This document shows, in pieces, positions 1 through 64,000 of a stretch of 64,000 bases of DNA. The stretch comes from Acidimicrobiales bacterium. GTDB lineage: Bacteria; Actinomycetota; Acidimicrobiia; Acidimicrobiales; Palsa-688. Location of the stretch: positions 1 to 64,000 of the forward strand of contig DATLUM010000106.1 in assembly GCA_035533095.1 (NCBI GenBank), written 5' to 3'. Position 1 is the first letter of the stretch. Every line of letters begins with the position of its first letter. Below the pieces are notes generated by a model. It searched no databases, was not told the origin of the DNA, and saw only the letters and a program-made list of their open reading frames with translations. Both the position numbers and the translations under genes were made by a program.

Positions 1-198
1 CTTCATCTTGGCCAGCTGTGGGATCGTCGGGACAACACCGTGCCGGTAGGGATGGGCTACGGCCGGAGAGTAAGGGTTGAATGCAGTCGAAGCCGCCCCG
101 GCAGAGGCGGTCTGCACGCCGACCAGGCCGAGGGTAGCTAGGCACCCGCCGGCGACCACCGCCGAGAGCCGCCATCTGGACAGATGCGTGGGAGTCAT
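1..198 (-). CDS. Secreted protein of unknown function, N-terminal part (runs off the left edge)
   Basis: Only the first 66 codons are inside the window. The ATG at 198 follows an AAAGGAG ribosome binding site seven bases upstream. The N-terminus is a classic Sec signal peptide: a basic start (MTPTHLSRWR), a hydrophobic core rich in A, V, G and L (about residues 11-28) and a probable cleavage after the Ala-Ser-Ala-Gly-Ala stretch near residue 35. The visible mature part begins with STAFNPYSPAVAHPYRHG. I do not recognise the family, so the protein is called only as exported. The gene is divergent from the molybdenum hydroxylase genes; the 205 bp between them hold no other gene. Confidence 0.7.
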   Translation of the reverse strand, partial: MTPTHLSRWRLSAVVAGGCLATLGLVGVQTASAGAASTAFNPYSPAVAHPYRHGVVPTIPQLAKMK

Positions 199-403
199 CG
201 TGTCTCCTTTCCCGCGGCCCGCCGGTGACGGCCCGTCGACAATGTTTCCCAAAGAGTACAAACGTGCAATAAGGGCCGAACCTACGGCAAGTCGTAGGCC
301 TAATTTGCCTAACTAGGCTGTAGACCCTTGAAAGCCGCGCAGCGCTAGAGTCGCCTCCAACCTCGCAAAAGGGCCTGAGCAGCAGGGAGTTGGGGGAGGC
401 AGT

Positions 404-2713
404 ATGCGGCTTGATTCACGACCGATCCCGAGGCGTCGTTTCCTGGGCTACCTCATAGCAGCGCCGACCCTGGCGGCCGTCGCTCCCCTCGGCCTCGAGT
501 TCCTGTCCGATCCGGCCGGGGCGGTGATCCCCTCGGCACCCGAACCGTCGGAAGAGTACGACCTCAGCGACCTGCTGAACGACGCCGCCATGCCAACGTC
601 GAATCTCATCGCCGTGGTGGTCAACACCGACGGGACCGTGTCGTTTGCGCTTCCGCGTGCGGAGGTGGGACAGGGCATCACGACCGCGGTGGCGATGACA
701 ATCGCAGACGAGATGGACCTCGCCCTGCACAAGGTCTCGATCTCGCTCGCCGATGCGCGACCGGAGCTGGTGTGGAACCAGCTGACCGGCGGGTCGAACA
801 GCATGCACTCGCTGTTCACCCCCGTGCGCATAGCAGCCGCGACCGCGAAGGGAGCACTCCTGGAAGCCGCGGCGTTGCAGCTCGGTGAGGTCGTCGATGC
901 TCTAACCGCGAATGACGGCGTCATCACCGCTCCGGACGGCCGGACCCTCACCTACGGCTCGCTGGCGCAGAGCGCTGCCGTCGAGCAGACGACGGCCATC
1001 CCGGTGCAGCTGAAGCCGGCCTCCGATTTCACGGTCGTCGGCACCCCGCAAGGTCGCATCGACGCGCTCGACATCGTCACCGGCCGCAAGCAGTTCGCCA
1101 TGGACCTCGAGATCCCGGGTGCGTTGCCTACGATGGTCCGCCGGCCCCCGACCATCAACGGCACGGTCGGATCAGTCACGAACGTCGAGGAGGTCAAGGC
1201 CACCTACCCCGGGGTGACGGACATCGTCGTCGTCCCGACCGGCGTCGCGGTGCGGGCACAGACATTCGGCGAATGCATCGATGCGGTCGACGCCCTGAAC
1301 GTCACCTGGGTACCGGCCGCCGCGGCCGGCAAGTCGGACGATTCGGTGCTCGCCGAACTGCGCGCCGCCGAACTTCCCTTCAGCGTTACGAGCCTTCCGC
1401 TTCTGACGAAGACCATCGACGAGACGTTCACCTTCTACTTCGTGAGCAACAGTCCGCTGGAAACGAACTGTGCCGTCGCGGATGTGACGTCGAGCAAGGC
1501 CGAGATCTGGTCAAGCTTCAAATCCCCGATCGTCGCCCAGCAGATCATCGCCCAAGAGCTAGGCCTGTCCCAGGAAGCCGTCACGTGCCACGTGGTTCAG
1601 GGCGGTGGTTCATTCGGCCGGCACCTGTTCTGGGACGCCGGGCTCGAGGCAGCGCTGATCTCCAAGGCCATGGGCAAGCCGGTGAAACTGATGTGGCACC
1701 GCGCTGACGACTTCCGCCAAGGGCGGATGCACCCGATGGCCACCTCCCACGTACGCGCGTCGTACCTCGGAGGCGACGTCCTCGCATTCGAGCAGCGGCA
1801 CACCAGCGTCTCGACCGACTTCTCGCACGGGCTTGGCGAGATCCTCTCCGCCGAGGTCACCAAGATCCCCGAGGGGAATACCCTTGCGTACTCGCAGGGC
1901 GTCTTCGAGCTCACCCAGGACGTCCCGTACAACTTCGGTGTGACCAACCAGTTGCTCAACGAGGTCGACATGGCCTTCAACACCGGCAGCTGGCGCAACA
2001 TCTACAGCCCGGACGTCGCGACGGCCACCGAGCTCGTCGTAGACCGTCTGGCAGCGAGAATGGGGCAGGATCCCTACCAGTTCAGGCGGGCGTTCCTGAA
2101 GGACTCGCGCCTACTCGCTGTTCTGGACAAGGTCGCTCAGGCCGGCAGCTGGGGGCGGTCGATGCCGAGCCTCACCGCTCAGGGCCTGGGACTGCACAAG
2201 GAGTACAAAGGCGCCGTCGCCGCGCTGGTCGAGATCGACTGCGGACCGGATGCAACCGGCCGCACGATCGTCGACGGGTACGGCGGCCCTCGCGTCACCA
2301 AGGTAGTGATAGCGGTCGATGTCGGACTGCCGATCAACCCGCTCGGATTGGAAGCGCAGATGATGGGCGGGGCAATGGACGGAATCGCCAAGGCGCTCAC
2401 CTTCAGCCTGCACATCCAAAACGGGATCCCCCTGGAGGCGAGCTGGGACAACGCGTACTACACGCGCCAGTGGAACGTCCCGTTCGATCTCGAGGTGATC
2501 GTGATGCCTCCGACTACGGGCGTCCCCGGCGGTGCCGGCGAGCTAGCCGTAGCGCCAGTGATGGCGGCCGTGGCCTGCGCTTACGCCAGGGCCACCGGGA
2601 CGATGCCGACCCGCTTCCCGATCAACCACAACCAGCCGCTCGGCTTCACCCCCTACCCGACCGAACCGTCCGTCCCGGTCGAGCCGACAAACGGTCTGAC
2701 ACAGGAGTTCTGA
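404..2713 (+). CDS. iorB: Molybdopterin-binding subunit, IorB-type xanthine dehydrogenase family oxidoreductase
   Basis: Large catalytic subunit of an isoquinoline 1-oxidoreductase-like molybdenum hydroxylase, 769 residues, about the usual length. A twin-arginine signal (RRRFLGY, residues 10-16, then a hydrophobic stretch) predicts export of the folded cofactor-loaded complex. Family motifs include VGQGITTAVAMTIADEMD near residue 90, QGGGSFGRH near 400 (the molybdopterin loop) and PGGAGE near 705, whose Glu matches the catalytic base of the family. The ATG is preceded by GGGGGAGG. The 2Fe-2S subunit gene follows after 4 bp, so the order is B then A. The substrate (N-heterocycle or aldehyde) cannot be read from the sequence. 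No NAD/FAD subunit is nearby, which fits an enzyme passing electrons to a membrane carrier. Confidence 0.9.
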   Translation: MRLDSRPIPRRRFLGYLIAAPTLAAVAPLGLEFLSDPAGAVIPSAPEPSEEYDLSDLLNDAAMPTSNLIAVVVNTDGTVSFALPRAEVGQGITTAVAMTIADEMDLALHKVSISLADARPELVWNQLTGGSNSMHSLFTPVRIAAATAKGALLEAAALQLGEVVDALTANDGVITAPDGRTLTYGSLAQSAAVEQTTAIPVQLKPASDFTVVGTPQGRIDALDIVTGRKQFAMDLEIPGALPTMVRRPPTINGTVGSVTNVEEVKATYPGVTDIVVVPTGVAVRAQTFGECIDAVDALNVTWVPAAAAGKSDDSVLAELRAAELPFSVTSLPLLTKTIDETFTFYFVSNSPLETNCAVADVTSSKAEIWSSFKSPIVAQQIIAQELGLSQEAVTCHVVQGGGSFGRHLFWDAGLEAALISKAMGKPVKLMWHRADDFRQGRMHPMATSHVRASYLGGDVLAFEQRHTSVSTDFSHGLGEILSAEVTKIPEGNTLAYSQGVFELTQDVPYNFGVTNQLLNEVDMAFNTGSWRNIYSPDVATATELVVDRLAARMGQDPYQFRRAFLKDSRLLAVLDKVAQAGSWGRSMPSLTAQGLGLHKEYKGAVAALVEIDCGPDATGRTIVDGYGGPRVTKVVIAVDVGLPINPLGLEAQMMGGAMDGIAKALTFSLHIQNGIPLEASWDNAYYTRQWNVPFDLEVIVMPPTTGVPGGAGELAVAPVMAAVACAYARATGTMPTRFPINHNQPLGFTPYPTEPSVPVEPTNGLTQEF

Positions 2714-2717
2714 CGAC

Positions 2718-3215
2718 ATGTCCGACATCGGTTCATACAGCTTCACGGTCAACGGACAGGACGTGACCGTGCAGTGCCCGGGAAGCCTGCGCGTGCTGTG
2801 GGTTCTGCGGGACCTGCTCGGGATTCACGGTCCGAAGTACGGGTGCGGTCTCGATGTCTGCAAGGCCTGTACCTGTCACATCGACGGTGAAGCGTTCAAT
2901 CCCTGCTCGGTGGAGGTCCAAGACGTCGTCGGGCACGAAATCACGACCATCGAGGGCCTGGCGGCGACGGCAGGTGCCCAGCTTCATCCCATCCAGGAGG
3001 CCTGGGTCAAGCACGACGTTGCGCAGTGCGGCTACTGCCAGCCGGGACAGATCATGGCGGCAGTCGCTCTCGTCAACCGCGTTCTGGCCGAGCAAGGAGG
3101 AGCCGGCCCGGTGAACCTCACCGACGACGACCTCGACACCCTGCGAAACGTGTGCCGGTGCGGGACGTACTACCGGATCAGGGAAGCCATCCGCGACTAC
3201 GCCGCAAACCTGTGA
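2718..3215 (+). CDS. iorA: 2Fe-2S subunit of IorAB-type molybdenum hydroxylase
   Basis: Small electron-transfer subunit partnering the preceding gene, 165 residues as usual for the CoxS/IorA family. The N-terminal ferredoxin-like domain carries the first 2Fe-2S cluster (YGCGLDVCKACTCHIDG, then a further Cys in FNPC). The C-terminal helical domain carries the second cluster (CGYCQPGQ and CRCGTYYRI). It lacks its own export signal, so it would travel with the Tat-exported large subunit. Its last 38 bp overlap the 3' end of the convergent cupin gene. The start follows the iorB stop by 4 bp, implying a bicistronic message. Confidence 0.93.
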   Translation: MSDIGSYSFTVNGQDVTVQCPGSLRVLWVLRDLLGIHGPKYGCGLDVCKACTCHIDGEAFNPCSVEVQDVVGHEITTIEGLAATAGAQLHPIQEAWVKHDVAQCGYCQPGQIMAAVALVNRVLAEQGGAGPVNLTDDDLDTLRNVCRCGTYYRIREAIRDYAANL

Positions 3216-3705
3216 ATCGCCACGGGGCGAGCCGCTGCATCCATCCCTCGGCTTCATCGACCTCCATCGGGTCGCCGACGGCCCTCATCCCGTGCGCAGC
3301 CATCAGCCGAGATAGCTCATCGGGATCGGGTCCTCCCGCGGTTGTTGGCTCGTCGCCGGCCCGGGTGGGGCGTCCGACTGCACGGACGAACTGCATGAAG
3401 CTGTCGTCGGCGTGGACCTGCAATGCCCATGCCGGCCCGCGCATCACTCGGAAGGTGTGAGGGACCCCGCTCGGGAACGGCACCCACGTCCCACTGCCGG
3501 CGACCGTCACCTCGTCGCCGCACCGGACGACCATCGTCCCCTCCAGCACGTAGAAGCTGTCGTCCAACCCTTCGTGGACGTGCAATGGCGGCGAGGCTCC
3601 CTCGGGAAGCCACACCTCTGCGACCACCATTGGTTCCCGCGGCGCGCTCAGCTGCCTTATGCGGACGCCGAGGAACGTCCAGTCATCGACCAACCGCGTG
3701 GTCAT
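3178..3705 (-). CDS. Cupin-domain protein
   Basis: 175 residues with one cupin_2 barrel. Motif 1 is PPLHVHEGLDDSFYVLEG (metal-type His-x-His and Glu, about residues 39-56) and motif 2 is PFPSGVPHTFRV. The C-terminal third (after about residue 110) is outside the barrel and not recognised. The ATG overlaps the stop of the upstream cupin gene as ATGA, so the two are translationally coupled. Its 3' end overlaps iorA on the other strand. The intact metal ligands suggest a small-molecule oxygenase/isomerase or a binding protein, but the substrate is unknown. Confidence 0.85.
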   Translation of the reverse strand: MTTRLVDDWTFLGVRIRQLSAPREPMVVAEVWLPEGASPPLHVHEGLDDSFYVLEGTMVVRCGDEVTVAGSGTWVPFPSGVPHTFRVMRGPAWALQVHADDSFMQFVRAVGRPTRAGDEPTTAGGPDPDELSRLMAAHGMRAVGDPMEVDEAEGWMQRLAPWRFTGLRRSRGWLP

Positions 3706-4061
3706 GCCGAGGTCGGGGCGAAGTCGATGACGACGCAGGGTTCGTCACCCACCACCCAGGCGTCGTGGCCAGGGGCCACGACGTGGGCGTCACCGGGGCC
3801 GAAGTCCAGCTCGCGCCCGTCGTCCATGCGGACGTGGAAGTGCCCGGAGAGGATGACGCCGGTGTGGGCCACCTGGCAGGAGCTGGTTCCTACTGCGGGG
3901 GCGATGTCCGTGGACCACTTCCACCCCGGCTGGAGCACGCCACGGGCGATCGTCGCTCCAGGCAGGTTGACGACCTCGAGAAAGCCATGGTCCGTGGTCC
4001 GTCGTTCGTCCGGCGACTGCAGGTTCTTTGCCTCGAGGGTGGCCTTGGTGTCGGCGCTCAT
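3702..4061 (-). CDS. Cupin-domain protein
   Basis: 119 residues from the internal ATG (MSADTKATLEAKN), chosen because AAGGAGG lies eight bases upstream; a longer reading from 4136 has no such site. The cupin core reads HTGVILSGHFHVRMDDG then DFGPGDAHVVAPGHDAWVVG. This spacing resembles small stand-alone cupins whose N-terminal part (LEVVNLPGATIARGVLQPGW) is often found in stress-linked or quercetinase-like families. It lies 91 bp downstream of the LuxR/LAL regulator on the same strand and is coupled (ATGA) to the second cupin, so regulator and cupins may share a transcript. Function unknown. Confidence 0.85.
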   Translation of the reverse strand: MSADTKATLEAKNLQSPDERRTTDHGFLEVVNLPGATIARGVLQPGWKWSTDIAPAVGTSSCQVAHTGVILSGHFHVRMDDGRELDFGPGDAHVVAPGHDAWVVGDEPCVVIDFAPTSA

Positions 4062-4152
4062 GTTGTGTTCCTCCTTGGGATATCCGATGTGACCAATCCT
4101 GCGGACGGCATCCGGCGCCCACATCGGGAGGAACACGTAATCCCGAACGCGA

Positions 4153-6945
4153 CTACGTAGTGTCGAGAGAATGCGTTGAACCCAGCCTTCCAGGGGCCAG
4201 ACGGGCCGCCAGCTCCGTACGGCTACGGGTGCCCGTCTTGCGGAGGAGAGACTCGACGTGCTTCTCGATCGTCCTTGGTGAGAGGTGGAGTGCCGATGCG
4301 ATCTCTTTGTTCGCCAGCCCGCTTACAAGGAGCCGCAGGACATCCGCCTCCCGGGTGCTGATGCCGAGATCCCGCCAGGGATTGGGGCTGTTTTGCCTGA
4401 GCAGCTCGTGGCATCGTTCGGCGAGAGCAGGCAGACCCCGCAATGCGAAACCGTCGGCCGCATCGGTCAGCCAGCGTTGAGCACCGGCCCACCCGCCCTC
4501 GAGTGCCACCGGGGCAGCGAGGAAACGCGCCAGGTCCGCCCATCCGTCGCAGTTGGAAAACTCAGCGGCCGCGGCGGCCACCAGTTCGCGGGCACGATGA
4601 TGGTCACCCCGGCGACCCGCCAGGACCGCCTCCGCATAGTGGATCATCCCCCGGTTGAGGTCGAAGGCGCCCACACCCAGCCGGCGCGCCTCGTCGATCG
4701 CCCGTTGGGCCCGTTCGTCGCCCCGGGACGCGAGCACGAGCGGCCACAGCGCCCGCACTGCCGCCGGCTCCGCGTGAGGGAGCCGTCCCAGGATGGCCAT
4801 TCCGCGGGCGTACGGCTCGATCGAAGCGTCCTCCTCTCCGGCCAACAGCAGTGACATGCCTCGCATGGCCCACGAGAAGCCTTCCAGCATCTTGTCGCCG
4901 GGCGCGGCCGTGACGGCCAATGCCGCATATCGCGCCGCCGCCGCCGGATCGGCACGCATACCGGCGCTGCCGGTCAGGTGAGAGAACGCCTTGGCGCGGA
5001 CCAAGTCGAGTCGTAGGCGCTCGGCGATTTCGATTGCCGAGTGCGCGTGCATATCGCAGGCATCCAGGTCCCAACGACACGTGAACGCTGCAGCCAGCTG
5101 CAGATCGAGAATCGCCGCTGTGCTCACGGCGCCCATCTGCTCTGCCGCCTGTCGGGCTTGCAGCAGACGTTCGACGCCGGCGTGGTTGAACAGGTCGATG
5201 GTCCCGAGCTCGTGCAGGGCACGCAACCGCCACAAAGGCAGGTCCGCGGCCTCGGCTGTGATCAGCGCGTCCTCGAATGCGCTTCGTGCAGCGGCCAGGT
5301 CCACGGGGCGGCGGCTGCGACCGACGATCTCGAAGGCGTGGCAGCGGATGTCAGGTGTTGCGCCTTCGGTGTGAAGGATGGATTCAGCCAGATCCCTGGC
5401 GGTCTCGTGGTCGTCCGACGCCATCAAGACGTCCGCCTCGAGAACCGCCGCGCGCGCGGCCGCTCGGGGCGAAAGATCGCTCCCAGCAAGGGACCGGACC
5501 TGTTCGAGGTGATGTCGGGCCATCTGCCACCGTGCCGCTGCGACCGCGGCTTGCGCGAGACGGAGATGAACCTCGACTCGAAGCGCCGCCGTCGACGGGT
5601 CTGGACCGAGCCGGATCATGAGGCGTCCGCCGACCGCCGCGGCCTCCTCCGATCGTCCGGCCAAGGCCAGTGCCTCGACGAGTTCCAGTTCCGCGTCAGC
5701 CTGCTCCGCGGCTCCCTCGAGCAGCTTTGCTGCCCGCTGCAATGTTTCCGCAGCCGTCGCCAGCGCTCCCCATCGGAGCGACTCGCTGCCGGATTCGTGA
5801 AGCAACCCTCCCGCACGGCAGCGGTCTCCGGCCCGCAGAGAGAGGTCGATCACGAGGTCCCGTTGATCTGCGCTCAGCTCTCGGTTCGAAACTGCGGCCA
5901 GCGCAGCCTCGGCGAGCTGGCGCTGCCGCGGCGGGATGATGGTTCCGAGCACGGCCTCTCTCGTGAGCGCGTGCCGGAAGCGAAGCGCCGTTCCTTGGCT
6001 CGACAGCAGCAGGGCATCAACGCCTGCGACCAGTGCCGTGGACACGACCTCGTCCCTATGGCCGGTTATCGGGGCGAGCAGTTCCCAGTCGAAGTGGCGA
6101 CCGAGTACAGCAGCCGTCTCTATGACGTAGCGGTGTGAAGTCTCCATTTCGTCGAGGCGTGCCCTAACGGTTGCTGTGAACCCCTCGGGCAGCCCGGGGG
6201 AGGCGAGGAGCTCCTCGACCAGTAGCGGGACTCCGTCCGAAGCTTCCTGGACGCGGTCGATCACGTCATCTGGCGCTTGAGGCTCGCAGGCGCGCACCAT
6301 GGCGGCGAGCTGTTCACCGGTGAGCCGGTCCAGCGTCATGAAGACGGCGCCGGAGCGTCCTCGCTGCCGGCGGGCCATGTCGAGCGCTGCTGACGGCGAG
6401 CTGTCCCGCATCGTCATCACCAGAAGGACGCGCGAACCGCGGAGGTTGTCCGCCAGGTATTCGAGCACCGACACCGTGTCCGGGTCGGCCCAGTGCAGGT
6501 CCTCCAGCACGAGGACGAGCCCATCGGGAGCGATCCGAAGGAGCAGTTGGAGTACTGCCTCACCCCGAAGGCTTGCCGCCTCGTCGCCGGGAGCGACCCG
6601 CCCCCGGACGTGCATGGGGAGCACCGGCTCGAGAAGTGGAATCCACCGGGAGACCGCCGGATCGTCGGGGAGTTGGCCATCGCGCAGGAGTTGCAGCAGC
6701 GCTTCTGTGAGTGGCCGGTAGGGGGTGGAGGTGGACGACGGGACAGAGCGTCCCGTCGTCACAGTGGCCCCTCGATCACCTGCCCACTGTGCGACCTCCC
6801 GGCCGAGACGGGATTTCCCGATTCCCGGCTCCCCGGCGATCACGACCGATCTGGCGTTGCCTCGCAGCGCTGAGTCCAAGGCGTCGCGAAGCGTCGCCAG
6901 CTCTGAGTCGCGCCCGACGATCACCGGGCAGAGCCGCTGCCCCAT
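4153..6945 (-). CDS. LAL-family ATP-dependent LuxR-type transcriptional regulator
   Basis: 930 residues, the usual size of the 'large ATP-binding LuxR' family. An N-terminal AAA/NACHT-like ATPase has Walker A GEPGIGKSR at 38-46 and Walker B LVLVLEDLHWADPD near 140. The middle is a long alanine-rich helical (TPR-like) sensor region. The C-terminal HTH reads LSPRTIEKHVESLLRKTGTR. Such proteins bind inducers or partner proteins through the repeats and activate catabolic operons. Here the gene is followed by the cupin pair and faces iorBA, so these are the simplest candidate targets; this is inference. The ATG start gives the common GRDSELATLRDAL beginning, but the purine stretch GGGAG abuts it directly, so a GTG seven codons later is possible. 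Confidence 0.88.
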   Translation of the reverse strand: MGQRLCPVIVGRDSELATLRDALDSALRGNARSVVIAGEPGIGKSRLGREVAQWAGDRGATVTTGRSVPSSTSTPYRPLTEALLQLLRDGQLPDDPAVSRWIPLLEPVLPMHVRGRVAPGDEAASLRGEAVLQLLLRIAPDGLVLVLEDLHWADPDTVSVLEYLADNLRGSRVLLVMTMRDSSPSAALDMARRQRGRSGAVFMTLDRLTGEQLAAMVRACEPQAPDDVIDRVQEASDGVPLLVEELLASPGLPEGFTATVRARLDEMETSHRYVIETAAVLGRHFDWELLAPITGHRDEVVSTALVAGVDALLLSSQGTALRFRHALTREAVLGTIIPPRQRQLAEAALAAVSNRELSADQRDLVIDLSLRAGDRCRAGGLLHESGSESLRWGALATAAETLQRAAKLLEGAAEQADAELELVEALALAGRSEEAAAVGGRLMIRLGPDPSTAALRVEVHLRLAQAAVAAARWQMARHHLEQVRSLAGSDLSPRAAARAAVLEADVLMASDDHETARDLAESILHTEGATPDIRCHAFEIVGRSRRPVDLAAARSAFEDALITAEAADLPLWRLRALHELGTIDLFNHAGVERLLQARQAAEQMGAVSTAAILDLQLAAAFTCRWDLDACDMHAHSAIEIAERLRLDLVRAKAFSHLTGSAGMRADPAAAARYAALAVTAAPGDKMLEGFSWAMRGMSLLLAGEEDASIEPYARGMAILGRLPHAEPAAVRALWPLVLASRGDERAQRAIDEARRLGVGAFDLNRGMIHYAEAVLAGRRGDHHRARELVAAAAAEFSNCDGWADLARFLAAPVALEGGWAGAQRWLTDAADGFALRGLPALAERCHELLRQNSPNPWRDLGISTREADVLRLLVSGLANKEIASALHLSPRTIEKHVESLLRKTGTRSRTELAARLAPGRLGSTHSLDTT

Positions 6946-7095
6946 CTCCCTAGTGTGCCGGACGCCGTTGTCTCTCGCACCACATCGGGTTGTGGGGGAC
7001 GCGCGCGACCCCGTTCAGCTCGTCTGCTCGGCGCGAGGGTTCAACCGTGGGCGGCTGATCACGAGCGTCAGATATGAGCCGGGTCGGCTCAATGC

Positions 7096-8562
7096 TCAGC
7101 TCGGGCAGGTGATGTTCGGATCCGTCGACAGCGTCTTGACCGAGGTGGCGGTCAGCTGAAGCTGAGTGAGGGCGCATGTCTGGGTCGGGCCGGCGACGAG
7201 CAGCGCGTTGGCCGGATTGGTCTCCTCGACGAGGTCGTAGATCCCCGGCGCCACATGGCTGATGTCGATGTACTGGTCCGGGGTATCCCACGTGTAGACG
7301 TCACCCCATCCCGGCGATATCCCCTCGACCACGTAGGCGCCGCCCGACCCGCTCGATCCCCCGGTCCCGGCGGGAATACCGATGTCAGAGGGCACGTTAC
7401 AGCCTGGCTGGCCGACGAACTGCCTCGAGCCGTTCGGTCCGGTGGTCCCATACCCGAAGTAGTCGTCGTCGGAGAGGCAGAAGGACTCCTTCAGCCCCGA
7501 GCCCACCGCGGTGCCGACCCCGCCATCGGCCGCGACGTTGTAGAGCGTGAAGGAGATCAGGTTCTTGTAGTGGAAGTGGCCGTGCTCGGGGTGGAACTCG
7601 CAGCCGCCGCCAGACCTGGTTACCGGCGCTCCGGAGGTAGTGAAGACGACCTGCTGTGTCTGGCATTCACCGGGCGCGAACCCGCTCTGCGGCACCCCCG
7701 ACCCGCTCGACGTCAACCAGGGGATCTGGACTTCGAGCGCCCCGGCACCGGTGTTGCGCACGTCGCTGGTGAAGCGCAGGCACCGGGTCGTGGGGTTCTC
7801 GACGCCCGATGGGGACGGGTTGTCGAGCCCGAACGTTTCGTCGGCGTAGCACGAGTTGGACGTCGGCGCGTTGACCGGGAACGGGAACCCGAGGGGGGTC
7901 GAAGCCACCGGTGGGAGCCCGCTGACAGCCAGGTCGTAGGCCGGCACGGCCTGCAACACCGGAAGCTCGAAACAACCGGTCGTGGAGCCGACCGTGGTGT
8001 TGCACGACGGCGCCGGCGGGGCCCAGGTCGATCCCGACTCCAGGCGCACTTCGCCGGTGTACGCGGCGTCGGTGTCCTCGGCATAGGTGACGGTGACGAC
8101 GATCGTGTACGTGCCCGGCACCGGCGAGCTCACTTCGACCGACTGGCCGTTGGCACCGATGCCGTTGCCGGCTGCTACCAGGGAACCACTCGGGTCGTAG
8201 ACGTAGAGGTCGAACCCGTCGTCGGCATTGAACGTTCCGCCCGGCCCGGTGACGGTGTTCTGCAGCGCCACGAGAAACGTCCCAGAGCTCGCGTTGACGA
8301 AGGTGAATTCCTTGCACGGAGCGACGCAGACGGGAGGCACTGGGCTGTCGACCAGAGGCAGCGGGGTGGGGTTGCCCACCGCCCCGGAGAAGTGGAGCGG
8401 TGGGTTGGAGCCGCTGAGCGTGCCGATCGCGGCTGCCGGAGTTGGGCTGGGGGGCACGGTCGGGGGACCGACGGGCGGACTCTGAGCTCCAGCCGGCCAG
8501 GCGAACAAAGCCACCAGCGCCGCGGCTCCTGCAACGACGATTCCCCCAGCCCTGCGACGCAT
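7096..8562 (-). CDS. Secreted lysyl-oxidase-like protein
   Basis: 488 residues from the ATG at 8562, which starts a clear signal peptide (MRRRAGGIVVAGAAALVALF, cleaved after AGA near 26) and has GGGAG upstream. After a Pro-rich linker there is a beta-rich segment like a prepeptidase C-terminal domain (GFDLYVYDPSG, GTYTIVVTVTY). The C-terminal half matches the lysyl oxidase fold: a copper-type His cluster in FHPEHGHFHYKN and the conserved EGISPGWGDVYTW, then IDISHVAPGIYDLVEETNP. Lysyl oxidases oxidise primary amines of lysine side chains to aldehydes, extracellularly in this case. At least six cysteines outside the signal suggest disulfides. The natural substrate is unknown. Confidence 0.8.
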   Translation of the reverse strand: MRRRAGGIVVAGAAALVALFAWPAGAQSPPVGPPTVPPSPTPAAAIGTLSGSNPPLHFSGAVGNPTPLPLVDSPVPPVCVAPCKEFTFVNASSGTFLVALQNTVTGPGGTFNADDGFDLYVYDPSGSLVAAGNGIGANGQSVEVSSPVPGTYTIVVTVTYAEDTDAAYTGEVRLESGSTWAPPAPSCNTTVGSTTGCFELPVLQAVPAYDLAVSGLPPVASTPLGFPFPVNAPTSNSCYADETFGLDNPSPSGVENPTTRCLRFTSDVRNTGAGALEVQIPWLTSSGSGVPQSGFAPGECQTQQVVFTTSGAPVTRSGGGCEFHPEHGHFHYKNLISFTLYNVAADGGVGTAVGSGLKESFCLSDDDYFGYGTTGPNGSRQFVGQPGCNVPSDIGIPAGTGGSSGSGGAYVVEGISPGWGDVYTWDTPDQYIDISHVAPGIYDLVEETNPANALLVAGPTQTCALTQLQLTATSVKTLSTDPNITCPS

Positions 8563-8642
8563 GAAAGCTTCTCCCTCAGCCGAGTAGCGCCCGAAAGGCG
8601 CATTTCCGCCACCAGCGTACCTAGCTGGAAGAGACACGCCCT

Positions 8643-10016
8643 CTAGGGCTCGGTGCGCATTGAACGGAGCGTCTCGACGGCGGACGGGGAAGTGAGGTCG
8701 ACGACCGTCCGGATCGGCTTGCAGTCGCCGGTGACCGCGGCAAGCGGCTCGATTCCGGATGCGTCGCCGGCGGTGAGCAGCACGAACCGGGATGCGCCTG
8801 CGGATTGCAGCACCGCGGCCTTGGCTATCACCCTCCACAGGTGCTCGGATCGTTTCACTCCCGGCCGGTGGGTGGTGAACCCGCCGGCGACCTCGAACTG
8901 CCATGTCCGGCGACGCCCGTCGAGCGCAGTGAACGTGACTTTCACACCGCCGGGTTGCCGCTGGTTCTCACGGACGTCAGCGAAACCCGCCGTCACCAGC
9001 AGGTCTCGGGCCAGCTCCTTGGCCGCATATCCCGCAGCCACCGGGTCGCCGGGGGCGTCGGAAGATTCGGCCGGAACCTTTACCTCGATCCTGGTCTCCG
9101 CGTCCAGGTGTCGGCGGGCCTCGTCCACCCTGGCTTCGGCGAGCCGCACGTAGGACTCGTCCAGGTCGTAGCCGGCGTAGTGCCTTCCCGTCGTGACCGC
9201 CGCGACTGCGGTCGTGCCGGAACCCGCGAACGGGTCGAGCACAAGGTCGCCGCGGTAGGTGTACAGCTGGATAAGCCGCGACGGGAGCTCCACCGGGAAG
9301 GGCGCAGGGTGCTTCACCCTTCTCGCGCTTTCCGCTGGTAACTCCCACACGTCGAGCGTGTACTCCATGAAGTCGTCGCGCGTCATGGACCCCTCGGATG
9401 GCAGGCCGTGGCGCGCACGGGCCTTTGCCGGCACCGCCCTGTCGAACCGGCCCTTGCTCGCGACGACAACTCGCTCGGTGAGATCACGGAGCACCGGGTT
9501 CGCCGGCCGCTGGAAACTCCCCCAGGCGCACGAGCCCGACGAGCCGCGCTGCTTGACCCACACGATCTCGCCGCGAAGAAGCAGCCGCAGGTCGTCCTGC
9601 AAGATGGCGATGACGTCGGCCGATAGCGATCGGTAAGGCCGCCTACCGAGATTTGCGACGTTCACCGCGATCCGTCCGCCCGGCTCCAGCTTCCGCGCGC
9701 ACTCGGCGAACACATCCCGCAACATCTGCAGGTACTCGAGGTAGGTCGCCGGGATCCCGCCCTCCCCCAGACCTTGCTCGTACTCCTTGCCCGCGAAGTA
9801 GGGCGGTGACGTCACGACCAGCGCCACCGAGCATTCCGGCACTTCGTCCATGCGGCGGGCGTCGCCGACTATCAGCTTGTCAACCGCCCGGTTGGCCGCG
9901 ACCTCGGCTTCGGCCGAGACAACAGGTGGCGTGAAACGCCCGTAAAACCCGCTGGCGTCGTGGCCCTCACGCTTCGACACCCCGAACGCCGAGGTGGAGG
10001 TCGACCGCCTTGCCAT
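8643..10016 (-). CDS. Site-specific DNA methyltransferase (N4-cytosine/N6-adenine, beta class) with extra C-terminal domain
   Basis: 457 residues from ATG at 10016; a GTG eight codons earlier is also possible and neither has a strong ribosome binding site. The catalytic motif TSPPY (motif IV) comes first and the AdoMet-binding DPFAGSGTT (motif I) later, the order of beta-class amino-methyltransferases. After about residue 310 follows a roughly 140-residue domain (KELARDLLVTAGF, VKVTFTALDGRRRTWQFEV, HLWRVIAKAAVL) that is not part of the transferase fold and looks like an alpha/beta nuclease-type or target-binding module. No restriction endonuclease gene is next to it, so it is either solitary or carries the second activity itself. 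The open frame runs far upstream to 12557, but that part overlaps two well supported genes. Confidence 0.85.
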   Translation of the reverse strand: MARRSTSTSAFGVSKREGHDASGFYGRFTPPVVSAEAEVAANRAVDKLIVGDARRMDEVPECSVALVVTSPPYFAGKEYEQGLGEGGIPATYLEYLQMLRDVFAECARKLEPGGRIAVNVANLGRRPYRSLSADVIAILQDDLRLLLRGEIVWVKQRGSSGSCAWGSFQRPANPVLRDLTERVVVASKGRFDRAVPAKARARHGLPSEGSMTRDDFMEYTLDVWELPAESARRVKHPAPFPVELPSRLIQLYTYRGDLVLDPFAGSGTTAVAAVTTGRHYAGYDLDESYVRLAEARVDEARRHLDAETRIEVKVPAESSDAPGDPVAAGYAAKELARDLLVTAGFADVRENQRQPGGVKVTFTALDGRRRTWQFEVAGGFTTHRPGVKRSEHLWRVIAKAAVLQSAGASRFVLLTAGDASGIEPLAAVTGDCKPIRTVVDLTSPSAVETLRSMRTEP

Positions 10017-10093
10017 CGAGTTGCTGATCCTAGGTGCCACGCCGACGGCTCTCCCTAAATCGCTGGCGCAGCCGCCGCGGTCCCGGTAGACCG

Positions 10094-11251
10094 TCAATGC
10101 GCGTAAGCGGCCTCTTCGGTACGCACGTCGTCGACCAGATTCCCGAGAGTCAGCTGGATGTCGTCGACGTGATAGCCCCACAGCGGCCCGAGCGACTCCG
10201 TGACGACCGGGCGCGTGTCGCCGGCGGTCGCGACGTGGTTCACCTGCAGCCAGGTCGCGCCGGCGGCGCTCTCGCACGACGCGCTGTACAGCCCCGGATA
10301 GGTGACCCACGGGGTTCCGACCTTCGGCACGGGCGGCGACGGGTAGTAGGGGTCCAGGGTGCCGGTCCCACCCGCCAGAGCTGCGGGGTCGACGCAAGCA
10401 ACCTGCTGGCCCGACCGCGCTGTCTGCAGCGACATCAAGCTGACACCTTGTCCTGGGCGCCCGAAGAACGAACCCGCCGGCGGCTCGGACGGGAAGGTGG
10501 AGTAGGCGATGACGCAACCGGTTGAAGACTCCGACGTGCACAGAGGCAGGTGCTGAAACGACCCTCCCTCCTGCTTCCCCGCCGCCACCTGCACATTGCC
10601 GCCGACGATGATCGCCACGACTGTCCTCGCTCGGAGCGTTGGACTGGGGTCGACCTCGTTGGCCAGAAGGCGGATGAGCATCGCGGCGCCCTGCGAGTGG
10701 CCGACGAAGATGATGGGGCGGCCGTCGTTGTAGTTGTGGAGGTAGTCGTTCCAGGTGCCAAGGAGACTCTGGTAGGCGGTGTTCAACGCCGGTAACCCAC
10801 CCGCGAACAGAGCCGAGAGGGTCACCTGTCGGTACATCGGGGCCCACACGTCGCAGACCTGCGAGAAGCGTTCGGCTTGTATCTTGGCCACCCCCGTCTC
10901 GGAGTCCTGGATCGTCAGGTCGGCGTTGGGCCCCTTCTCCGGGCTGACGGTCGGGTAGACGTAGAAGCAGTCGAAACCCGGCCGGACGGCTGGGCTGGCG
11001 GGGACCGCTGCACGGGTCCCGCCGGCCGACACCGCTGTCGCGGACAGGTTGCCGGTGCAGGGGTCCGGAGCGACCCCCGGACGGCACAGCCACACCGTGC
11101 CCGCGGCGTCGGTCCGTTCCGCGGCGCCGGAGGCAGCCCGCGTCGTGCCGGTAGCAGCGGGGCGGTGCACCGGGGACGAGCAAGCGGCCACGGCAACGAT
11201 CACGGCCACCAGAGCGAGGCCGGATCGGCAAGGCCGCTTGGGGCGTCGCAT
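10094..11251 (-). CDS. DUF3089-family alpha/beta hydrolase lipoprotein
   Basis: 385 residues from ATG 11251 (MRRPKRPCRSG), chosen because it places a lipoprotein signal peptide at the very N-terminus (ALVAVIVAVAAC, lipidated Cys near residue 24). The DUF3089 lipase-like domain shows DCFYVYPT near 120, a nucleophile elbow GHSQGA (Ser within GxSxG) and a late conserved VNHVATAGDTRP segment. Predicted to act on an ester at the outer face of the membrane; substrate unknown. It is divergent from mftD with 115 bp between the starts, and 77 bp upstream of the methyltransferase on the same strand. Confidence 0.83.
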   Translation of the reverse strand: MRRPKRPCRSGLALVAVIVAVAACSSPVHRPAATGTTRAASGAAERTDAAGTVWLCRPGVAPDPCTGNLSATAVSAGGTRAAVPASPAVRPGFDCFYVYPTVSPEKGPNADLTIQDSETGVAKIQAERFSQVCDVWAPMYRQVTLSALFAGGLPALNTAYQSLLGTWNDYLHNYNDGRPIIFVGHSQGAAMLIRLLANEVDPSPTLRARTVVAIIVGGNVQVAAGKQEGGSFQHLPLCTSESSTGCVIAYSTFPSEPPAGSFFGRPGQGVSLMSLQTARSGQQVACVDPAALAGGTGTLDPYYPSPPVPKVGTPWVTYPGLYSASCESAAGATWLQVNHVATAGDTRPVVTESLGPLWGYHVDDIQLTLGNLVDDVRTEEAAYAH

Positions 11252-11366
11252 CAACGGCGAGTCTGCCACCGCCCCGACGCTGCGAGGCGAGGTTTGGTCT
11301 TCCCCACCTAACATCGGCTTCCCACAAGAGAGTTGGTGCTTCACGCGCCCCGGAGGTACTCCTGAA

Positions 11367-12545
11367 ATGGCATCGTCGGGCGGATGGTTCGAGTCGGTCG
11401 CTGAAGCGCAGCGGCGCGCCAAGAAGCGCTTGCCGAAGTCTGTCTACGGCGCGCTGATCGCCGGGTCGGAGAAGGGGCTCACCGTCGAGGACAACATTTC
11501 CGCCTTCGCGGAGCTGGGTTTCGCGCCGCACGTCGCGGGGTTCTCGGAGAAGCGCGACCTGTCGACCACGGTGATGGGTCAGCCGATCTCCATGCCGGTG
11601 CTCATCTCCCCGACCGGGGTCCAGGCCGTCCACCCCGACGGTGAGGTCGCCGTCGCCCGCGCGGCAGCCGCGCGCGGTACGGCGATGGGGCTCAGCTCGT
11701 TTGCGAGCAAGCCCGTCGAGGAAGTGATATCCGCCAACCCTCAGACGTTCTTCCAGGTGTACTGGGTGGGCAGCCGCGACGACGTGGCCCGCCGGCTCGA
11801 GCGCGCCAAGGCCGCAGGGGCGGTGGGGCTCATCGCCACCCTCGACTGGTCTTTTTCCCACAGCAGGGACTGGGGGAGCCCGCACATCCCCGAGCGCATG
11901 ACGTTGAAGGAGATGGTGCGCCTCGCGCCCGAGGGGATCGTCCGGCCCAGGTGGCTCGTGTCCTACCTTCGCAGCGGGCGCCTGCCGGACCTCACGGTCC
12001 CGAACATGACGTCGCCGGGGGAGAAGCCGCCCACCTTCTTTGGCGCGTACGGGCAGTGGATGCAGACTCCACCGCCGTCGTGGGACGACGTTCGATGGCT
12101 GCGCGAAAAGTGGGGCGGCCCGTTCATGTTGAAGGGGATCGTCAGGGTCGACGACGCGAGACGAGCCGCCGACGCCGGCGTGACCGCTATCTCGGTCTCC
12201 AACCACGGCGGCAACAACCTCGACGGGACTCCCGCGACGATCCGCACGCTCCCTGCCGTGGCGCAAGCGGTGGGGAACCGGGTCGAGGTGCTCCTCGACG
12301 GCGGGATACGGCGCGGCAGCGACGTGGTGAAAGCGGTCGCGCTCGGCGCCAAGGCGGTGATGATCGGCCGGGCCTACCTGTGGGGGCTTGCAGCCAACGG
12401 TCAGGCGGGAGTCGAGAACGTGCTCGACGTGCTCAGGAACGGGATCGACTCGGCGCTGCTCGGTCTCGGCAAGAGCTCGATCGGCGAGCTCGGCCCCGGC
12501 GACGTGATCGTCCCACCGGGTTTCGAGCGCCGCCTCGGGGACTAG
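11367..12545 (+). CDS. mftD: MftD-like FMN-dependent alpha-hydroxy-acid dehydrogenase family protein (mycofactocin type)
   Basis: 392 residues; ATG at 11367 has GGAGG ten bases upstream. The (beta/alpha)8 flavoprotein resembles MftD, which oxidatively deaminates the radical-SAM-modified peptide product to pre-mycofactocin. Signs are the N-terminus FESVAEAQRRAKKRLPKSVY, the block SPTGVQAVHPDGEVAVARAA, GLSSFASKPVEEV, and the active-site SNHGGNNLDGTPA. In ordinary lactate/glycolate oxidases the last motif is SNHGGRQLD; the Arg that holds the substrate carboxylate is replaced here by Asn, as in MftD. The catalytic His and the FMN-binding LLDGGIRRGSDVVKAVALGA are intact. No mftA, mftB, mftC, mftE or mftF lies in the window. 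Confidence 0.88.
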   Translation: MASSGGWFESVAEAQRRAKKRLPKSVYGALIAGSEKGLTVEDNISAFAELGFAPHVAGFSEKRDLSTTVMGQPISMPVLISPTGVQAVHPDGEVAVARAAAARGTAMGLSSFASKPVEEVISANPQTFFQVYWVGSRDDVARRLERAKAAGAVGLIATLDWSFSHSRDWGSPHIPERMTLKEMVRLAPEGIVRPRWLVSYLRSGRLPDLTVPNMTSPGEKPPTFFGAYGQWMQTPPPSWDDVRWLREKWGGPFMLKGIVRVDDARRAADAGVTAISVSNHGGNNLDGTPATIRTLPAVAQAVGNRVEVLLDGGIRRGSDVVKAVALGAKAVMIGRAYLWGLAANGQAGVENVLDVLRNGIDSALLGLGKSSIGELGPGDVIVPPGFERRLGD

Positions 12546-12631
12546 CGAATAAGACAAATCCGGTCATTTACGCCTAACCTTCCCGGCTAGCCGACGGCTG
12601 GCCCCGCGGCCGAGACTGGGGAGACCGGACA

Positions 12632-14221
12632 TTGCGTTCACTAGCGAGGAAAAAGAGCGGGCCCCTCCGCCGGGCCGCCTTCTGGGCGGCAATCGGGGGG
12701 CTGCTGTCGACGACACTGGCGTTCGCCGCGGTCGCCACCAGCAGCGGTCCCAACGTGCTGCTGGTCGGGTCCTATCAAGGCAGCACCGGCGAGTTCGCCA
12801 CCATCCAGGAAGCGCTCGCCGTGGCACAGCCCGGCGACTGGATCCTGGTCGGGCCCGGTGACTACAAGACGACTTCGAGCAGCACACCCGCAGGGGATCC
12901 GGGCGAGCCATCCGGGGTCCTGATCACCACACCGGACATCCACGTCAGGGGGATGGACCGCAACACCGTTGTCATCGACGGGACCAAGTCGGGACCCCAG
13001 TGCAGCAACGCCGCGGGTGACCAGAACGGTCCCCTCAACGGGATCATGGACTACAAGGCAGACAACTCGTGGATCGAGAACCTCACGGTCTGCAACTTCC
13101 TCGCCGGCGCCGGCACGACCGGCAACGAGATCTGGTGGAACGGCGGCGACGGAAGCGCACAGGTCGGCGGTTGGGGCTACTGGGGCAATTACCTGAACGC
13201 GACGAGCACCTTCTACGACCCCAAGAATCCTGCGACCGCGGCGCAGTACGGGATCTTCTCCAGCAACTGGAATGGCGGCGCGTGGGACCACACCTACGCC
13301 AGCAACTTCAACGATTCCGGCTACTACATCGGCGCCTGCCAGAACCAGTGCAACCAGACCGTCGACGACGCCTGGGCGGAGTTCAACGCGCTCGGCTACT
13401 CCGGCTCCAACTCCGGGGGAAACCTCGTCGTAGAGAACTCGCAGTTCGATCACAACGAGGACGGCTTCGACACCAACAGCCAAAACGGCGACAACCCTCC
13501 CCCGCAGGACGGCGCCTGCCCCAACGGGGGGATAAGCAAGATCACGGGAACCCATTCCTGCTGGGTGTTCATGCACAACTACGTGCACGACAACAACAAC
13601 CCCAACGTCCCGTCGGCAGGCCTCGCGGCCGCCGGCCCGGTCGGGACGGGGATGTCGTTGTCAGGAGCGCGTGACGACACGATCATGGACAACCTCTTCG
13701 TCAACAACGGAGCGTGGGGGACGATCCTCGTCCCCTTCCCCGACAGTGGGCCTCCCTGCAGCGGTGGCACCGACACGCCGGCCGCCTGCATCTTCGACGA
13801 GTGGGGCGACGCGGTCATCGGCAACACCTACGAGCACAACGGCTTCTTCGGGAACCCGACCAACGGTGACATCGGCGCCGGCAACCTCGAGCCCGGCCCG
13901 ACGGACTGCTTCGGGGGCAACGTCGAAGTCGGCGGCGCCGCGGTGACCACCAGCCCGCCGTTGGCGCAGAGCCTGTACCCGTCCTGCACCGGCGCGACCG
14001 TCCCACCAGATCTCAACGCACCCTTCCTGCAGCAGGCGGCTTGCGACTCGGAGGCGATCAATATCGGGCCCGTGACCGGCGGCCAGGCGTGCCTGCCGAC
14101 CGACAACTACCCGCGGCGGACCGAGGTGGAAATGCCCCCGCTGCCCGACGCGTCGTTGTTGCCGAGCATGCCCGATCCGTGCGAGGGCGTGCCGGCGAAC
14201 GCCTGGTGCCCCGCGACCTGA
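12632..14221 (+). CDS. Secreted right-handed beta-helix (pectin-lyase-like) protein
   Basis: 529 residues from a TTG start with GGGGAG nine bases upstream. A basic N-terminus (MRSLARKKSGPLRRAAFW) leads to a hydrophobic segment to about residue 36, so the protein is exported or membrane anchored. The block FATIQEALAVAQPGDWILVGPGDY is the typical opening of parallel beta-helix proteins, and later turns are rich in Asn and Asp (FDHNEDGFDTNSQNG, HNYVHDNNN, MDNLFVNNG). Ten or more Cys in the C-terminal half suggest disulfides. It may bind or cleave a polysaccharide, but no catalytic set could be assigned. It stands alone downstream of mftD. Confidence 0.78.
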   Translation: MRSLARKKSGPLRRAAFWAAIGGLLSTTLAFAAVATSSGPNVLLVGSYQGSTGEFATIQEALAVAQPGDWILVGPGDYKTTSSSTPAGDPGEPSGVLITTPDIHVRGMDRNTVVIDGTKSGPQCSNAAGDQNGPLNGIMDYKADNSWIENLTVCNFLAGAGTTGNEIWWNGGDGSAQVGGWGYWGNYLNATSTFYDPKNPATAAQYGIFSSNWNGGAWDHTYASNFNDSGYYIGACQNQCNQTVDDAWAEFNALGYSGSNSGGNLVVENSQFDHNEDGFDTNSQNGDNPPPQDGACPNGGISKITGTHSCWVFMHNYVHDNNNPNVPSAGLAAAGPVGTGMSLSGARDDTIMDNLFVNNGAWGTILVPFPDSGPPCSGGTDTPAACIFDEWGDAVIGNTYEHNGFFGNPTNGDIGAGNLEPGPTDCFGGNVEVGGAAVTTSPPLAQSLYPSCTGATVPPDLNAPFLQQAACDSEAINIGPVTGGQACLPTDNYPRRTEVEMPPLPDASLLPSMPDPCEGVPANAWCPAT

Positions 14222-14231
14222 TCGGGCTTGG

Positions 14232-14858
14232 CTAGACCACTAGCTGGTCCACTGACGCGATCACCTCGAAGCCGTCGCGGACACGGAGCCAGTCGCGGTT
14301 GGCGCGATGGAGGCCGTCCGAGCCGTCGTAGCGGTTGAGGAACACGGTCACGGGAATCGGCGCGAGCGCCCAGACGGACAGGCGCACCGCGTTGATGGTG
14401 CCGAGACCTGCATCGGCGACGAGCAGCACACGGTCGGCCTTCAACGCTCGGGCGAGGTCAGTGGCGTCGCCGTCGGCCGCCTGCGGTGAAGCCACGCCGC
14501 CGGCGGCCTCGACTATTCCGAGGTCGACGTCGCTCGCCGGCCAACTCCTGTCCACCTCCGCTATGAGGTCCTCGAGCGACGGCGGTTCCAGACCCAGCTC
14601 GGCCGCGGCCATCGGCGGCGCCATCGGCACGGGGTACCAGCGGTGCGGCGGGCAGACCAGCTCGGGGGCCTCGCTGCTGGCGGCGCCAAGCACGTGGGCA
14701 TCGGTCATGTCGTCGCCGGCGGCGAAGGACTGCGCCGGCTTGCGCACCGCCACCGTGAGACGTTGTGCTCTGATCGCGCTTGCGAGGCGTGCTGCCACCC
14801 AGGTCTTGCCCACCTCGGTGCCGGTTCCGGTGACGACGACGATCCGTCTGGGCCTCAT
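14232..14858 (-). CDS. bioD: Dethiobiotin synthetase
   Basis: 208 residues. It carboxylates 7,8-diaminopelargonate with ATP and CO2 to dethiobiotin, the penultimate biotin step. The P-loop GTGTEVGKTWVAARL sits at residues 10-24 and the family block VEAAGGVASP near 130. The ATG overlaps the bioF stop as ATGA, so it is the last gene of a coupled bioA-bioF-bioD operon. Slightly shorter than the E. coli protein. bioB, the final sulfur-insertion step, is not in the window. Confidence 0.93.
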   Translation of the reverse strand: MRPRRIVVVTGTGTEVGKTWVAARLASAIRAQRLTVAVRKPAQSFAAGDDMTDAHVLGAASSEAPELVCPPHRWYPVPMAPPMAAAELGLEPPSLEDLIAEVDRSWPASDVDLGIVEAAGGVASPQAADGDATDLARALKADRVLLVADAGLGTINAVRLSVWALAPIPVTVFLNRYDGSDGLHRANRDWLRVRDGFEVIASVDQLVV

Positions 14859-15985
14859 GTCAGGGAGGTCGCGAGGTTGTCGAGCGCAGCACCCAGTCTC
14901 CGCACGTCCGACATGGCGTGTGCCGCGGACAGGGCGACCCGTAGGCGGCTGGTCCCGGGCGGGACCGTGGGTGGCCTTATCGCTGGGACGAGGAGGCCCT
15001 CTTCCAGCAGCCGGTTCGATGCACCGACCGCTGCTTCCTCCGACCCGAGGACTACAGCGATGATCGGCGAGGCATGGCCGGACCGGACCGCGTCGACGTT
15101 GCGGCGCAAGGCGGCGCGCAGATCGCGTCCTTCTCCCGATTGGCACACCGACACGGCGGCCAGGGCCGCCGCCGCGCTTGCGGGAGCGAGGGCCGTCGTG
15201 AAGATGAACGGCCGCGCGCGATTGACCAGAAGATGCACCCAGCGACGCGTCCCGACGACGTAGCCGCCCTGGGATCCGAGCGCTTTGGACAGGGTTCCGA
15301 CCCGCAGGCAGTCGGCGTCGGGATGGACGGGTTCTGCTTCGAAGACAGCGTGTGCGTCGTCAAGCACGAGAAGTGCTCCGTGGCGGGCGCACATCTCTGA
15401 GAGACCTTGAACCGGGGCGAGATCACCGTCCATCGAGAACACCGTGTCGGAGACCACGAGCACTCTCCCGCCGGCGCTCCTGACGAGCTCGGCGGCGTGA
15501 TCGACGTCGCGGTGGCGGTACACGGTCACCTCGGCGCGCGACAGGCGCGCACCGTCGATGATCGACGCGTGGTTCAGCTCGTCGGACACGATCCGGGTGC
15601 CACCGCCGAGCGCCGCGAGCACGGCGATGTTCGCTTGGTAGCCCGTCGGGAAGACCAAGGCCGCCTCGGCGGCGCGCCATGAGGCGAGAGCCTCCTCCAA
15701 CTCCTCGTGAACGGGCCGGCTGCCCACGACGAGCCTGGACGCGCCGGCGCCGGCGCCCCACCGTGCGACGGCGTGCTGCGCCGCGGAGATCACGGCTGGG
15801 TGGAGCGAGAGACCGAGGTAGTCGTTGGATGCGAAGGACACGGCGTGCGAGCCGTCCGGAAGCTTGAAGTTCGGGCTGCCGCCGTCGAGAGTCCGCAGCT
15901 CGCGCCACCGCCCCGCGCGACGGATGGACGAAGTTTCGGCGTCGAGCCAGCGCGCCCACTCGCCGCCGGGGTTCAGGATCTGCAT
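14855..15985 (-). CDS. bioF: 8-amino-7-oxononanoate synthase
   Basis: 376 residues from ATG 15985 (MQILNPGGEWARWLD). A PLP enzyme condensing pimeloyl thioester with L-alanine. Visible family signatures are SFASNDYLGLSLHPAVI, GAGASRLVVGSRPVHEELE, the DELNHASIIDGARLS block, DDAHAVF (Asp binding PLP) and the Schiff-base Lys in TLSKALGSQGG. The start lies 13 bp inside the 3' end of bioA and the stop overlaps bioD. No pimeloyl-ACP pathway genes (bioC, bioH, bioI, bioW) are nearby. Confidence 0.95.
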   Translation of the reverse strand: MQILNPGGEWARWLDAETSSIRRAGRWRELRTLDGGSPNFKLPDGSHAVSFASNDYLGLSLHPAVISAAQHAVARWGAGAGASRLVVGSRPVHEELEEALASWRAAEAALVFPTGYQANIAVLAALGGGTRIVSDELNHASIIDGARLSRAEVTVYRHRDVDHAAELVRSAGGRVLVVSDTVFSMDGDLAPVQGLSEMCARHGALLVLDDAHAVFEAEPVHPDADCLRVGTLSKALGSQGGYVVGTRRWVHLLVNRARPFIFTTALAPASAAAALAAVSVCQSGEGRDLRAALRRNVDAVRSGHASPIIAVVLGSEEAAVGASNRLLEEGLLVPAIRPPTVPPGTSRLRVALSAAHAMSDVRRLGAALDNLATSLT

Positions 15986-17274
15986 ACGGTCTCGATCGCG
16001 GACTCGACAACATCCGCGATCCGATCGATCTCGTCGGCGGTCGAGGTGAGTATCGGCATCACCACCACGACGTCGCCGAGCGGCCGGAGGAGAACACCGG
16101 CGTCGACCGCCGCCGCACATACCCGCCTCCCCCACCGCAGGCCGGGTTTCGGCGGCGCCAGCTCGACGCCGGCCATGAGCCCGCACGTCCTCACGTCCGC
16201 GACACCAGGGTGACCGCTCAGTGTTCGGAGCCGCTTCGCCAGTTGGGCTCCGCGCTGCTCGACGTTGTCGAGGACGTGCCATTCACTCAAGAGCCCGAGA
16301 TGGCGCAAGCCGACGGCCGCGGCGAGCGCGTTGCCTCCGAAACTGTGCCCGTGATAGAGCGCCTCGGGACCGAGGTCCTCGCCCAGGAAGGCGTCGGCGA
16401 CTCGCCCCGACGCAACTGTCGCGCTCATCGGCAGGTAACCGCCGGTGAGCCCCTTGCCCATGCACAGGATGTCCGGCCGGACGCCGCACGCATCCGACGC
16501 GAACAACGAGCCTGTGCGGCCGAAGCCGGTGGCCACCTCGTCGCATACAAGGAGTACGCCGGCTTCCCTGCAGGCACCGGCCAGGCGGCGCACGTCGCCC
16601 GGTTCGGCGACATGCATACCGGCGGCACCCTGAACGAGCGGCTCGACGACCAAGGCAGCGAGCGAGCCCGCGTGCTCCTCCAGGGCGGCGAGCGACTGAT
16701 CGAGCCACTCGTCGCACCTGTAACCGGGTGTTCGCACGACACCGGGAAAACGAAGCGGGTCGAACAGGTCGGTGCCGAATCCTCCGTCCCCGAGCGAGAG
16801 CGAGCCGACGGTGTCGCCGTGGTACGCGTCCCCCAGGACGAGATACCGGGTCCTCGTGGTAACGCCCTGGTTCCACCAGAACTGGAAGGCGATCTTCAGG
16901 GCCTGCTCGACGGCGGCGGCCCCGTCCGACGCGAAGAGGAACCGGGGATCGTCCACGGGTACCACGCCGGCAAGCGCTTCCGCGAGTTCCACGACGACTG
17001 TGTTGCCGTTGCCCAACAGGGTCGAGTGGGCGACCTTGCCCGCCTGCATCGTGAGAGCGGCGTCGAGTTCGGGCACCCGGTGCCCCAGCGTGGTGACCCA
17101 CAGGCTGGAGATGGCGTCGAGGTAACGCCGCCCGGCGACGTCGATCAGCTCGCGGCCTTCTGCTCGCTCGACGATGACAGGGCGGTTGCCGGCGTACGCG
17201 GCCATCTGCGTGAAGCCGTGCCACACCCTGGCCTGGTCGCGCCGGATCCAATCCGCCGCGGGGTCCGTCTGCAC
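15973..17274 (-). CDS. bioA: Adenosylmethionine-8-amino-7-oxononanoate aminotransferase
   Basis: 433 residues from a GTG start. Class III PLP aminotransferase using S-adenosylmethionine as amino donor. The substrate-specific N-terminal block SSLWVTTLGHRVPELD (about 56-71), the PLP site CDEVATGFGRTG and the Schiff-base lysine in CMGKGLTGGYLPMSA are all present. First gene of the bioAFD operon. A short palindrome GGTTCAACC lies about 95 bp upstream, but I could not match it to a BioQ or BirA site. Confidence 0.95.
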   Translation of the reverse strand: MQTDPAADWIRRDQARVWHGFTQMAAYAGNRPVIVERAEGRELIDVAGRRYLDAISSLWVTTLGHRVPELDAALTMQAGKVAHSTLLGNGNTVVVELAEALAGVVPVDDPRFLFASDGAAAVEQALKIAFQFWWNQGVTTRTRYLVLGDAYHGDTVGSLSLGDGGFGTDLFDPLRFPGVVRTPGYRCDEWLDQSLAALEEHAGSLAALVVEPLVQGAAGMHVAEPGDVRRLAGACREAGVLLVCDEVATGFGRTGSLFASDACGVRPDILCMGKGLTGGYLPMSATVASGRVADAFLGEDLGPEALYHGHSFGGNALAAAVGLRHLGLLSEWHVLDNVEQRGAQLAKRLRTLSGHPGVADVRTCGLMAGVELAPPKPGLRWGRRVCAAAVDAGVLLRPLGDVVVVMPILTSTADEIDRIADVVESAIETVCRS

Positions 17275-17386
17275 CGCGTCACGGTAGCCCGGGTGCGCAG
17301 AGGCGGCCCAACGCTGGGGGCAGCGCCTCCCTCAGGCTCGTATCCCTGCGTTACCCGCTGCCGCGAGGTTCAACCAAGCGAGCCCG

Positions 17387-19246
17387 TCAGCGCGAGGGGT
17401 TGGCTCCATACCACGCGTACGTGCTGCCGATGTGTGCCGAGGGCGGCCCGAGAAGCCATGTGAGGAAGGACAACACCTGCGCGGGGTACGCGCAGGCTCC
17501 CGGTACGGCCAAGACGGATCGGACGTGCCAGGCTCGCCATTCCGTCGCAATCGTCGCCCGTGTGGTGGGGGATTCGTCGGGAGCGCTTCCCGAGGCCAGG
17601 TAGGTGAAGACCTCCGCTGTGGTGCTGTCGTAGGTGTAGCCGAGCAGCGTGCTGTAAGCCACTCGTCGCCCTCGGCCCTGCGGCACGAAGAAGGAACCGC
17701 CCGGCATCTTGAACCGGATATCCGAATCCGCCTGCCAGAGGATGGGGTCCGGGTAGGTGCCCGAGGGGAACGGGAACACGACCGCCACGCTGCCCTCCGG
17801 CACAGGTTGGGAGGCAGCACTGAAACCCGCCGGCGTGGCGTCAGGGCCGACGCCTGAGACCAGCCCTGCAGGGAGGAGCGGCAAGAGAGCGACCAACGCC
17901 ATCGCGCAGACTCCGGCCGTCGACTTGGCGGAACCGACCCCGCGTTCGACCCAACGCCGGTGGATTCCGTCCATCAGCAGCGCGCCCACGATTGCAGCAA
18001 ACAAGGTGACCTGCAGCGCGAAACGCGCGGGGATCAGGTTCTCGAGCAGCGGGAGTTTGCTCAGAAGGGCCTCCGGGAGCGGGATCCTGCCAACCGCTCC
18101 GCCCGCCCCGTTGAAGGCGGGAGACGATCGAATGGCCAGAGCGCCGCCCAACGAGAGGATGAAGGCGACCACTCCCGCCAGCCCCGCGACCAGCACCGCC
18201 TTGTCCCGCCTTCGCCAGAAGATGCCTGCCAGGAGCATGACGATGAGGGGCAGGCCGAGATAGCTGCCGTTCTCCACGGGGCTGCTCGCGAAACGGTCCG
18301 CCGTCGCTCGCCACGACGGGACGGACAAGAGCTGCAGGCTGTCCGGCACGAACGGCGCCAGCAGGTTCGACCTGTAGGTCTGAGCCACCAGTTGCACGGG
18401 GCCGGCGACATGGGCTGGCCCTCTGGCCATGAAGAGAACCGGCCACACGAGCAGAACAGCTGCCGTGACCGTCCCCACGCCTATGCCCCTGACGACGTGA
18501 GCAAGCCGCGGGTGTACCTCCGCGGGTGACACGAGCGCGGCAATGATGATTGCAGCCGCGGACATCAGCACCGTTTCGAGAAGGACCTCGCTGGACACGA
18601 AGAACTGCGCGACCACGAGCAGCCCTAACCCCAATCCCCATCGCCAGGCGCGACCCTGCTGGCGGATGGTCAGCTCATAGACGCAGAGCACTATGAGCGG
18701 CACCAGTGCAGCGAAGGACAGGTTCACGTGGCCGAACCCGTGCGCGATCTCCTCGGGACCGAAGCCGTAGAGGAGGCCGCCTGCGAACGCCGCGGGACGC
18801 CAGCCGACCACGCGCCGGATGAGCAGGTAAGCGGTGGCGGCGGACAACGGCAGGGCGAGCGTGAGGCTCAGGTTGAAAGCTGCGATCGGTCCGAACAGCA
18901 CTGTGATCGGGCTGAACACGAGACTGAGAAGGGGCGCCCCGGCGTTGAGCAGGACGTTGACTCCCCCCGGATAGTTGGCGTAATCGGAGTACAGGAGGTT
19001 GTGCCCGCCGGACACGGCCCGGACTGTCCACTGGTCGAACCACACGTTGCGCCACTGGTCCCCTCCCACCGGCATGTGGGTCGCGCCGCCGGCGGTCCAG
19101 ATCGGCGCGAAGACGATGAACCCGAGCACGAGGTACACGGCGACGGCCGCAAGGTCGCCGGTCCAGGCCCGACGTGTGGCCGCCGGGTCGAGTGTGTCTG
19201 CCGGTCCTGTGGGTTCGCGCCGCCCCTCCGCGACTGCCGAACCCAC
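17387..19246 (-). CDS. Polytopic membrane protein, GT-C glycosyltransferase-like
   Basis: 619 residues from a GTG start 3 bp after the alkB stop. About 11-13 transmembrane segments fill residues 30-475, followed by a soluble C-terminal region of about 140 residues facing outside (FPFPSGTYPDPILWQADSD, YSTLLGYTYDSTT). An early loop has GGDQWRNVWFDQWTVRAV, the position where GT-C enzymes carry acidic catalytic residues, then LLYSDYANYPGG. This fits a lipid-linked sugar-dependent transferase or an exporter, but no exact family is claimed. Pairing with alkB looks like simple co-transcription. Confidence 0.72.
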   Translation of the reverse strand: MGSAVAEGRREPTGPADTLDPAATRRAWTGDLAAVAVYLVLGFIVFAPIWTAGGATHMPVGGDQWRNVWFDQWTVRAVSGGHNLLYSDYANYPGGVNVLLNAGAPLLSLVFSPITVLFGPIAAFNLSLTLALPLSAATAYLLIRRVVGWRPAAFAGGLLYGFGPEEIAHGFGHVNLSFAALVPLIVLCVYELTIRQQGRAWRWGLGLGLLVVAQFFVSSEVLLETVLMSAAAIIIAALVSPAEVHPRLAHVVRGIGVGTVTAAVLLVWPVLFMARGPAHVAGPVQLVAQTYRSNLLAPFVPDSLQLLSVPSWRATADRFASSPVENGSYLGLPLIVMLLAGIFWRRRDKAVLVAGLAGVVAFILSLGGALAIRSSPAFNGAGGAVGRIPLPEALLSKLPLLENLIPARFALQVTLFAAIVGALLMDGIHRRWVERGVGSAKSTAGVCAMALVALLPLLPAGLVSGVGPDATPAGFSAASQPVPEGSVAVVFPFPSGTYPDPILWQADSDIRFKMPGGSFFVPQGRGRRVAYSTLLGYTYDSTTAEVFTYLASGSAPDESPTTRATIATEWRAWHVRSVLAVPGACAYPAQVLSFLTWLLGPPSAHIGSTYAWYGANPSR

Positions 19247-19249
19247 CCC

Positions 19250-19885
19250 TCAGGTCCTGTAGGTCCGCGGGGCGCGATACGAAGCGCCGACGACGGGCCT
19301 ACCGGTCCTTGACGTCCACCGCCACTGCACTGAGATCCGCCCCGGCACGCCGAGCTTGTATTGCTTCGGAACCGAATGCTGCCAGTCCGCTTGGCATCGA
19401 CCACCCATCACCAACAGGTCCCCGGGGCCGGGTTCCACGACGTGACCCTCCGATTCCCCGCCGGCGAAGCCGTCGCGGAACGGGCGCAGAGCGAACGGCC
19501 TCGGGCCGCCCAGGGTGAGAATGGCGACGATGGTGTCATCGAGGTACCTCAGGTCGCGATCGCGGTGGAATGCCATCCCGTCGCGACCGTCGCGGTAGTA
19601 GGCCATCCCCCCGCCGCTCAACGTCACACCGTAGTGACGCATGAGTCGGCGCCGCGCTTCAGCCAGGGCCTCCCCCGCAGGTCCCGGAATGTCGCGCGCC
19701 CCCGCCCCCAGCCGCGGCTCGTCGACCCACTTCTCGTACCGGAAGACCCTTCCCATCCGCCACGGCGCATTCGCGACCACCTGTTCGAAGAGGCGATCGC
19801 CGTCCGGCAGCCACCCTTTGCCCAGGTCGACCCACGATCCACCACCGAGATCTACCCGCTTCACCGTTTGGGTGAACACCGTCAT
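19250..19885 (-). CDS. alkB: AlkB-family 2-oxoglutarate/Fe(II) dioxygenase
   Basis: 211 residues. Predicted direct-reversal DNA/RNA repair enzyme that removes alkyl groups from 1-methyladenine and 3-methylcytosine. The iron ligands are visible as HRDRD in AFHRDRDLRYLDDT and the distal His in WQHSVPK; the 2-oxoglutarate-binding arginine lies in RISVQWRWT. The substrate-lid block MAYYRDGRDGMAFHRD matches the ALKBH2/3-like bacterial branch (YxDGxDxxxxHxD). Upstream of and nearly abutting the membrane protein gene. No Ada-type regulator is next to it. Confidence 0.9.
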   Translation of the reverse strand: MTVFTQTVKRVDLGGGSWVDLGKGWLPDGDRLFEQVVANAPWRMGRVFRYEKWVDEPRLGAGARDIPGPAGEALAEARRRLMRHYGVTLSGGGMAYYRDGRDGMAFHRDRDLRYLDDTIVAILTLGGPRPFALRPFRDGFAGGESEGHVVEPGPGDLLVMGGRCQADWQHSVPKQYKLGVPGRISVQWRWTSRTGRPVVGASYRAPRTYRT

Positions 19886-19943
19886 CGGCGTCGAGGCTAG
19901 AGCATCGCCGTTCTGGCGGCACCGCTAAGGCAGGCTGGAAGCG

Positions 19944-21098
19944 ATGCCTGCCACGGATGAGCGAATCCCGCCATTGCCGGGACCGCTGCTGCGCGTCGCG
20001 GCGGACTACGCCTGGCGGCTGGTAGTCGTCGGGTTCGTCTTCTACTACGGGGTGGGGCTCCTGGGCCGCCTGGCGCTGATCGCGATCCCGTTCCTCGTCT
20101 CGCTTCTGGTGACAGCGCTGCTCAGGCCGGTTTTCAACTTCTTCGTCCGCCATGGAGCGGGGCGGGGTACGGGGACGCTCGCGACGGTCGCCGGGTCGTT
20201 CATCCTGCTGGGGGGTCTCATGACGCTCGTCGTGATCCGTGCCGCCGAGCAGGCCCCCCAGCTCGGCAACGAGATCAACTCGCTGATCCCTCACGTCAAG
20301 CACTGGCTCATCCACGGGCCGTTGCACCTGAACCCGAAGTCGGTCAACAACCTGTCGACGACGATCACCCAGGACATCACCAAGAATTCCTCTGCTATCG
20401 CGTCCACCGCGCTGTCGACGACGAAGTCGGTCCTCGACGTCGCAGGGGGCTTCCTGCTGGTGGTGTTCTCGACCATCTTCCTGCTCTACGACGGCGAGCG
20501 GGTTTGGAGGTTCAGCCTCCTCGCCGTTCCTTCCGCTTTCCGTGACCGGATGGACGCGGGCGGCAGGGCTGCCTGGGTCACGCTGAGCCACTACGTCAGA
20601 GGCACGCTGGTCGTAGCGGCATTCCATGGCACCGTGATGGCGATAGCGCTGACGTTGCTCGGAGTCCCCCTTGCCTTCCCGCTCGCGGTCGTGATCGGCC
20701 TCGGGAGCTTCGTGCCCCTCGTGGGAGCGATCCTGACGGGCATTCTCGCCGTCGGCGTAGCCGGCCTGAGCAGAGGCTTGGTGGCGGCGATCATCGTCGT
20801 GGCGGTGCTTCTCATCGACGGCCAGATCGAGGGGCACCTGCTGCAGCCGTTCGTGGTCGGTCGTTACGTACGGGTACACCCGCTGGCCGTGGTGCTGGCG
20901 CTGGGTGCCGGCGGCCTCCTCTTCGGGATCTTCGGTGCCATCGTGGCGGTCCCGATCGTCGCCTGCCTCAACAGCGGCATCAAGGCCGCCAGAAGTGCGC
21001 CGCCGGAGCCTTCAGTACCGGAGGAGACCACCCCGGCGGCCGGCGACGGCCGCGATCAGCCCGAGGGACGAGGCGGGATTCCACCCGGGGGTGGATGA
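19944..21098 (+). CDS. AI-2E family transporter (PerM/TqsA-like permease)
   Basis: 384 residues with 7-8 transmembrane helices. Family features are the N-terminal pair of helices, a soluble middle segment (NEINSLIPHVKHWLIHGP), the GGFLLVVFSTIFLLYDGE block and the C-terminal core PLAFPLAVVIGLGSFVPLVGAIL followed by VHPLAVVLALGAGGLLFGIFGAIVAVPI. Members export small molecules or act as ion antiporters; the substrate here is unknown. The tail of about 35 residues is Pro/Gly-rich and disordered. It is divergent from alkB with 58 bp between starts, and 31 bp upstream of the LiaF-like gene, so it may head that operon. Confidence 0.88.
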   Translation: MPATDERIPPLPGPLLRVAADYAWRLVVVGFVFYYGVGLLGRLALIAIPFLVSLLVTALLRPVFNFFVRHGAGRGTGTLATVAGSFILLGGLMTLVVIRAAEQAPQLGNEINSLIPHVKHWLIHGPLHLNPKSVNNLSTTITQDITKNSSAIASTALSTTKSVLDVAGGFLLVVFSTIFLLYDGERVWRFSLLAVPSAFRDRMDAGGRAAWVTLSHYVRGTLVVAAFHGTVMAIALTLLGVPLAFPLAVVIGLGSFVPLVGAILTGILAVGVAGLSRGLVAAIIVVAVLLIDGQIEGHLLQPFVVGRYVRVHPLAVVLALGAGGLLFGIFGAIVAVPIVACLNSGIKAARSAPPEPSVPEETTPAAGDGRDQPEGRGGIPPGGG

Positions 21099-21129
21099 CT
21101 CCGGGCGGTCACGCCCGTAGCCTCGAAGT

Positions 21130-22098
21130 GTGGCGAGCGACGACGAGTTCCGCAGGGTCGCCGAGGAGATCAGGGCCCTGGCCAGGTCCCTCGCGCGCGA
21201 CTTCAGGGACGCCGTCGACCAGTCGCGGGCCGGAGGCAGCCGGGCGGGCGAGGCGGTCCGCCACGGCCTGAAGGATGTGGCGGACGAGGCGCGCCGCGGT
21301 GTGCACGGCACGATCGCCGGCTTCCAGCCGCGCCCGCGGTCGCACAGGTCCCGCCATCGCGGGTGGTACCCGCCGGCCCCCCCGGGCGGTGATGCCCGGT
21401 ACGGCGGGCCGCCGCACCGGCCCCGACAGCGCAGCCGCCACCGATCGAGCGGCCGGAGACGGCGCGGCCTCCCGCCGGTCCGCCACCGCTGGGATGCCAC
21501 GACCGTCATCGGAACGCTGGCGGTCGTCTTCGGAGTCGCATGGCTGCTCGACGCGGTCCACGCCGCCCACATCTCTGCGGAAGGAGCCGTCGCCGCCGGG
21601 CTGATGGTTCTCGGCGCGGCGATGATCGTCACCGGCAGGACCGACTGGAGCCTGAGCCGGCGCTCGTGGCCCGTCTTCGCCGGGGCGGCCCTGATACTCG
21701 TGCTCGTAGCCACATCGAACACGTTCGGTGTGGGGTCGGGCACGAGCGGGCTGTCGTTTGGCAACAAGGTGGTCCCGGTCTTCCAGTCGGGGCAGACGGT
21801 GCAGAACGGCTTCGGCAACCTCACGGTCGACGCATCGAGACTCACCGCCGGGCAGAAGGTCACCGTGGAGAACATCGTCGGCAACATCCACGTGACCCTC
21901 CCCCATGGCCTTCCCGCCCGCATCGACGCCAGGATCCTCGCCGGCGTGATCTGCATCGACGGGCGCGATGTCGGCAACGGCGCGGGCGCGTCAGCCCACG
22001 AGGTCCTTCCTGGAGCGCCCGGCGTCGCTCCGGTGATCGTCGACGTGCACGAAGCGTCCGGCCGGATACTCGTCGGTCCGGGGGGGTGCAGCAAGTGA
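21130..22098 (+). CDS. LiaF-like membrane protein, probable accessory component of the adjacent two-component system
   Basis: 322 residues from a GTG start. The N-terminal about 125 residues are soluble, very Arg/His-rich and low complexity (HRSRHRGWYPP). Four hydrophobic segments follow (about 128-205), and a C-terminal beta-repeat domain reads QNGFGNLTVDASRL then VTVENIVGNIHVTLP, the pattern of the cell-wall-active-antibiotics-response (LiaF/YvqF) domain. In LiaFSR systems LiaF inhibits the kinase. The histidine kinase gene follows with a GTGA overlap. The charged N-terminal extension is unusual for the family. Confidence 0.75.
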   Translation: MASDDEFRRVAEEIRALARSLARDFRDAVDQSRAGGSRAGEAVRHGLKDVADEARRGVHGTIAGFQPRPRSHRSRHRGWYPPAPPGGDARYGGPPHRPRQRSRHRSSGRRRRGLPPVRHRWDATTVIGTLAVVFGVAWLLDAVHAAHISAEGAVAAGLMVLGAAMIVTGRTDWSLSRRSWPVFAGAALILVLVATSNTFGVGSGTSGLSFGNKVVPVFQSGQTVQNGFGNLTVDASRLTAGQKVTVENIVGNIHVTLPHGLPARIDARILAGVICIDGRDVGNGAGASAHEVLPGAPGVAPVIVDVHEASGRILVGPGGCSK

Positions 22099-23057
22099 GC
22101 ACCGCCACGGTGCAGCCCGCCCCCCAGCCTGCTGCCTCTCCAGCCCTCCCGGACCCTGGCGTCGCTACCTACCAGTACAGGACGTCACGCGTGGCGGTCG
22201 GAATGTTCTTCCTGCTGCTCGGCGCTGCGTTCCTGCTCGACAGCGCCGGCGTCTTCCGTGTGACGGCGGCTCTTTTCTGGCCGTTGTTCGTCATATCGGT
22301 CGGCGCCGGCCTGCTGATCCACAGGGCGCGGCGGCTGCAGGTCGAGGAGGACCGCAGCGCCCAGCTCGCCGTCGCCGAAGAGCGCGTGCGGATCGCCCGC
22401 GAGCTCCACGACATCGTCGCCCACGGCGTCTCCTTGATGACCATCCAGATCGCAGCTGCCCGCAGGGTTGCCGCGACCAAGCCCGAAACGGCAACGGAGT
22501 CCCTGGAAGCCGCGGAGCAGACCGGCAGGCAGACCCTCACGGAGCTGGAGGGGATGCTCGCGGTCCTCCGCGGCGCCGACGCGTCGATAGGCGCGGCAGC
22601 GGCTGGAAGCGGCCAGGCGGCGGCCGGACCCGATTATTCGCGGACGCCGCTTCCGCGCATCGCCGACATCCAGTCCCTCGTCGACTCGGTCCGTCAGGCA
22701 GGGCGCGAGATCCGGTTCCAGACGCTCGGCGAACCTCACCAACTCGCGGCGAGCGTCGACATGATCGTCTACCGGGTCCTGCAGGAGGCGCTCACCAACG
22801 CGGTCCGCTACGCCGGCGATGCGCCGATCGACGTACAGCTCATTTTCGCACCCACCGCGGTCACGGTCTTCGTCGACGACGAGGGCCCCGGAGCCGGAGC
22901 CGTGTCCCGCCACGCCGGCGGCCCCGCCGCCGGGCACGGGCTCGCCGGCATGCAGGAGCGTCTCACCGCAGTGGGGGGCATCCTGGAAGCCGGTCCTCGC
23001 AAGCCGGGTCCCGGCTGGCGCGTGTACGCCACCATCCCCGCCATCCCCGTCAGCTAG
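22095..23057 (+). CDS. Histidine kinase, HisKA_3 (NarL/LiaS-like) type
   Basis: 320 residues from the GTG overlapping the previous stop. Two transmembrane segments at about 33-80 with almost no outside loop, as in intramembrane-sensing kinases such as LiaS. The dimerisation box is ERVRIARELHDIVAHGVS (phospho-acceptor His near 103), the N box is LQEALTNAVRYA, and the ATP lid GHGLAGMQERL. The lack of an extracellular sensor implies that the neighbouring LiaF-like protein or the membrane state provides the signal. The response regulator gene follows after about 110 bp. Confidence 0.9.
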   Translation: MSTATVQPAPQPAASPALPDPGVATYQYRTSRVAVGMFFLLLGAAFLLDSAGVFRVTAALFWPLFVISVGAGLLIHRARRLQVEEDRSAQLAVAEERVRIARELHDIVAHGVSLMTIQIAAARRVAATKPETATESLEAAEQTGRQTLTELEGMLAVLRGADASIGAAAAGSGQAAAGPDYSRTPLPRIADIQSLVDSVRQAGREIRFQTLGEPHQLAASVDMIVYRVLQEALTNAVRYAGDAPIDVQLIFAPTAVTVFVDDEGPGAGAVSRHAGGPAAGHGLAGMQERLTAVGGILEAGPRKPGPGWRVYATIPAIPVS

Positions 23058-23169
23058 CCCCAGACGACGGCTCCTGCCGAGCGCCGGGATCGAACGTCGA
23101 GGGCAGGGCATGGCCTCGCCCTGTACGCCCATCACGGCAGCGGTTGGCGGCTTGGGCGAGACTGGGGGC

Positions 23170-23835
23170 GTGATCCGGCTCCTCCTGGCTGACGACGAGG
23201 CGATGGTGCGCAAGGGCCTGCGGCTCGTGCTCGAGACCGAGGACGACCTGCAGGTCGTCGGCGAGGCCTCGGACGGCTACGAGGCGATCGAAGAGGCGAG
23301 GCGGCTTCGCCCCGACGTGGTCCTGATGGACGTCCGCATGCCGCGCATGGATGGCGTCGAAGCGTGCCGGCGCCTGGTCGAGGACAGCGGCACCAAGGTG
23401 GTCGTGCTGACCACATTCGACCTCGACGAGCACCTTTTCGCGGCTGTACGCGCCGGCGCCAGCGGCTTCCTGCTGAAAGCGTCGCCACCTGAGGAGTTGG
23501 TCAACGCCATCCGGGCGGCCCACGCCGGAAACGCCCTCGTGGAGCCGAAGATGACCAAGCGGCTCCTGGAGGAGTTCGCGCGCAGGCCGGACTCCGTCCC
23601 ACCCGGACGGATCCCCGACCGCTTCGCCGAGCTGACCGAGCGGGAGGTCGACGTGCTTCGCGAGGTGGTGAGCGGCGCCAGCAACGCGGAGATCGCCGAG
23701 CGGCTCTACATCAGCGAGACCACGGTGAAGACACACGTGAACCACATCCTGAGCAAGTTGGGGGTGCGCGACCGGATACAGGCGGTGGTCCTCGCGTACG
23801 ACCATGGTCTCGTTGAACCTGGCGCCGGCCGCTAG
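23170..23835 (+). CDS. NarL/LuxR-family response regulator
   Basis: 221 residues from GTG 23170 (VIRLLLADDEAMVRKGL), the usual N-terminus; an in-frame ATG at 23110 with GAGGG upstream is an alternative. Receiver domain with the phospho-acceptor Asp in [13 protein letters not shown] (about residue 53) and the switch residues VVVLTTFD and LLKASPPEEL. The C-terminal HTH reads LTEREVDVLREVVSG then ETTVKTHVNHILSKLGV. Cognate partner of the upstream kinase by position and family (LiaR-like). Likely targets are its own operon and the small membrane protein gene downstream. Confidence 0.92.
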   Translation: MIRLLLADDEAMVRKGLRLVLETEDDLQVVGEASDGYEAIEEARRLRPDVVLMDVRMPRMDGVEACRRLVEDSGTKVVVLTTFDLDEHLFAAVRAGASGFLLKASPPEELVNAIRAAHAGNALVEPKMTKRLLEEFARRPDSVPPGRIPDRFAELTEREVDVLREVVSGASNAEIAERLYISETTVKTHVNHILSKLGVRDRIQAVVLAYDHGLVEPGAGR

Positions 23836-23931
23836 ACCGAATCCCCCGACAGATGGAGGCCGGAATCGCTCTCAGGGACGATGACCTCGACGGGGACGGT
23901 CTTTATCCTTGGTTGCACAAGGAGGACAGAG

Positions 23932-24189
23932 ATGCACAGCTTCGACAGCGGCCCCCTGGGTGCGCAGTTCCACGAGGTGACCGGAGGTGGGGACGACCCT
24001 GAGCGCCACAGCGCCTTCAGCCTGATCGCGCTGATCGCAGTGGTGGCCGTACTGGCCGTTATGGCGCTCGGTCTCGTCTTCTTGGTTCTCGGTTTCGTGG
24101 CGAGCATCGCCGGGGCCATCCTCAAGATCGTGATCCTGGCTGCGGTGGCAGCGTTCATCTGGAAGCGGGTCATGCGCCGTTGTCACTGA
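23932..24189 (+). CDS. Small membrane protein
   Basis: 85 residues from ATG 23932, chosen for the AAGGAGG site seven bases upstream; a longer in-frame start at 23881 lacks one. A soluble N-terminus of about 25 residues is followed by one long or two short membrane helices (SLIALIAVVAVLAVMALGLVFLVLG and GAILKIVILAAVAAFI) and the basic tail WKRVMRRCH. No named family. Its location right after a LiaFSR-like system suggests a phage-shock-type membrane-stress protein, which is inference only. Confidence 0.75.
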   Translation: MHSFDSGPLGAQFHEVTGGGDDPERHSAFSLIALIAVVAVLAVMALGLVFLVLGFVASIAGAILKIVILAAVAAFIWKRVMRRCH

Positions 24190-24238
24190 GTGCACCGCTG
24201 GTACCGGAATTCCCTTGTGAAATAAGGGCGGGCAGGCC

Positions 24239-24267
24239 TTGACACGCCCCCGCCCGGGTCGTTGAAT
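24239..24267 (+). promoter_or_regulatory. Consensus housekeeping promoter for the downstream RNA
   Basis: A perfect -35 hexamer TTGACA (24239-24244) is followed by exactly 17 bp and the -10-like TTGAAT (24262-24267, four of six consensus bases including the invariant final T). A full TTGACA with ideal spacing is uncommon in such G+C-rich sequence. Transcription would begin near 24273 and read into the structured region, not directly into a protein start. Confidence 0.6.
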
Positions 24268-24345
24268 GGGGTGAACGCACAACGGGAAGCTGGCCGCTGG
24301 ACGGACCCCGCCAGGGGCCGGCGGACAAGAGGGAAAGGAGGGCTC

Positions 24346-24390
24346 GTGGGAACATGGAGCTCGTCCGAGGAGGACGGTCCGCCCCGTTAG
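24346..24390 (+). CDS. Possible 14-codon leader peptide inside the structured RNA
   Basis: AAAGGAGG at 24334-24341 precedes a GTG by four bases. The frame reads VGTWSSSEEDGPPR and stops at TAG 24390, five bases before a 7-bp hairpin. A full Shine-Dalgarno with a very short frame directly before a hairpin is the layout of a translational leader, but a chance match cannot be excluded. Confidence 0.2.
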   Translation: MGTWSSSEEDGPPR

Positions 24391-24550
24391 ATCGGGGCTC
24401 GGAGCCTTCGAGCCCGAGCCCGTAAAGGAGCCGTCGCGATTTGCGGCCCCTCGACTTGGCCGGCCCTATGGCCGGGTGTCGTTTTGGCGTCACCCGGGAC
24501 GAGGCGGTCCCACAACGGAGAGCGGTGCCGCAGGCCGTCGATGGATGAAG

Positions 24551-24593
24551 GCGGCGCAGGGAACACCCACAGGGGGTGTGCCTGCGCCGCTTT
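24551..24593 (+). terminator. Rho-independent-type terminator hairpin
   Basis: A perfect 10-bp stem GCGGCGCAGG (24551-24560) with CCTGCGCCGC (24581-24590) encloses a second perfect 6-bp stem ACACCC/GGGTGT (24563-24568 with 24574-24579). Only three T residues follow, so termination may be partial. It sits 22 bp upstream of the next start codon and separates the RNA from that gene. Confidence 0.6.
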
Positions 24594-24614
24594 CGCGCGT
24601 GCGACGATGGTCCG

Positions 24615-25244
24615 GTGACAGACCGGCTGCCCGAGCCTCGCTTGCCCGGGAACGCCGTGGAACGCCGCCGGGGGGTGGAGCTGACGCCGGCAGAGCGCCA
24701 GGTGCGCCGGCGTAACCGGAAGCTGATGGCATGGGTGGCCGTGCCGGGCGTGCTGCTCGGGGTCGCCGCTCTCGCGGCGTCGCTCCTCGTCAGCGGCGGC
24801 GCGCCCGCGCCGAGCCCGCTGAGCGTGCCCGCCGGCTACCAGGCGGTCAACGACGGGGTCTTCGCCTACTCGGTCCCTCGCGCCTGGTCCAAGAACCTCG
24901 CCTACTCGGACGACACCGGAGACCTCGACTACTCGGGCAGCGACGGCTGGGCCGGCGAGTATCTCGGCGCCCGCAGCTCGGCACCTGGCGAGGGTGAGAG
25001 ACCACCGGCGTCGTTTGCCGATTTCGGGGAGACCCGCCCGACCGCCTACACGATCGGCCCAGCGCAGAAGATCAACGTCGCGGGTGCCACCGTCGCATAC
25101 CGCTACGAGATCACGCGGCCCGGCGGTTTCACCGCGGTGGCCATAAATGCCTGGCAGTCGTCGTCCGGAGCCGAGATCTGGCTCCTCGTTCACGCACCGG
25201 AGGCGGTGACCACCACGATCGTCTCGACCCTCAGGGCGGGCTAG
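24615..25244 (+). CDS. Membrane-anchored extracytoplasmic protein of unknown function
   Basis: 209 residues from GTG 24615. A charged cytoplasmic N-terminus (about 36 residues, ending RRRNRKLM), one transmembrane helix (AWVAVPGVLLGVAALAASLLV, about 37-57) and an outside domain of about 150 residues starting after PAPSPLSVPAG. The domain has alternating strands (GVFAYSVPRAWSKNL, ATVAYRYEITRPGGFTAVAI) like small secreted PsbP/lipoprotein-type folds, but I do not recognise it. It follows the RNA terminator hairpin immediately, so its expression may depend on read-through. Its TAG overlaps the TAG of the convergent CHAP gene by three bases. Confidence 0.7.
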   Translation: MTDRLPEPRLPGNAVERRRGVELTPAERQVRRRNRKLMAWVAVPGVLLGVAALAASLLVSGGAPAPSPLSVPAGYQAVNDGVFAYSVPRAWSKNLAYSDDTGDLDYSGSDGWAGEYLGARSSAPGEGERPPASFADFGETRPTAYTIGPAQKINVAGATVAYRYEITRPGGFTAVAINAWQSSSGAEIWLLVHAPEAVTTTIVSTLRAG

Positions 25245-26611
25245 GGAACCGCGTAGGCGAAGATCGGCATCCCGTTGTACTCCATCGAGTGGTCCGGCCG
25301 GAACGGGCCGTTGATTATGACGTTGAAGTAGCCCGTCGGGGCCGGCCCCGCGTCGCCTTCGATGGTGTCGATCGAACCGTCCGGCCACACCTGCGCGACC
25401 ACCCCGACGTGCTCGGCGGTGTCAACGTTCCACGGGCCGGTTCCGTACAGGACCAGATCTCCCGGGCTCGGCCGTGCGGACGGCGCCAGGACCGCCGTGT
25501 GGCTGGCAGCCCAGGTGTAGATGTCCCCGACGAAGGCATAGGTCGGGACGGCCACGCCGGCGCGCTGCCACACCCAGGTGGCGAATAGCGCGCACCAGGC
25601 CTCGCACGGCCCGTAGGGGTTGCAGAAGTAGCCGCTCACCGGATCGCCCTGGATCTGGCTCGTCGCGACCGAGACGATCGCTCCACCGCCACCAGGGTGC
25701 GCGAAGTCCGTCGGGAAGGCATCGGGCTCGAGCAGCCAGTAGCCCTTGCCGCTGGGTGTCGCTGCGATGGCCGAGATCGGCTCCACACGGGGCGTCCCGA
25801 GGTTGTTGCCGTAGAAGACGGCGTCGCCCTCGGTGTAAATGGCGCCGTTGGCGTTGGCGATCCAGTACCCCTTGCCGTCGCTGGTGGCGGCCATGCCGGT
25901 CGCCCACCCAGAGATGCCCTTGGCAGCGGGGGTCCCCTCGAACGGCGCGTCACCGAAGTTGAAGATGCCGCCGTCGCCGCCGACCATCCAGTAGCCGTCG
26001 CCGTCGGCCGTGGCAGCCATTCCCACGATCGGCGAGTTGAGTTTGACGGCGCCTTCGGACCCGAAGAACCTGGCGTCCCCGAAGTTGAAGATGCCACCGT
26101 CTGCGGCCACCAACCAGTACCCGTTGCCGGTCGGCGTGGAGGCGATTCCGACGATCGGCGAGTTGAGGTGCTGCCCGCCCATCGAGCCGAAGTACTTGGC
26201 GTCTCCGTAGTTGAAGACACCCCCGTCGGTGGCAACCAGCCAGTAGCCGCCGCCGTCGGGAGTCCCGACCATTCCGATCATCGGCGCGTAAAGGTCGACT
26301 GAACCAGCGGACCCGTAGAAACCGGCTCCTCCATAGTTGAATACACCGCCGTCCGCCGCGACGAGCCAGTACCCCGATCCTCCGCGGTTCGCTGCCATGC
26401 CGACTACGGGGGCCGATAGGTGCGTGTTCGTCGGTGAACCGGCGAACACGGCGTCGCCGTAGTTGAGCACGCCGGCGTCCGCGTACGCCGCCCGCTCGAC
26501 ACCGCCGAGGTGCGCCGCCGGTTGGCTCGGGGAAAGACCCCAGGCCGCGAACCCCGCTGCCGCGGCCAGGCCGGCCGCTCTGCGACATACACGTCCAACA
26601 AGACCTTTCAT
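25241..26611 (-). CDS. Secreted CHAP-domain cell-wall hydrolase with six tandem repeats
   Basis: 456 residues from ATG 26611 with a signal peptide (MKGLVGRVCRRAAGLAAAAG, to about 33). Residues about 45-300 are six repeats of about 42 residues with consensus GVFNYGDAxFFGS, PIVGMAATPDG and GYWLVAADG, a likely beta-propeller or wall-binding array. The C-terminal CHAP amidase/peptidase domain has the catalytic Cys in EAWCALFATWVW, the His in AEHVGVV and PSPGDLVLYG. It should cut peptidoglycan stems or cross-bridges outside the cell. The start overlaps the stop of the NlpC/P60 gene as TAATG, coupling the two. Repeats 5 and 6 have drifted most. Confidence 0.88.
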   Translation of the reverse strand: MKGLVGRVCRRAAGLAAAAGFAAWGLSPSQPAAHLGGVERAAYADAGVLNYGDAVFAGSPTNTHLSAPVVGMAANRGGSGYWLVAADGGVFNYGGAGFYGSAGSVDLYAPMIGMVGTPDGGGYWLVATDGGVFNYGDAKYFGSMGGQHLNSPIVGIASTPTGNGYWLVAADGGIFNFGDARFFGSEGAVKLNSPIVGMAATADGDGYWMVGGDGGIFNFGDAPFEGTPAAKGISGWATGMAATSDGKGYWIANANGAIYTEGDAVFYGNNLGTPRVEPISAIAATPSGKGYWLLEPDAFPTDFAHPGGGGAIVSVATSQIQGDPVSGYFCNPYGPCEAWCALFATWVWQRAGVAVPTYAFVGDIYTWAASHTAVLAPSARPSPGDLVLYGTGPWNVDTAEHVGVVAQVWPDGSIDTIEGDAGPAPTGYFNVIINGPFRPDHSMEYNGMPIFAYAVP

Positions 26612-27261
26612 TACGCCCCTCCTGGGCGAGTGGCGCCCACGAGCACCTCGCCACCCCACCTGCTGCCTGGAATGATAGGGAACCGATCCAGCCGGACCAA
26701 GGCACCCGTGTGAGGCGCGTCGACCATCTCCCCCGCGGGGTTGACGACGATGCCCACGTGCGTCACATCAGACGTGCTGGCACCGAAGAAAACGAGGTCG
26801 CCCGGCTCGAGCGCGTCACCGGGGAGCAGTTGCGGCCCGGCGTCGTACTGATCCTGCGCGACGCGGGGGATGGTCACGCCCGCGGCGCTCCACGCCGCTT
26901 GCGCGAGACCCGAGCAGTCGAAGCCCACCCCGGCCCGCTCCCCGCCCCACTGGTAGGGGGTTCCGATCTGGGCGTCCGCGTACGCGACGGCCGCCAGACC
27001 TTCGAGCGAGCCCGACCCACGGGGCCCTTCGGCCGCAGAAACCTCCGCGCATCGCGCCGCGTCCGCCGTGTCCTGCTGCACCCGCACTGATGACGTATCG
27101 GCAGTGGGCGCAGGAACCTCAAGTGGTGCCGTCTCACAACCGGCCTGGCTTGCCCGGTCCCCGAGCCCGAGGAGCGAAGCGCCCGCCGTGCCGGCGATCA
27201 GCACGGGGAGCATGATGGGCATGGCAACAGCGACAGCACAGGTCATTAGGATTGCTTTCAT
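26611..27261 (-). CDS. Secreted NlpC/P60 peptidoglycan endopeptidase
   Basis: 216 residues from ATG 27261, where a signal peptide begins (MKAILMTCAVAVAMPIMLPV, to about 28). The C-terminal NlpC/P60 domain has the catalytic Cys in FDCSGLAQAAW, His in VTHVGIVV and the third residue in DAPHTG. YADAQIGTPYQWGGE opens the domain and PGDLVFFG is conserved. It cleaves D-glutamyl-diaminopimelate bonds in stem peptides. Couples to the CHAP gene by TAATG. A -10 element TATAAC on the minus strand (27277-27272) lies about 11 bases from the ATG with no Shine-Dalgarno between, suggesting a leaderless message. Divergent from the pseudokinase gene. Confidence 0.9.
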   Translation of the reverse strand: MKAILMTCAVAVAMPIMLPVLIAGTAGASLLGLGDRASQAGCETAPLEVPAPTADTSSVRVQQDTADAARCAEVSAAEGPRGSGSLEGLAAVAYADAQIGTPYQWGGERAGVGFDCSGLAQAAWSAAGVTIPRVAQDQYDAGPQLLPGDALEPGDLVFFGASTSDVTHVGIVVNPAGEMVDAPHTGALVRLDRFPIIPGSRWGGEVLVGATRPGGA

Positions 27262-27345
27262 AGTATTTCGTGTTATAGCAGCTGGGCGGCGTCGCCCGCT
27301 CGCCCCGGTACGCTCGCGGGTCTCGAACCGACAGATGGAGGTCAC

Positions 27346-28149
27346 TTGAGGTCAGCGGTTGCGGACTACGAGGTGGTGGAGGACCTCGGCCGCGGGAGGT
27401 ACGCCGCCCGGGCTCCGGCGCGGCTCCGTGGCGCCGGTGGTGGCGCAGCGCCGTCGCGGGTGACCGTCATGGAGCTGTCCGTCGGTTCGGACCAGTGGGC
27501 GGAGCTGACCTCCGCTCTGAGCCGGTTCGCCGTGGTCGACTCACCGCAGCTTCTCCGGCTCTACGAGGTCGGGCCCGACATGGACGGCGCCGGCGCCGGC
27601 GTGTACCTGGTCACGGAGGAGATCACGGGCGGAACCCTCGCCCATGCCGCCCGCGCGATGGGCCTGAGGGAGAAGATCCGGGCCGTCGCGGACGCCGCGC
27701 GCGGAGCCCACGCTCTGCACGAATCCGGGACAGCGCACGGAGCGATCGACCCCTCGGTGATCTACATGGTCGGGCGAGGACCCGTCCTCGGGCCGGGGAC
27801 GGGCAGGCACGGGGGCAGGGTCGTCGTGATGCGCGATTGGCGGGACCTGTCGCTTCTCGACCCGGACCTTCTGCGAGGTCAGGCGCCGTCCCGATCAAGC
27901 GATATCTGGGCTCTCGCCGCCTCCCTCTACGCGCTCGTGGGGCCCGCCCCGCTGTATCCGGCGATGGTCGACGACCAGCCGGTGACAGCGGTGCAGCGGG
28001 TGATGTTCAGTCACCCCGAGGTGAGCCCCTCGACGCCGGGCGGCCTCGCGGACGTGCTCGGCCGGTGCTTCGACGCAGACCCTGCGCTTCGTCCCCAAAC
28101 AGCCGCCGAGCTGGCCGAGGAACTTCTCGCGTGCGAGGGGGCCCGATGA
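27346..28149 (+). CDS. Serine/threonine protein pseudokinase
   Basis: 267 residues from TTG 27346 with GGAGG four bases upstream. The fold of a bacterial Ser/Thr kinase is recognisable: glycine loop LGRGRYAAR (14-22), hinge-like VYLVTEEITGGTL (86-98), helix E HALHESGTA, catalytic-loop position HGAIDPSVI (131-139) and subdomain IX SDIWALAASLYALVG. Key residues are missing. The VAIK lysine is replaced in RVTVMEL, the HRD Asp is Ala, and DFG reads DWR. It is therefore probably catalytically dead and scaffolds or senses. No transmembrane segment. ATGA overlap with the FHA gene implies a joint function. Confidence 0.78.
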   Translation: MRSAVADYEVVEDLGRGRYAARAPARLRGAGGGAAPSRVTVMELSVGSDQWAELTSALSRFAVVDSPQLLRLYEVGPDMDGAGAGVYLVTEEITGGTLAHAARAMGLREKIRAVADAARGAHALHESGTAHGAIDPSVIYMVGRGPVLGPGTGRHGGRVVVMRDWRDLSLLDPDLLRGQAPSRSSDIWALAASLYALVGPAPLYPAMVDDQPVTAVQRVMFSHPEVSPSTPGGLADVLGRCFDADPALRPQTAAELAEELLACEGAR

Positions 28150-29486
28150 TCGAGCGGGTGGAGGTACTCCCCGGCGAGGGGACCGTGATCCGTTACGGGG
28201 AGGTCGTCGCATGGGCGGCCCCGTCGGCATCGCCCGCCCTGATCAGCTTTCTCGCCCAGTCGGCCCGGAACCTCGCGGCCTCGGCGCGAGGCGGCCGCCA
28301 GATCGCCGATCACATCGCGGGTGTGCTGGGCGAGCGCGACCCCGAACCGCGGGTCGCGTTCGCGGTGGTGGGACCGGATGGCGGAGGGTGGGCGTCGTTG
28401 ATGCACGGGCCGGTACAGGCCTGGGACGGCAACCGCTGGTTGGCTCCCACTCCGGTACCAGGCTGGTTGCGCGAAAGCCTCGACCCGCACCCGGCGGTGA
28501 CGGTCAGTTACGCGGGCAGCCACGTTCCGGCGCTCGACCCCGACGGCATGTGGGATTTCGAGGGGGGCGTCGTGCGAGGGGGAGGTTTCGTCCTCGTGCC
28601 TGGCAGCCGCGGTCACCGGGGCGGGCCGGCCGAGCCCGGCCAGGTGGAGTCCGGCCAGGTTGAGCCCGGCCTTTTGGAGCCGTTCCCTGGTGGGCACGGT
28701 CAGAGCGCCGGCGCGACGGTCGACCCCGAGGCGACAGGCATCCTGGAAGTTCCCGATCCGACCTCGGTGCTGCCGGCGTCCCCGCCGACGTCGATGCTCG
28801 AAGCGGTGGGCAGCGGGCCGCAACCGGTGTCCCCGGATCCTGCGGCGACTGCAGGGGAGGCGTTGCACGAACCCTCCGGGGCGCCCGGACAGCCGGCCAG
28901 GCCACCCGGGTCCATCGACCTGGCACGCTCCGCGGAGGCGCTCGGCGCGTCCAGCGAGCCGTTGCCCGTGGGCGTCGGGCCTGACCGGCCAGTCGCCGGC
29001 GCTGCCGTGGTCGCCGGTGCCCTCTGCGAGAGAGGCCACCTGAACCGCCCGGGGATGCCAGCCTGCGTCCGTTGCGGTTCGTCGTTGCCGCAGGACGTCC
29101 CCTACACCGTGACCGGGACCAGGCCCGGGCTCGGCTGCCTGGTCGTCGACGACGGGAGCGTTTGGCGCCTCGACTGCCCTTACCTGGTTGGCTCCGAGCC
29201 TTCGGGCGACCCGACGGTGAGCGGGGGGATGGCGAGGCCGCTGCCGCTCACAGGTGACGGTGTCGCACCGAGCCACGCCGACATCACGCTCAAGGACTGG
29301 GACGTCCAGGTAATAGACCGCTCCTCAGCGAACGGCACCTGGGTACACGAGCCGGGGGCGGCCGCATGGAGCCGCCTGGCACCCTACGAGGCGCGCACGT
29401 TGCGACCCGGTACGCACATCGCCTTCGGGCAGCGGGTCGTCACGTTCGTCACTCCGTGGGTGCCGGGAGACGGCCGGGCGCACTGA
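28146..29486 (+). CDS. Zinc-ribbon and FHA-domain protein paired with the pseudokinase
   Basis: 446 residues from the overlapping ATG. The N-terminal about 150 residues form an unassigned alpha/beta domain (EVLPGEGTVIRYGEVVAW, GGWASLMHGPVQAWDG). A Pro/Gly/Ser-rich linker of about 120 residues follows, with short repeats (GQVESGQVEPG). Near 293 is a zinc ribbon (CERGHLNRPGMPACVRCG). The C-terminal FHA domain reads PSHADITLKDWDVQVIDRSS then ANGTWV, but the usual Gly-Arg and Ser-Arg phosphothreonine contacts are not evident, so binding may be altered. No membrane segment. Layout resembles adaptor proteins of kinase-controlled secretion or division complexes; the role is unknown. Confidence 0.75.
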   Translation: MIERVEVLPGEGTVIRYGEVVAWAAPSASPALISFLAQSARNLAASARGGRQIADHIAGVLGERDPEPRVAFAVVGPDGGGWASLMHGPVQAWDGNRWLAPTPVPGWLRESLDPHPAVTVSYAGSHVPALDPDGMWDFEGGVVRGGGFVLVPGSRGHRGGPAEPGQVESGQVEPGLLEPFPGGHGQSAGATVDPEATGILEVPDPTSVLPASPPTSMLEAVGSGPQPVSPDPAATAGEALHEPSGAPGQPARPPGSIDLARSAEALGASSEPLPVGVGPDRPVAGAAVVAGALCERGHLNRPGMPACVRCGSSLPQDVPYTVTGTRPGLGCLVVDDGSVWRLDCPYLVGSEPSGDPTVSGGMARPLPLTGDGVAPSHADITLKDWDVQVIDRSSANGTWVHEPGAAAWSRLAPYEARTLRPGTHIAFGQRVVTFVTPWVPGDGRAH

Positions 29487-29523
29487 GCCGCGTTCTTCTG
29501 CTCAGGGAATTCTGCCAACGTCT

Positions 29524-29880
29524 TCAGGACGCTCGGGACCTGTACTGAGGGCAGTAGTTGTCGGCAGCAGACGAGATGACAGCACCTAGATCCTGCGAGG
29601 GAAGAGGGTGGCTCCCCTCGAGCAGCACCATCCTGTCCGCCAGTTCCTGGTAGGACGCGCCGCTCCTGAACGCGTCACACGCCGCATGCCCGAGGCGCAC
29701 GAGCGCTACGTCGCTGCGGTAGCTGCCGATGTCCGGTGCCTGCACGTGCACCGCCCCCAGAAACGCCTGGTCCGCCGCGCTGTCGGGGACCCCACTCGCA
29801 CAGCCCGCTCCCGCGACCGCCCCCAAGGCGACAAGCGCTGCCGCGAGCCTCCGCCTGTGCCTGAGTGATGCGGCGCGCAC
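29524..29880 (-). CDS. DUF732-family lipoprotein
   Basis: About 118 residues; GTG at 29880 chosen (GTG 29886 also possible). A basic start (RAASLRHRRR) and a hydrophobic stretch end in a lipobox-like VAGAGC near residue 25. The DUF732 core is visible: DQAFLGAVHVQAPDIG, then LVRLGHAACDAFRSGASYQELAD and SAADNYCPQYR with two conserved Cys. These are small extracellular helical proteins known mainly from actinobacteria, function unknown. Divergent from the truncated haemoglobin gene. Confidence 0.72.
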   Translation of the reverse strand: MRAASLRHRRRLAAALVALGAVAGAGCASGVPDSAADQAFLGAVHVQAPDIGSYRSDVALVRLGHAACDAFRSGASYQELADRMVLLEGSHPLPSQDLGAVISSAADNYCPQYRSRAS

Positions 29881-29946
29881 GTGCACGAGTGTAGGAACGA
29901 CACCAGCGTCTACCGCGGCACACGCATCATCGACCAAGCTGGCTGG

Positions 29947-30339
29947 GTGGCTGCAGCACCGACGATGTACGACCGGGTGGGAGGACACGAGTTCTTCGAC
30001 GACTTGACGAGGCGGTTCTACGACTCCGTCGCTTCCGACCAGGTGCTGCGACCCTTGTACCCGGACGACGCCGAGGGTCTCGAACGTGCACGTGTGCATT
30101 TACGGGACTTCCTCGTCCAGTACTGGGGCGGGCCCGAGACCTACAACGAGACGCGCGGCGCGCCCAGGTTGAGGCAGCGCCACGTCCCGTTCGCGATCGG
30201 ACCTGCAGAGCGCGACGCCTGGCTGACGCACATGACCGAGGCGGTACGCGCCGCCGGGATGCGCCCGCTCGACGAAGCCCAGATGATCGGGTACTTCAAC
30301 TCGGCCGCAGCCGCCCTGACCAACAGACCGTCACCGTGA
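29947..30339 (+). CDS. glbO: Group II truncated haemoglobin (GlbO/TrHbO-like)
   Basis: 130 residues from GTG 29947; ATG 29965 is an alternative that removes six residues. Family blocks are YDRVGGHEFFDDLTRRFYDSV, LRPLYPDD, FLVQYWGGPETYNE, the proximal His in RLRQRHVPFAIG, and ERDAWLTHMTEAV with its conserved Trp G8. Such proteins bind O2 tightly and protect respiration or detoxify reactive oxygen and nitrogen species. No signal peptide, so cytoplasmic. It precedes the hydrolase gene by 10 bp and is probably co-transcribed with it. Confidence 0.92.
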   Translation: MAAAPTMYDRVGGHEFFDDLTRRFYDSVASDQVLRPLYPDDAEGLERARVHLRDFLVQYWGGPETYNETRGAPRLRQRHVPFAIGPAERDAWLTHMTEAVRAAGMRPLDEAQMIGYFNSAAAALTNRPSP

Positions 30340-30349
30340 GCGCGCCCTA

Positions 30350-31150
30350 GTGGAGTCGCGCCTCGCAACCGACCGCTACGGCGACGGTCCCGCTGTCGTC
30401 CTGCTCCACGGGCAGCCGGGTTCGAGAGCCGACTGGAGGCGGGTGGTACCGCTCCTGGAGCCGGACCACACCGTGCTGGTGCCGGACCGACCTGGCTACG
30501 GGACGACGGGCGGCCGGGCACTCGGGTTCCGGTCGAACGCTTCCGCTGTGGTTGACCTGCTCGACACCCAGGGAGTCGAATCGGCCGTGATCGTCGGTTA
30601 CAGCTGGTCCGGCGGCGTAGCGCTGTCGGCCGCGATCTCGTATCCCGAGCGGGTCAGCGGCTTGGTCCTGGTGGCGTCGGTCCGACCCGGTGAGGCGGTG
30701 GGCTGGGCAGACAGGGTGATGGCGGTGCCTTTTGTAGGCGAGGTGCTGGGCTCATTGACGCTGGGCACGACGAGCAGGGTGCTCCGGATGAGACGGGTAC
30801 AGGACCTGGCCGAGCGCCGGCTCCCGCGTTCGGCCCGGGACACGGTGCGGGCGCTGGCGGGCGCGACGGGCGCTCTGAACGGCGCGCTGGTCTGGCGGTC
30901 CTTTGCCTCAGAGCAGCGGTATCTGCTGGAAGAGTTGGGAACGCTGGCAGGCGACGTCGCGAAGATCAATGCTCCCACGGTGGTGTTGTCGGGTGGAGCG
31001 GACCACGTCGTCCCGGCGTCGGTGGGCGCTCGGCTCGCTGCTTCCATTCCGGGGGCGGACTTCAGGCTGGTCCGGGGGGCCCATCACCTGCTTCCGTTCG
31101 ACCACCCCGAGGAGATCGCCTCTGCGGTGCGCGCGATAGGCGCCCGTTAG
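30350..31150 (+). CDS. Alpha/beta-fold hydrolase
   Basis: 266 residues from GTG 30350. Single alpha/beta-hydrolase domain with oxyanion motif LLHGQPGSRADW, nucleophile elbow VGYSWSGG (Ser in GxSxG), acid in SGGADHVVPA and catalytic His in GAHHLLPFDHP. No signal peptide. Close to haloperoxidase/esterase-like cytoplasmic hydrolases; substrate unknown. Its stop overlaps the ftsX stop by four bases in convergent orientation. Confidence 0.88.
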   Translation: MESRLATDRYGDGPAVVLLHGQPGSRADWRRVVPLLEPDHTVLVPDRPGYGTTGGRALGFRSNASAVVDLLDTQGVESAVIVGYSWSGGVALSAAISYPERVSGLVLVASVRPGEAVGWADRVMAVPFVGEVLGSLTLGTTSRVLRMRRVQDLAERRLPRSARDTVRALAGATGALNGALVWRSFASEQRYLLEELGTLAGDVAKINAPTVVLSGGADHVVPASVGARLAASIPGADFRLVRGAHHLLPFDHPEEIASAVRAIGAR

Positions 31151-32034
31151 ACAGCGAGGAAGCGCCGAATAGCGAAGGCGGAGCCGAACACGCCGACGGC
31201 CGCCCCCACCACCAGCAGAAGCACGCCCGTGAAGATCGCCTCGTGGGGCGTGACGTAAAGGGTGCGGGTCCCGAGGACCGTCTCGTTGCCGACAAAGGAC
31301 GCGATGGTGTTGCGGACCGCGTAGGTCACCGCGAACGCCATGATGCCGCCGGCGATGCCGTGAATGAGGCCCTCGAGCATGAACGGCACCCGGATGAACC
31401 AGTTAGTCGCGCCGACCAGCTTCATCACCGCTACTTCACGCCGGCGGGCGAAGATCGCCAGTTGGATCGTGTTCACGATCAGGGCGACAGCGCCGATCAT
31501 GACTCCGATCGCGAGGAACAGACCGAGCGCGCGCAGCTGGCGAAACTGCTTCAACAACTGGTCGATCTCCTGCTTCGCGTAGGAGATCTGGAGCACGCCC
31601 GGTTGGCCCTGGAACTGCTTGCCCAACTCGGCGATGTTCTGAGCCTTGGTGGGAACGACGCGGTAGGAGGGCGGCATGTCGTTGACACCGAGCACACTGA
31701 CGATGTCGTTGTTGTTGCCGAAGATCTGCTTGAACTCCTGGTAGGCCTGAGCCTTGTCGACGAGGTGGTACTTCTTGACGCCAGGCGTCGTAGAGAGCTC
31801 TCGCGCGATGGCTTGGGTCTCGTTCGTGGACACGGATGGCTGCAGGAAGATCGCCATTTCGACGCCGCCGCGCCATTGGATCGACGCCTTGTTGATCGCC
31901 TGGCGCATGATCAACACGCCTCCGAGTGCCGACAGCGAAACCGCCATCGTCAAGATCGCCGACATCGTCATGACCAGGTTGCGGCGAAGGTTGCCCGCGG
32001 TTTCGCGCGCGACATAACCCGAGGACATCGCCAT
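31147..32034 (-). CDS. ftsX: Cell-division protein FtsX (ABC transporter-like permease)
   Basis: 295 residues from ATG 32034; a second ATG lies six bases later. Four transmembrane segments: one at about 22-45, then three after residue 170 (GLFLAIGVMIGAVALIVNTI, IAGGIMAFAVTYAV, TGVLLLVVGAAVGVFGSAF). The extracellular loop between TM1 and TM2 (about 50-165) is the part that contacts peptidoglycan hydrolases. ARRREVAVMKLVGATNWFIR is the coupling block of the permease family. It follows ftsE by 7 bp. FtsEX activates wall hydrolases of the NlpC/P60/CHAP type, two of which lie 4 kb away. Confidence 0.95.
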   Translation of the reverse strand: MAMSSGYVARETAGNLRRNLVMTMSAILTMAVSLSALGGVLIMRQAINKASIQWRGGVEMAIFLQPSVSTNETQAIARELSTTPGVKKYHLVDKAQAYQEFKQIFGNNNDIVSVLGVNDMPPSYRVVPTKAQNIAELGKQFQGQPGVLQISYAKQEIDQLLKQFRQLRALGLFLAIGVMIGAVALIVNTIQLAIFARRREVAVMKLVGATNWFIRVPFMLEGLIHGIAGGIMAFAVTYAVRNTIASFVGNETVLGTRTLYVTPHEAIFTGVLLLVVGAAVGVFGSAFAIRRFLAV

Positions 32035-32041
32035 GGGGGTG

Positions 32042-32728
32042 CTAGGCCCCCATCCCGTAGACACCGCGGGCCTGGTCCCGGATGACCGTGCCGCGGTCGA
32101 GCTCGATGACCCGCCGGCGCATCGAGTCGACGATCCCGTTGTCGTGAGTCGCCATCAATACAGTTGTGCCGGTCCGGTTGATCCGGTCGAGGAGTCGCAT
32201 GATGCCGGCTGTGGTGGAGGGGTCGAGGTTCCCGGTGGGCTCGTCGGCGAGAAGGATCAGCGGGCGGTTGACGAACGCCCGGGCGATCGCGACACGCTGC
32301 TGCTCACCGCCGGACAACTCGTGCGGGAGATTCGAGAGCTTCTTGCCGAGACCGACCAGGTCGAGGATCTGGGGGACCTGCGAGCGGACCACTGCCCGGG
32401 GCCGGCCGATCACTTCGAGAGCGAAGGCGACGTTCTCGTACACGTTCTTGGTCGGCAGTAGGCGGAAGTCCTGGAAGACGCAGCCGATGTTGCGCCGAAG
32501 GTAGGGGACCTTCCAGGAGGAGAGAGCACCGACCTCCTTGCCGGCGACCCATACGCGGCCCTGCTCGGCCTGCTCCTCCTTGGTGACGAGGCGCAGAAAG
32601 GTCGACTTGCCCGAACCGGAAGGGCCGACCAGGAAGACGAACTCGCCTTTCTGGATGTCGACGCTGACGTCTCTCAACGCAACAGTTGTGCCCTTGTAGG
32701 CCTTCGTGACGTTCTCGAACTTGATCAT
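32042..32728 (-). CDS. ftsE: Cell-division ATP-binding protein FtsE
   Basis: 228 residues from ATG 32728. ABC ATPase with Walker [11 protein letters not shown]-loop VFQDFRLLP, signature [14 protein letters not shown], Walker [14 protein letters not shown] and switch His in ATHDNGIVD. It drives FtsX in the divisome. The 79-bp gap after prfB contains a minus-strand TACAAT (32793-32788) that could be a -10 element. No purine-rich site precedes the ATG (the upstream stretch is CTTTTCCCCCTC), which is odd for a core gene. Confidence 0.96.
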
Positions 32729-32807
32729 GAGGGGGAAAAGACGTGGGGCAGCGCCTTGGAGCACTCCCTGTCGGAGTCCGGCGTGTGATTGTAGTGGGCC
32801 GGGCGAA

Positions 32808-33932
32808 TCAACTGTCTTCAGCCGGGTCCAGGACCCGCCCGCGCCTCCAGCGCAGGAAGGCCTCCATGAACTGGTCCAGGTCCCCCTCGAGGACCGCTTG
32901 GACGTTGCCGGTCTCATATTCGGTCCGGGTGTCCTTGACCAACTGGAACGGCGCGAGCACGTAGTTGCGTACCTGGGAACCCCAACCGACGAGGGGCTTC
33001 TTGCCCGCTAGGGCATCGAGGTCGGCCTGGCGCGCTTCGCGCTGCTGCTCGGCGAGCTTCGACGCGAGGATCTGCATGGCCTTCGCCTTGTTCTGATGCT
33101 GTGAGCGCTCGTTCTGCACCGCCACGACAGTTCCTGTTGGAAGATGCGTGATCCGAACGGCGGAGTCGGTGACGTTCACATGCTGGCCGCCTGCACCAGA
33201 AGAGCGGTAGGTATCGATGCGGAGGTCTTTGTCGTCGATCTCGACTTCGCCGGACACGTCCTCGAAGAACGGCACCACGCTCACCAAAGCGAAGCTCGTC
33301 TGCCTACGGGCCTGCGCGTCGAACGGTGAGATGCGAACGAGGCGGTGGACCCCGCGCTCCGAAGCGAGAAGGCCGTTCGCGTAGCGACCTCTGATGATGA
33401 AACTCGCGGACAGGATCCCGGCTTCCTGGCCCGGGCTCACCTCTTCTATCTCGAACTCGAAGCCGCGCCGGTCCGCCCAACGCTCGTACATCCGTACGAG
33501 CATTTCCGCCCAGTCCTGCGCGTCTGTGCCGCCGTCCTTGGCGTGGACCTCGCAAACGGCGTCGTACTCGTCGTGCTCGCCGGCGAACAGCGAGCGCAGC
33601 TCCAGTCTGTCGAGCTCCCTGCTCACCCCGGAGATCAGCTGGGAGAGCTCCCCTTCCACCGAATCGTCGTCCTCCTCGACGCCGAGCTGGTAGAGGGTCT
33701 CCGCGTCGGACAGCTTCCTGCCGAGGCCGTCGAGGATTTCTACATCTCCCTTCACCTGTCCGTATTCACGCGTGACGCGTTGCCCCACCTCGGTGTCGTC
33801 CCAGAGGTCAGGGCGGCCGAGCTCGGCTTCGAGCTGGGCCAAACGCGTCCTCAGGTCGTCGAGGTGCAGGTAGGTTGCCGCTTCGTCGAGCCGGCGGCGT
33901 TGCGCGGCAAGATCATCCTTGAAGTCATGCAT
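32808..33932 (-). CDS. prfB: Peptide chain release factor 2
   Basis: 374 residues in one continuous frame. RF2-type features are the tripeptide anticodon SPF in [11 protein letters not shown], the universally conserved GGQ in [10 protein letters not shown], and the coiled N-terminal domain. Many bacteria need a programmed +1 frameshift near codon 26 to make RF2; here [13 protein letters not shown] passes that site uninterrupted, so the autoregulatory shift is absent. Lies between secA and ftsE on the same strand. Confidence 0.96.
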
Positions 33933-33947
33933 TCCGGTAGCGAGCCT

Positions 33948-36746
33948 TCAGCGCCCGTGGCAGAACTTGAACTTCTTGCCGCTGCCACACGGGCACGGGT
34001 CGTTGCGCCCCGCCCGCTCGAAGGCCGAGTCCTTGACAACAGGTTTCTCGATCTCAGGAGACGGCCCGGGAGCGGTGGTTTGCATCGCGGCGCCGGCGGC
34101 TGGGTTGTGGCTGGTCGCCTGCGGATCGGGGGCGAACACCACTTCCTCCCCGGGGGCCGGCCCGCTCCTCGCCGCCTGGTACATGGCGCTGGTTCCCTGC
34201 ACGGGGTCGTCCGCCGCCTCGTACTGCGCGCCCGCCAGAGCCGCTTGCTCGTCGGGCGGTGCCTGCTCGAGTACCTGGACCTGAGCATGCATGACGATCT
34301 TGACGTAGTCGTCGTCGATACTGGCCATCAGCTGGCCGAACATCTCGTAGCCGTCCTTCTGCCAGGCGACCAGCGGGTCCTGCTGACCCATCGCACGAAG
34401 CCCGATGCCCTCGCGCAGGTAATCCATCTCCGATAGGTGCTCCCGCCACTTCTGGTCGATCAGCTGGAGCATGACCTCGCGCTCCAGAGCACGCATCGTG
34501 TCCGCCCCACCGGGCATCGTCTCTTCGCGCACCTCGTAGTAGCGGATCGCCTCGCCCGCCAGGACTTCGTAGACGTCGTTGGCGCTCGGAAGGGTTTCGA
34601 GCTGCTCCTTCGTCGCCGTGGTCGGGAAGTACAGCCGCGCCTCGGTGATGAGACCGTCGAGGTTCCAGTCTTCGTGGTAGTCGGAGTTCCCGCAGTTCGC
34701 GGTGACGATGCTGTCGATCGCCGAAGAGAGCACGTCTATCGTCCGGGCCCTCAGGTCCTCCCCCTCGAGGATCTGGGCGCGCCGGGCGTAGATCACCTTG
34801 CGCTGCTCGTTCATCACCTCGTCGTACTTGAGAACGTCCTTGCGGATCTCGGCGTTGCGCGCCTCGACGGTGTTCTGCGCACGCTCGATCGCGCGCGACA
34901 CCATCTTCGACTCGATGGGTACGTCCTCCGGTAGGGCCTGCCCCATCACCCAGTTCATCGCTCCGGTCGCGAACAAGCGCATCAGCTCGTCCTCGAGAGA
35001 GAGGAAGAACCTGCTTTCGCCGGGGTCGCCCTGGCGGCCGGAGCGGCCGCGCAGCTGGTTGTCGATCCGGCGCGACTCGTGCCGCTCGGACCCGAGGACG
35101 TAGAGCCCGCCGAGCTCACGGATCTTGTCGCCTTCGGTGACGCATTCTTCCTCGTACTTCGTGAGGAGCTCGCGGTACCGGGGCTGGCCCTCCTCGGATT
35201 CGGGGTCCAGCCCGCTCGCGTGCACTTCCTGCGCCGCCAGCAACTCGGGGTTCCCCCCGAGGAGGATGTCGACGCCGCGGCCCGCCATGTTCGTGGCCAC
35301 TGTCACCGCGTGCAGCCGCCCTGCCTGGGCGACGACCTGAGCCTCACGCGCATGCTGCTTGGCGTTGAGGACGTGGTGCGGGATCCCCCGCCTGGTCAGC
35401 ATGTCGGAGAGGACCTCGGACTTCTCCACCGACGCCGTGCCGACGAGCACCGGTTGACCCTCGTCGTAGCGTTCGATGATGTCCTCGACCACCGCGTTGA
35501 ACTTGGCCTGCTCGGTCTTGTAGATGAGGTCCTGCTGATCCGCGCGGACCATCGGCATGTTCGTCGGGATCGGCACGACCGGCAGGTTGTACGTGCTGGC
35601 GAACTCCGACGCCTCGGTCTCGGCTGTGCCAGTCATGCCGGCGAGCTTCTCGTAGAGGCGGAAATAGTTCTGGAGGGTGACCGTCGCCCAGGTGTGGTTC
35701 TCCTCTTTGATCTGCACCCGCTCCTTGGCCTCGACGGCCTGGTGAAGCCCGTCGGACCAGCGCCGGCCTTCGAGGACGCGGCCGGTGAACTCGTCGACGA
35801 TCTTCACCTCGCCATCAGCGACGATGTAGTCCTTGTCGCGCTTGTAGAGCTCTTTCGCCTTGAGCGCCTGCGTCAACTGGTGGACGTAGTTGGATGAGAC
35901 GAGGTCGTAGAGGTTGTCGATGCCGAGGGCCTTCTCGACCTTCTCGATGCCTTCCTCGGTCGGCGCCACCGTGCGCTTCTCCTCGTCGACCTCGTAGTCG
36001 ACTCCCGCGTTGAGGGAGCGTGCGACGCCGGCGAACTGGTAGTACAGCCGGGCTGATTCGGACGAGGGCCCGGAGATGATCAGCGGGGTACGGGCCTCGT
36101 CGATGAGGATCGAGTCCACCTCGTCGACGATGGCGTAGTGGTGGCCCCTCTGCACCATGTGCTCGAGGGCGCGAGCCATGTTGTCGCGCAGGTAGTCGAA
36201 CCCGAACTCGGTATTGGTCCCGTAGGTGACGTCCGAGCTGTAGGCGTCCTTCTTCGCCTGCCAGTCGTCGATATCCGGGGACACCCGCCCCACGTTGAGA
36301 CCCATGAACCGGTGGATCTGGCCCATCCACTCGGCGTCCCGTCGGGCGAGGTAGTCGTTGACGGTGACGACATGCACGCCTTCGCCTGCCAGCGCGTTGA
36401 GGTAGACGGGCAGGGTGGATACCAGCGTCTTGCCTTCACCGGTCTTCATCTCGGCGATCCAGCCGAAGTGCAGCGCGGCGCCACCCATGAGCTGCACGTC
36501 GAAGTGCCGCTGGCCGATCGTGCGCCGGGCCGCCTCCCTGACCGCGGCGAAGGCTTCTATGAGAAGGTCGTTGAGATCCTCGCCGTTGGCCAGCCGTTCC
36601 TTGAACACGACGGTCTTGTGAGCCAACTGCTCGTCGGACAGGGCCTTGATCCCGCCCTCTAGCGCGTTGATGTCGGGAACCAGGGACTGCAGCGCCCGGA
36701 CCTTCTTGCCCTCGCCGGCGCGCAGGATCTTCGAGAACACGCTCAT
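33948..36746 (-). CDS. secA: Preprotein translocase ATPase SecA
   Basis: 932 residues, complete. Motor of the Sec export channel. Walker A region MKTGEGKTLVSTLP near 103, DEAD-type VDEVDSILIDEARTPLI near 210, GRSGRQGDPGESRF near 580, and a C-terminal zinc/SecB-binding motif DPCPCGSGKKFKFCHGR. The length and full set of motifs match the housekeeping SecA1. It is followed by prfB after 15 bp. The ribosome-hibernation gene that often precedes secA in actinobacteria is absent; a DUF2079 gene is divergent instead. Confidence 0.98.
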   Translation of the reverse strand: MSVFSKILRAGEGKKVRALQSLVPDINALEGGIKALSDEQLAHKTVVFKERLANGEDLNDLLIEAFAAVREAARRTIGQRHFDVQLMGGAALHFGWIAEMKTGEGKTLVSTLPVYLNALAGEGVHVVTVNDYLARRDAEWMGQIHRFMGLNVGRVSPDIDDWQAKKDAYSSDVTYGTNTEFGFDYLRDNMARALEHMVQRGHHYAIVDEVDSILIDEARTPLIISGPSSESARLYYQFAGVARSLNAGVDYEVDEEKRTVAPTEEGIEKVEKALGIDNLYDLVSSNYVHQLTQALKAKELYKRDKDYIVADGEVKIVDEFTGRVLEGRRWSDGLHQAVEAKERVQIKEENHTWATVTLQNYFRLYEKLAGMTGTAETEASEFASTYNLPVVPIPTNMPMVRADQQDLIYKTEQAKFNAVVEDIIERYDEGQPVLVGTASVEKSEVLSDMLTRRGIPHHVLNAKQHAREAQVVAQAGRLHAVTVATNMAGRGVDILLGGNPELLAAQEVHASGLDPESEEGQPRYRELLTKYEEECVTEGDKIRELGGLYVLGSERHESRRIDNQLRGRSGRQGDPGESRFFLSLEDELMRLFATGAMNWVMGQALPEDVPIESKMVSRAIERAQNTVEARNAEIRKDVLKYDEVMNEQRKVIYARRAQILEGEDLRARTIDVLSSAIDSIVTANCGNSDYHEDWNLDGLITEARLYFPTTATKEQLETLPSANDVYEVLAGEAIRYYEVREETMPGGADTMRALEREVMLQLIDQKWREHLSEMDYLREGIGLRAMGQQDPLVAWQKDGYEMFGQLMASIDDDYVKIVMHAQVQVLEQAPPDEQAALAGAQYEAADDPVQGTSAMYQAARSGPAPGEEVVFAPDPQATSHNPAAGAAMQTTAPGPSPEIEKPVVKDSAFERAGRNDPCPCGSGKKFKFCHGR

Positions 36747-36827
36747 GGGCCATCCATGCTACCGGCGCCCCCTAGGGCCCGGGGCCCGTGCCGGGCTTCG
36801 GGCGGGTGCGACCGCTAGCCTCCGGTC

Positions 36828-38336
36828 GTGGAGGCAGTAGCCGCAGCTCCGGTGGCCACGCTGCAGTGGAGGCGGGTACTCCCCCACCTCCCGTTGGCGG
36901 TCCTGGTCGCTGCCTACGCGATCCGTTTCTCGCTCCTGTCCGTGGCGGTCCACGACGGCTTCGGCACGCCGCCATTCGACATGGCGATACCCGACCAGGG
37001 GATCTGGCTCCTCAGCCGCTTCCACGCGCCCTTCGTGACCGTCATGGGACGCAACCTCTTCGCCGACCACAACTCGTGGATCCTCGCGCTCGTCGTCCCG
37101 CTGTACTGGGTCTACCCCCACACCCAGGCCCTGCTGGTGTTGCAGTCGTGCCTGCTGGCCGCTGGGGCCGTGCCGATCTACCTGCTCGCCCGCCGCCGTC
37201 TTGACAACACCTGGATGGCGACGGCGCTGGCAGCCGCCTACCTGCTGAACCCGGCGCTGCAGAACGGAAACCTGGAGCAGTTCCACGTAGAGGCGTTCAC
37301 CGTCCTGTTCCTCTCAATGGGCATCTACGCGGCAGTCGAGTGGAAGCCGGTGCTGCTCGCCGTCTCGGTTGTCGGGTGCGTGCTCTGCAAGGAGGACACC
37401 GCCGTGCTCATGGTTCCGCTGGGCATCTGGGTGTTCCTTCGTCGCGACCGACGCTGGGGGTCGGCGATCGCGGTGGGGTCAGCCGTGTGGACGGCGCTCT
37501 CGTTCGAGGTGTTCACACGTGCATTGCTCGGAGCCGGTTCGATTCACACCGACCGGGTGCCCTTCGGCGGGGTCGGGGGCTTTCTCTCCGCAATCTTCAC
37601 CAAACCCAGGCAGGTCTTCGACTACCTGACCAGCCAGGGCCGGCTCTTCTATTTCTGGCAGATGGGGGTGTCGGTCGGATGGGCGTTCCTGTTGGGCCCG
37701 TCCGTGGCCGCTATCGGCTTCTTGACCTTCGTCGAGAACGAACTGGCCGACTTCGGCTACATGCACCAGATCCAATACCACTACTCGATGCCGCTCGTGC
37801 CGATCCTCGTCGCCGGCACGGTGTACGCGATCAGCCGGCTCGGACCCGTCTCTCTTCGTGTAGCAGCCACCGGTTTCGTCACCGCGTGCGCCTTGATCGC
37901 TTGCGTGTTCTGGGGCCTGGCGCCGTTCTCCCTCAACACGTATCCGCACATGAGCACCTCGTCGCCTGCGGTACGCGACGCCAACGCGGTGATAGCGCAC
38001 CTACCGCCCGACGCGGTGGTATCGGCCTGGTACCCCTACGTCGCCCACATCGACCACCGCACCCGGATCTACATGTGGCCGACACCGTTCTCGGCGAAGT
38101 ACTGGGGTCTTTACCACCAGGAGGGACAGCGGCTGTCCTTCGCCGGCCAGATCCAGTACGTGCTACTGCCGACGGACCCCGCGGAACTGACTCCCGATGA
38201 CACGCGCGTGCTGGCCGGGATCGCTTCGCAGTACCGGATCGTCTATCAGGTCGGCTCGGTCGCTCTGTACGAGCGTCTGCCCGGGCTCACTCCTCAGTGT
38301 GGGGGTCGAGAAGCCTCTTGCGCACGGCGTACATGA
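36828..38336 (+). CDS. DUF2079 polytopic membrane protein
   Basis: 502 residues from GTG 36828. About 10 transmembrane segments in the first 380 residues and a soluble C-terminal domain. The DUF2079 hallmark [20 protein letters not shown] is followed by [20 protein letters not shown] and [15 protein letters not shown]. The first loop holds acidic residues in GT-C fashion, so lipid-linked sugar transfer is a reasonable guess for the family, not shown. The last 50 bp overlap the response regulator gene on the other strand. Divergent from secA. Confidence 0.83.
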
Positions 38337-38979
38337 CCGCCTCCATGCGCGAGTGCAGGTGCAGCTTCTCGAGGATGTTCCGCACGTGGTTCTTCACCGT
38401 GTTCTCGGAGATGTAGAGCTCGTCGGCCACGTCGCGGTTGCTCATGCCGCGGGCGACCAGCTTGAGCACCTCGAGCTCGCGGGCGGTCAGCACCGGCGCC
38501 GGCAGCTGCTCCTTCTTCTCGGCGGCCTGCCGGGCGAGGGAGTTGAACTCGTTGAGCAACTTTGACGCCATCGACGGCGAGATGAGGCTCTGGCCCTGCA
38601 CGACGGACCGTATCGCCGTCGCCACCTCCTCCACCGAGATCTCCTTCAGCAGGTAGCCGTTCGCCCCGGCCTTGATCGCCTCGTAGAGGTCGTCCTCCTC
38701 GTCCGACACGGTGAGCATGAGGATCTTCGTCGACGGAAGCAGCTCTCGGATTCGCCGCGCGGCCTCGATCCCGTTGACACGGGGCATCCGCACGTCCATC
38801 AGCACGACGTCCGGGGCCATCTCCTCCGCCTTGGCGATGGCCTGCTCGCCGTCCTCGGCCTCGGCGACGACCTCGATGTTCTCCTCGGTACCGAGGACCA
38901 CGTACAGCCCGCGACGGAACAGAGCCTGGTCGTCGGCTATGAGAACCCTGATGACGTCGTCGTCTGACGGCTCGCTCAC
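38287..38979 (-). CDS. Orphan NarL-family response regulator
   Basis: 230 residues from a GTG start. Receiver domain with Asp in [14 protein letters not shown], the switch [11 protein letters not shown] and [11 protein letters not shown]-terminal HTH with [17 protein letters not shown] and [20 protein letters not shown]. All phosphorylation residues are present, but no histidine kinase is adjacent. The 269 bp upstream to the isomerase gene carry no gene and several GC-rich inverted repeats. The regulon is unknown. Confidence 0.93.
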
Positions 38980-39248
38980 TGACCATGACGGTAGTAGACC
39001 AGAGCGACTAGTAAGGGGTTGACCTCAGCGGCTGACCTGGTCTTTGACCCCACACTCGCCCGGACACCCCGGGGCCCCTGCGGCCCCGCCGGCGGCCGGG
39101 ACTTACTCCTAAGCCGCACCATGATCAGCAGCGGTCAGCTGCCTTACGTGGGTCGTTTCGCCTGCGACTGGCATCGACTTTCAACCACAGACCCGCTGAG
39201 GTCCGCATTCAAATTACCCGGCCGGGCACCCCGCACGGCCCCGCAGGC

Positions 39249-40280
39249 CTACGCGCCCAGGTGCTCCTTCAGTTCCACCAGGGTCGGAACCGGGCCGGGG
39301 TCGATCCCGGCGAAGGCGGCCATCCACAGGGACACGAAGTCCCCGACGAGTATCAGGTCGAGCAGCTGGGCCAGGTCGCTGTCGCCTTGCGCTCGCACCT
39401 CGATGATGTCCGCGACGACCTCTCGCATGATGTCGCCAACCAATTCGAAACGACGCCCGATCTGGGGATGCTCCACCTCGTGCCTCAAGAACACGCCGGT
39501 GATCGTCTGGCGGGTGACGTCGCCGTGCTGGCCCCAACCGCAGATCTCGTTGTGGCACAGCTCCGACTGGACGGCCCACCACGCGGGGGCCTTGGCATTC
39601 TCGTTGATCTGGGTCTTCCACCGCTGGGCTGCCACGGCGCCCAGGGCTCCCCCTCCGTGGACGAGCGCCATGGTCCGCCCGATGCGCCGGGCCACTTCGG
39701 CCGCCTCGCTGGACTCCCCCCCGGCGACGAGAGCGTCCCTGCGCCGGGACAGCTGGTCGACCGCGTCCCCGATCCACTGGTGCGCACCCCGATAGAGGCC
39801 GATCTCCTCGAGGACGACGAGCGGCGGGATGGCCATCGCCCCGAGGGCAGCCCGCGGCTGGGGGATGCTGGCCGGGACCTCGATGACCGGGACGTCCCAC
39901 CCGTGTGCCAGCTCGGCCAGTTGACCGCCGCCGGTCACGACCACCATCCGCGCGCCGGCTACGGCCGCGTCGGTGGCTGCTTGGACGGTCTCCTCCGTGT
40001 CGCCCGAGGCTGAGATCGCGAAGACGAGGGTCCCGCTGTCGACGTAGGCAGGGCATTCGTAGGACTTGCTGACTATCACGGGCACCGGGAGCATCGACGC
40101 CGTGACGGCGGCGACGACCTCTCCCGCCATGCCGCTGCCCCCCATCCCCATGATGACCACCTTCTCGACCATCTCCGCCGACGGGAGACGGTCGAGGCCC
40201 TGCCCCCTCGCGGCGGCGTCGCGAACCTGCTCGGGCATACCGGCGGCGAGATCGAACATCCCGAGGGAGTCGACGATCAC
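39249..40280 (-). CDS. SIS-domain phosphoglucose/phosphomannose isomerase family protein
   Basis: 343 residues. Two SIS domains: KVVIMGMGGSGMAGEVVAA (about 41-60) with LVFAISASGDTEET, and a C-terminal domain with INENAKAPAWWAVQSELCHNE, the block of bifunctional PGI/PMI enzymes that interconvert fructose-6-P with glucose-6-P or mannose-6-P. In actinobacteria a relative sits beside phosphomannomutase, as here. The ATG overlaps the Trm112-like stop (ATGA). It could feed mannose-6-P to the mutase domain upstream. Some actinobacterial homologues appear inactive, so activity is not assured. Confidence 0.83.
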   Translation of the reverse strand: MIVDSLGMFDLAAGMPEQVRDAAARGQGLDRLPSAEMVEKVVIMGMGGSGMAGEVVAAVTASMLPVPVIVSKSYECPAYVDSGTLVFAISASGDTEETVQAATDAAVAGARMVVVTGGGQLAELAHGWDVPVIEVPASIPQPRAALGAMAIPPLVVLEEIGLYRGAHQWIGDAVDQLSRRRDALVAGGESSEAAEVARRIGRTMALVHGGGALGAVAAQRWKTQINENAKAPAWWAVQSELCHNEICGWGQHGDVTRQTITGVFLRHEVEHPQIGRRFELVGDIMREVVADIIEVRAQGDSDLAQLLDLILVGDFVSLWMAAFAGIDPGPVPTLVELKEHLGA

Positions 40281-40540
40281 GAGCCACCCTCATGGGAGGC
40301 CGGGGCGGCGTCGAAGGTGGGCTTGATCCCCTCGGCGGCGGCCTTCGCCGTGAGACGCTCGTCCTCGGCTTCGTCGACGGTCTCCGCCTCGTCGATGAGC
40401 ATCACGGGGATGCCCTCGGTGATGCGGTAGCGCAGGCGGAGCCGGGGGTTGTACAGGGAGTCCTCGCTCTCGAAGTACAGCAGGGGGCCCTTGTCCTTGG
40501 GGCAGGCGAGGATTTCGAGCAGCCGGGGGTCGAGGGCCAA
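40277..40540 (-). CDS. Trm112-like small protein
   Basis: 87 residues. The fold signature LEILACPKDKGPLLYF and YRITEGIPVMLIDEAE matches the Trm112/UPF0434 family. The zinc ligands are incomplete: CPxC is CPKD and the second pair is absent (SLYNPRLRLRY), so metal binding is doubtful; a CPCD or CPKD form is common in actinobacteria. Coupled by ATGA to the isomerase and 55 bp downstream of the mutase fusion, matching the conserved manB - Trm112 - SIS order. Confidence 0.85.
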   Translation of the reverse strand: MALDPRLLEILACPKDKGPLLYFESEDSLYNPRLRLRYRITEGIPVMLIDEAETVDEAEDERLTAKAAAEGIKPTFDAAPASHEGGS

Positions 40541-40594
40541 CGGGGCTCTCCTTGTCGAAGTTTTCGGGCGGTTCGGTGTAACGGTCTAGCCGGT

Positions 40595-43500
40595 TCAGTG
40601 GGTTGGCCGCTGCCCGCCGATCAACCCGAGCACTTCCTCGGTGCGCGCCCGGCACGTCGCCGTGTCGGCGGCTTCGAGATTCAGGCGTAGGAGCGGCTCG
40701 GTGTTCGACGGGCGGAGGTTGAACCACCAGTCGCCGAGGTCGACCGTCAGCCCGTCGAGGCGGTCCTGGCGGGCGCCTGAGAAGTGTTCGGCGACGGACT
40801 CAATGACACCGGCCGGGTCGTCGACCTCGGTGTTGATCTCGCCGGAGGCGGCGTAGCGCTCGAAATCGCGGCGCAACTCGGATAGGGGTCTGCCGGTCTT
40901 GCTGAGCACCTCGAGTACCACCAGAGCGGCGATGGTGCCGGAGTCGGCCCGGTAGTTGTCGCGGAAGTAGTAATGGCCCGAGTGCTCGCCGCCGAAGAGG
41001 GCGTCGGTGTCGGCCATGACCGCCTTGATGTACGAGTGTCCCACCCGGGTGCGCACCGGGACGCCGCCCCGCTCGCGGATGATCTCGGCCACCGCCTTTG
41101 AGCAGATGAGGTTGTGGAGGATCGTGGCTCCGGGGCTCTTCTCCAGCATCGCGGCCGCGACCAGCGCCGTCGTGGTGGAGCCGGAGACCGGCTGGCCCTT
41201 GTCGTCGACGAGGAAGCAGCGGTCGGCGTCGCCGTCGAAGGCGAGGCCGACGTCGGCCTGCGTCTCGAGGATGCGCCGCTGGAGTGCCACCAGGTTCTCG
41301 GGCTGGATCGGATCGGCCGGGTGGTTCGGGAAGGTCCCGTCGAGCTCGCCGAACAGGACCTCCAGGGAAAAAGGCAGGCCGTCGAAGACCGCCGGTACGA
41401 CGAGGCCACCCATGCCGTTCGCGGTGTCCGCCACGACGCGCAGCGGTCTCAAGGCGGTGACATCGACGAATGAACGGACCTTCGACACGTAATCCGTTAG
41501 GACGTCACGCGTCGTGACGGCACCCGGGTCGGGCACCGGCTCGTCGGCGGCGATGCCGTTGACGATGTAGTTCTTGATCTCTCGGAGCCCGGTGTCCACT
41601 CCGACCGGGCGGGCGCCGGCGAGGCAGAGCTTGATCCCGTTGTAGTGGGCCGGATTGTGTGACGCTGTGAACATGGCTCCCGGGGCTTCGAGTCGGCCCG
41701 AGGCGAAGTACATCTCGTCGGTGGAAGTGAGCCCCAGGTCGACGACGTCCGTGCCGGCGGACGTCGCCCCGTCGGCGAACGCCCTTACGAGTTCCACGCC
41801 TGACGGTCGCATGTCACGCGCCACCAGGATCCGCGAGGTACCGGCGAATCTGGCGAAGGCGGCCCCGACCGCTCGGGCGAGGTCGGGGCTCATCTGATCG
41901 GGGACTGTGCCGCGGATGTCGTAGGCCTTGAAGACCGTGTCGAGGATCGCCTGGTCGCTCGCTGCCATGCGGCCCCGCACCTTAGCCTTGGTGCCCAGGG
42001 CGCCCAGGGTGGACGCCATCCCCCTCCCGAGGAAGTGCCTGGGCACGGGGTAGACCACCGGGCGCAGTCGCCACAGGACGACGATGCCGGCGAGACCGAG
42101 GATGGATATCGCGAGGCTCAACCAGTCCAGGCTCGTGTACCCGTAGTTGAGCGTCACGCGGTTGGCGGTCGGTATGACGACCATGAGGTTGGGAGTGACC
42201 CGGTACGGTCCCCGACCGCCCGACACCCGCCAGTTGGGAAAATAGCTGGTCTTGACCAGGACCGGGACACCGGTCTGGTCGACGTCAAACGAGATGGACT
42301 CGTTCGTGTGACGGATATGGGATACCTGCACGTTGGGGAGCGGCGTGATCGGAGGGGAGGTGTCCTGCGGGGATACACGCGCCCAGTTCTTTGGCCCGGA
42401 CGCTGCTTCGAGCACGTCCCAACGGTTCGGATCGAGGTACCAGCTTTCCGACGCCTTCAGCCAGGTCTTGCCTCCCCCGGACACCCCGGTCATGACGACC
42501 GGTTGGTCGAGCAGCGGCGCCACCTCGTCGGAGTTGGCGACCTCGTAGATCTTCCAGGTGCGCATCTCGGTGTTGGTCTGGTTGCCGGTCGTGTAGGAGA
42601 CGGGAAACGGGCCGACGCTCGCAACGAGCTGGAGATCGCTGTCCTGATCCGCTTGGGTCTGCACCTCGGGCGTGAGGGCCATGAAGTACTTGACGCCGAG
42701 CATCTGGAGATGCTGGACGCCCTCTGCGACATCGGGCGCGGCGGGGTAGTCCAGGCCGCGTACCGGGTTCGACGGGTGAGCCGAGAGTTCCGCCGCGTTG
42801 AGGAAGTGATAGGGCGTCGTAGCGGACGACTCGTAGTACAGACCCTCCTGGGACCCGATGCACCCCTGGGTCCAGTACGGGAGCAGCATCAGCGCGTCGG
42901 GCGTGCCCATCTGGTCGAGCTCGGGCTCGTACTCCCACATGGCGCGCCCGCATCCGTAAGCGGGGTCTTTTCCCAGCTTCTTCATCTCGTCGACCAGAGC
43001 GAAGTACTCCTTCTCCCTCGCCTTCGTCGGCGACTGGTAGCCGGAGTAGTTCCAGTACACCCATGACGGGTCGAAGGACGCGTCGGAGCTCTGGATTCCT
43101 AGCCAGTCGTACTTGCCCGAACTGGTCATGTGGCCGAACGGCATCTGGTGCAGCGGGTAGTTGACCCACCCCATTGCGAGGACGAGGGTGACCATGCCGA
43201 GCGGGATCGTCGCGTTGGGCCGCGCCCGAGGTTCCTGGGTGATTCCTTCGGCGAGGATCAGGCCAACCTCGAGGAAGGCGACACCTGCGAGCAGGTACAG
43301 GCTGACGTACCAGAACGGCAGGACGCGCGCGTTCCACAGGCGGTACTGAGGGGCGACGCGGAAGATCACCGCCGATAGGACGGCCATGATCGTCAGGAAG
43401 GTGCCCACCCGGTTGCGTCTGAGCAGGGACAGCAACGCGCCGACGCCGGCGAGCGCGAACAGCCAGAAGTCCTTGGCCGGGAACAAGGTCGCCATGTAGG

Positions 43501-44377
43501 TGGTGACCTTCTCGTAGCCCATGTCGGTGGCGTACGGCAGCCGCAGCTCGAACGGCAGCGCCCAGACGGCGATGAGCGCCCCGCCCGAGACCAGCACCGG
43601 AAGGATCCACTTGAGCCGGTGCCGGTCGAAGCGCATGAGCGTCAGGACGATCGCGCCGAGCACCGCGAACAGCAGGGGGAGAATGTGGCATACCCCGACG
43701 CCGGCGAGAACCACTGCTGCGAGCGCGCGGTGCCGTCCGGTCTCCAGCCCCCTGATCACGAGGCCAAGGAAGAGCAGCGCCAGGGAGAGCGAGATCGAGA
43801 AGCAGAACTCCCCGGCCATGGTCGAGGCGATGTTGCCCCCGTAGATGGTGAACTCCCGGCCGAACATGAACGGAACAGTGGCGACGGCCAGGATCACCGC
43901 GCCGGGGTAGCGCATGCGCGCCAGCCGACCGAACGCCCACGCCGCTATGGGCAGGGTGAGCAAGCCGACCACGGTGACGAGCTTGAAGGCGATGTTGTAG
44001 GGGATGACGTACGACAGCACCGCGATGGCGACTATCGGACCCGGGAAGTAGAAGGTCAGCGCCGGGAAACCGTCGTACCAGTCCGGCGCCCATCCGGTCA
44101 GGCGCAGGTGCGGCAGGAGCGCGCGCTTGACGAAATCCGGTAGCCAGACGTGCGCCCCCATGTCGCCGCCTGCGGGTGTCGTGTTGCGAAGCAGTTGCGA
44201 CGGCTGCAGCTCCTTGCAGACGAACACGACGCACGCCGCCACGATGAGGAAGCCGACGATCGCCTCGGGCTTGCGGACCCTTTCCCATACCCGCCGCCAG
44301 CGTGGGTCAGGCGGGATGACCTCGGGATAGTCCTCGCCGGCGTGCTCGATCGCCGTTGTGGTACCGGTCGCCGTCAT
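40595..44377 (-). CDS. manB: Fusion of a GT-C-like membrane protein with phosphomannomutase/phosphoglucomutase
   Basis: One uninterrupted frame of 1260 residues. Residues 1 to about 780 are a membrane protein (TM at about 37-55, then some ten segments to 430, a large outside domain, and a last TM near 770). Its first loop GGDMGAHVWLPDFVKRALL and GWAPDWYDGFPALTFYFPG match the PTPS-related (PF10131-type) family. Residues from about 804 (MAASDQAILDTVFKAYDIRG, internal ATG at 41968) form a complete 457-residue mutase: catalytic Ser in TASHNP, metal loop DGDADR, sugar loop GGEHSGH, phosphate loop RPSNTEP. The mutase makes mannose-1-P or glucose-1-P. Either a true fusion or two genes whose dividing stop was lost; AAGGT lies about 14 bases before the internal ATG. 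Confidence 0.82.
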   Translation of the reverse strand: MTATGTTTAIEHAGEDYPEVIPPDPRWRRVWERVRKPEAIVGFLIVAACVVFVCKELQPSQLLRNTTPAGGDMGAHVWLPDFVKRALLPHLRLTGWAPDWYDGFPALTFYFPGPIVAIAVLSYVIPYNIAFKLVTVVGLLTLPIAAWAFGRLARMRYPGAVILAVATVPFMFGREFTIYGGNIASTMAGEFCFSISLSLALLFLGLVIRGLETGRHRALAAVVLAGVGVCHILPLLFAVLGAIVLTLMRFDRHRLKWILPVLVSGGALIAVWALPFELRLPYATDMGYEKVTTYMATLFPAKDFWLFALAGVGALLSLLRRNRVGTFLTIMAVLSAVIFRVAPQYRLWNARVLPFWYVSLYLLAGVAFLEVGLILAEGITQEPRARPNATIPLGMVTLVLAMGWVNYPLHQMPFGHMTSSGKYDWLGIQSSDASFDPSWVYWNYSGYQSPTKAREKEYFALVDEMKKLGKDPAYGCGRAMWEYEPELDQMGTPDALMLLPYWTQGCIGSQEGLYYESSATTPYHFLNAAELSAHPSNPVRGLDYPAAPDVAEGVQHLQMLGVKYFMALTPEVQTQADQDSDLQLVASVGPFPVSYTTGNQTNTEMRTWKIYEVANSDEVAPLLDQPVVMTGVSGGGKTWLKASESWYLDPNRWDVLEAASGPKNWARVSPQDTSPPITPLPNVQVSHIRHTNESISFDVDQTGVPVLVKTSYFPNWRVSGGRGPYRVTPNLMVVIPTANRVTLNYGYTSLDWLSLAISILGLAGIVVLWRLRPVVYPVPRHFLGRGMASTLGALGTKAKVRGRMAASDQAILDTVFKAYDIRGTVPDQMSPDLARAVGAAFARFAGTSRILVARDMRPSGVELVRAFADGATSAGTDVVDLGLTSTDEMYFASGRLEAPGAMFTASHNPAHYNGIKLCLAGARPVGVDTGLREIKNYIVNGIAADEPVPDPGAVTTRDVLTDYVSKVRSFVDVTALRPLRVVADTANGMGGLVVPAVFDGLPFSLEVLFGELDGTFPNHPADPIQPENLVALQRRILETQADVGLAFDGDADRCFLVDDKGQPVSGSTTTALVAAAMLEKSPGATILHNLICSKAVAEIIRERGGVPVRTRVGHSYIKAVMADTDALFGGEHSGHYYFRDNYRADSGTIAALVVLEVLSKTGRPLSELRRDFERYAASGEINTEVDDPAGVIESVAEHFSGARQDRLDGLTVDLGDWWFNLRPSNTEPLLRLNLEAADTATCRARTEEVLGLIGGQRPTH

Positions 44378-44471
44378 CCCGCACCAATGTTGCCCGCGCG
44401 TGCGGCGCGGCTGGGGTCAGCCGGCAGGACCGGCGACCGCGCCGACAGGACGCGCGTGTTAGGGAAGGTCG

Positions 44472-44639
44472 CTAGCTGGCGGCGGCGAGGTCCAGAACGC
44501 TGGACAGCGAGAGGGCGCCGTCGATGCCCTGCCACCACCGCTGGTCGCAGTGTGAGCAGCTGTGCATCCGGATCGGCTCCCCGCTCACCGTGATCTCGAT
44601 CACGACAAGTTCGCGCGAGCGGCAGGTGGGACATTTCAT
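44472..44639 (-). CDS. Small zinc-ribbon protein
   Basis: 55 residues, ATG at 44639 with GAGGG just upstream. Two Cys pairs form a zinc ribbon: CPTC at residues 3-6 and CSHC at 28-31, followed by QRWWQGIDGALSLSSVLD. The fold resembles the short zinc ribbons of transcription or RNA-binding factors. It lies 94 bp upstream of the mutase fusion on the same strand and downstream of the CPBP protease, inside the conserved DUF3499 - manB block. Function unknown. Confidence 0.72.
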   Translation of the reverse strand: MKCPTCRSRELVVIEITVSGEPIRMHSCSHCDQRWWQGIDGALSLSSVLDLAAAS

Positions 44640-44697
44640 CCCTCGGGGTATCGACCGGCGTCACGCTGCCCTTGAGTCCCGGCACATCAACTGTCCA

Positions 44698-45402
44698 TCA
44701 ACGCAGCGAGACCACGCTCAGCACGGCGGCGGCGTTGAACGCCATGTGTGCCCCGATCGACAGGCCGAGCCTCCCCGATCTCCAGGCCATGTAGGCGAGA
44801 ACGACCCCGAAGGCGGCCAGGCCGGCCAGCTGGACCGCTTCGAAGTGCGCCAGAGCGAAGAGCACCGAGCTCACGATGATGGCGAAAGGGACCGGCATGC
44901 GGCCGAGAAGTGCCCGCAGAAGCAGGCCGCGGAAGAAGAGCTCCTCGATTAGGGGCGCTCCAATCGCAAGGAAGACCAGGAGCACGGCTACAGCCGGGAC
45001 GGTGTGAGCCGCTCCGGTGTCGCGGTTCACCGGCTCGCTGAGCTGGTGGCTGAGGGAGTGATCGAACGACTCGAACGGCAGGTAGAGGAGCGGTATCAGC
45101 CCGTACTGGCAGGCCAGACCCACCGCTGCGCCGGCGGGCAGCTCCCACCAGGTCCCGACCCGCCAGCCGAAGTCCCTCGACAGGCTTGCGGTCCCATGCC
45201 GCCGGCTGGCGTAGACGGCTGCCGCCGCTAGCCCGACCCACAGTCCGGCGACGTTCGCGACGATGACCGCCACGGGCAGCGCAGCCGAACTGTCCGGGTG
45301 GTATCCCGTTGCGGATTCGGCGATGCCGGCCGTGACGAGGGAAATGAGCAACCCGAGGCCGAATCCGATCAAGGCTTCGGGCAGGCCCCATCCGTGGCCC
45401 AA
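44698..45402 (-). CDS. CPBP-family intramembrane metalloprotease
   Basis: Roughly 234 residues; the start is uncertain. The frame is open upstream into DUF3499 but has no ATG or GTG close to the first helix; TTG at 45402 gives a protein opening LGHGWGLPEALIGFG. Eight membrane segments and the CAAX/bacteriocin-processing motifs GAPLIEELFFRGLLLRAL (Glu-Glu and Arg), the His in FALAHF, and the late His/Asn in GAHMAFNAAAV define the Abi/CPBP (Rce1-like) family. It may process prenylated or membrane peptides or give self-protection. Directly follows DUF3499. Confidence 0.8.
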   Translation of the reverse strand: MGHGWGLPEALIGFGLGLLISLVTAGIAESATGYHPDSSAALPVAVIVANVAGLWVGLAAAAVYASRRHGTASLSRDFGWRVGTWWELPAGAAVGLACQYGLIPLLYLPFESFDHSLSHQLSEPVNRDTGAAHTVPAVAVLLVFLAIGAPLIEELFFRGLLLRALLGRMPVPFAIIVSSVLFALAHFEAVQLAGLAAFGVVLAYMAWRSGRLGLSIGAHMAFNAAAVLSVVSLR

Positions 45403-45422
45403 CCCGGGCCGGTTCAGGTGCT

Positions 45423-45665
45423 TCAGGACACCAGCGAGGTGGGGGGTTCGTACCGAGACGGCCGCGTCACCCTTCGGTCCACCTGCGTCCAGCCCTGGGG
45501 GGCACGCAGCCTTCCCGCGTGGCCGGCACAGAGCGCCCACTGGTCGCCGCCATCCTCCACGGGTACGTCGTCGAGCCACACGCGCTGCGCGGAGTAGTCG
45601 TAGGTGAGCCACGCTGCCGTGGTTCCCTGGCAGCCGGGCCGGGCGCACAGGGGGCGGCGGTCCAT
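45423..45665 (-). CDS. DUF3499-family protein
   Basis: 80 residues from ATG 45665 (MDRRPLCARPGC). Cys residues in CARPGC and CAGHAGRL make a probable zinc site; TAAWLTYDYSAQRVWLDD and RLRAPQGWTQVDRR are the family blocks. In mycobacteria a DUF3499 gene lies beside manB and whiB2; here the neighbouring mutase is present but whiB is not. Divergent from ftsH with 61 bp between starts. Function unknown. Confidence 0.86.
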   Translation of the reverse strand: MDRRPLCARPGCQGTTAAWLTYDYSAQRVWLDDVPVEDGGDQWALCAGHAGRLRAPQGWTQVDRRVTRPSRYEPPTSLVS

Positions 45666-45726
45666 GGGTGCCAGACTAACCCGGTGGGGACAACGCAACC
45701 GTGATAGCCCCGCCTAGCATGGACCC

Positions 45727-47667
45727 ATGAGCAGGCAACCTGGGGACATGAGGCCGGGGGGTGGACCCGGCCTGCCCGGAGGGAACACGCCTAACGGTAA
45801 CTGGCGCTGGGTAGCGGTGGTCCTGGTGACCATCGTCATCCTCGCTGTCGTCCTGTCGTCCATGCGGACCAACACCAGCTCCACGTCGCAGAACTACAGC
45901 GCCTTCTACGCGGCGATGAAGGCCGGGCAAGTGACCCAAGCGACGGTCAACAAGGACACCGGCAAGATCACCTACACCAACAAGTCCGGGAAGCAGTTCT
46001 CGGTCCAAGGCCCCGACCTCAACCAGAACGGCCAGGCGCTCGAGACCTACACCCAGAACATCAAGAACCTGAAGCTGGTCAACAACACGACGAGCTCCTG
46101 GGCCGCGATCCTCCCCTACCTCATATACGGGGCGATCATCATCCTCATCTTCGTCTGGTTGTCACGGCGCGCCCAGGGTCAGATGAGCGGGATCATGTCG
46201 ATCGGGCGTTCCAAAGCGAAGGTGTACACGACGGAGCGACCGCGCACGACCTTCGCCGACGTAGCCGGATACGAGGGCGTGAAACTGGAGATCCGCGAGG
46301 TCGTCGACTTCCTGCGCTCTGCCAACCGGTTCAAGGAGATCGGGGCGAAGGTCCCCAAGGGCGTCCTTCTCGTCGGCCCTCCGGGGACCGGCAAGACGCT
46401 TCTCGCCCGTGCGGTCGCTGGTGAGGCGGGTGTGCCGTTCCTGTCCGTGACCGGCTCCGACTTCATGGAGATGTTCGTCGGGGTGGGCGCATCGCGGGTG
46501 CGTGACCTGTTCCAGACCGCTCGCAAGCAGGCCCCGGCGATCATCTTCATCGACGAGATCGACTCCATCGGACGAAAGAGGGGCGCCGGCCTCGGTGGCG
46601 GCCACGACGAGCGAGAGCAGACCCTCAACCAGATGCTCGCGGAGATGGACGGCTTCGAGGCGACGGAGGGCGTGGTGATGATGGCCGCGACCAACCGGCC
46701 GGACATCCTGGACCCCGCGCTGTTGCGGCCGGGTCGTTTCGACCGCCAGATCGTCGTGCCGCTCCCCGACCTCGAGGAGCGCATCCCGATCCTGCAGGTG
46801 CACTGCAAGGACAAGCGGATCGCCCCCGACGTCAACCTGAACGTGGTGGCACGGGGTACGCCCGGTATGAGCGGCGCCGACCTGGCGAACCTCGTCAACG
46901 AGGCGGCCCTCCACGCGGTGCGCCGGGGCGCGTCGTCGATCGCTATGCAGGACTTCGAGGCGGCGCGCGACCGCGTGCTCATGGGCCAGCGGCGGGAGTC
47001 GACGGTCCTTTCGGACAAGGAAAAGGAAGCGACCGCCTACCACGAGGGCGGCCACGCGGTGCTCGCGTACGTGCTTCCCGACGCCGACCCGGTGCACAAG
47101 GTCACGATCCTCCCGACTGGCATGGCGCTCGGGGTAACCCAGCAGCTGCCCATAGAGGAGCGCCACACCTACTGGCGGGAGTACATCGAGGACGCGATGT
47201 GCGTGATGATGGGTGGTCGTTGTGCCGAGCAGCTGGTGCTCGGCAGCCTCTCGACGGGGGCGTCCAACGACCTGCAGCGCGCGACCGAGATGGCCCGCAA
47301 GATGGTCCGCGAGTTCGGCATGAGCGAGCGGATCGGCCCGATGGCTTGGGGACAGGAAGGCCAGGTCTTCCTCGGCGAGGACCTCATGCACGCGGCCCGC
47401 GACTACAGCGACGTCACGTCCAGGGTCATCGACGAGGAAGTGGAACGCATTCTCCGTGAGCAGGAGTCGCGTGCGACTCGCCTCCTGCAGGAGCACCGGC
47501 ACGGCTTGGCCGCGGTCGCCGCTGCGCTGCTGGAGAAGGAGACCATCGACGGCTCCGAGGTCGGGCGGCTCGTCGACGACGCGTTCGGGCGCCCCGTGCA
47601 CGACATCAGCGCTCCGGTGGTCCCGCGCTTCTCCGACGTCGGCGCGCCAGAGAGCGAATCCGCCTAA
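45727..47667 (+). CDS. ftsH: ATP-dependent zinc metalloprotease FtsH
   Basis: 646 residues. Two membrane helices (about 27-45 and 125-145) flank an external domain. The AAA module has Walker A GPPGTGKT, Walker B IIFIDEID, the pore loop [15 protein letters not shown], and second region of homology [20 protein letters not shown]. The zinc site reads HEGGH (normally HEAGH), with the third ligand further on in the [14 protein letters not shown] block. It degrades membrane and short-lived cytosolic proteins. The long Gly/Pro N-terminus ([12 protein letters not shown]) is typical of actinobacteria. Confidence 0.97.
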
Positions 47668-47672
47668 AGAGG

Positions 47673-47731
47673 TTCGCCCCGGCCAGTGTCACGGCCGGGC
47701 GTGGGGCAGGGGCCCCACCCGGGCGAATTTT
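47673..47731. terminator. Bidirectional terminator between ftsH and DUF5719 gene
   Basis: TTCGCCC at 47673-47679 pairs with GGGCGAA at 47721-47727, enclosing two inner stems (CGGCC/GGCCG and GTGGGGC/GCCCCAC). TTTTA follows on the plus strand, overlapping the stop codon of the minus-strand gene. It separates two convergent genes and could end both transcripts. Confidence 0.65.
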
Positions 47732-49319
47732 ACGGCGTCAGGGGAACCCCCGGCGCCAGGCTGATGCCCGGCGACCCGCCGGCGCCGTAGATGTTCGACT
47801 CGGCGTAGAACGGCCCGTCCGCGCTGACGATCAGCGGTTCGTCGAGTGTGGGCCGCCCCTGGTTCAGGTGGATCGCCACCCTTCGGCCGGGGAAGACGGT
47901 GACCGGGCTCAGACCTGCCAGCGGAACCTGGGCGCCGGCGCTCAACCCGTCGATCACCACTCGCAGCGCCTCATTGCCGGGGTTGTACAGGACCACCCAA
48001 CCGTCGTGCGACGAGTCCGCCAGCGCTCCGGCGACGAGCCACCGGTCGGCCGGGACCCGCTGCCCCAGCATCTGACCCAGGCCGCTCCAGGGGCTCGGGG
48101 TGCCCGCGGCGATCACCCTTTCCGCCACGACCGGCACCCCGTTGACGCTCTGGATAACCGCCGAGTGGGCCACGCCGGCGGGGATGCGCGCCTGTTGGTC
48201 GGAGGCCACCGGTATGACCTGGCCGGGTGGTACCGACAGCTCGAACGGCTCCGCCACCCCCTGGTCCAGCCCGATCGACAGGCGGACGTCTGCTGTCTGT
48301 GTCCCCGGGTTGTAGACGACGTACTGCTCCGACACGCCGTTGCCCGCGTTGCCGTCCGGCCAGACCCATTGGGTACCGGCGGAAGGAGCGCCGAGCAGGA
48401 CGGTCACCCCGGCGATACCGGCCGCCGGGTCCGCGAGGGGGCTCTGGGCGGCGGGCGTGCCCAGGATCGCCGCGCCCGCGGCCGGCGGGTCAACCCATTG
48501 CGTCTCCCAGGCGACCACCCTTCCCGTGCGCGCCGTGACCGTGGTCGCTATCTGCTGGCGGCGGCGTAGGTGGTCGCCGAGGTTCACCGACACCAGGCCT
48601 CCGGGCGGGACCACGATCGCTTGGAAACCGACCGGCGATTCCACGCCCTGGTCGGTGGTGAACGACAGGTCGACGACGCTGTCAGTCGGGTAAGGGTTCA
48701 GCAGCGTTATCTCCACGCCCGCGTTGACGAGCGTCTGCCCCTGGGTGAAGTACCAGTGCGACGAGCCGGATGTCGCGCATGGCGTCGTCACGAGACCGCC
48801 GGGACCGTTGATCTCCTGGTCCACCGCGACGGCGCCGGCGTCGATGTCGACGATCGCTCCGATCCAGTCGGAGCCGCCGGGAACGTCCTCGCTGACGGAT
48901 TGCCGGGAATCACCGCCGACCGAAACGGGGACCTTCACTGACGGCCCGCTGCTCGGCACGAGCGTGACGACACCGGTGGCGCGCCCCAGTCCGCTGTTGG
49001 CAATCACGACGGCGCCCGGGGCCCTGCCGCCGGACCTGTCCGTCGCGCCGGCGCAGAACCACGAAGAGGACAGGGCGGCCGCCGGTGCAGCAACCGGGAT
49101 CTGGCCCGACGCGGCGGCAGCCGCTGTGCCCGCCTGTGACGGTGACGCATGACTGGACCCGGCCCGGTCGGCCAGGCCGCCGGCGACCAGCAGGGCCACC
49201 AGAACGACGACGATCGGGATGCGCGCCACCCCGCCGGCGGCTCGATGGCGGTGCTCCGGGAGCATTCCAACCGGCGAGCCGCCCTGCACCGGTGCGCCCT
49301 GAACCGGTGACTCAGACAT
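47730..49319 (-). CDS. DUF5719-family secreted or membrane-anchored protein
   Basis: 529 residues from ATG 49319, overlapping the GT2 stop by 8 bp. A cytoplasmic tail, one transmembrane helix (IPIVVVLVALLVAGGLAD, about 34-51) and an extracytoplasmic beta-rich repeat region: repeated units such as GAVVIANSGLGRATGVVTLV, VEITLLNPYPTDSVVDLSF, QYVVYNPGTQTADVRLSI and GWVVLYNPGNEALRVVI look like Ig-like sandwiches with a conserved NPG. The family is found next to a GT2 membrane protein in actinobacteria; it may be an accessory of that protein in envelope glycan export. Function unproven. Confidence 0.8.
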   Translation of the reverse strand: MSESPVQGAPVQGGSPVGMLPEHRHRAAGGVARIPIVVVLVALLVAGGLADRAGSSHASPSQAGTAAAAASGQIPVAAPAAALSSSWFCAGATDRSGGRAPGAVVIANSGLGRATGVVTLVPSSGPSVKVPVSVGGDSRQSVSEDVPGGSDWIGAIVDIDAGAVAVDQEINGPGGLVTTPCATSGSSHWYFTQGQTLVNAGVEITLLNPYPTDSVVDLSFTTDQGVESPVGFQAIVVPPGGLVSVNLGDHLRRRQQIATTVTARTGRVVAWETQWVDPPAAGAAILGTPAAQSPLADPAAGIAGVTVLLGAPSAGTQWVWPDGNAGNGVSEQYVVYNPGTQTADVRLSIGLDQGVAEPFELSVPPGQVIPVASDQQARIPAGVAHSAVIQSVNGVPVVAERVIAAGTPSPWSGLGQMLGQRVPADRWLVAGALADSSHDGWVVLYNPGNEALRVVIDGLSAGAQVPLAGLSPVTVFPGRRVAIHLNQGRPTLDEPLIVSADGPFYAESNIYGAGGSPGISLAPGVPLTP

Positions 49320-52300
49320 CGATCCACACCTCGTCACCCTTCATGTCGTCCGCGCCGAGTGACTGAGACGACGGACGCCAGTTCCTTCTGTCCACCGCAG
49401 GGCTCACCGGGGTGAACCACTCCGGCCGCACTACCTCTGGATCGGGGTCCTGCCGGCGCCGCCGGCGGGCGTCGAGGATCACGAAGCCGACGACGGCGAC
49501 CCAGGCGGCGATCTCCACGGCCTGCGCGGAGAGCAGCCCGGAGGAGACGGGAGGGCTGAGGGTCGCCTTCTCCCCGACTGCGACACCGGCCAGGTTCGAC
49601 CGCACGCCCGGAACCTCGAAGCGCATTGCCCACCCGAACGCGGGCTTGGGGGAGAGATCGGTCGAGCCCGCGTGGAGGCTCCATCCGGCGTCGCGCGTGC
49701 TGCCGACGTAGACAGTCGAGCCCGCCGGCACCACCCCGCTCCCCGGGCCGCTGACCCCTCCCGACGTTCCGGAGGTGAGCGCGGGCTTGGCGGATGCCAG
49801 GTCCAGCTGTTGTATCTGCTTTCGGACGGCCTGCTCACCGGAGCCGGTCGCCGCTCCGCCGGCCACCCCCGACTGGGTCGCGGCCGCGGCGGCGGCAACC
49901 GCCGGGGTCAGCACGGCCCTGACCGGCTGCCATGCTGAGTTGAGGTAAACCGAATAGGCGGGGTCGACGTTGTCCGTCTGGAGGTCCGTCTGCAGCTTGA
50001 GGCCCTGCAGGAGAGCTGCCGGCACCGGCACGGCCGATCCCCCGGACCCGGCGGGCGAGGTGCGATTCGGGATGACCAGGTAGCGCACTCCGGCCAGGGC
50101 CAGGAGATGGCCGGCTTTGGTGGTCGAGCGATCCTCCACCAGCTGCAGGATCGATGCGAGCGCTGGCACGGCCCCGCGCCGTCCGCTCACCCAGAGGTCC
50201 GGGACGCCCGGCAGGCCGTCGAAGGACGTGGCGAACGCGATGCCGGGGTGCAGCTGGTAGCCGGCGATCGGTAGCGCGTCGGGAGCGCCGACCCACAGGA
50301 CCCGGTAGTCGCCTTGGTGCGGGTCGGCGAGAAAGCCCAGCAACGACCCCGCGTCCGCGGAAGGCACCTTCCACCTTCCGCTACCGGCGGCGCCGAGTAG
50401 CGGGATGGCCGCCGCCACCATGGCGGCGGCGGCGACCGCCGCAGCCAGCTGGCGCCATCCGAAACGGTACCCGGGCAGATCGAGCTCGAACGCCACTGCA
50501 CCTAGCGCGGCCGCGAGAGCGAGCGACGCCGCGGCCATCGTGAGAACCACGTCGGGCGGCAGCGCAGGGACCCATCCCCGGCTCGACATCCACGCAGCGG
50601 CGAAGCAGACGAAGGCGACCGACCACAGTCGAGCCGCCCAGACCAGCCGCCAACCTCTCCCGATGAACAGCGGAAGGGCGGCCACGACGAGTAGCGCCCA
50701 GCCCAGCACGCTGCCCCCGAAGGGCCCCGTCTGGAACCGCATCACCGCGCCCAGGCCGAGCTTGCCGGCCGGGCCCGGGTCGGGTCCGAGCAGCGCCACG
50801 CCGTTCCCGAGCACGGTGCCCGACCACGGAAGGAGCAGGAGCACCGCGACGAACGTCGCCGCGAAAGACAAGCCGACGATGCGCAGCCCCGACGACGACC
50901 GGCCCGCCAGCGCTGAGCCACCCAGCAGCCCGAGCGCGACCAGTGGCACCACGAACAAGAACGACGGCGCCACCGATCCCACGATGCCGATCAGGACGGC
51001 TATGCCCGCCACGCGGCCTTTGATCCGCGAAGGGTCGGTAATGGGGAACGGGGCCTGCCCGGATAACCGGCCGATCATGCCGAGTATCCACGGGGCGGCG
51101 GCATAGGCCACCAGCGCTCCCCAGTGGCCCCGAGCCAGCGAGTTGTAGGCGATGGGGCAGACGGCGTAGATCAGGGTCGCGGCCAACCGGCCGCGGCGCG
51201 AACCCCACCAGCGAGCCGCCCTGTAGGCGCCGAGGGGGCCGAGCACGAGGGGTGCCAGCACCACGACGTGCTGGAGGGTCCCGACCGCACCTCCGAGGGC
51301 AGTCCCGAGCAGCGCGAGCAGGCCTACCACCGGCGCAGCGGGGGCCGTAACCCCGACGCCTGTCTCGTGCCAGGTGGCCCACCATGCCCGCCAGAGGGTG
51401 CCTATCCCGGACGAGGTATTGGGCAGGCGCCCGATGGAGGGAATCTCGTGCCCGAAGAGTGACCGGGTGCCGATCAACAAAACGATGGCGAGCCCGAGAA
51501 GCACGAGCGTCGCGAGGCGGCGGTCGGTGGCAACCGGGGCTGGTCCCCTCTCCTCGTCGACGGCTGCCCCGGGGACGACGGGGAGGTTCTCCTCGTCCGG
51601 ATCCCCGTACGCGATCGGCACGACCCGCCGGGCGGTCGGCGCAGGGGGCATCCCCTCGCGCACGTCATCGATTCGGGTGCGCACGAACGCGCGGAAGCGG
51701 GCGTTGCCCCGGCTCTGCAGCCTCCGGATCGACTTGTCGCCGGTTCGGCGGTGGCGCTGCAGGGACCGGCGGGCGCGCAGAACGTCCTTCAGGTTTGCGA
51801 ACCCACGGAAGTAACAGACCAGAGCCCACCACGCGGCGCCTGGGCGGCCCTGCATCAGGCGGGTGGCGGACTCCCCGAGGATCCACAACAGCGCGAGCGG
51901 CAGGACCCAGACGAGGTCGTACCAGCGGTAACAGGTGAGGAGGGTCCTGATCCGATGGGCTTCCCGGAGGTACGCTCCGTCAGCCCGAGCGGAGGCGGTA
52001 CCGCTGCCCGGGCGCAGCCCCTGCCGGGACGCCTGGAGATGCATGACCCTGGCGGCTGGAACCACGGTCACCCGCGCCCCGGCCACCCGGGCCCTCCACG
52101 ACAAGTCCAGGTCTTCGCCGAAGCTGTCGATGCCCTTGTCGAAGCCCCCGAGCGCTTCGAAGAGGTCGGCCCGCACGAGGGTGACCCCGGAGGGTGCGAC
52201 CAGGATCTCGCGGACGGCATCGTGCTGCTCCTGGTCCAGTTCGCCGGGGTCGATGAGGTCGTGCATCACCCCGACCCGGTCGGTGGTGGCCCCGACGGCG

Positions 52301-52704
52301 AGGAGACGCTCGGGGGCGTCCCACTGCACGAACTTGGGGGACGTGATCCCCGAGTTGGTCCTGTAGGCCTCCTCGACGAGCAACCGCATGGCGTCGGGAG
52401 CCAGCACGACGTCGTCATGACAGAGCAGGTAATGCGAGGCGCCGGCGACCAGGCGGCGCACCTCGTTGGCGGCCGTCCCGAAACCGACCCGGTCGGAGAG
52501 GCGATGAACGAAGGCTCCCGGGAGCACGGCGTTCACCGCGGGCGTCGGGTCGGTGGTGCTCGCGGCGTCGACCACGAGGACCGACATGTTGGGGTAGTCC
52601 TGCGCAGCGAACGACGACAGCACCTGCTCGAACCACGGGCCGGGGTTGCAGGTGACTACGACCGCCACGACCGCTGGGGCAGGCGCTTGAGATTCGGGGT
52701 CCAT
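49312..52704 (-). CDS. Giant membrane glycosyltransferase (N-terminal GT2)
   Basis: 1130 residues. Residues 6 to about 250 are a GT2 domain: VVAVVVTCNPGPWFEQVLSS, the acidic pair CHDDVVL and the GEDLDLSWRARVAGARV acceptor/base block. A helix near 265 is followed by a cytoplasmic loop, then about 14 transmembrane segments to residue 800 or so, a large outside domain (GYQLHPGIAFATSFDG, RYLVIPNRTS) and a last TM near 1065. Such double-architecture proteins occur in actinobacteria and are thought to polymerise or transfer envelope glycans. The acidic tail ends MKGDEVWIDV. Coupled to DUF5719. Confidence 0.82.
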   Translation of the reverse strand: MDPESQAPAPAVVAVVVTCNPGPWFEQVLSSFAAQDYPNMSVLVVDAASTTDPTPAVNAVLPGAFVHRLSDRVGFGTAANEVRRLVAGASHYLLCHDDVVLAPDAMRLLVEEAYRTNSGITSPKFVQWDAPERLLAVGATTDRVGVMHDLIDPGELDQEQHDAVREILVAPSGVTLVRADLFEALGGFDKGIDSFGEDLDLSWRARVAGARVTVVPAARVMHLQASRQGLRPGSGTASARADGAYLREAHRIRTLLTCYRWYDLVWVLPLALLWILGESATRLMQGRPGAAWWALVCYFRGFANLKDVLRARRSLQRHRRTGDKSIRRLQSRGNARFRAFVRTRIDDVREGMPPAPTARRVVPIAYGDPDEENLPVVPGAAVDEERGPAPVATDRRLATLVLLGLAIVLLIGTRSLFGHEIPSIGRLPNTSSGIGTLWRAWWATWHETGVGVTAPAAPVVGLLALLGTALGGAVGTLQHVVVLAPLVLGPLGAYRAARWWGSRRGRLAATLIYAVCPIAYNSLARGHWGALVAYAAAPWILGMIGRLSGQAPFPITDPSRIKGRVAGIAVLIGIVGSVAPSFLFVVPLVALGLLGGSALAGRSSSGLRIVGLSFAATFVAVLLLLPWSGTVLGNGVALLGPDPGPAGKLGLGAVMRFQTGPFGGSVLGWALLVVAALPLFIGRGWRLVWAARLWSVAFVCFAAAWMSSRGWVPALPPDVVLTMAAASLALAAALGAVAFELDLPGYRFGWRQLAAAVAAAAMVAAAIPLLGAAGSGRWKVPSADAGSLLGFLADPHQGDYRVLWVGAPDALPIAGYQLHPGIAFATSFDGLPGVPDLWVSGRRGAVPALASILQLVEDRSTTKAGHLLALAGVRYLVIPNRTSPAGSGGSAVPVPAALLQGLKLQTDLQTDNVDPAYSVYLNSAWQPVRAVLTPAVAAAAAATQSGVAGGAATGSGEQAVRKQIQQLDLASAKPALTSGTSGGVSGPGSGVVPAGSTVYVGSTRDAGWSLHAGSTDLSPKPAFGWAMRFEVPGVRSNLAGVAVGEKATLSPPVSSGLLSAQAVEIAAWVAVVGFVILDARRRRRQDPDPEVVRPEWFTPVSPAVDRRNWRPSSQSLGADDMKGDEVWIDV

Positions 52705-52804
52705 CCGGGCGGGCGAGCCTAGTGCCCGCGTTTTGCCGGGGCCGGTCGGGGAAAAGACCTAGAGGTCGCGGCTGTGACCGATGCCACGGTCAGGATCGGG
52801 TCGA

Positions 52805-52838
52805 AGTGCTTGCAGAGTGCTTGCAACTGTTATACAAT
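52805..52838 (+). promoter_or_regulatory. Promoter with tandem operator-like repeat
   Basis: TTGCAG (52810-52815), a 17-bp spacer, and TACAAT (52833-52838) form a good housekeeping promoter for the downstream gene. Two exact copies of AGTGCTTGCA at 52805-52814 and 52816-52825 are 11 bp apart, one helical turn, and cover the -35 region, the layout of a dimer or oligomer operator. The AT-rich TGTTATACAATAT is striking in this G+C-rich DNA. Confidence 0.6.
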
Positions 52839-52904
52839 ATGGGTATCCCAGCAAGCGCCCCTGGTGGGTCGCCGAGGGATCGGATCGCAAGCAAGGAGAG
52901 AGAA

Positions 52905-53297
52905 GTGCCGGAGATTCCCTTCCCCCAGATCGACGTGAACAAGGCCGCCGCCGAATTCAACCAGGCGGTCAAGGACGGCGCCTACGTGGCCGTCGGCCTC
53001 GGAGTTCTCGGCTTCCAGCGGGCCCAGGTCCGCCGCGTCGAGCTGACCAAGCAGTTCACCGAGCTGGCCAAGGCCGTCGAGGCGCAGATCGGCGGGGTCG
53101 GCGAACTGGGCTCCCAGGTCGAGGCCTACGCCAAGCTCGCCCGCTCGCAGGCCGAGACCGCCCGCGAGGAGCTGACCCAGCAAGTCGGAGAGCAGCTGTC
53201 GGCCGCCACGAAGATGGTCGGTGTCCAGCTGGCGACGGCCCGCGAGCAGTTCGGCGATCTCACCAAGACCCTCCGGAGCTACGCCGGCATCAACTGA
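52905..53297 (+). CDS. Phasin/HbhA-like amphipathic coiled-coil protein
   Basis: 130 residues from GTG 52905; AAGGAG lies six bases upstream. A short alpha segment (INVNKAAAEFNQAVKDG-type, residues 9-25) leads to a small hydrophobic stretch (AYVAVGLGVLGF) and then about 85 residues of heptad-like helix with many Ala, Glu, Lys and Gln (QFTELAKAVEAQIG, QAETAREELTQQVGEQLS). The shape recalls phasins and heparin-binding haemagglutinin-like proteins that coat granules or lipid, but no exact family is claimed. It has its own strong promoter and a hairpin just after the stop, so it is probably abundantly expressed. Confidence 0.68.
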   Translation: MPEIPFPQIDVNKAAAEFNQAVKDGAYVAVGLGVLGFQRAQVRRVELTKQFTELAKAVEAQIGGVGELGSQVEAYAKLARSQAETAREELTQQVGEQLSAATKMVGVQLATAREQFGDLTKTLRSYAGIN

Positions 53298-53343
53298 GCC
53301 GTCCGGCTGCCACCGGTCCGCCGGCGGTTCACATCCCCTTGGG

Positions 53344-54255
53344 TCAGCGCCCGGCCGCCTCTGCGGCCGGGCGCTTCCAGTAGGCGAGCACGTCGGCCAG
53401 CGTCTCGTCGAGGTCCACCTCGGGCGACCAACCCGTCGCCGAGCGGAGCTTGGAAGGATCTCCCCGCAGCTCCGGGAGGTCGACCGGCCGGACCCTCTCG
53501 GGGTCAACGACGATCGGGATGTCGACGCCCGCGATCCTCAGGAGCCGCTCTGCCACATCTCTGATGCTGACCGCGACTCCTGAGCAGACGTTGTACGCAT
53601 CACCCGCCTCGCCCGACAAGGCCAGCGCCCTGTAGGCACGCACCACGTCGCGCACGTCGCTGATGTCCCGGCGCGCCTCGAGATTGCCCGTGTAGAGAGC
53701 AGGAGCCCCCGCGCGGGCGGCTTCGGCAACTTGCCGGGCAAGCGCGGGGACGACGAACTCCGTGCGCTGCCCCGGCCCGGTGTGGTTGAACGGGCGGGCC
53801 CTGACCACTTCGACACCGCGCCCGAGCCACGCCTGCAAAGCGGCGATCTCGGCCGCCGCCTTGCTCGCCGCGTACGGGCTGACCGGCGCAAAGGGCTGGT
53901 CCTCCGTGATCGGCAGGTCAGATCCGTCGACCCGCCCGTAGACCTCGGACGAGCTGACGAGCAGGACCCGCGGCGGGTGAGAGCATTGTGCGGCCGCCAC
54001 CAGGACGTTTACGGCACCGATGGTGTTGACCGTGTACGTGGCGGCCTGGTCTTCCCACGAAGCGCCGACGCTGGCCTGGGCGGCGAGATGGAAGATGACC
54101 TCGGGAGCCGCCGCCACCACCGCCGATGCGATCGCCGCCGCGTCGGTGACGTCGACTTCGGCGTCGAGCCCCGTCACCTCGTCGCCCTGCGATTCGAGGT
54201 GGGCCACGAGCCATCGGCCCACGAACCCGTTGCTGCCTGTGACGAGCGCCCGCAC
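53344..54255 (-). CDS. rmd: GDP-6-deoxy-D-mannose reductase-like SDR
   Basis: 303 residues. Extended short-chain dehydrogenase with NAD(P) motif TGSNGFVGRWL, the SSSEVYG catalytic Ser block, catalytic YAASK and the block ARPFNHTGPGQRTEFV, which matches GDP-4-keto-6-deoxymannose reductase (Rmd) and the related GDP-mannose dehydratase. The shorter length favours Rmd, which yields GDP-D-rhamnose; the preceding dehydratase (gmd) is not in the window. The first codons of the minus-strand GT4 lie upstream, 11 bp apart, so they are one transcript. Confidence 0.82.
   Translation of the reverse strand: MRALVTGSNGFVGRWLVAHLESQGDEVTGLDAEVDVTDAAAIASAVVAAAPEVIFHLAAQASVGASWEDQAATYTVNTIGAVNVLVAAAQCSHPPRVLLVSSSEVYGRVDGSDLPITEDQPFAPVSPYAASKAAAEIAALQAWLGRGVEVVRARPFNHTGPGQRTEFVVPALARQVAEAARAGAPALYTGNLEARRDISDVRDVVRAYRALALSGEAGDAYNVCSGVAVSIRDVAERLLRIAGVDIPIVVDPERVRPVDLPELRGDPSKLRSATGWSPEVDLDETLADVLAYWKRPAAEAAGR
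53347..53374 (+). terminator. Perfect 12-bp hairpin after the phasin-like gene
   Basis: GCGCCCGGCCGC (53347-53358), a CTCT loop and GCGGCCGGGCGC (53363-53374) form an unbroken stem starting 50 bp past the stop of the plus-strand gene. It lies inside the last codons of the reductase gene (encoding RPAAEAAGR), so it is a dual-use element. No T run follows on the plus strand. Confidence 0.5.
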
Positions 54256-54266
54256 GGAAGACGACG

Positions 54267-55373
54267 CTAGCGGCCGGTCAGCTCGCGGTATACGTCCCGG
54301 ATTCCCGAGATCATCACCTCCACCGAAAGTTGCTCGCTCCTCGCGCGGCCGGCGGATGCGAGCCTGTCCCGCTCCTCAACCGACTCCAGCAAGTCGCCAA
54401 GCGCCCTCGCCCACTGCTCGACGGAGCCGGGCGTCACGAGCATGGCAGCGCCGGCCGTCACCTCCCTGAGCGCCGGGATGTCGGACGCCACCACGGGCGC
54501 GCCCTGGCTCATCGCCTCCACCACAGGCAGCCCGAACCCTTCGTGGATGCTCGGGAAGGCGAAGACCGCCGCGCCGGCGTAGAGCGCCCACAACTCCTCG
54601 TCGTCCACCCGTCCCAGCTGCACGACGTGCTCGGCCGCGAGCTCCGGCTGGAGCCACCCGTCGTAGCCGGCCAGCACCAACTGAAACCGCGGCGCACCGC
54701 TCCGCCGCCGCAGCTCGGCGACCGCAGCGACGAGGGTCCCGACCCCTTTTCGGGGCTCGAGGCTTCCGACCCAGAAGATGTAGGTCTCGCCGAGCAGCCC
54801 CCGGCCGGCGAGTATCTCGTCGCGCCGCGACGGCTCCACCACGCGTGGTGAGATCCCGTTGTGCACGACACGGATCCGATCGGAGGGTATGTCCGAGTTG
54901 TCGGTGATCTCCGACGCGGCCGCGTCGCTGACTGTCAAGACGATGTCCGCCCGGCGAGCCGCCGCCATCATGCCCTTTCGGTGGAACCGGCGGCCCCTCG
55001 GAGGGAACGCTTCGGGATACAGGTCCGCCGCAGCATCGTGGACCGTGACGACGAGCGGCACTCCCGATCTGGGCGGCACGGCGAGGGAGGGGGCGTGGAC
55101 GAGGTCCGCCCTCCAAGCCCGGGGAATGTGCGGGATGCCGAGCGTGTGCCACGCGTCGTAGAGGAGCGGCCTCGGGATCGGCAGCATGCGCGCGTCGCAG
55201 TCGACACCGGCCACGTCGAACGCCGCGCGGACGTGCCGCCGTGGATGCAGCGCGGTGAAGGCGATGACCTCGTCGGCGGGAAACATGCGCGGCATTACAG
55301 TGAGAAGTTCCGACGTGTACCGGCCGATTCCGCCCGGTGACCGGTACAGGAGTTGCTCCGCATTGACTGCCAC
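54267..55373 (-). CDS. GT4-family glycosyltransferase
   Basis: 368 residues from GTG 55373 (VAVNAEQLLYRSPGG); TTG 55379 would add two residues. N-terminal acceptor Rossmann domain with LLYRSPGGIGRYTSELL, and a C-terminal nucleotide-sugar domain with FWVGSLEPRKGVGTLVAA, AVFAFPSIHEGFGLPVVEAM (E-x7-E) and PVVASDIPALREV. Likely transfers a hexose or deoxyhexose to a lipid or glycan acceptor in the cytoplasm. Co-directional with rmd. Its start overlaps that of the divergent GT4 gene by 11 bp. Confidence 0.88.
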   Translation of the reverse strand: MAVNAEQLLYRSPGGIGRYTSELLTVMPRMFPADEVIAFTALHPRRHVRAAFDVAGVDCDARMLPIPRPLLYDAWHTLGIPHIPRAWRADLVHAPSLAVPPRSGVPLVVTVHDAAADLYPEAFPPRGRRFHRKGMMAAARRADIVLTVSDAAASEITDNSDIPSDRIRVVHNGISPRVVEPSRRDEILAGRGLLGETYIFWVGSLEPRKGVGTLVAAVAELRRRSGAPRFQLVLAGYDGWLQPELAAEHVVQLGRVDDEELWALYAGAAVFAFPSIHEGFGLPVVEAMSQGAPVVASDIPALREVTAGAAMLVTPGSVEQWARALGDLLESVEERDRLASAGRARSEQLSVEVMISGIRDVYRELTGR

Positions 55374-56571
55374 TCGCAACAAGCGAATCCTCTCCGTGCA
55401 ACCTGTGGGCGACGGCGGAGGCTCCGAGCACGCCCTGATCCGCATGTTCCGCCAGTTGACGGAGGACGGTTGGGAGTGCCACGTAGCGGTCCCGGCGCCG
55501 GTGCGATTGGCCGAAGAGTATGCCTCCGCCGGTGCGACCTTGCACGTGCTGCCCATGGCCAAGCTCACGACGAGCGGTGGGCCGTGGCGTTGGGTCGCCT
55601 TCGCCGCGGCCTGGCCGGTCACAGTCGCGAGGCTCGCACTGCTCGTGCTGCAGACGCGGGCCGGCCTGGTGCACACCAACTCGCTGCATTCCTGGGTTGG
55701 CTGGGCAGCCGCCGCCGTGACGCACCGGCCACACGTGTGGCACGCGCGCGAGATCGTGTTCCAGTCAGCCGCCGCTCTGCGCCTGGAGCGCTTCCTCGCT
55801 CGCAACTTCGCCGATCTCGTTATCGCCATGTCAGGCGCGATCGCGGATCAGCTGGACCCGGCCAACGTCGTGGTCATCACCGACGAAGCCGACCCGCTCG
55901 TGTTTCGGCCGGACCGGGCGGGCACCTTCCGGGCTGCTGTCGGGATCCCCGACGAGCTCGTGCTGGTCGGCTCCGCCGCCCGCCTGGATACCTGGAAAGG
56001 ATTCGACTCGCTGCTCGAGGCCTTCCCGATCGTGCGCGAGCAGCGACCCGGGGTCGACTTGGTGATCGCCGGAGCACCCGTAGCGGGGAAGGAGGCTTAC
56101 GCGGCTGCCCTCGAATCGCGTGCCGCCTCGGTCGAGGGCGCCCACTGGCTCGGCCACCGGTCCGACGTGGCGGACCTCATGGCGGACCTCGATGTGTTCG
56201 TGGCTGTCTCGACGGAGCCGGAGCCTTTCGGGCTGGTCGTCGTGGAGTCGCTCGCGTCGGGCGTACCCGTGGTCGCCGGCGCCGCTGGGGGACCGCTGGA
56301 GATCCTTGGAGCCGAGGCGGTCGAACGGACCACGCCGGCGGGGCGCCTCGTCGAGCCCGGCAACGCGCCGGCGATCGCCGACGCCATCGTGTCGTTGCTG
56401 CCCGAGCGCAGCAGCACGCGGGCACGCCGGGAACGGGTGCCGCTGCGCAAGCCCGAGGAGGGACGCTTCGCCGAAGTCTTGGCGGACGTTCTGCGAGCGG
56501 GCAGGCTCAGCGCGTGGCGGCGATTTCCAGGTAGGCCCGGTGCAAGGCGGCGGACGACGCTTCCCAGTTGA
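55363..56571 (+). CDS. GT4-family glycosyltransferase
   Basis: About 402 residues from TTG 55363. The beta-strand RILSVQPVGDGGGSEHAL must be included in the fold, which sets the start at or before this codon and makes it overlap the divergent gene by 11 bp. Domains: N-terminal GGSEHALIRMFRQL, middle HTNSLHSWVGWAA and HAREIVF, C-terminal SAARLDTWKGFDSLLEAF, DVFVAVSTEPEPFGLVVVES and GVPVVAGAAGGPLEI. Typical retaining GT4. Its 3' end overlaps the next minus-strand GT4 gene by 65 bp. Confidence 0.85.
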   Translation: MTATRNKRILSVQPVGDGGGSEHALIRMFRQLTEDGWECHVAVPAPVRLAEEYASAGATLHVLPMAKLTTSGGPWRWVAFAAAWPVTVARLALLVLQTRAGLVHTNSLHSWVGWAAAAVTHRPHVWHAREIVFQSAAALRLERFLARNFADLVIAMSGAIADQLDPANVVVITDEADPLVFRPDRAGTFRAAVGIPDELVLVGSAARLDTWKGFDSLLEAFPIVREQRPGVDLVIAGAPVAGKEAYAAALESRAASVEGAHWLGHRSDVADLMADLDVFVAVSTEPEPFGLVVVESLASGVPVVAGAAGGPLEILGAEAVERTTPAGRLVEPGNAPAIADAIVSLLPERSSTRARRERVPLRKPEEGRFAEVLADVLRAGRLSAWRRFPGRPGARRRTTLPS

Positions 56572-57601
56572 AGGCCTCGACCCGCCTGTAACCCCTCTCG
56601 ACCAGGCTCGAGCGGAGAACCTCGTCTCCGAGAACAGTTGAGATCGCTGCAGCAAACGCCCCGGCGTCGCCGGGTGCCACGAGCATCGCAGCGTCACCTG
56701 TCACTTCGGGCACCGAGCCCGCGGCGCTCGCCACGACCGGCACCCCAACCGCCATCGCTTCCAGGGGCGGGAATCCGAAACCCTCGTAGAGGGACGGGTA
56801 AGCGAGAACGGCCGCACCCCTCAGGACCTCGCCGGGATCGTCGAGCCAGCCCAACCTCTTCACCCGGTCACGGTGGCGCGCGGCGGCCACCGCGGCTGAT
56901 AGCTGCGACTCGCCCCAGCCTGGCGGCCCCGCGATCCAGAGCTCGAGCTCGGGATGATCGCCAGCGATGTCGTCGAAGGCATGGACCAGCCCCGGGAAGT
57001 CCTTGCGCGGCTCCACCGTTCCCAGCGCGAGAACGTATGGCGGCCCACTGCGCCTCGGGTGATCCCGCTTGCCGTCGACTTCGACGCCCGGCGGGACGAC
57101 GAAGACCCGGTCGGGGTCTACCCCGAAATGGTTGACGATCTCGTCGGCCACGAACCGCGATCCGGTGTGGACCCAGGCTCCGGTGTCGACCGCACGCTGC
57201 ACGAGGTGCGGGTACCGGCGAGACGTGGCCGTGCACAGCTCTGGAAAGCGCACGGCAGCGAGATCCCACACCGTCACGAGCCGCTCTGCTCGCCGAGCCG
57301 GCGGCACGACGAAGTTGGTGCCGTGCACGACGTCCACCGGGCCGGTCCACGACTCGATGACCGGGAATGGCACCCTGCTCCACAGCCGTAGGAACACCCC
57401 TGCCGGCATGCGGGCCCGCGCGGGGCGCACACCTGCCGGAAGGTGGGCTCGCACCTTGTGCCATCCGGCTCCCGTGAGCCCGTAGCCGATCAGCGCGAGA
57501 TCGGATCGCCGGGCGAGACCCTTGACCATCCCGGCAACCGCCACACCGATGCCCGTGCGGTCGCCGACCAGCGGCGTGGCGTCCAAGGCGACGGTGAGCA
57601 C
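56507..57601 (-). CDS. GT4-family glycosyltransferase (mannosyltransferase-like)
   Basis: 364 residues from a GTG start. N-terminal GDRTGIGVAVAGMVKGLA with FVVPPARRAERLVTVWDLA (His-loop region GTNFVVPPA), and the C-terminal LALGTVEPRKDFPGLVHAF, LAYPSLYEGFGFPPLEAMA, PVVASAAGSVPEV. The motif set is that of the WbdB/mannosyl branch of GT4. Divergent from fbiA, with 48 bp between starts. Confidence 0.87.
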   Translation of the reverse strand: MLTVALDATPLVGDRTGIGVAVAGMVKGLARRSDLALIGYGLTGAGWHKVRAHLPAGVRPARARMPAGVFLRLWSRVPFPVIESWTGPVDVVHGTNFVVPPARRAERLVTVWDLAAVRFPELCTATSRRYPHLVQRAVDTGAWVHTGSRFVADEIVNHFGVDPDRVFVVPPGVEVDGKRDHPRRSGPPYVLALGTVEPRKDFPGLVHAFDDIAGDHPELELWIAGPPGWGESQLSAAVAAARHRDRVKRLGWLDDPGEVLRGAAVLAYPSLYEGFGFPPLEAMAVGVPVVASAAGSVPEVTGDAAMLVAPGDAGAFAAAISTVLGDEVLRSSLVERGYRRVEAFNWEASSAALHRAYLEIAATR

Positions 57602-57649
57602 CGCCAGAACCTATCCGGGGTCGTCGATCCGCCAGGATATGTTGACTCG

Positions 57650-58597
57650 ATGATCGCGGCCCTGGCTGGAGGAGTTGGAGCGGCACGCATGCTCAGCGGC
57701 CTCGCCTCCGCGATCGAACCGTCGCAGATCACGGCCGTGGTCAACACGGGCGACGACACGATCATGCACGGTCTGCACGTCAGCCCCGACCTCGACACAG
57801 TCACCTACACACTTGCCGGCATGATCAATCCCGAGACCGGCTGGGGGCTCTCCGGCGAGACCTGGTCGGCAATGGAGCAGCTACGCGCCTACAGCGGAAA
57901 CCGGCTCGGATGGTTCAACCTCGGCGACAAGGACCTGGGCACCCACCTGTACCGGACCACGCGACTGGCGGAGGGCGCGTCGCTGTCGCAGGTCACGGCG
58001 GAGGTCGCCCGGAGGTGGGGCGTCCGGGTGAGGCTGCTGCCCATGTCGGACAGCAGGGTCGAAACCCGGGTGCTCGTCAAGGACGAACAGGGCACGACCG
58101 AGGACATCGCCTTCCAGGAGTACTTCGTCGCGCGCCGGCACAGCGTCGAAGTGGCCGGGGTGCGATTCGCGGGCGTCGAGGAGGCAACGGCCGCGCCGGG
58201 AGTCATCGAGGTGATCGAGCAAGCCGATGAGATCGTCATCTGCCCTTCGAATCCGATCGTCTCTATCGGACCGGTGCTGAGCACCGGGGGGATCGGCGAG
58301 GCCGTCGCCTCCCGGCGCGACGACTGCGTGGCCGTGTCGCCGATCATCGCCGGGCGGGCGCTCAAAGGACCCGCGGACAGGATGCTCGCCGAGCTCGGGC
58401 ACGAGCCGTCGGTCATCGGCGTCGCGCGCATGTGGGCACCGTACGCTTCGACGCTCGTGATCGACGAGGCAGACCGCGCCCTCGCCGACCAGGTCGAGGC
58501 GTCGGGTATGCGCCCGGTGGTGGCTCCCACCGTGATGAGCGGTACCGCCGAATCGACAGCCCTCGCGATGATCGTGCTGCAAGCGGCGAGGCGATGA
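57650..58597 (+). CDS. fbiA: 2-phospho-L-lactate (or dehydro-) transferase of coenzyme F420 biosynthesis
   Basis: 315 residues from ATG 57650 (MIAALAGGVGAARML), the standard N-terminus. FbiA/CofD transfers the phospho(enol)lactyl group from the guanylylated donor to the deazaflavin Fo. Signatures are VVNTGDDTIMHGLHVSPDLD, GWFNLGDKDLGTHLYRT, ICPSNPIVSIGPVLS and AVSPIIAGRALKGPADRML. ATGA overlap with fbiB. A spurious four-codon frame (ATG TTG ACT CGA TGA) overlaps the start. fbiC and fbiD are not in the window. Confidence 0.96.
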   Translation: MIAALAGGVGAARMLSGLASAIEPSQITAVVNTGDDTIMHGLHVSPDLDTVTYTLAGMINPETGWGLSGETWSAMEQLRAYSGNRLGWFNLGDKDLGTHLYRTTRLAEGASLSQVTAEVARRWGVRVRLLPMSDSRVETRVLVKDEQGTTEDIAFQEYFVARRHSVEVAGVRFAGVEEATAAPGVIEVIEQADEIVICPSNPIVSIGPVLSTGGIGEAVASRRDDCVAVSPIIAGRALKGPADRMLAELGHEPSVIGVARMWAPYASTLVIDEADRALADQVEASGMRPVVAPTVMSGTAESTALAMIVLQAARR

Positions 58598-59301
58598 CGG
58601 GCGCCGGCCCGCTTTCGATAATCCCCGTGAGGGGGATGCCAGAGGTGCGGCCGGGCGATGAGCTGTCGGAGTTGATCGCCGCCGCGGTGGAGCTCGCCGA
58701 AGGCGACGTCGTCGTGGTCACGCAGAAGGTCGTGTCCAAGGCGGAGGGTCGCCTCGTCGAGGTGGACCCGGACGACCCGTTGTCGCACAAGGAACTCGTC
58801 CGGCGCGAAGCGGTCCGGGTCCTGCGCCAACGCGGCGATCTGCTGGTGACCGAGACGCGTCACGGTTTCGTGTGTGCCAACTCCGGGGTCGATCTGTCGA
58901 ACGTGGAGCGAGGGTGGGCGGCATTGCTGCCTATCGACGCGGACCGATCGGCACGCAGGATCCGTGACGGGCTGAGAGCACGTACCGGGGTCGGGATCGG
59001 CGTCGTCGTCTCCGACACTTTCGGCAGGACCTGGCGCAGGGGACTGACCGACGTCGCGATAGGGACTGCGGGTGTCGCCGCGGTAGTCGATCTGCGGGGG
59101 ACTGCGGACGCGCTGGGCCGCGAGCTTGCCGTGACCGAGGTCTGCGTCGCCGACGAGCTTGCGGCAGCCGCCGAGCTGGTGATGGGGAAATCATCAGGTG
59201 TCCCGGTCGCCGTGGTACGCGGCGTCGATCCGTCGTGGCTGCGGGAGTCCTCGGTGCGCACCGAGATCGTGAGACCCTACGGCGAGGACCTGTTCAGGTA
59301 G
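58594..59301 (+). CDS. fbiB: Coenzyme F420-0:L-glutamate ligase, single-domain
   Basis: 235 residues from ATG 58594. The CofE domain ligates L-glutamate(s) to F420-0 with GTP. Seen: GDELSELIAAAVELAEGDVV, VTQKVVSKAEGRLVEVDPDD, RRGLTDVAIGTAGVAAVVDLRG and DELAAAAELVMGKSSGVPVA. Mycobacterial FbiB has a second C-terminal FMN-binding reductase domain (about 450 residues in all); here the protein ends after the ligase domain, as in archaeal CofE. The reductase step that converts dehydro-F420-0 must then come from another gene, or the phosphoenolpyruvate route is not used. Confidence 0.93.
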   Translation: MTGAGPLSIIPVRGMPEVRPGDELSELIAAAVELAEGDVVVVTQKVVSKAEGRLVEVDPDDPLSHKELVRREAVRVLRQRGDLLVTETRHGFVCANSGVDLSNVERGWAALLPIDADRSARRIRDGLRARTGVGIGVVVSDTFGRTWRRGLTDVAIGTAGVAAVVDLRGTADALGRELAVTEVCVADELAAAAELVMGKSSGVPVAVVRGVDPSWLRESSVRTEIVRPYGEDLFR

Positions 59302-59317
59302 GACGGGACTGCGGGGA

Positions 59318-60268
59318 TCAGGAGCGTTTCGAGCGGAACCATTCGATGACGGCCGCTGCGCCGTCCTCGAGGGTGGTCCAGGGCTGCCAGCCGAGGTGGA
59401 TGCGCGCCCGAGCCGGGTCGAGGCACGAGCGATGCAGCTCGCCTGCACGCGGGGGCGCCGTTACCGCCGGCTGGTCGACTCCGGCTTTGTCGGCCATGGT
59501 CCGGTAGAGGTCGTAAACGCTTGTCTCTGCCCCGGTCCCGATGTTCAACACGAGCCCGCCGCCGCGTTCGGCCGATCTGGCGAACGCGTCGACGACGTCA
59601 TCGACGTAGACGAAGTCCCTGGTCTGCGAACCGTCACCGTAGATGGTGCACGGCTGCCCCGACAGGAGGCGGCCGGCGAAGATGGCGACGACGCCCGCTT
59701 CCCCGTGAGGGTCTTGGCGCGGTCCGTACACGTTGGCGAGTGCGAGCGAGGTGAACTCCAGGTTGTGCAGTTCGCGATATGCGTTGAGGTAGTCGCTGAC
59801 GACCTTCTTCGCGACCCCGTACGGCGACAAGGGGGCCTGCGGGTGCGACTCCTTGACGGGTAGGTCCGCTGGGTCGGGGTCGCCGTAGATGGTGCCGCCG
59901 CTCGAGGCGAACACCACCTTCTGGGCACCACTGGACCTCGCTCCTTCGAGCACGCGCAGCGATCCCATGACGTTCACGTCCGCGTCGAAGAGCGGATCAG
60001 CGACCGACACTCGAACATCCGCCTGAGCCGCCAGATGGAACACCACCTCGGGGCGGCACCTGTTCATCAACTCCGCGAGATCGGGCGACCTGATGTCGAG
60101 TTGATGAAAGGACAGGCGTCCCTCCTTGCTGCGCCGGGCATCAGCCAGGTTGGCGAGCGATCCTGTCGAGAGGTTGTCGACGACGTCGACCGAGCTCCCC
60201 TCGGCGAGAAGGCGGTCCACCAGCGTCGAGCCGATGAAACCGGCTCCGCCGGTTACCAGCGCCTTCAC
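59318..60268 (-). CDS. NAD-dependent epimerase, UDP-glucose 4-epimerase-like
   Basis: 316 residues. Extended SDR with TGGAGFIGSTLVDRL, SSGGTIYGDP and catalytic YGVAKK; LALANVYGPRQDPHGEAGVV and YGDGSQTRDFVYVDD are shared with GalE and related epimerases. It likely interconverts UDP-glucose/galactose or uronate forms. Last gene of the six-gene minus-strand operon, overlapping the nucleotidyltransferase stop by ATGA. The exact sugar is not settled. Confidence 0.83.
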   Translation of the reverse strand: MKALVTGGAGFIGSTLVDRLLAEGSSVDVVDNLSTGSLANLADARRSKEGRLSFHQLDIRSPDLAELMNRCRPEVVFHLAAQADVRVSVADPLFDADVNVMGSLRVLEGARSSGAQKVVFASSGGTIYGDPDPADLPVKESHPQAPLSPYGVAKKVVSDYLNAYRELHNLEFTSLALANVYGPRQDPHGEAGVVAIFAGRLLSGQPCTIYGDGSQTRDFVYVDDVVDAFARSAERGGGLVLNIGTGAETSVYDLYRTMADKAGVDQPAVTAPPRAGELHRSCLDPARARIHLGWQPWTTLEDGAAAVIEWFRSKRS

Positions 60269-61242
60269 TCGCCCTCCGGCAACTTCGCGCCCCTGAGAAC
60301 CCGACCCGCAGCGACGATTTCACCGTCACCGAGCACCGTGAGATCGGCCACGTCAGCACCTTCCTCCACCTCGGCGCCGCGCCCGACTATCGACGACCGC
60401 ACGTTCGCACCCGGCCCGATGACGACGTCGTCGAAGAGCACGGAGTCGATGACCTTGGCTCCGTCTCCGACCCGGACTCCCTCGCCCAGGACGCTCGACT
60501 CAACCGTCGCCCCGGCCGAGACCTCGCAGGACTCGGGGGGCGCCACCACGTATCGGAGATTGGCTGCAAGGTAGGTGGACGGGGTACCGGCGTCGACCCA
60601 GTCGGCGTCGGAGGCGAGAGCGAACAGACGGGCTGCCGCGGCGACCGCCGGGAAGATCTCCCTTTCGATCGACACCTTCCGGCCGGTGGGGATGCGGTCG
60701 ACGACCGAGGGCTCGAGCACGTAGGTTCCGGCGTTGATCAGGTTCGTCGGGGCTTCCCCCGGCGGCTTCTCGATGAACGCGAGCACTCGGCCTTCGTCGT
60801 CGGTCGGCACGACACCGAACCTCGATGGGTCTTCGACCGGGGTCAGAGCGATGGTGGCCTCCGCGTCGTGCTCGCGGTGGAAACGGATAAGCGCGCTCAC
60901 GTCGAGGTCCGTCAAGACGTCGCCGTTGGCGACGACGAACGTGTCTTGCAGCCGTGCGTGGCGGGCGGCGAAGGCAATGGCACCGGCGGTGTCGAGCGGC
61001 TCCGGCTCGACGGCGTAATGCAGACGGACGCCGGCGCACCGCCCGTCGGGGTACGCCTCCAGGAAAGCGTCGGGACGATACCCGAGCGAGAGGACCACCT
61101 CGTCGATTCCGTGCCTCGCGAGACCTGCGAGCACCCTCTCGATCATCGGGAGCCCGCCTACTGGGAGCATCTGCTTGGGTGTGGTGAAAGTGAGCGGGCG
61201 CAAGCGTGTGCCCTCGCCGCCGACGAGGACTATGGCCTTCAT
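60265..61242 (-). CDS. Sugar-1-phosphate nucleotidyltransferase (mannose-1-P guanylyltransferase-like)
   Basis: 325 residues. N-terminal Rossmann-like domain opens with LVGGEGTRLRPLTFTTPKQM (G-x-G-x-R and the catalytic Lys), then NGDVLTDLD (metal Asp), INAGTYVLEP and WVDAGTPSTYLAA. The C-terminal part is a left-handed beta-helix of hexapeptide repeats (VSAGATVESSVLGEGVRVGD). Closest in layout to bacterial GMPP/GlmU-like enzymes making GDP-mannose or a dTDP/UDP-sugar. With the mutase at 40.6 kb it can supply GDP-mannose. ATGA overlaps on both sides. Confidence 0.85.
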   Translation of the reverse strand: MKAIVLVGGEGTRLRPLTFTTPKQMLPVGGLPMIERVLAGLARHGIDEVVLSLGYRPDAFLEAYPDGRCAGVRLHYAVEPEPLDTAGAIAFAARHARLQDTFVVANGDVLTDLDVSALIRFHREHDAEATIALTPVEDPSRFGVVPTDDEGRVLAFIEKPPGEAPTNLINAGTYVLEPSVVDRIPTGRKVSIEREIFPAVAAAARLFALASDADWVDAGTPSTYLAANLRYVVAPPESCEVSAGATVESSVLGEGVRVGDGAKVIDSVLFDDVVIGPGANVRSSIVGRGAEVEEGADVADLTVLGDGEIVAAGRVLRGAKLPEGE

Positions 61243-61997
61243 TTCTTGGTCGTGGTAGACGTCGCTGGAGCGGTGGTCGTCGGCGGGGTGGCCGGGGATG
61301 GGGTGGTCGTCGAAGTGGACGACGACGTCGCCAGATTTCCGAGGCTCGTGCTCACCTGTGCCGGCGGGGGCGGGATCTTCGACGCATCGGACGACGGCAC
61401 GAAGGCGATGGTCAGGAGCGCCTGATCCTGGAGGGGGATCTCCCGCGGGTCGAGCTTTGGCAGCTGCCCCTTCGCGCCGTTGTACAGCCGGCCGACCGTG
61501 TCACCGACGAACGCGAACTCCTTCACGTAGACGTGCCCGGGTTTGCCACTGCACTTGTTGCCGTCCTGGTAGAGAGTGCCGCCGGGCAGCTGCATCTCGG
61601 CAGCGTTGAGGGTCATGCCGACCGCAGAGGCGAACTTGCCGAGGGTTGCGTTCTTGCCGGCGGCCGCCTTGACCTTCGGCTGTATCAGGATGATTCCCGG
61701 CGTGCTCGTGGTGATCCCTTGGGGGTTCTTGGCATGCTGGATGAAGGGCAGGAACTTCCCGCAGGCGTATACCGCGTAACCCTCGTGCCACGTGGTCCCG
61801 ACCGTGGGGGCGGTGCTGCCCTGATTGTTGATCTGGGAGAGTCGCCGGTCCCGGCTGGTCACCGTACCCACTATCCCGAGCACGAAGATCAGGACTATTA
61901 CCCCGAAATATGGCCAGGGAGTCCGTCCCCTGTACGTGCGACCACCACCGGTGCCTGCCGCGCGCGCAACCTTCTTGTTAGACGAGGCCTTCCCCAT
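61239..61997 (-). CDS. Membrane-anchored protein of unknown function with Thr/Ser-rich tail
   Basis: 252 residues. Basic cytoplasmic start (MGKASSNKKVARAAG), one transmembrane helix (about 29-47) and an outside domain of about 150 residues with HEGYAVYACGKFLPFIQHAK, YQDGNKCSGKPGHVYVKEF and two Cys that may pair. It ends in about 40 residues of Thr, Ser, Pro and Ala (PTTTAPATSTTTKK-type), a likely glycosylated or wall-spanning stalk. No named family recognised. ATGA overlap with the nucleotidyltransferase and 9 bp from the GT2 gene place it inside the sugar operon. Confidence 0.75.
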   Translation of the reverse strand: MGKASSNKKVARAAGTGGGRTYRGRTPWPYFGVIVLIFVLGIVGTVTSRDRRLSQINNQGSTAPTVGTTWHEGYAVYACGKFLPFIQHAKNPQGITTSTPGIILIQPKVKAAAGKNATLGKFASAVGMTLNAAEMQLPGGTLYQDGNKCSGKPGHVYVKEFAFVGDTVGRLYNGAKGQLPKLDPREIPLQDQALLTIAFVPSSDASKIPPPPAQVSTSLGNLATSSSTSTTTPSPATPPTTTAPATSTTTKK

Positions 61998-62006
61998 AGC
62001 GTTCGG

Positions 62007-62930
62007 TCAGGGTAGCGGCCGCGAGCGGTGGGCACCGGTCGCCGGTTCCGCCATCCGGGATGCGCCGGCGGGAGCGAACCGGTGCCAGGCGGCGGCCGCG
62101 ATCAGCCTGGCCGCCAACCCGACTGCGACCAGTGGCAGGGCTGCACGCTTCGGCCCGGCGGTCGTCCGAGCTGCGAATCGCCACATGGAACGGTGGTGCG
62201 CGGCGAGCATCCTGTACGGGTGGCGGTCCGCCGACACCCCCTGCACGTGCACCACCTCGGCGCACGGCTCGTATGCGACCTCCCATCCTGCTCGCCGCGC
62301 CCGCCAGCAGAGATCCACGTCCTCCATGTACATGAAATACGACGGGTCGAAACCTCCGAGAAGGTCCCACACGTCGCGCCTGATCAAGAAGCAGGCGCCG
62401 GACACCCAGTCGACCCTCGCCGGAAGGTCGTGGTCGGCGTCGAGCAGCCGGTACCTGCGGGTGAACCGGTTGCGGGGCATGACCATCCCGAGCAGCCCGT
62501 GCCCGATCGCGTCGACCAGGTTCGGGAAGGTTCGTACCGACGGGTAGACGGAGCCGTCGGGGTTCAGGATCCTCGGTCCGACGATCCCCAGGCGGGAATC
62601 GGATTCGAGGGCGGCGACCAAACCGGCGACCGCACCGGGACACACCTCGACGTCGGGGTTGGCTATCAACAGCATGGGCTCGCTCTCGGCGGCGGGCGTC
62701 CCGGCTCCGAGGTTCGCTGCCCGGCCGTAACCCAGGTTCGCGCCGGTCTGCACCCAATGCGCGGAGCTGCGAGCAACCACGTCGCGTGAGCCGTCGGTGG
62801 AACCGTTGTCCACGACGACCGCCGTCTTTATCCCCTCGATCTCCAGCGTCGACAAGCAACGCTCGAGGTGGTCTGCAGCGTTGTAGTTGACGACAACCGC
62901 CGCCACGCTTGCCCCGAGCCGGCCGCTCAC
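62007..62930 (-). CDS. GT2-family glycosyltransferase (rhamnosyltransferase-like)
   Basis: 307 residues from GTG 62930 overlapping the uxs stop as GTGA. Seen: VAAVVVNYNAADHLERCLST, VVDNGSTDGSRDVVA, ANPDVEVCPGAV, VSGACFLIRRDVWDLLGGFD and YFMYMEDVDLCWRARRAGW, the block typical of WbbL-like rhamnosyltransferases. The C-terminus is a hydrophobic, membrane-associated helix pair. Probably adds a sugar to the lipid-linked intermediate made by this cluster. Confidence 0.88.
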   Translation of the reverse strand: MSGRLGASVAAVVVNYNAADHLERCLSTLEIEGIKTAVVVDNGSTDGSRDVVARSSAHWVQTGANLGYGRAANLGAGTPAAESEPMLLIANPDVEVCPGAVAGLVAALESDSRLGIVGPRILNPDGSVYPSVRTFPNLVDAIGHGLLGMVMPRNRFTRRYRLLDADHDLPARVDWVSGACFLIRRDVWDLLGGFDPSYFMYMEDVDLCWRARRAGWEVAYEPCAEVVHVQGVSADRHPYRMLAAHHRSMWRFAARTTAGPKRAALPLVAVGLAARLIAAAAWHRFAPAGASRMAEPATGAHRSRPLP

Positions 62931-63865
62931 CTCGCCGCAGTCGCTCTGAACCACTCGACGGTTCGCGCCAAACCGTCGCGCAGCGGCGTCACCGGCTCCC
63001 ATCCGAGCTTCGTGCGCGCGATCGTCAGGTCGGGCCGGCGCTGCGTGGGGTCGTCCGCCGGCAGCGGAAGATGCGCCATCTCGGACTTCGAGCCCGCCAG
63101 CTCGATGATCAGCGAGGCGATCTCGGCGATCGTCCGTTCGTCGTCGTTGCCGATGTTCACCGGCGTGGACACGTCCGATTCCAGTAGCGCGAGCAGGCCG
63201 GTCACTTCATCCTCGACGAAGCACAGGCTGCGTGTCTGGGTCCCGTCCCCGTACACCGTGAGCGGTTCGCCTCGGAGCGCCTGCGTGGCGAAGTTGGACA
63301 CCACCCGCCCGTCGTCGTGACGCATGCCCGGGCCGTACGTGTTGAAGATCCGCGCAATCCGCACCTCGACGCCGTGGCGCCGCTGGTACGCCATCGTCAG
63401 CGCCTCGCCGAACCGCTTTGCCTCGTCGTAGACGGACCGCAGCCCGACCGGGTTGACGTTGCCCCAGTAGCTCTCGGGTTGGGGATGCACCTGCGGGTCG
63501 CCGTACACCTCGCTCGTCGACGCCTGTAGGAATCGAGCACCGGTGCGGACACACAGCTCGAGAAGGTTCACCACGCCCCGGCTCCCGGTCTCCAGGATCT
63601 CGAGCGACAGGGGCACGAAATCGGCAGGTGACGCCGGGCAGGCCAGGTTGACGACCGCGTCGAGCGGGCCGGCGTCGAACTCCGCCAGCGAGGCGATGTC
63701 GGCCTCGACGAACGTGTACCCGGGTTCGTCTTGGAAGTCCTTGACGTTGCCGACGGTCCCGGTCACGAGGTTGTCGACGCAGATCACCTCGTCGCCGCGA
63801 TCGAGGAGTCGGCTGCACATGCAGCGGCCGATGAAGCCGGCGCCGCCGGCCACGAGTATGCGCAC
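62927..63865 (-). CDS. uxs: UDP-glucuronate decarboxylase (UDP-xylose synthase)
   Basis: 312 residues from a GTG directly after the upstream stop. NAD-dependent SDR with GGAGFIGRCM, NLACPASPADFVPLSLEI, QASTSEVYGDPQVHPQPESY and the YDEAKR catalytic block, the set that separates UXS from plain epimerases. It converts UDP-glucuronate to UDP-xylose. The adjacent UDP-glucose dehydrogenase supplies UDP-glucuronate, so the two form a pathway pair. Confidence 0.92.
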   Translation of the reverse strand: MRILVAGGAGFIGRCMCSRLLDRGDEVICVDNLVTGTVGNVKDFQDEPGYTFVEADIASLAEFDAGPLDAVVNLACPASPADFVPLSLEILETGSRGVVNLLELCVRTGARFLQASTSEVYGDPQVHPQPESYWGNVNPVGLRSVYDEAKRFGEALTMAYQRRHGVEVRIARIFNTYGPGMRHDDGRVVSNFATQALRGEPLTVYGDGTQTRSLCFVEDEVTGLLALLESDVSTPVNIGNDDERTIAEIASLIIELAGSKSEMAHLPLPADDPTQRRPDLTIARTKLGWEPVTPLRDGLARTVEWFRATAAR

Positions 63866-64000
63866 CTACGACCTGCCCATACCGGCGTACTCGCATCCGG
63901 CCGAGCGGGCCGACGCCGGATCCAGCATATTTCGGGTGTCGACGATCGAAGGGTGCTCCATCGTCGCCGCGACCTTCTTGAGGTCGAGGCTGCAGAACTC
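63866..64000 (-). CDS. ugd: UDP-glucose 6-dehydrogenase, C-terminal end (runs off the right edge)
   Basis: Only 44 codons plus a TAG stop are inside. The visible sequence SLDLKKVAATMEHPSIVDTR followed by NMLDPASARSAGCEYAGMGR matches the extreme C-terminus of UDP-glucose/GDP-mannose dehydrogenases (VIVDTRN-LDP block). The stop abuts the uxs GTG, confirming the operon. Produces UDP-glucuronate for Uxs. Confidence 0.85.
   Translation of the reverse strand, partial: EFCSLDLKKVAATMEHPSIVDTRNMLDPASARSAGCEYAGMGRS

Follow-up and report, generated by a model that had tools for sequence, protein, structure and literature searches.

Organization of the locus

A short transcription unit (24239-24600) is predicted in the window, that is, in the whole 64,000-nucleotide stretch of Acidimicrobiales DNA analysed. 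The unit features its own promoter and a strong terminator hairpin, and would yield an RNA of ~325 nt. Genes encoding a LiaF-like protein, a histidine kinase and a LuxR-type response regulator, followed by a small membrane protein, reside upstream (21130-24189), and a gene for a membrane-anchored protein starts downstream at 24615. Adjacent genes for CHAP-domain and NlpC/P60 proteins, kept in several type-A loci, are found on the minus strand (25241-27345), as is a full-length match to raiA RNA (RF03072, 146.6 bits; 39023-39201). Elements of the unit are listed in Table 1.

Table 1. Elements of the predicted transcription unit, in window coordinates
Element	Position	Strand	Remarks
Promoter	24239-24267	+	-35 TTGACA 24239-24244, 17-bp spacer, -10-like TTGAAT 24262-24267
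5' untranslated region	24274-24332	+	~60 nt; sequence poorly conserved in alignments
Shine-Dalgarno (SD) GAAAGGAG	24333-24340	+	Invariant in 25/25 sequences of the first core alignment
Short ORF	24346-24390	+	14 codons, GTG start, VGTWSSSEEDGPPR, TAG stop; consensus SxEExxPP, six families
Internal SD-like GAGGAGG	24367-24373	+	Glu-Glu codons; the Pro codons follow after 5 nt (first) and 8 nt (second)
Strong hairpin P3 (GGGCUCGG/CCGAGCCC)	24395-24421	+	4 nt past the stop codon
P5 around P6	24458-24509	+	P5 24458-24465 / 24503-24509; P6 24472-24481 / 24488-24497; covariation
Conserved GAGGCGGUCCCA	24501-24512	+	Contains the 3' strand of the P5/P6 element
Terminator hairpin	24547-24594	+	Arms 24547-24560 / 24581-24594, then UUUCGCGCG; unit ends at ~24600

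The promoter hexamers and the 17-bp spacing reported in an earlier note on this DNA, including a perfect TTGACA, are present, and transcription is predicted from the sequence to start at ~24274. A strict scan of the region did not list this promoter, because position 2 of the -10 hexamer TTGAAT is not the usual A. In the alignments, most type-A relatives carry TTGACA and TTGAAT, TTTAAT or TCTAAT, spaced by 17-18 bp, at the same place. The terminator, which the earlier note had placed at 24551-24590, is real and covaries, with two-sided changes in 7 of 13 pairs in the type-A alignment. Past its hairpin come a short U run and CGCG instead of a long U tract, in the window (24595-24600) as in most relatives. 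Promoter and terminator are conserved in varied contexts, as for an independent transcription unit. The sequence CACAACGG, noticed earlier near both ends, indeed occurs at 24278 and 24511; the first copy is not conserved, and the repetition is therefore probably a coincidence.

Distribution

A DNA search against 61 relatives revealed graded similarity in the GTDB family of the window, centred on query positions 104-154, a core which corresponds to the short ORF. Homologues were identified by pattern search in 20 of the 32 genomes of this family. The same type of scan, applied to species genomes, matched 23 contigs: some are titled Acidimicrobiaceae, Acidimicrobiales or Acidiferrimicrobium, others belong to unplaced 'Actinomycetes' bins, and one bears the label Acidobacteriota. 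A cultured relative, Acidiferrimicrobium sp. IK, is among the carriers. With sequence profiles of the core, members were also detected in another five GTDB families of the order Acidimicrobiales, homology being based on short sequences and the profile E-values being rough. One member is divergent (MSATTASGEDAPPG). Weak matches within the order (L090-L094, L133, L134, L143, L144, L146, L151) were rejected, because the SD-peptide-stop arrangement is missing.

No other member was recognised by profile search in 346 genomes evenly drawn over the phylum, a search in which filters were stricter, so that weak relatives may be missed; the phylum-wide matches obtained were rejected on inspection for the same defect of arrangement. 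Distribution is patchy, no copy being detectable in some >90% complete genomes of the same families. Many of the genomes compared are incomplete metagenome assemblies.

A conserved short ORF

The interval had been described as about 320 bp without a real gene. It holds a conserved ORF of 14 codons, which is its best-conserved feature. Start and stop codons are found in all the loci collected, and SD, start, stop and the SxEExxPP consensus recur, with few exceptions, in 37 loci, which represent six or more GTDB families. In relatives the ORF begins with GTG or ATG, and mostly spans 13-16 codons before the stop; the predicted peptide measures accordingly 13-16 residues in most loci, 14 in the window. 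In 17 of 36 loci the 75 nt preceding the start contain an in-frame stop codon, which argues against a longer ORF. At locus L086 (G144; one genus), the ORF runs on through the following hairpin, and reaches 27 codons.

Changes in the ORF were tabulated by codon in 35 loci. Glu-8 is encoded by GAG or GAA in all (GAG in 31), Glu-9 by GAG in 34. For Pro, the first codon is always CCG or CCA, and the second is CCC, CCT or CCG in 34 loci. The two Glu and two Pro codons thus vary at the third base only, bar one E-to-G and one P-to-H change. Computed over 29 distinct eight-codon blocks, pN/pS amounts to 0.49 for the frame of the ORF, and to 1.67 and 0.92 for the two alternative frames. Codon table and pN/pS values both indicate coding selection. 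Coding conservation in place of structure was, for the earlier note, an outcome that would speak against a structured RNA; the former has been found, and structure is also present.

RNA structure and covariation

The single-strand fold of 24273-24600 has an energy of -187 kcal/mol (z = -6.0 relative to shuffled sequences, 0/100), in keeping with the strong hairpins noticed before. The mean folding z is -4.1 over 31 relatives, and drops to -1.8 when the last 60 nt are removed; much of the folding excess is therefore due to the terminator. Searches of region 24239-24600 against Rfam, at gathering and at relaxed thresholds, returned chance-level matches only, and eleven related loci gave no match either; the view of a promoter-driven structured RNA of no recognised class stands.

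A strong hairpin close to the stop codon is found in nearly all relatives, its sequences being unrelated. Farther downstream, P5, P6 and the terminator were predicted by RNAalifold from 11 type-A sequences. In this alignment, restricted to the family of the window, two-sided changes mark 14 of the 30 pairs of the three elements. The covariation score is 0.383, compared to 0.196 (sd 0.020) in shuffled alignments, none of 500 reaching it, and to at most 0.125 when the structure is slid, a control somewhat flattering because the structure came from the same alignment. Covarying helices, which had been named as a support for the RNA, are hence found within this family. The motif GAGGYGGUCCCA is likewise kept within the family; in type B a related hairpin is kept, and is followed by UCGAGGUGGUCCCAAAA. 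The 3' half cannot be aligned between families, and an RNA-level function common to all members is therefore only putative.

Two further pairings were considered. Pairing of GGUCCGCC in the ORF with GGCGGUCC in the 3' region was dropped, compensating changes being missing where the ORF has CCA. A hairpin within the ORF that would sequester the SD is suggestive, and is not claimed because its register differs between types and the unpaired probabilities of the SD vary from 0.11 to 0.77.

The locus might be a simple micro-mRNA, whose only active product is the mature peptide, a small protein regulator, and whose 3' region serves as a stabilising UTR. Of all the elements, only the peptide can be recognised as conserved across six families, which agrees with this reading; however, covariation of P5/P6 and retention of GAGGYGGUCCCA in the family of the window go beyond the needs of a passive UTR, and make it rather unlikely.

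Gene neighbourhood

Proteins encoded around 25 loci were clustered, genes having been called with a simple script. In type A the RNA resides between the LiaFSR-like operon, or other genes, and the gene for the membrane-anchored protein. The LiaF-like/kinase/LuxR set is kept upstream in several type-A loci, and is one of several contexts only; the link to stress proposed earlier on its account is not sustained.

The presence of a homologous gene past the terminator in type A, and an anatomy reminiscent of leader peptides, would fit a cis-acting leader (attenuator) of the gene at 24615. Yet at 12 of the 25 loci, namely six type-B and four type-C loci plus L040 and L049, the next gene is encoded on the other strand, so that a co-directional target is missing there, and homologues of the type-A downstream gene are also found without the RNA upstream. 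The 12 opposite-strand cases indicate that the RNA is not a cis leader: such a role is contradicted as general function, and is very improbable for the gene at 24615. Varied neighbours and opposite-strand next genes therefore mark the unit as autonomous.

Possible functions

In the safest terms, and as far as comparison of sequences goes, the locus is a predicted stand-alone gene for a 14-residue peptide and a structured 3' region: the unit features putative promoter and terminator of its own, a coding-constrained ORF preceded by an SD, a hairpin after the stop, and 3' helices which covary in the family of the window. The predicted peptide is the part conserved across families, the 3' RNA region is clade-specific. 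The earlier observation was thus real and incomplete, the ORF having been missed, and its interpretation is partly supported; what had been taken for a non-coding region is probably a new peptide-encoding structured RNA. We favour, with moderate confidence, a probable dual-function sRNA: a small stand-alone gene of Acidimicrobiales whose RNA would encode an acidic SxEExxPP peptide and carry a structured 3' region.

Several features of the ORF are of a kind linked to slow translation: Pro-Pro, found in 36 of 37 loci, the SD-like GAGGAGG, the codon before Pro-Pro, and the hairpin at the stop. The codon before Pro-Pro (24376-24378 in the window) ends in U in 36 of 37 loci (GGU, GAU, ACU, GCU, AAU), for G, D, T, A and N alike; U-ending codons of that kind are a minority (3-16%) in genes of the window. 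The 14-codon ORF would be translated, and ribosomes may slow down at the Pro-Pro codons, held by the SD-like run 5-8 nt upstream and by the hairpin just downstream; the finished peptide, the 3' RNA, or both, would then act in trans on some partner. Pausing at PPX is reported to be context-dependent, and translation decreased when an acidic residue stood at -2 relative to the P-site Pro (PMC4140641). In the same reporters internal SD affinity had no effect on EF-P-dependent pausing (PMC4140641), which weakens the SD part of the idea; given such mixed results, pausing at the ORF is a step that we infer.

The same features would suit an autonomous sensor of ribosome pausing, in which nascent chain and codons matter, not the free peptide, and a stall at Pro-Pro/stop refolds or stabilises the 3' RNA of the sensor itself as output. 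This reading is unlikely, since 3' regions differ between families and offer no common output, and Glu is retained as GAA in four sequences, at the cost of a weaker SD-like run, a sign that the amino acid is what matters. In broader terms, a free-standing translation sensor, made by a pausing ORF uncoupled from any downstream gene and signalling through its own RNA or peptide, is a doubtful, tentative proposal.

The probable dual-function RNA is a conserved gene which lies outside Rfam and below the usual length limits of gene calling, in a poorly studied class of actinobacteria. Its anatomy joins traits of leader peptides (a pausing-type ORF and an adjacent hairpin) with those of autonomous small RNAs, and the system permits clear experimental separation of peptide, pausing and RNA as active product.

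Comparison with known systems

Stalling leader peptides of the TnaC, ilv and erm types measure 14-15 codons, and feature a strong SD, a Pro-rich end near the stop and an adjacent hairpin. The Acidimicrobiales unit is alike in all these traits. In contrast to such leaders, it ends in its own terminator, and many loci have no downstream gene in cis.

With 6S RNA and Ms1 RNA, the RNA polymerase-binding RNAs to which the locus had been likened, it shares a strong structure and a length of a few hundred nt. The lack of an Rfam match, a predicted multi-hairpin fold with a conserved ORF instead of an ORF-less rod with a central bubble, and neighbours different from those reported for Ms1 (PMC9130861) leave this identity a practically negligible probability.

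sRNAs that code for peptides form an established class (PMC5521070); Spot 42, according to work cited in PMC11188072, encodes a 15-residue protein which binds CRP. Spot 42/SpfP (15 residues), SR1/SR1P and SgrS/SgrT resemble the present RNA as small stand-alone units which have a promoter and a terminator of their own and combine a short ORF with a structured RNA. These dual-function sRNAs have no known sequence relation to it; in contrast to them, the RNA described here has been found so far in Acidimicrobiales only, and is marked by the peptide motif SxEExxPP.
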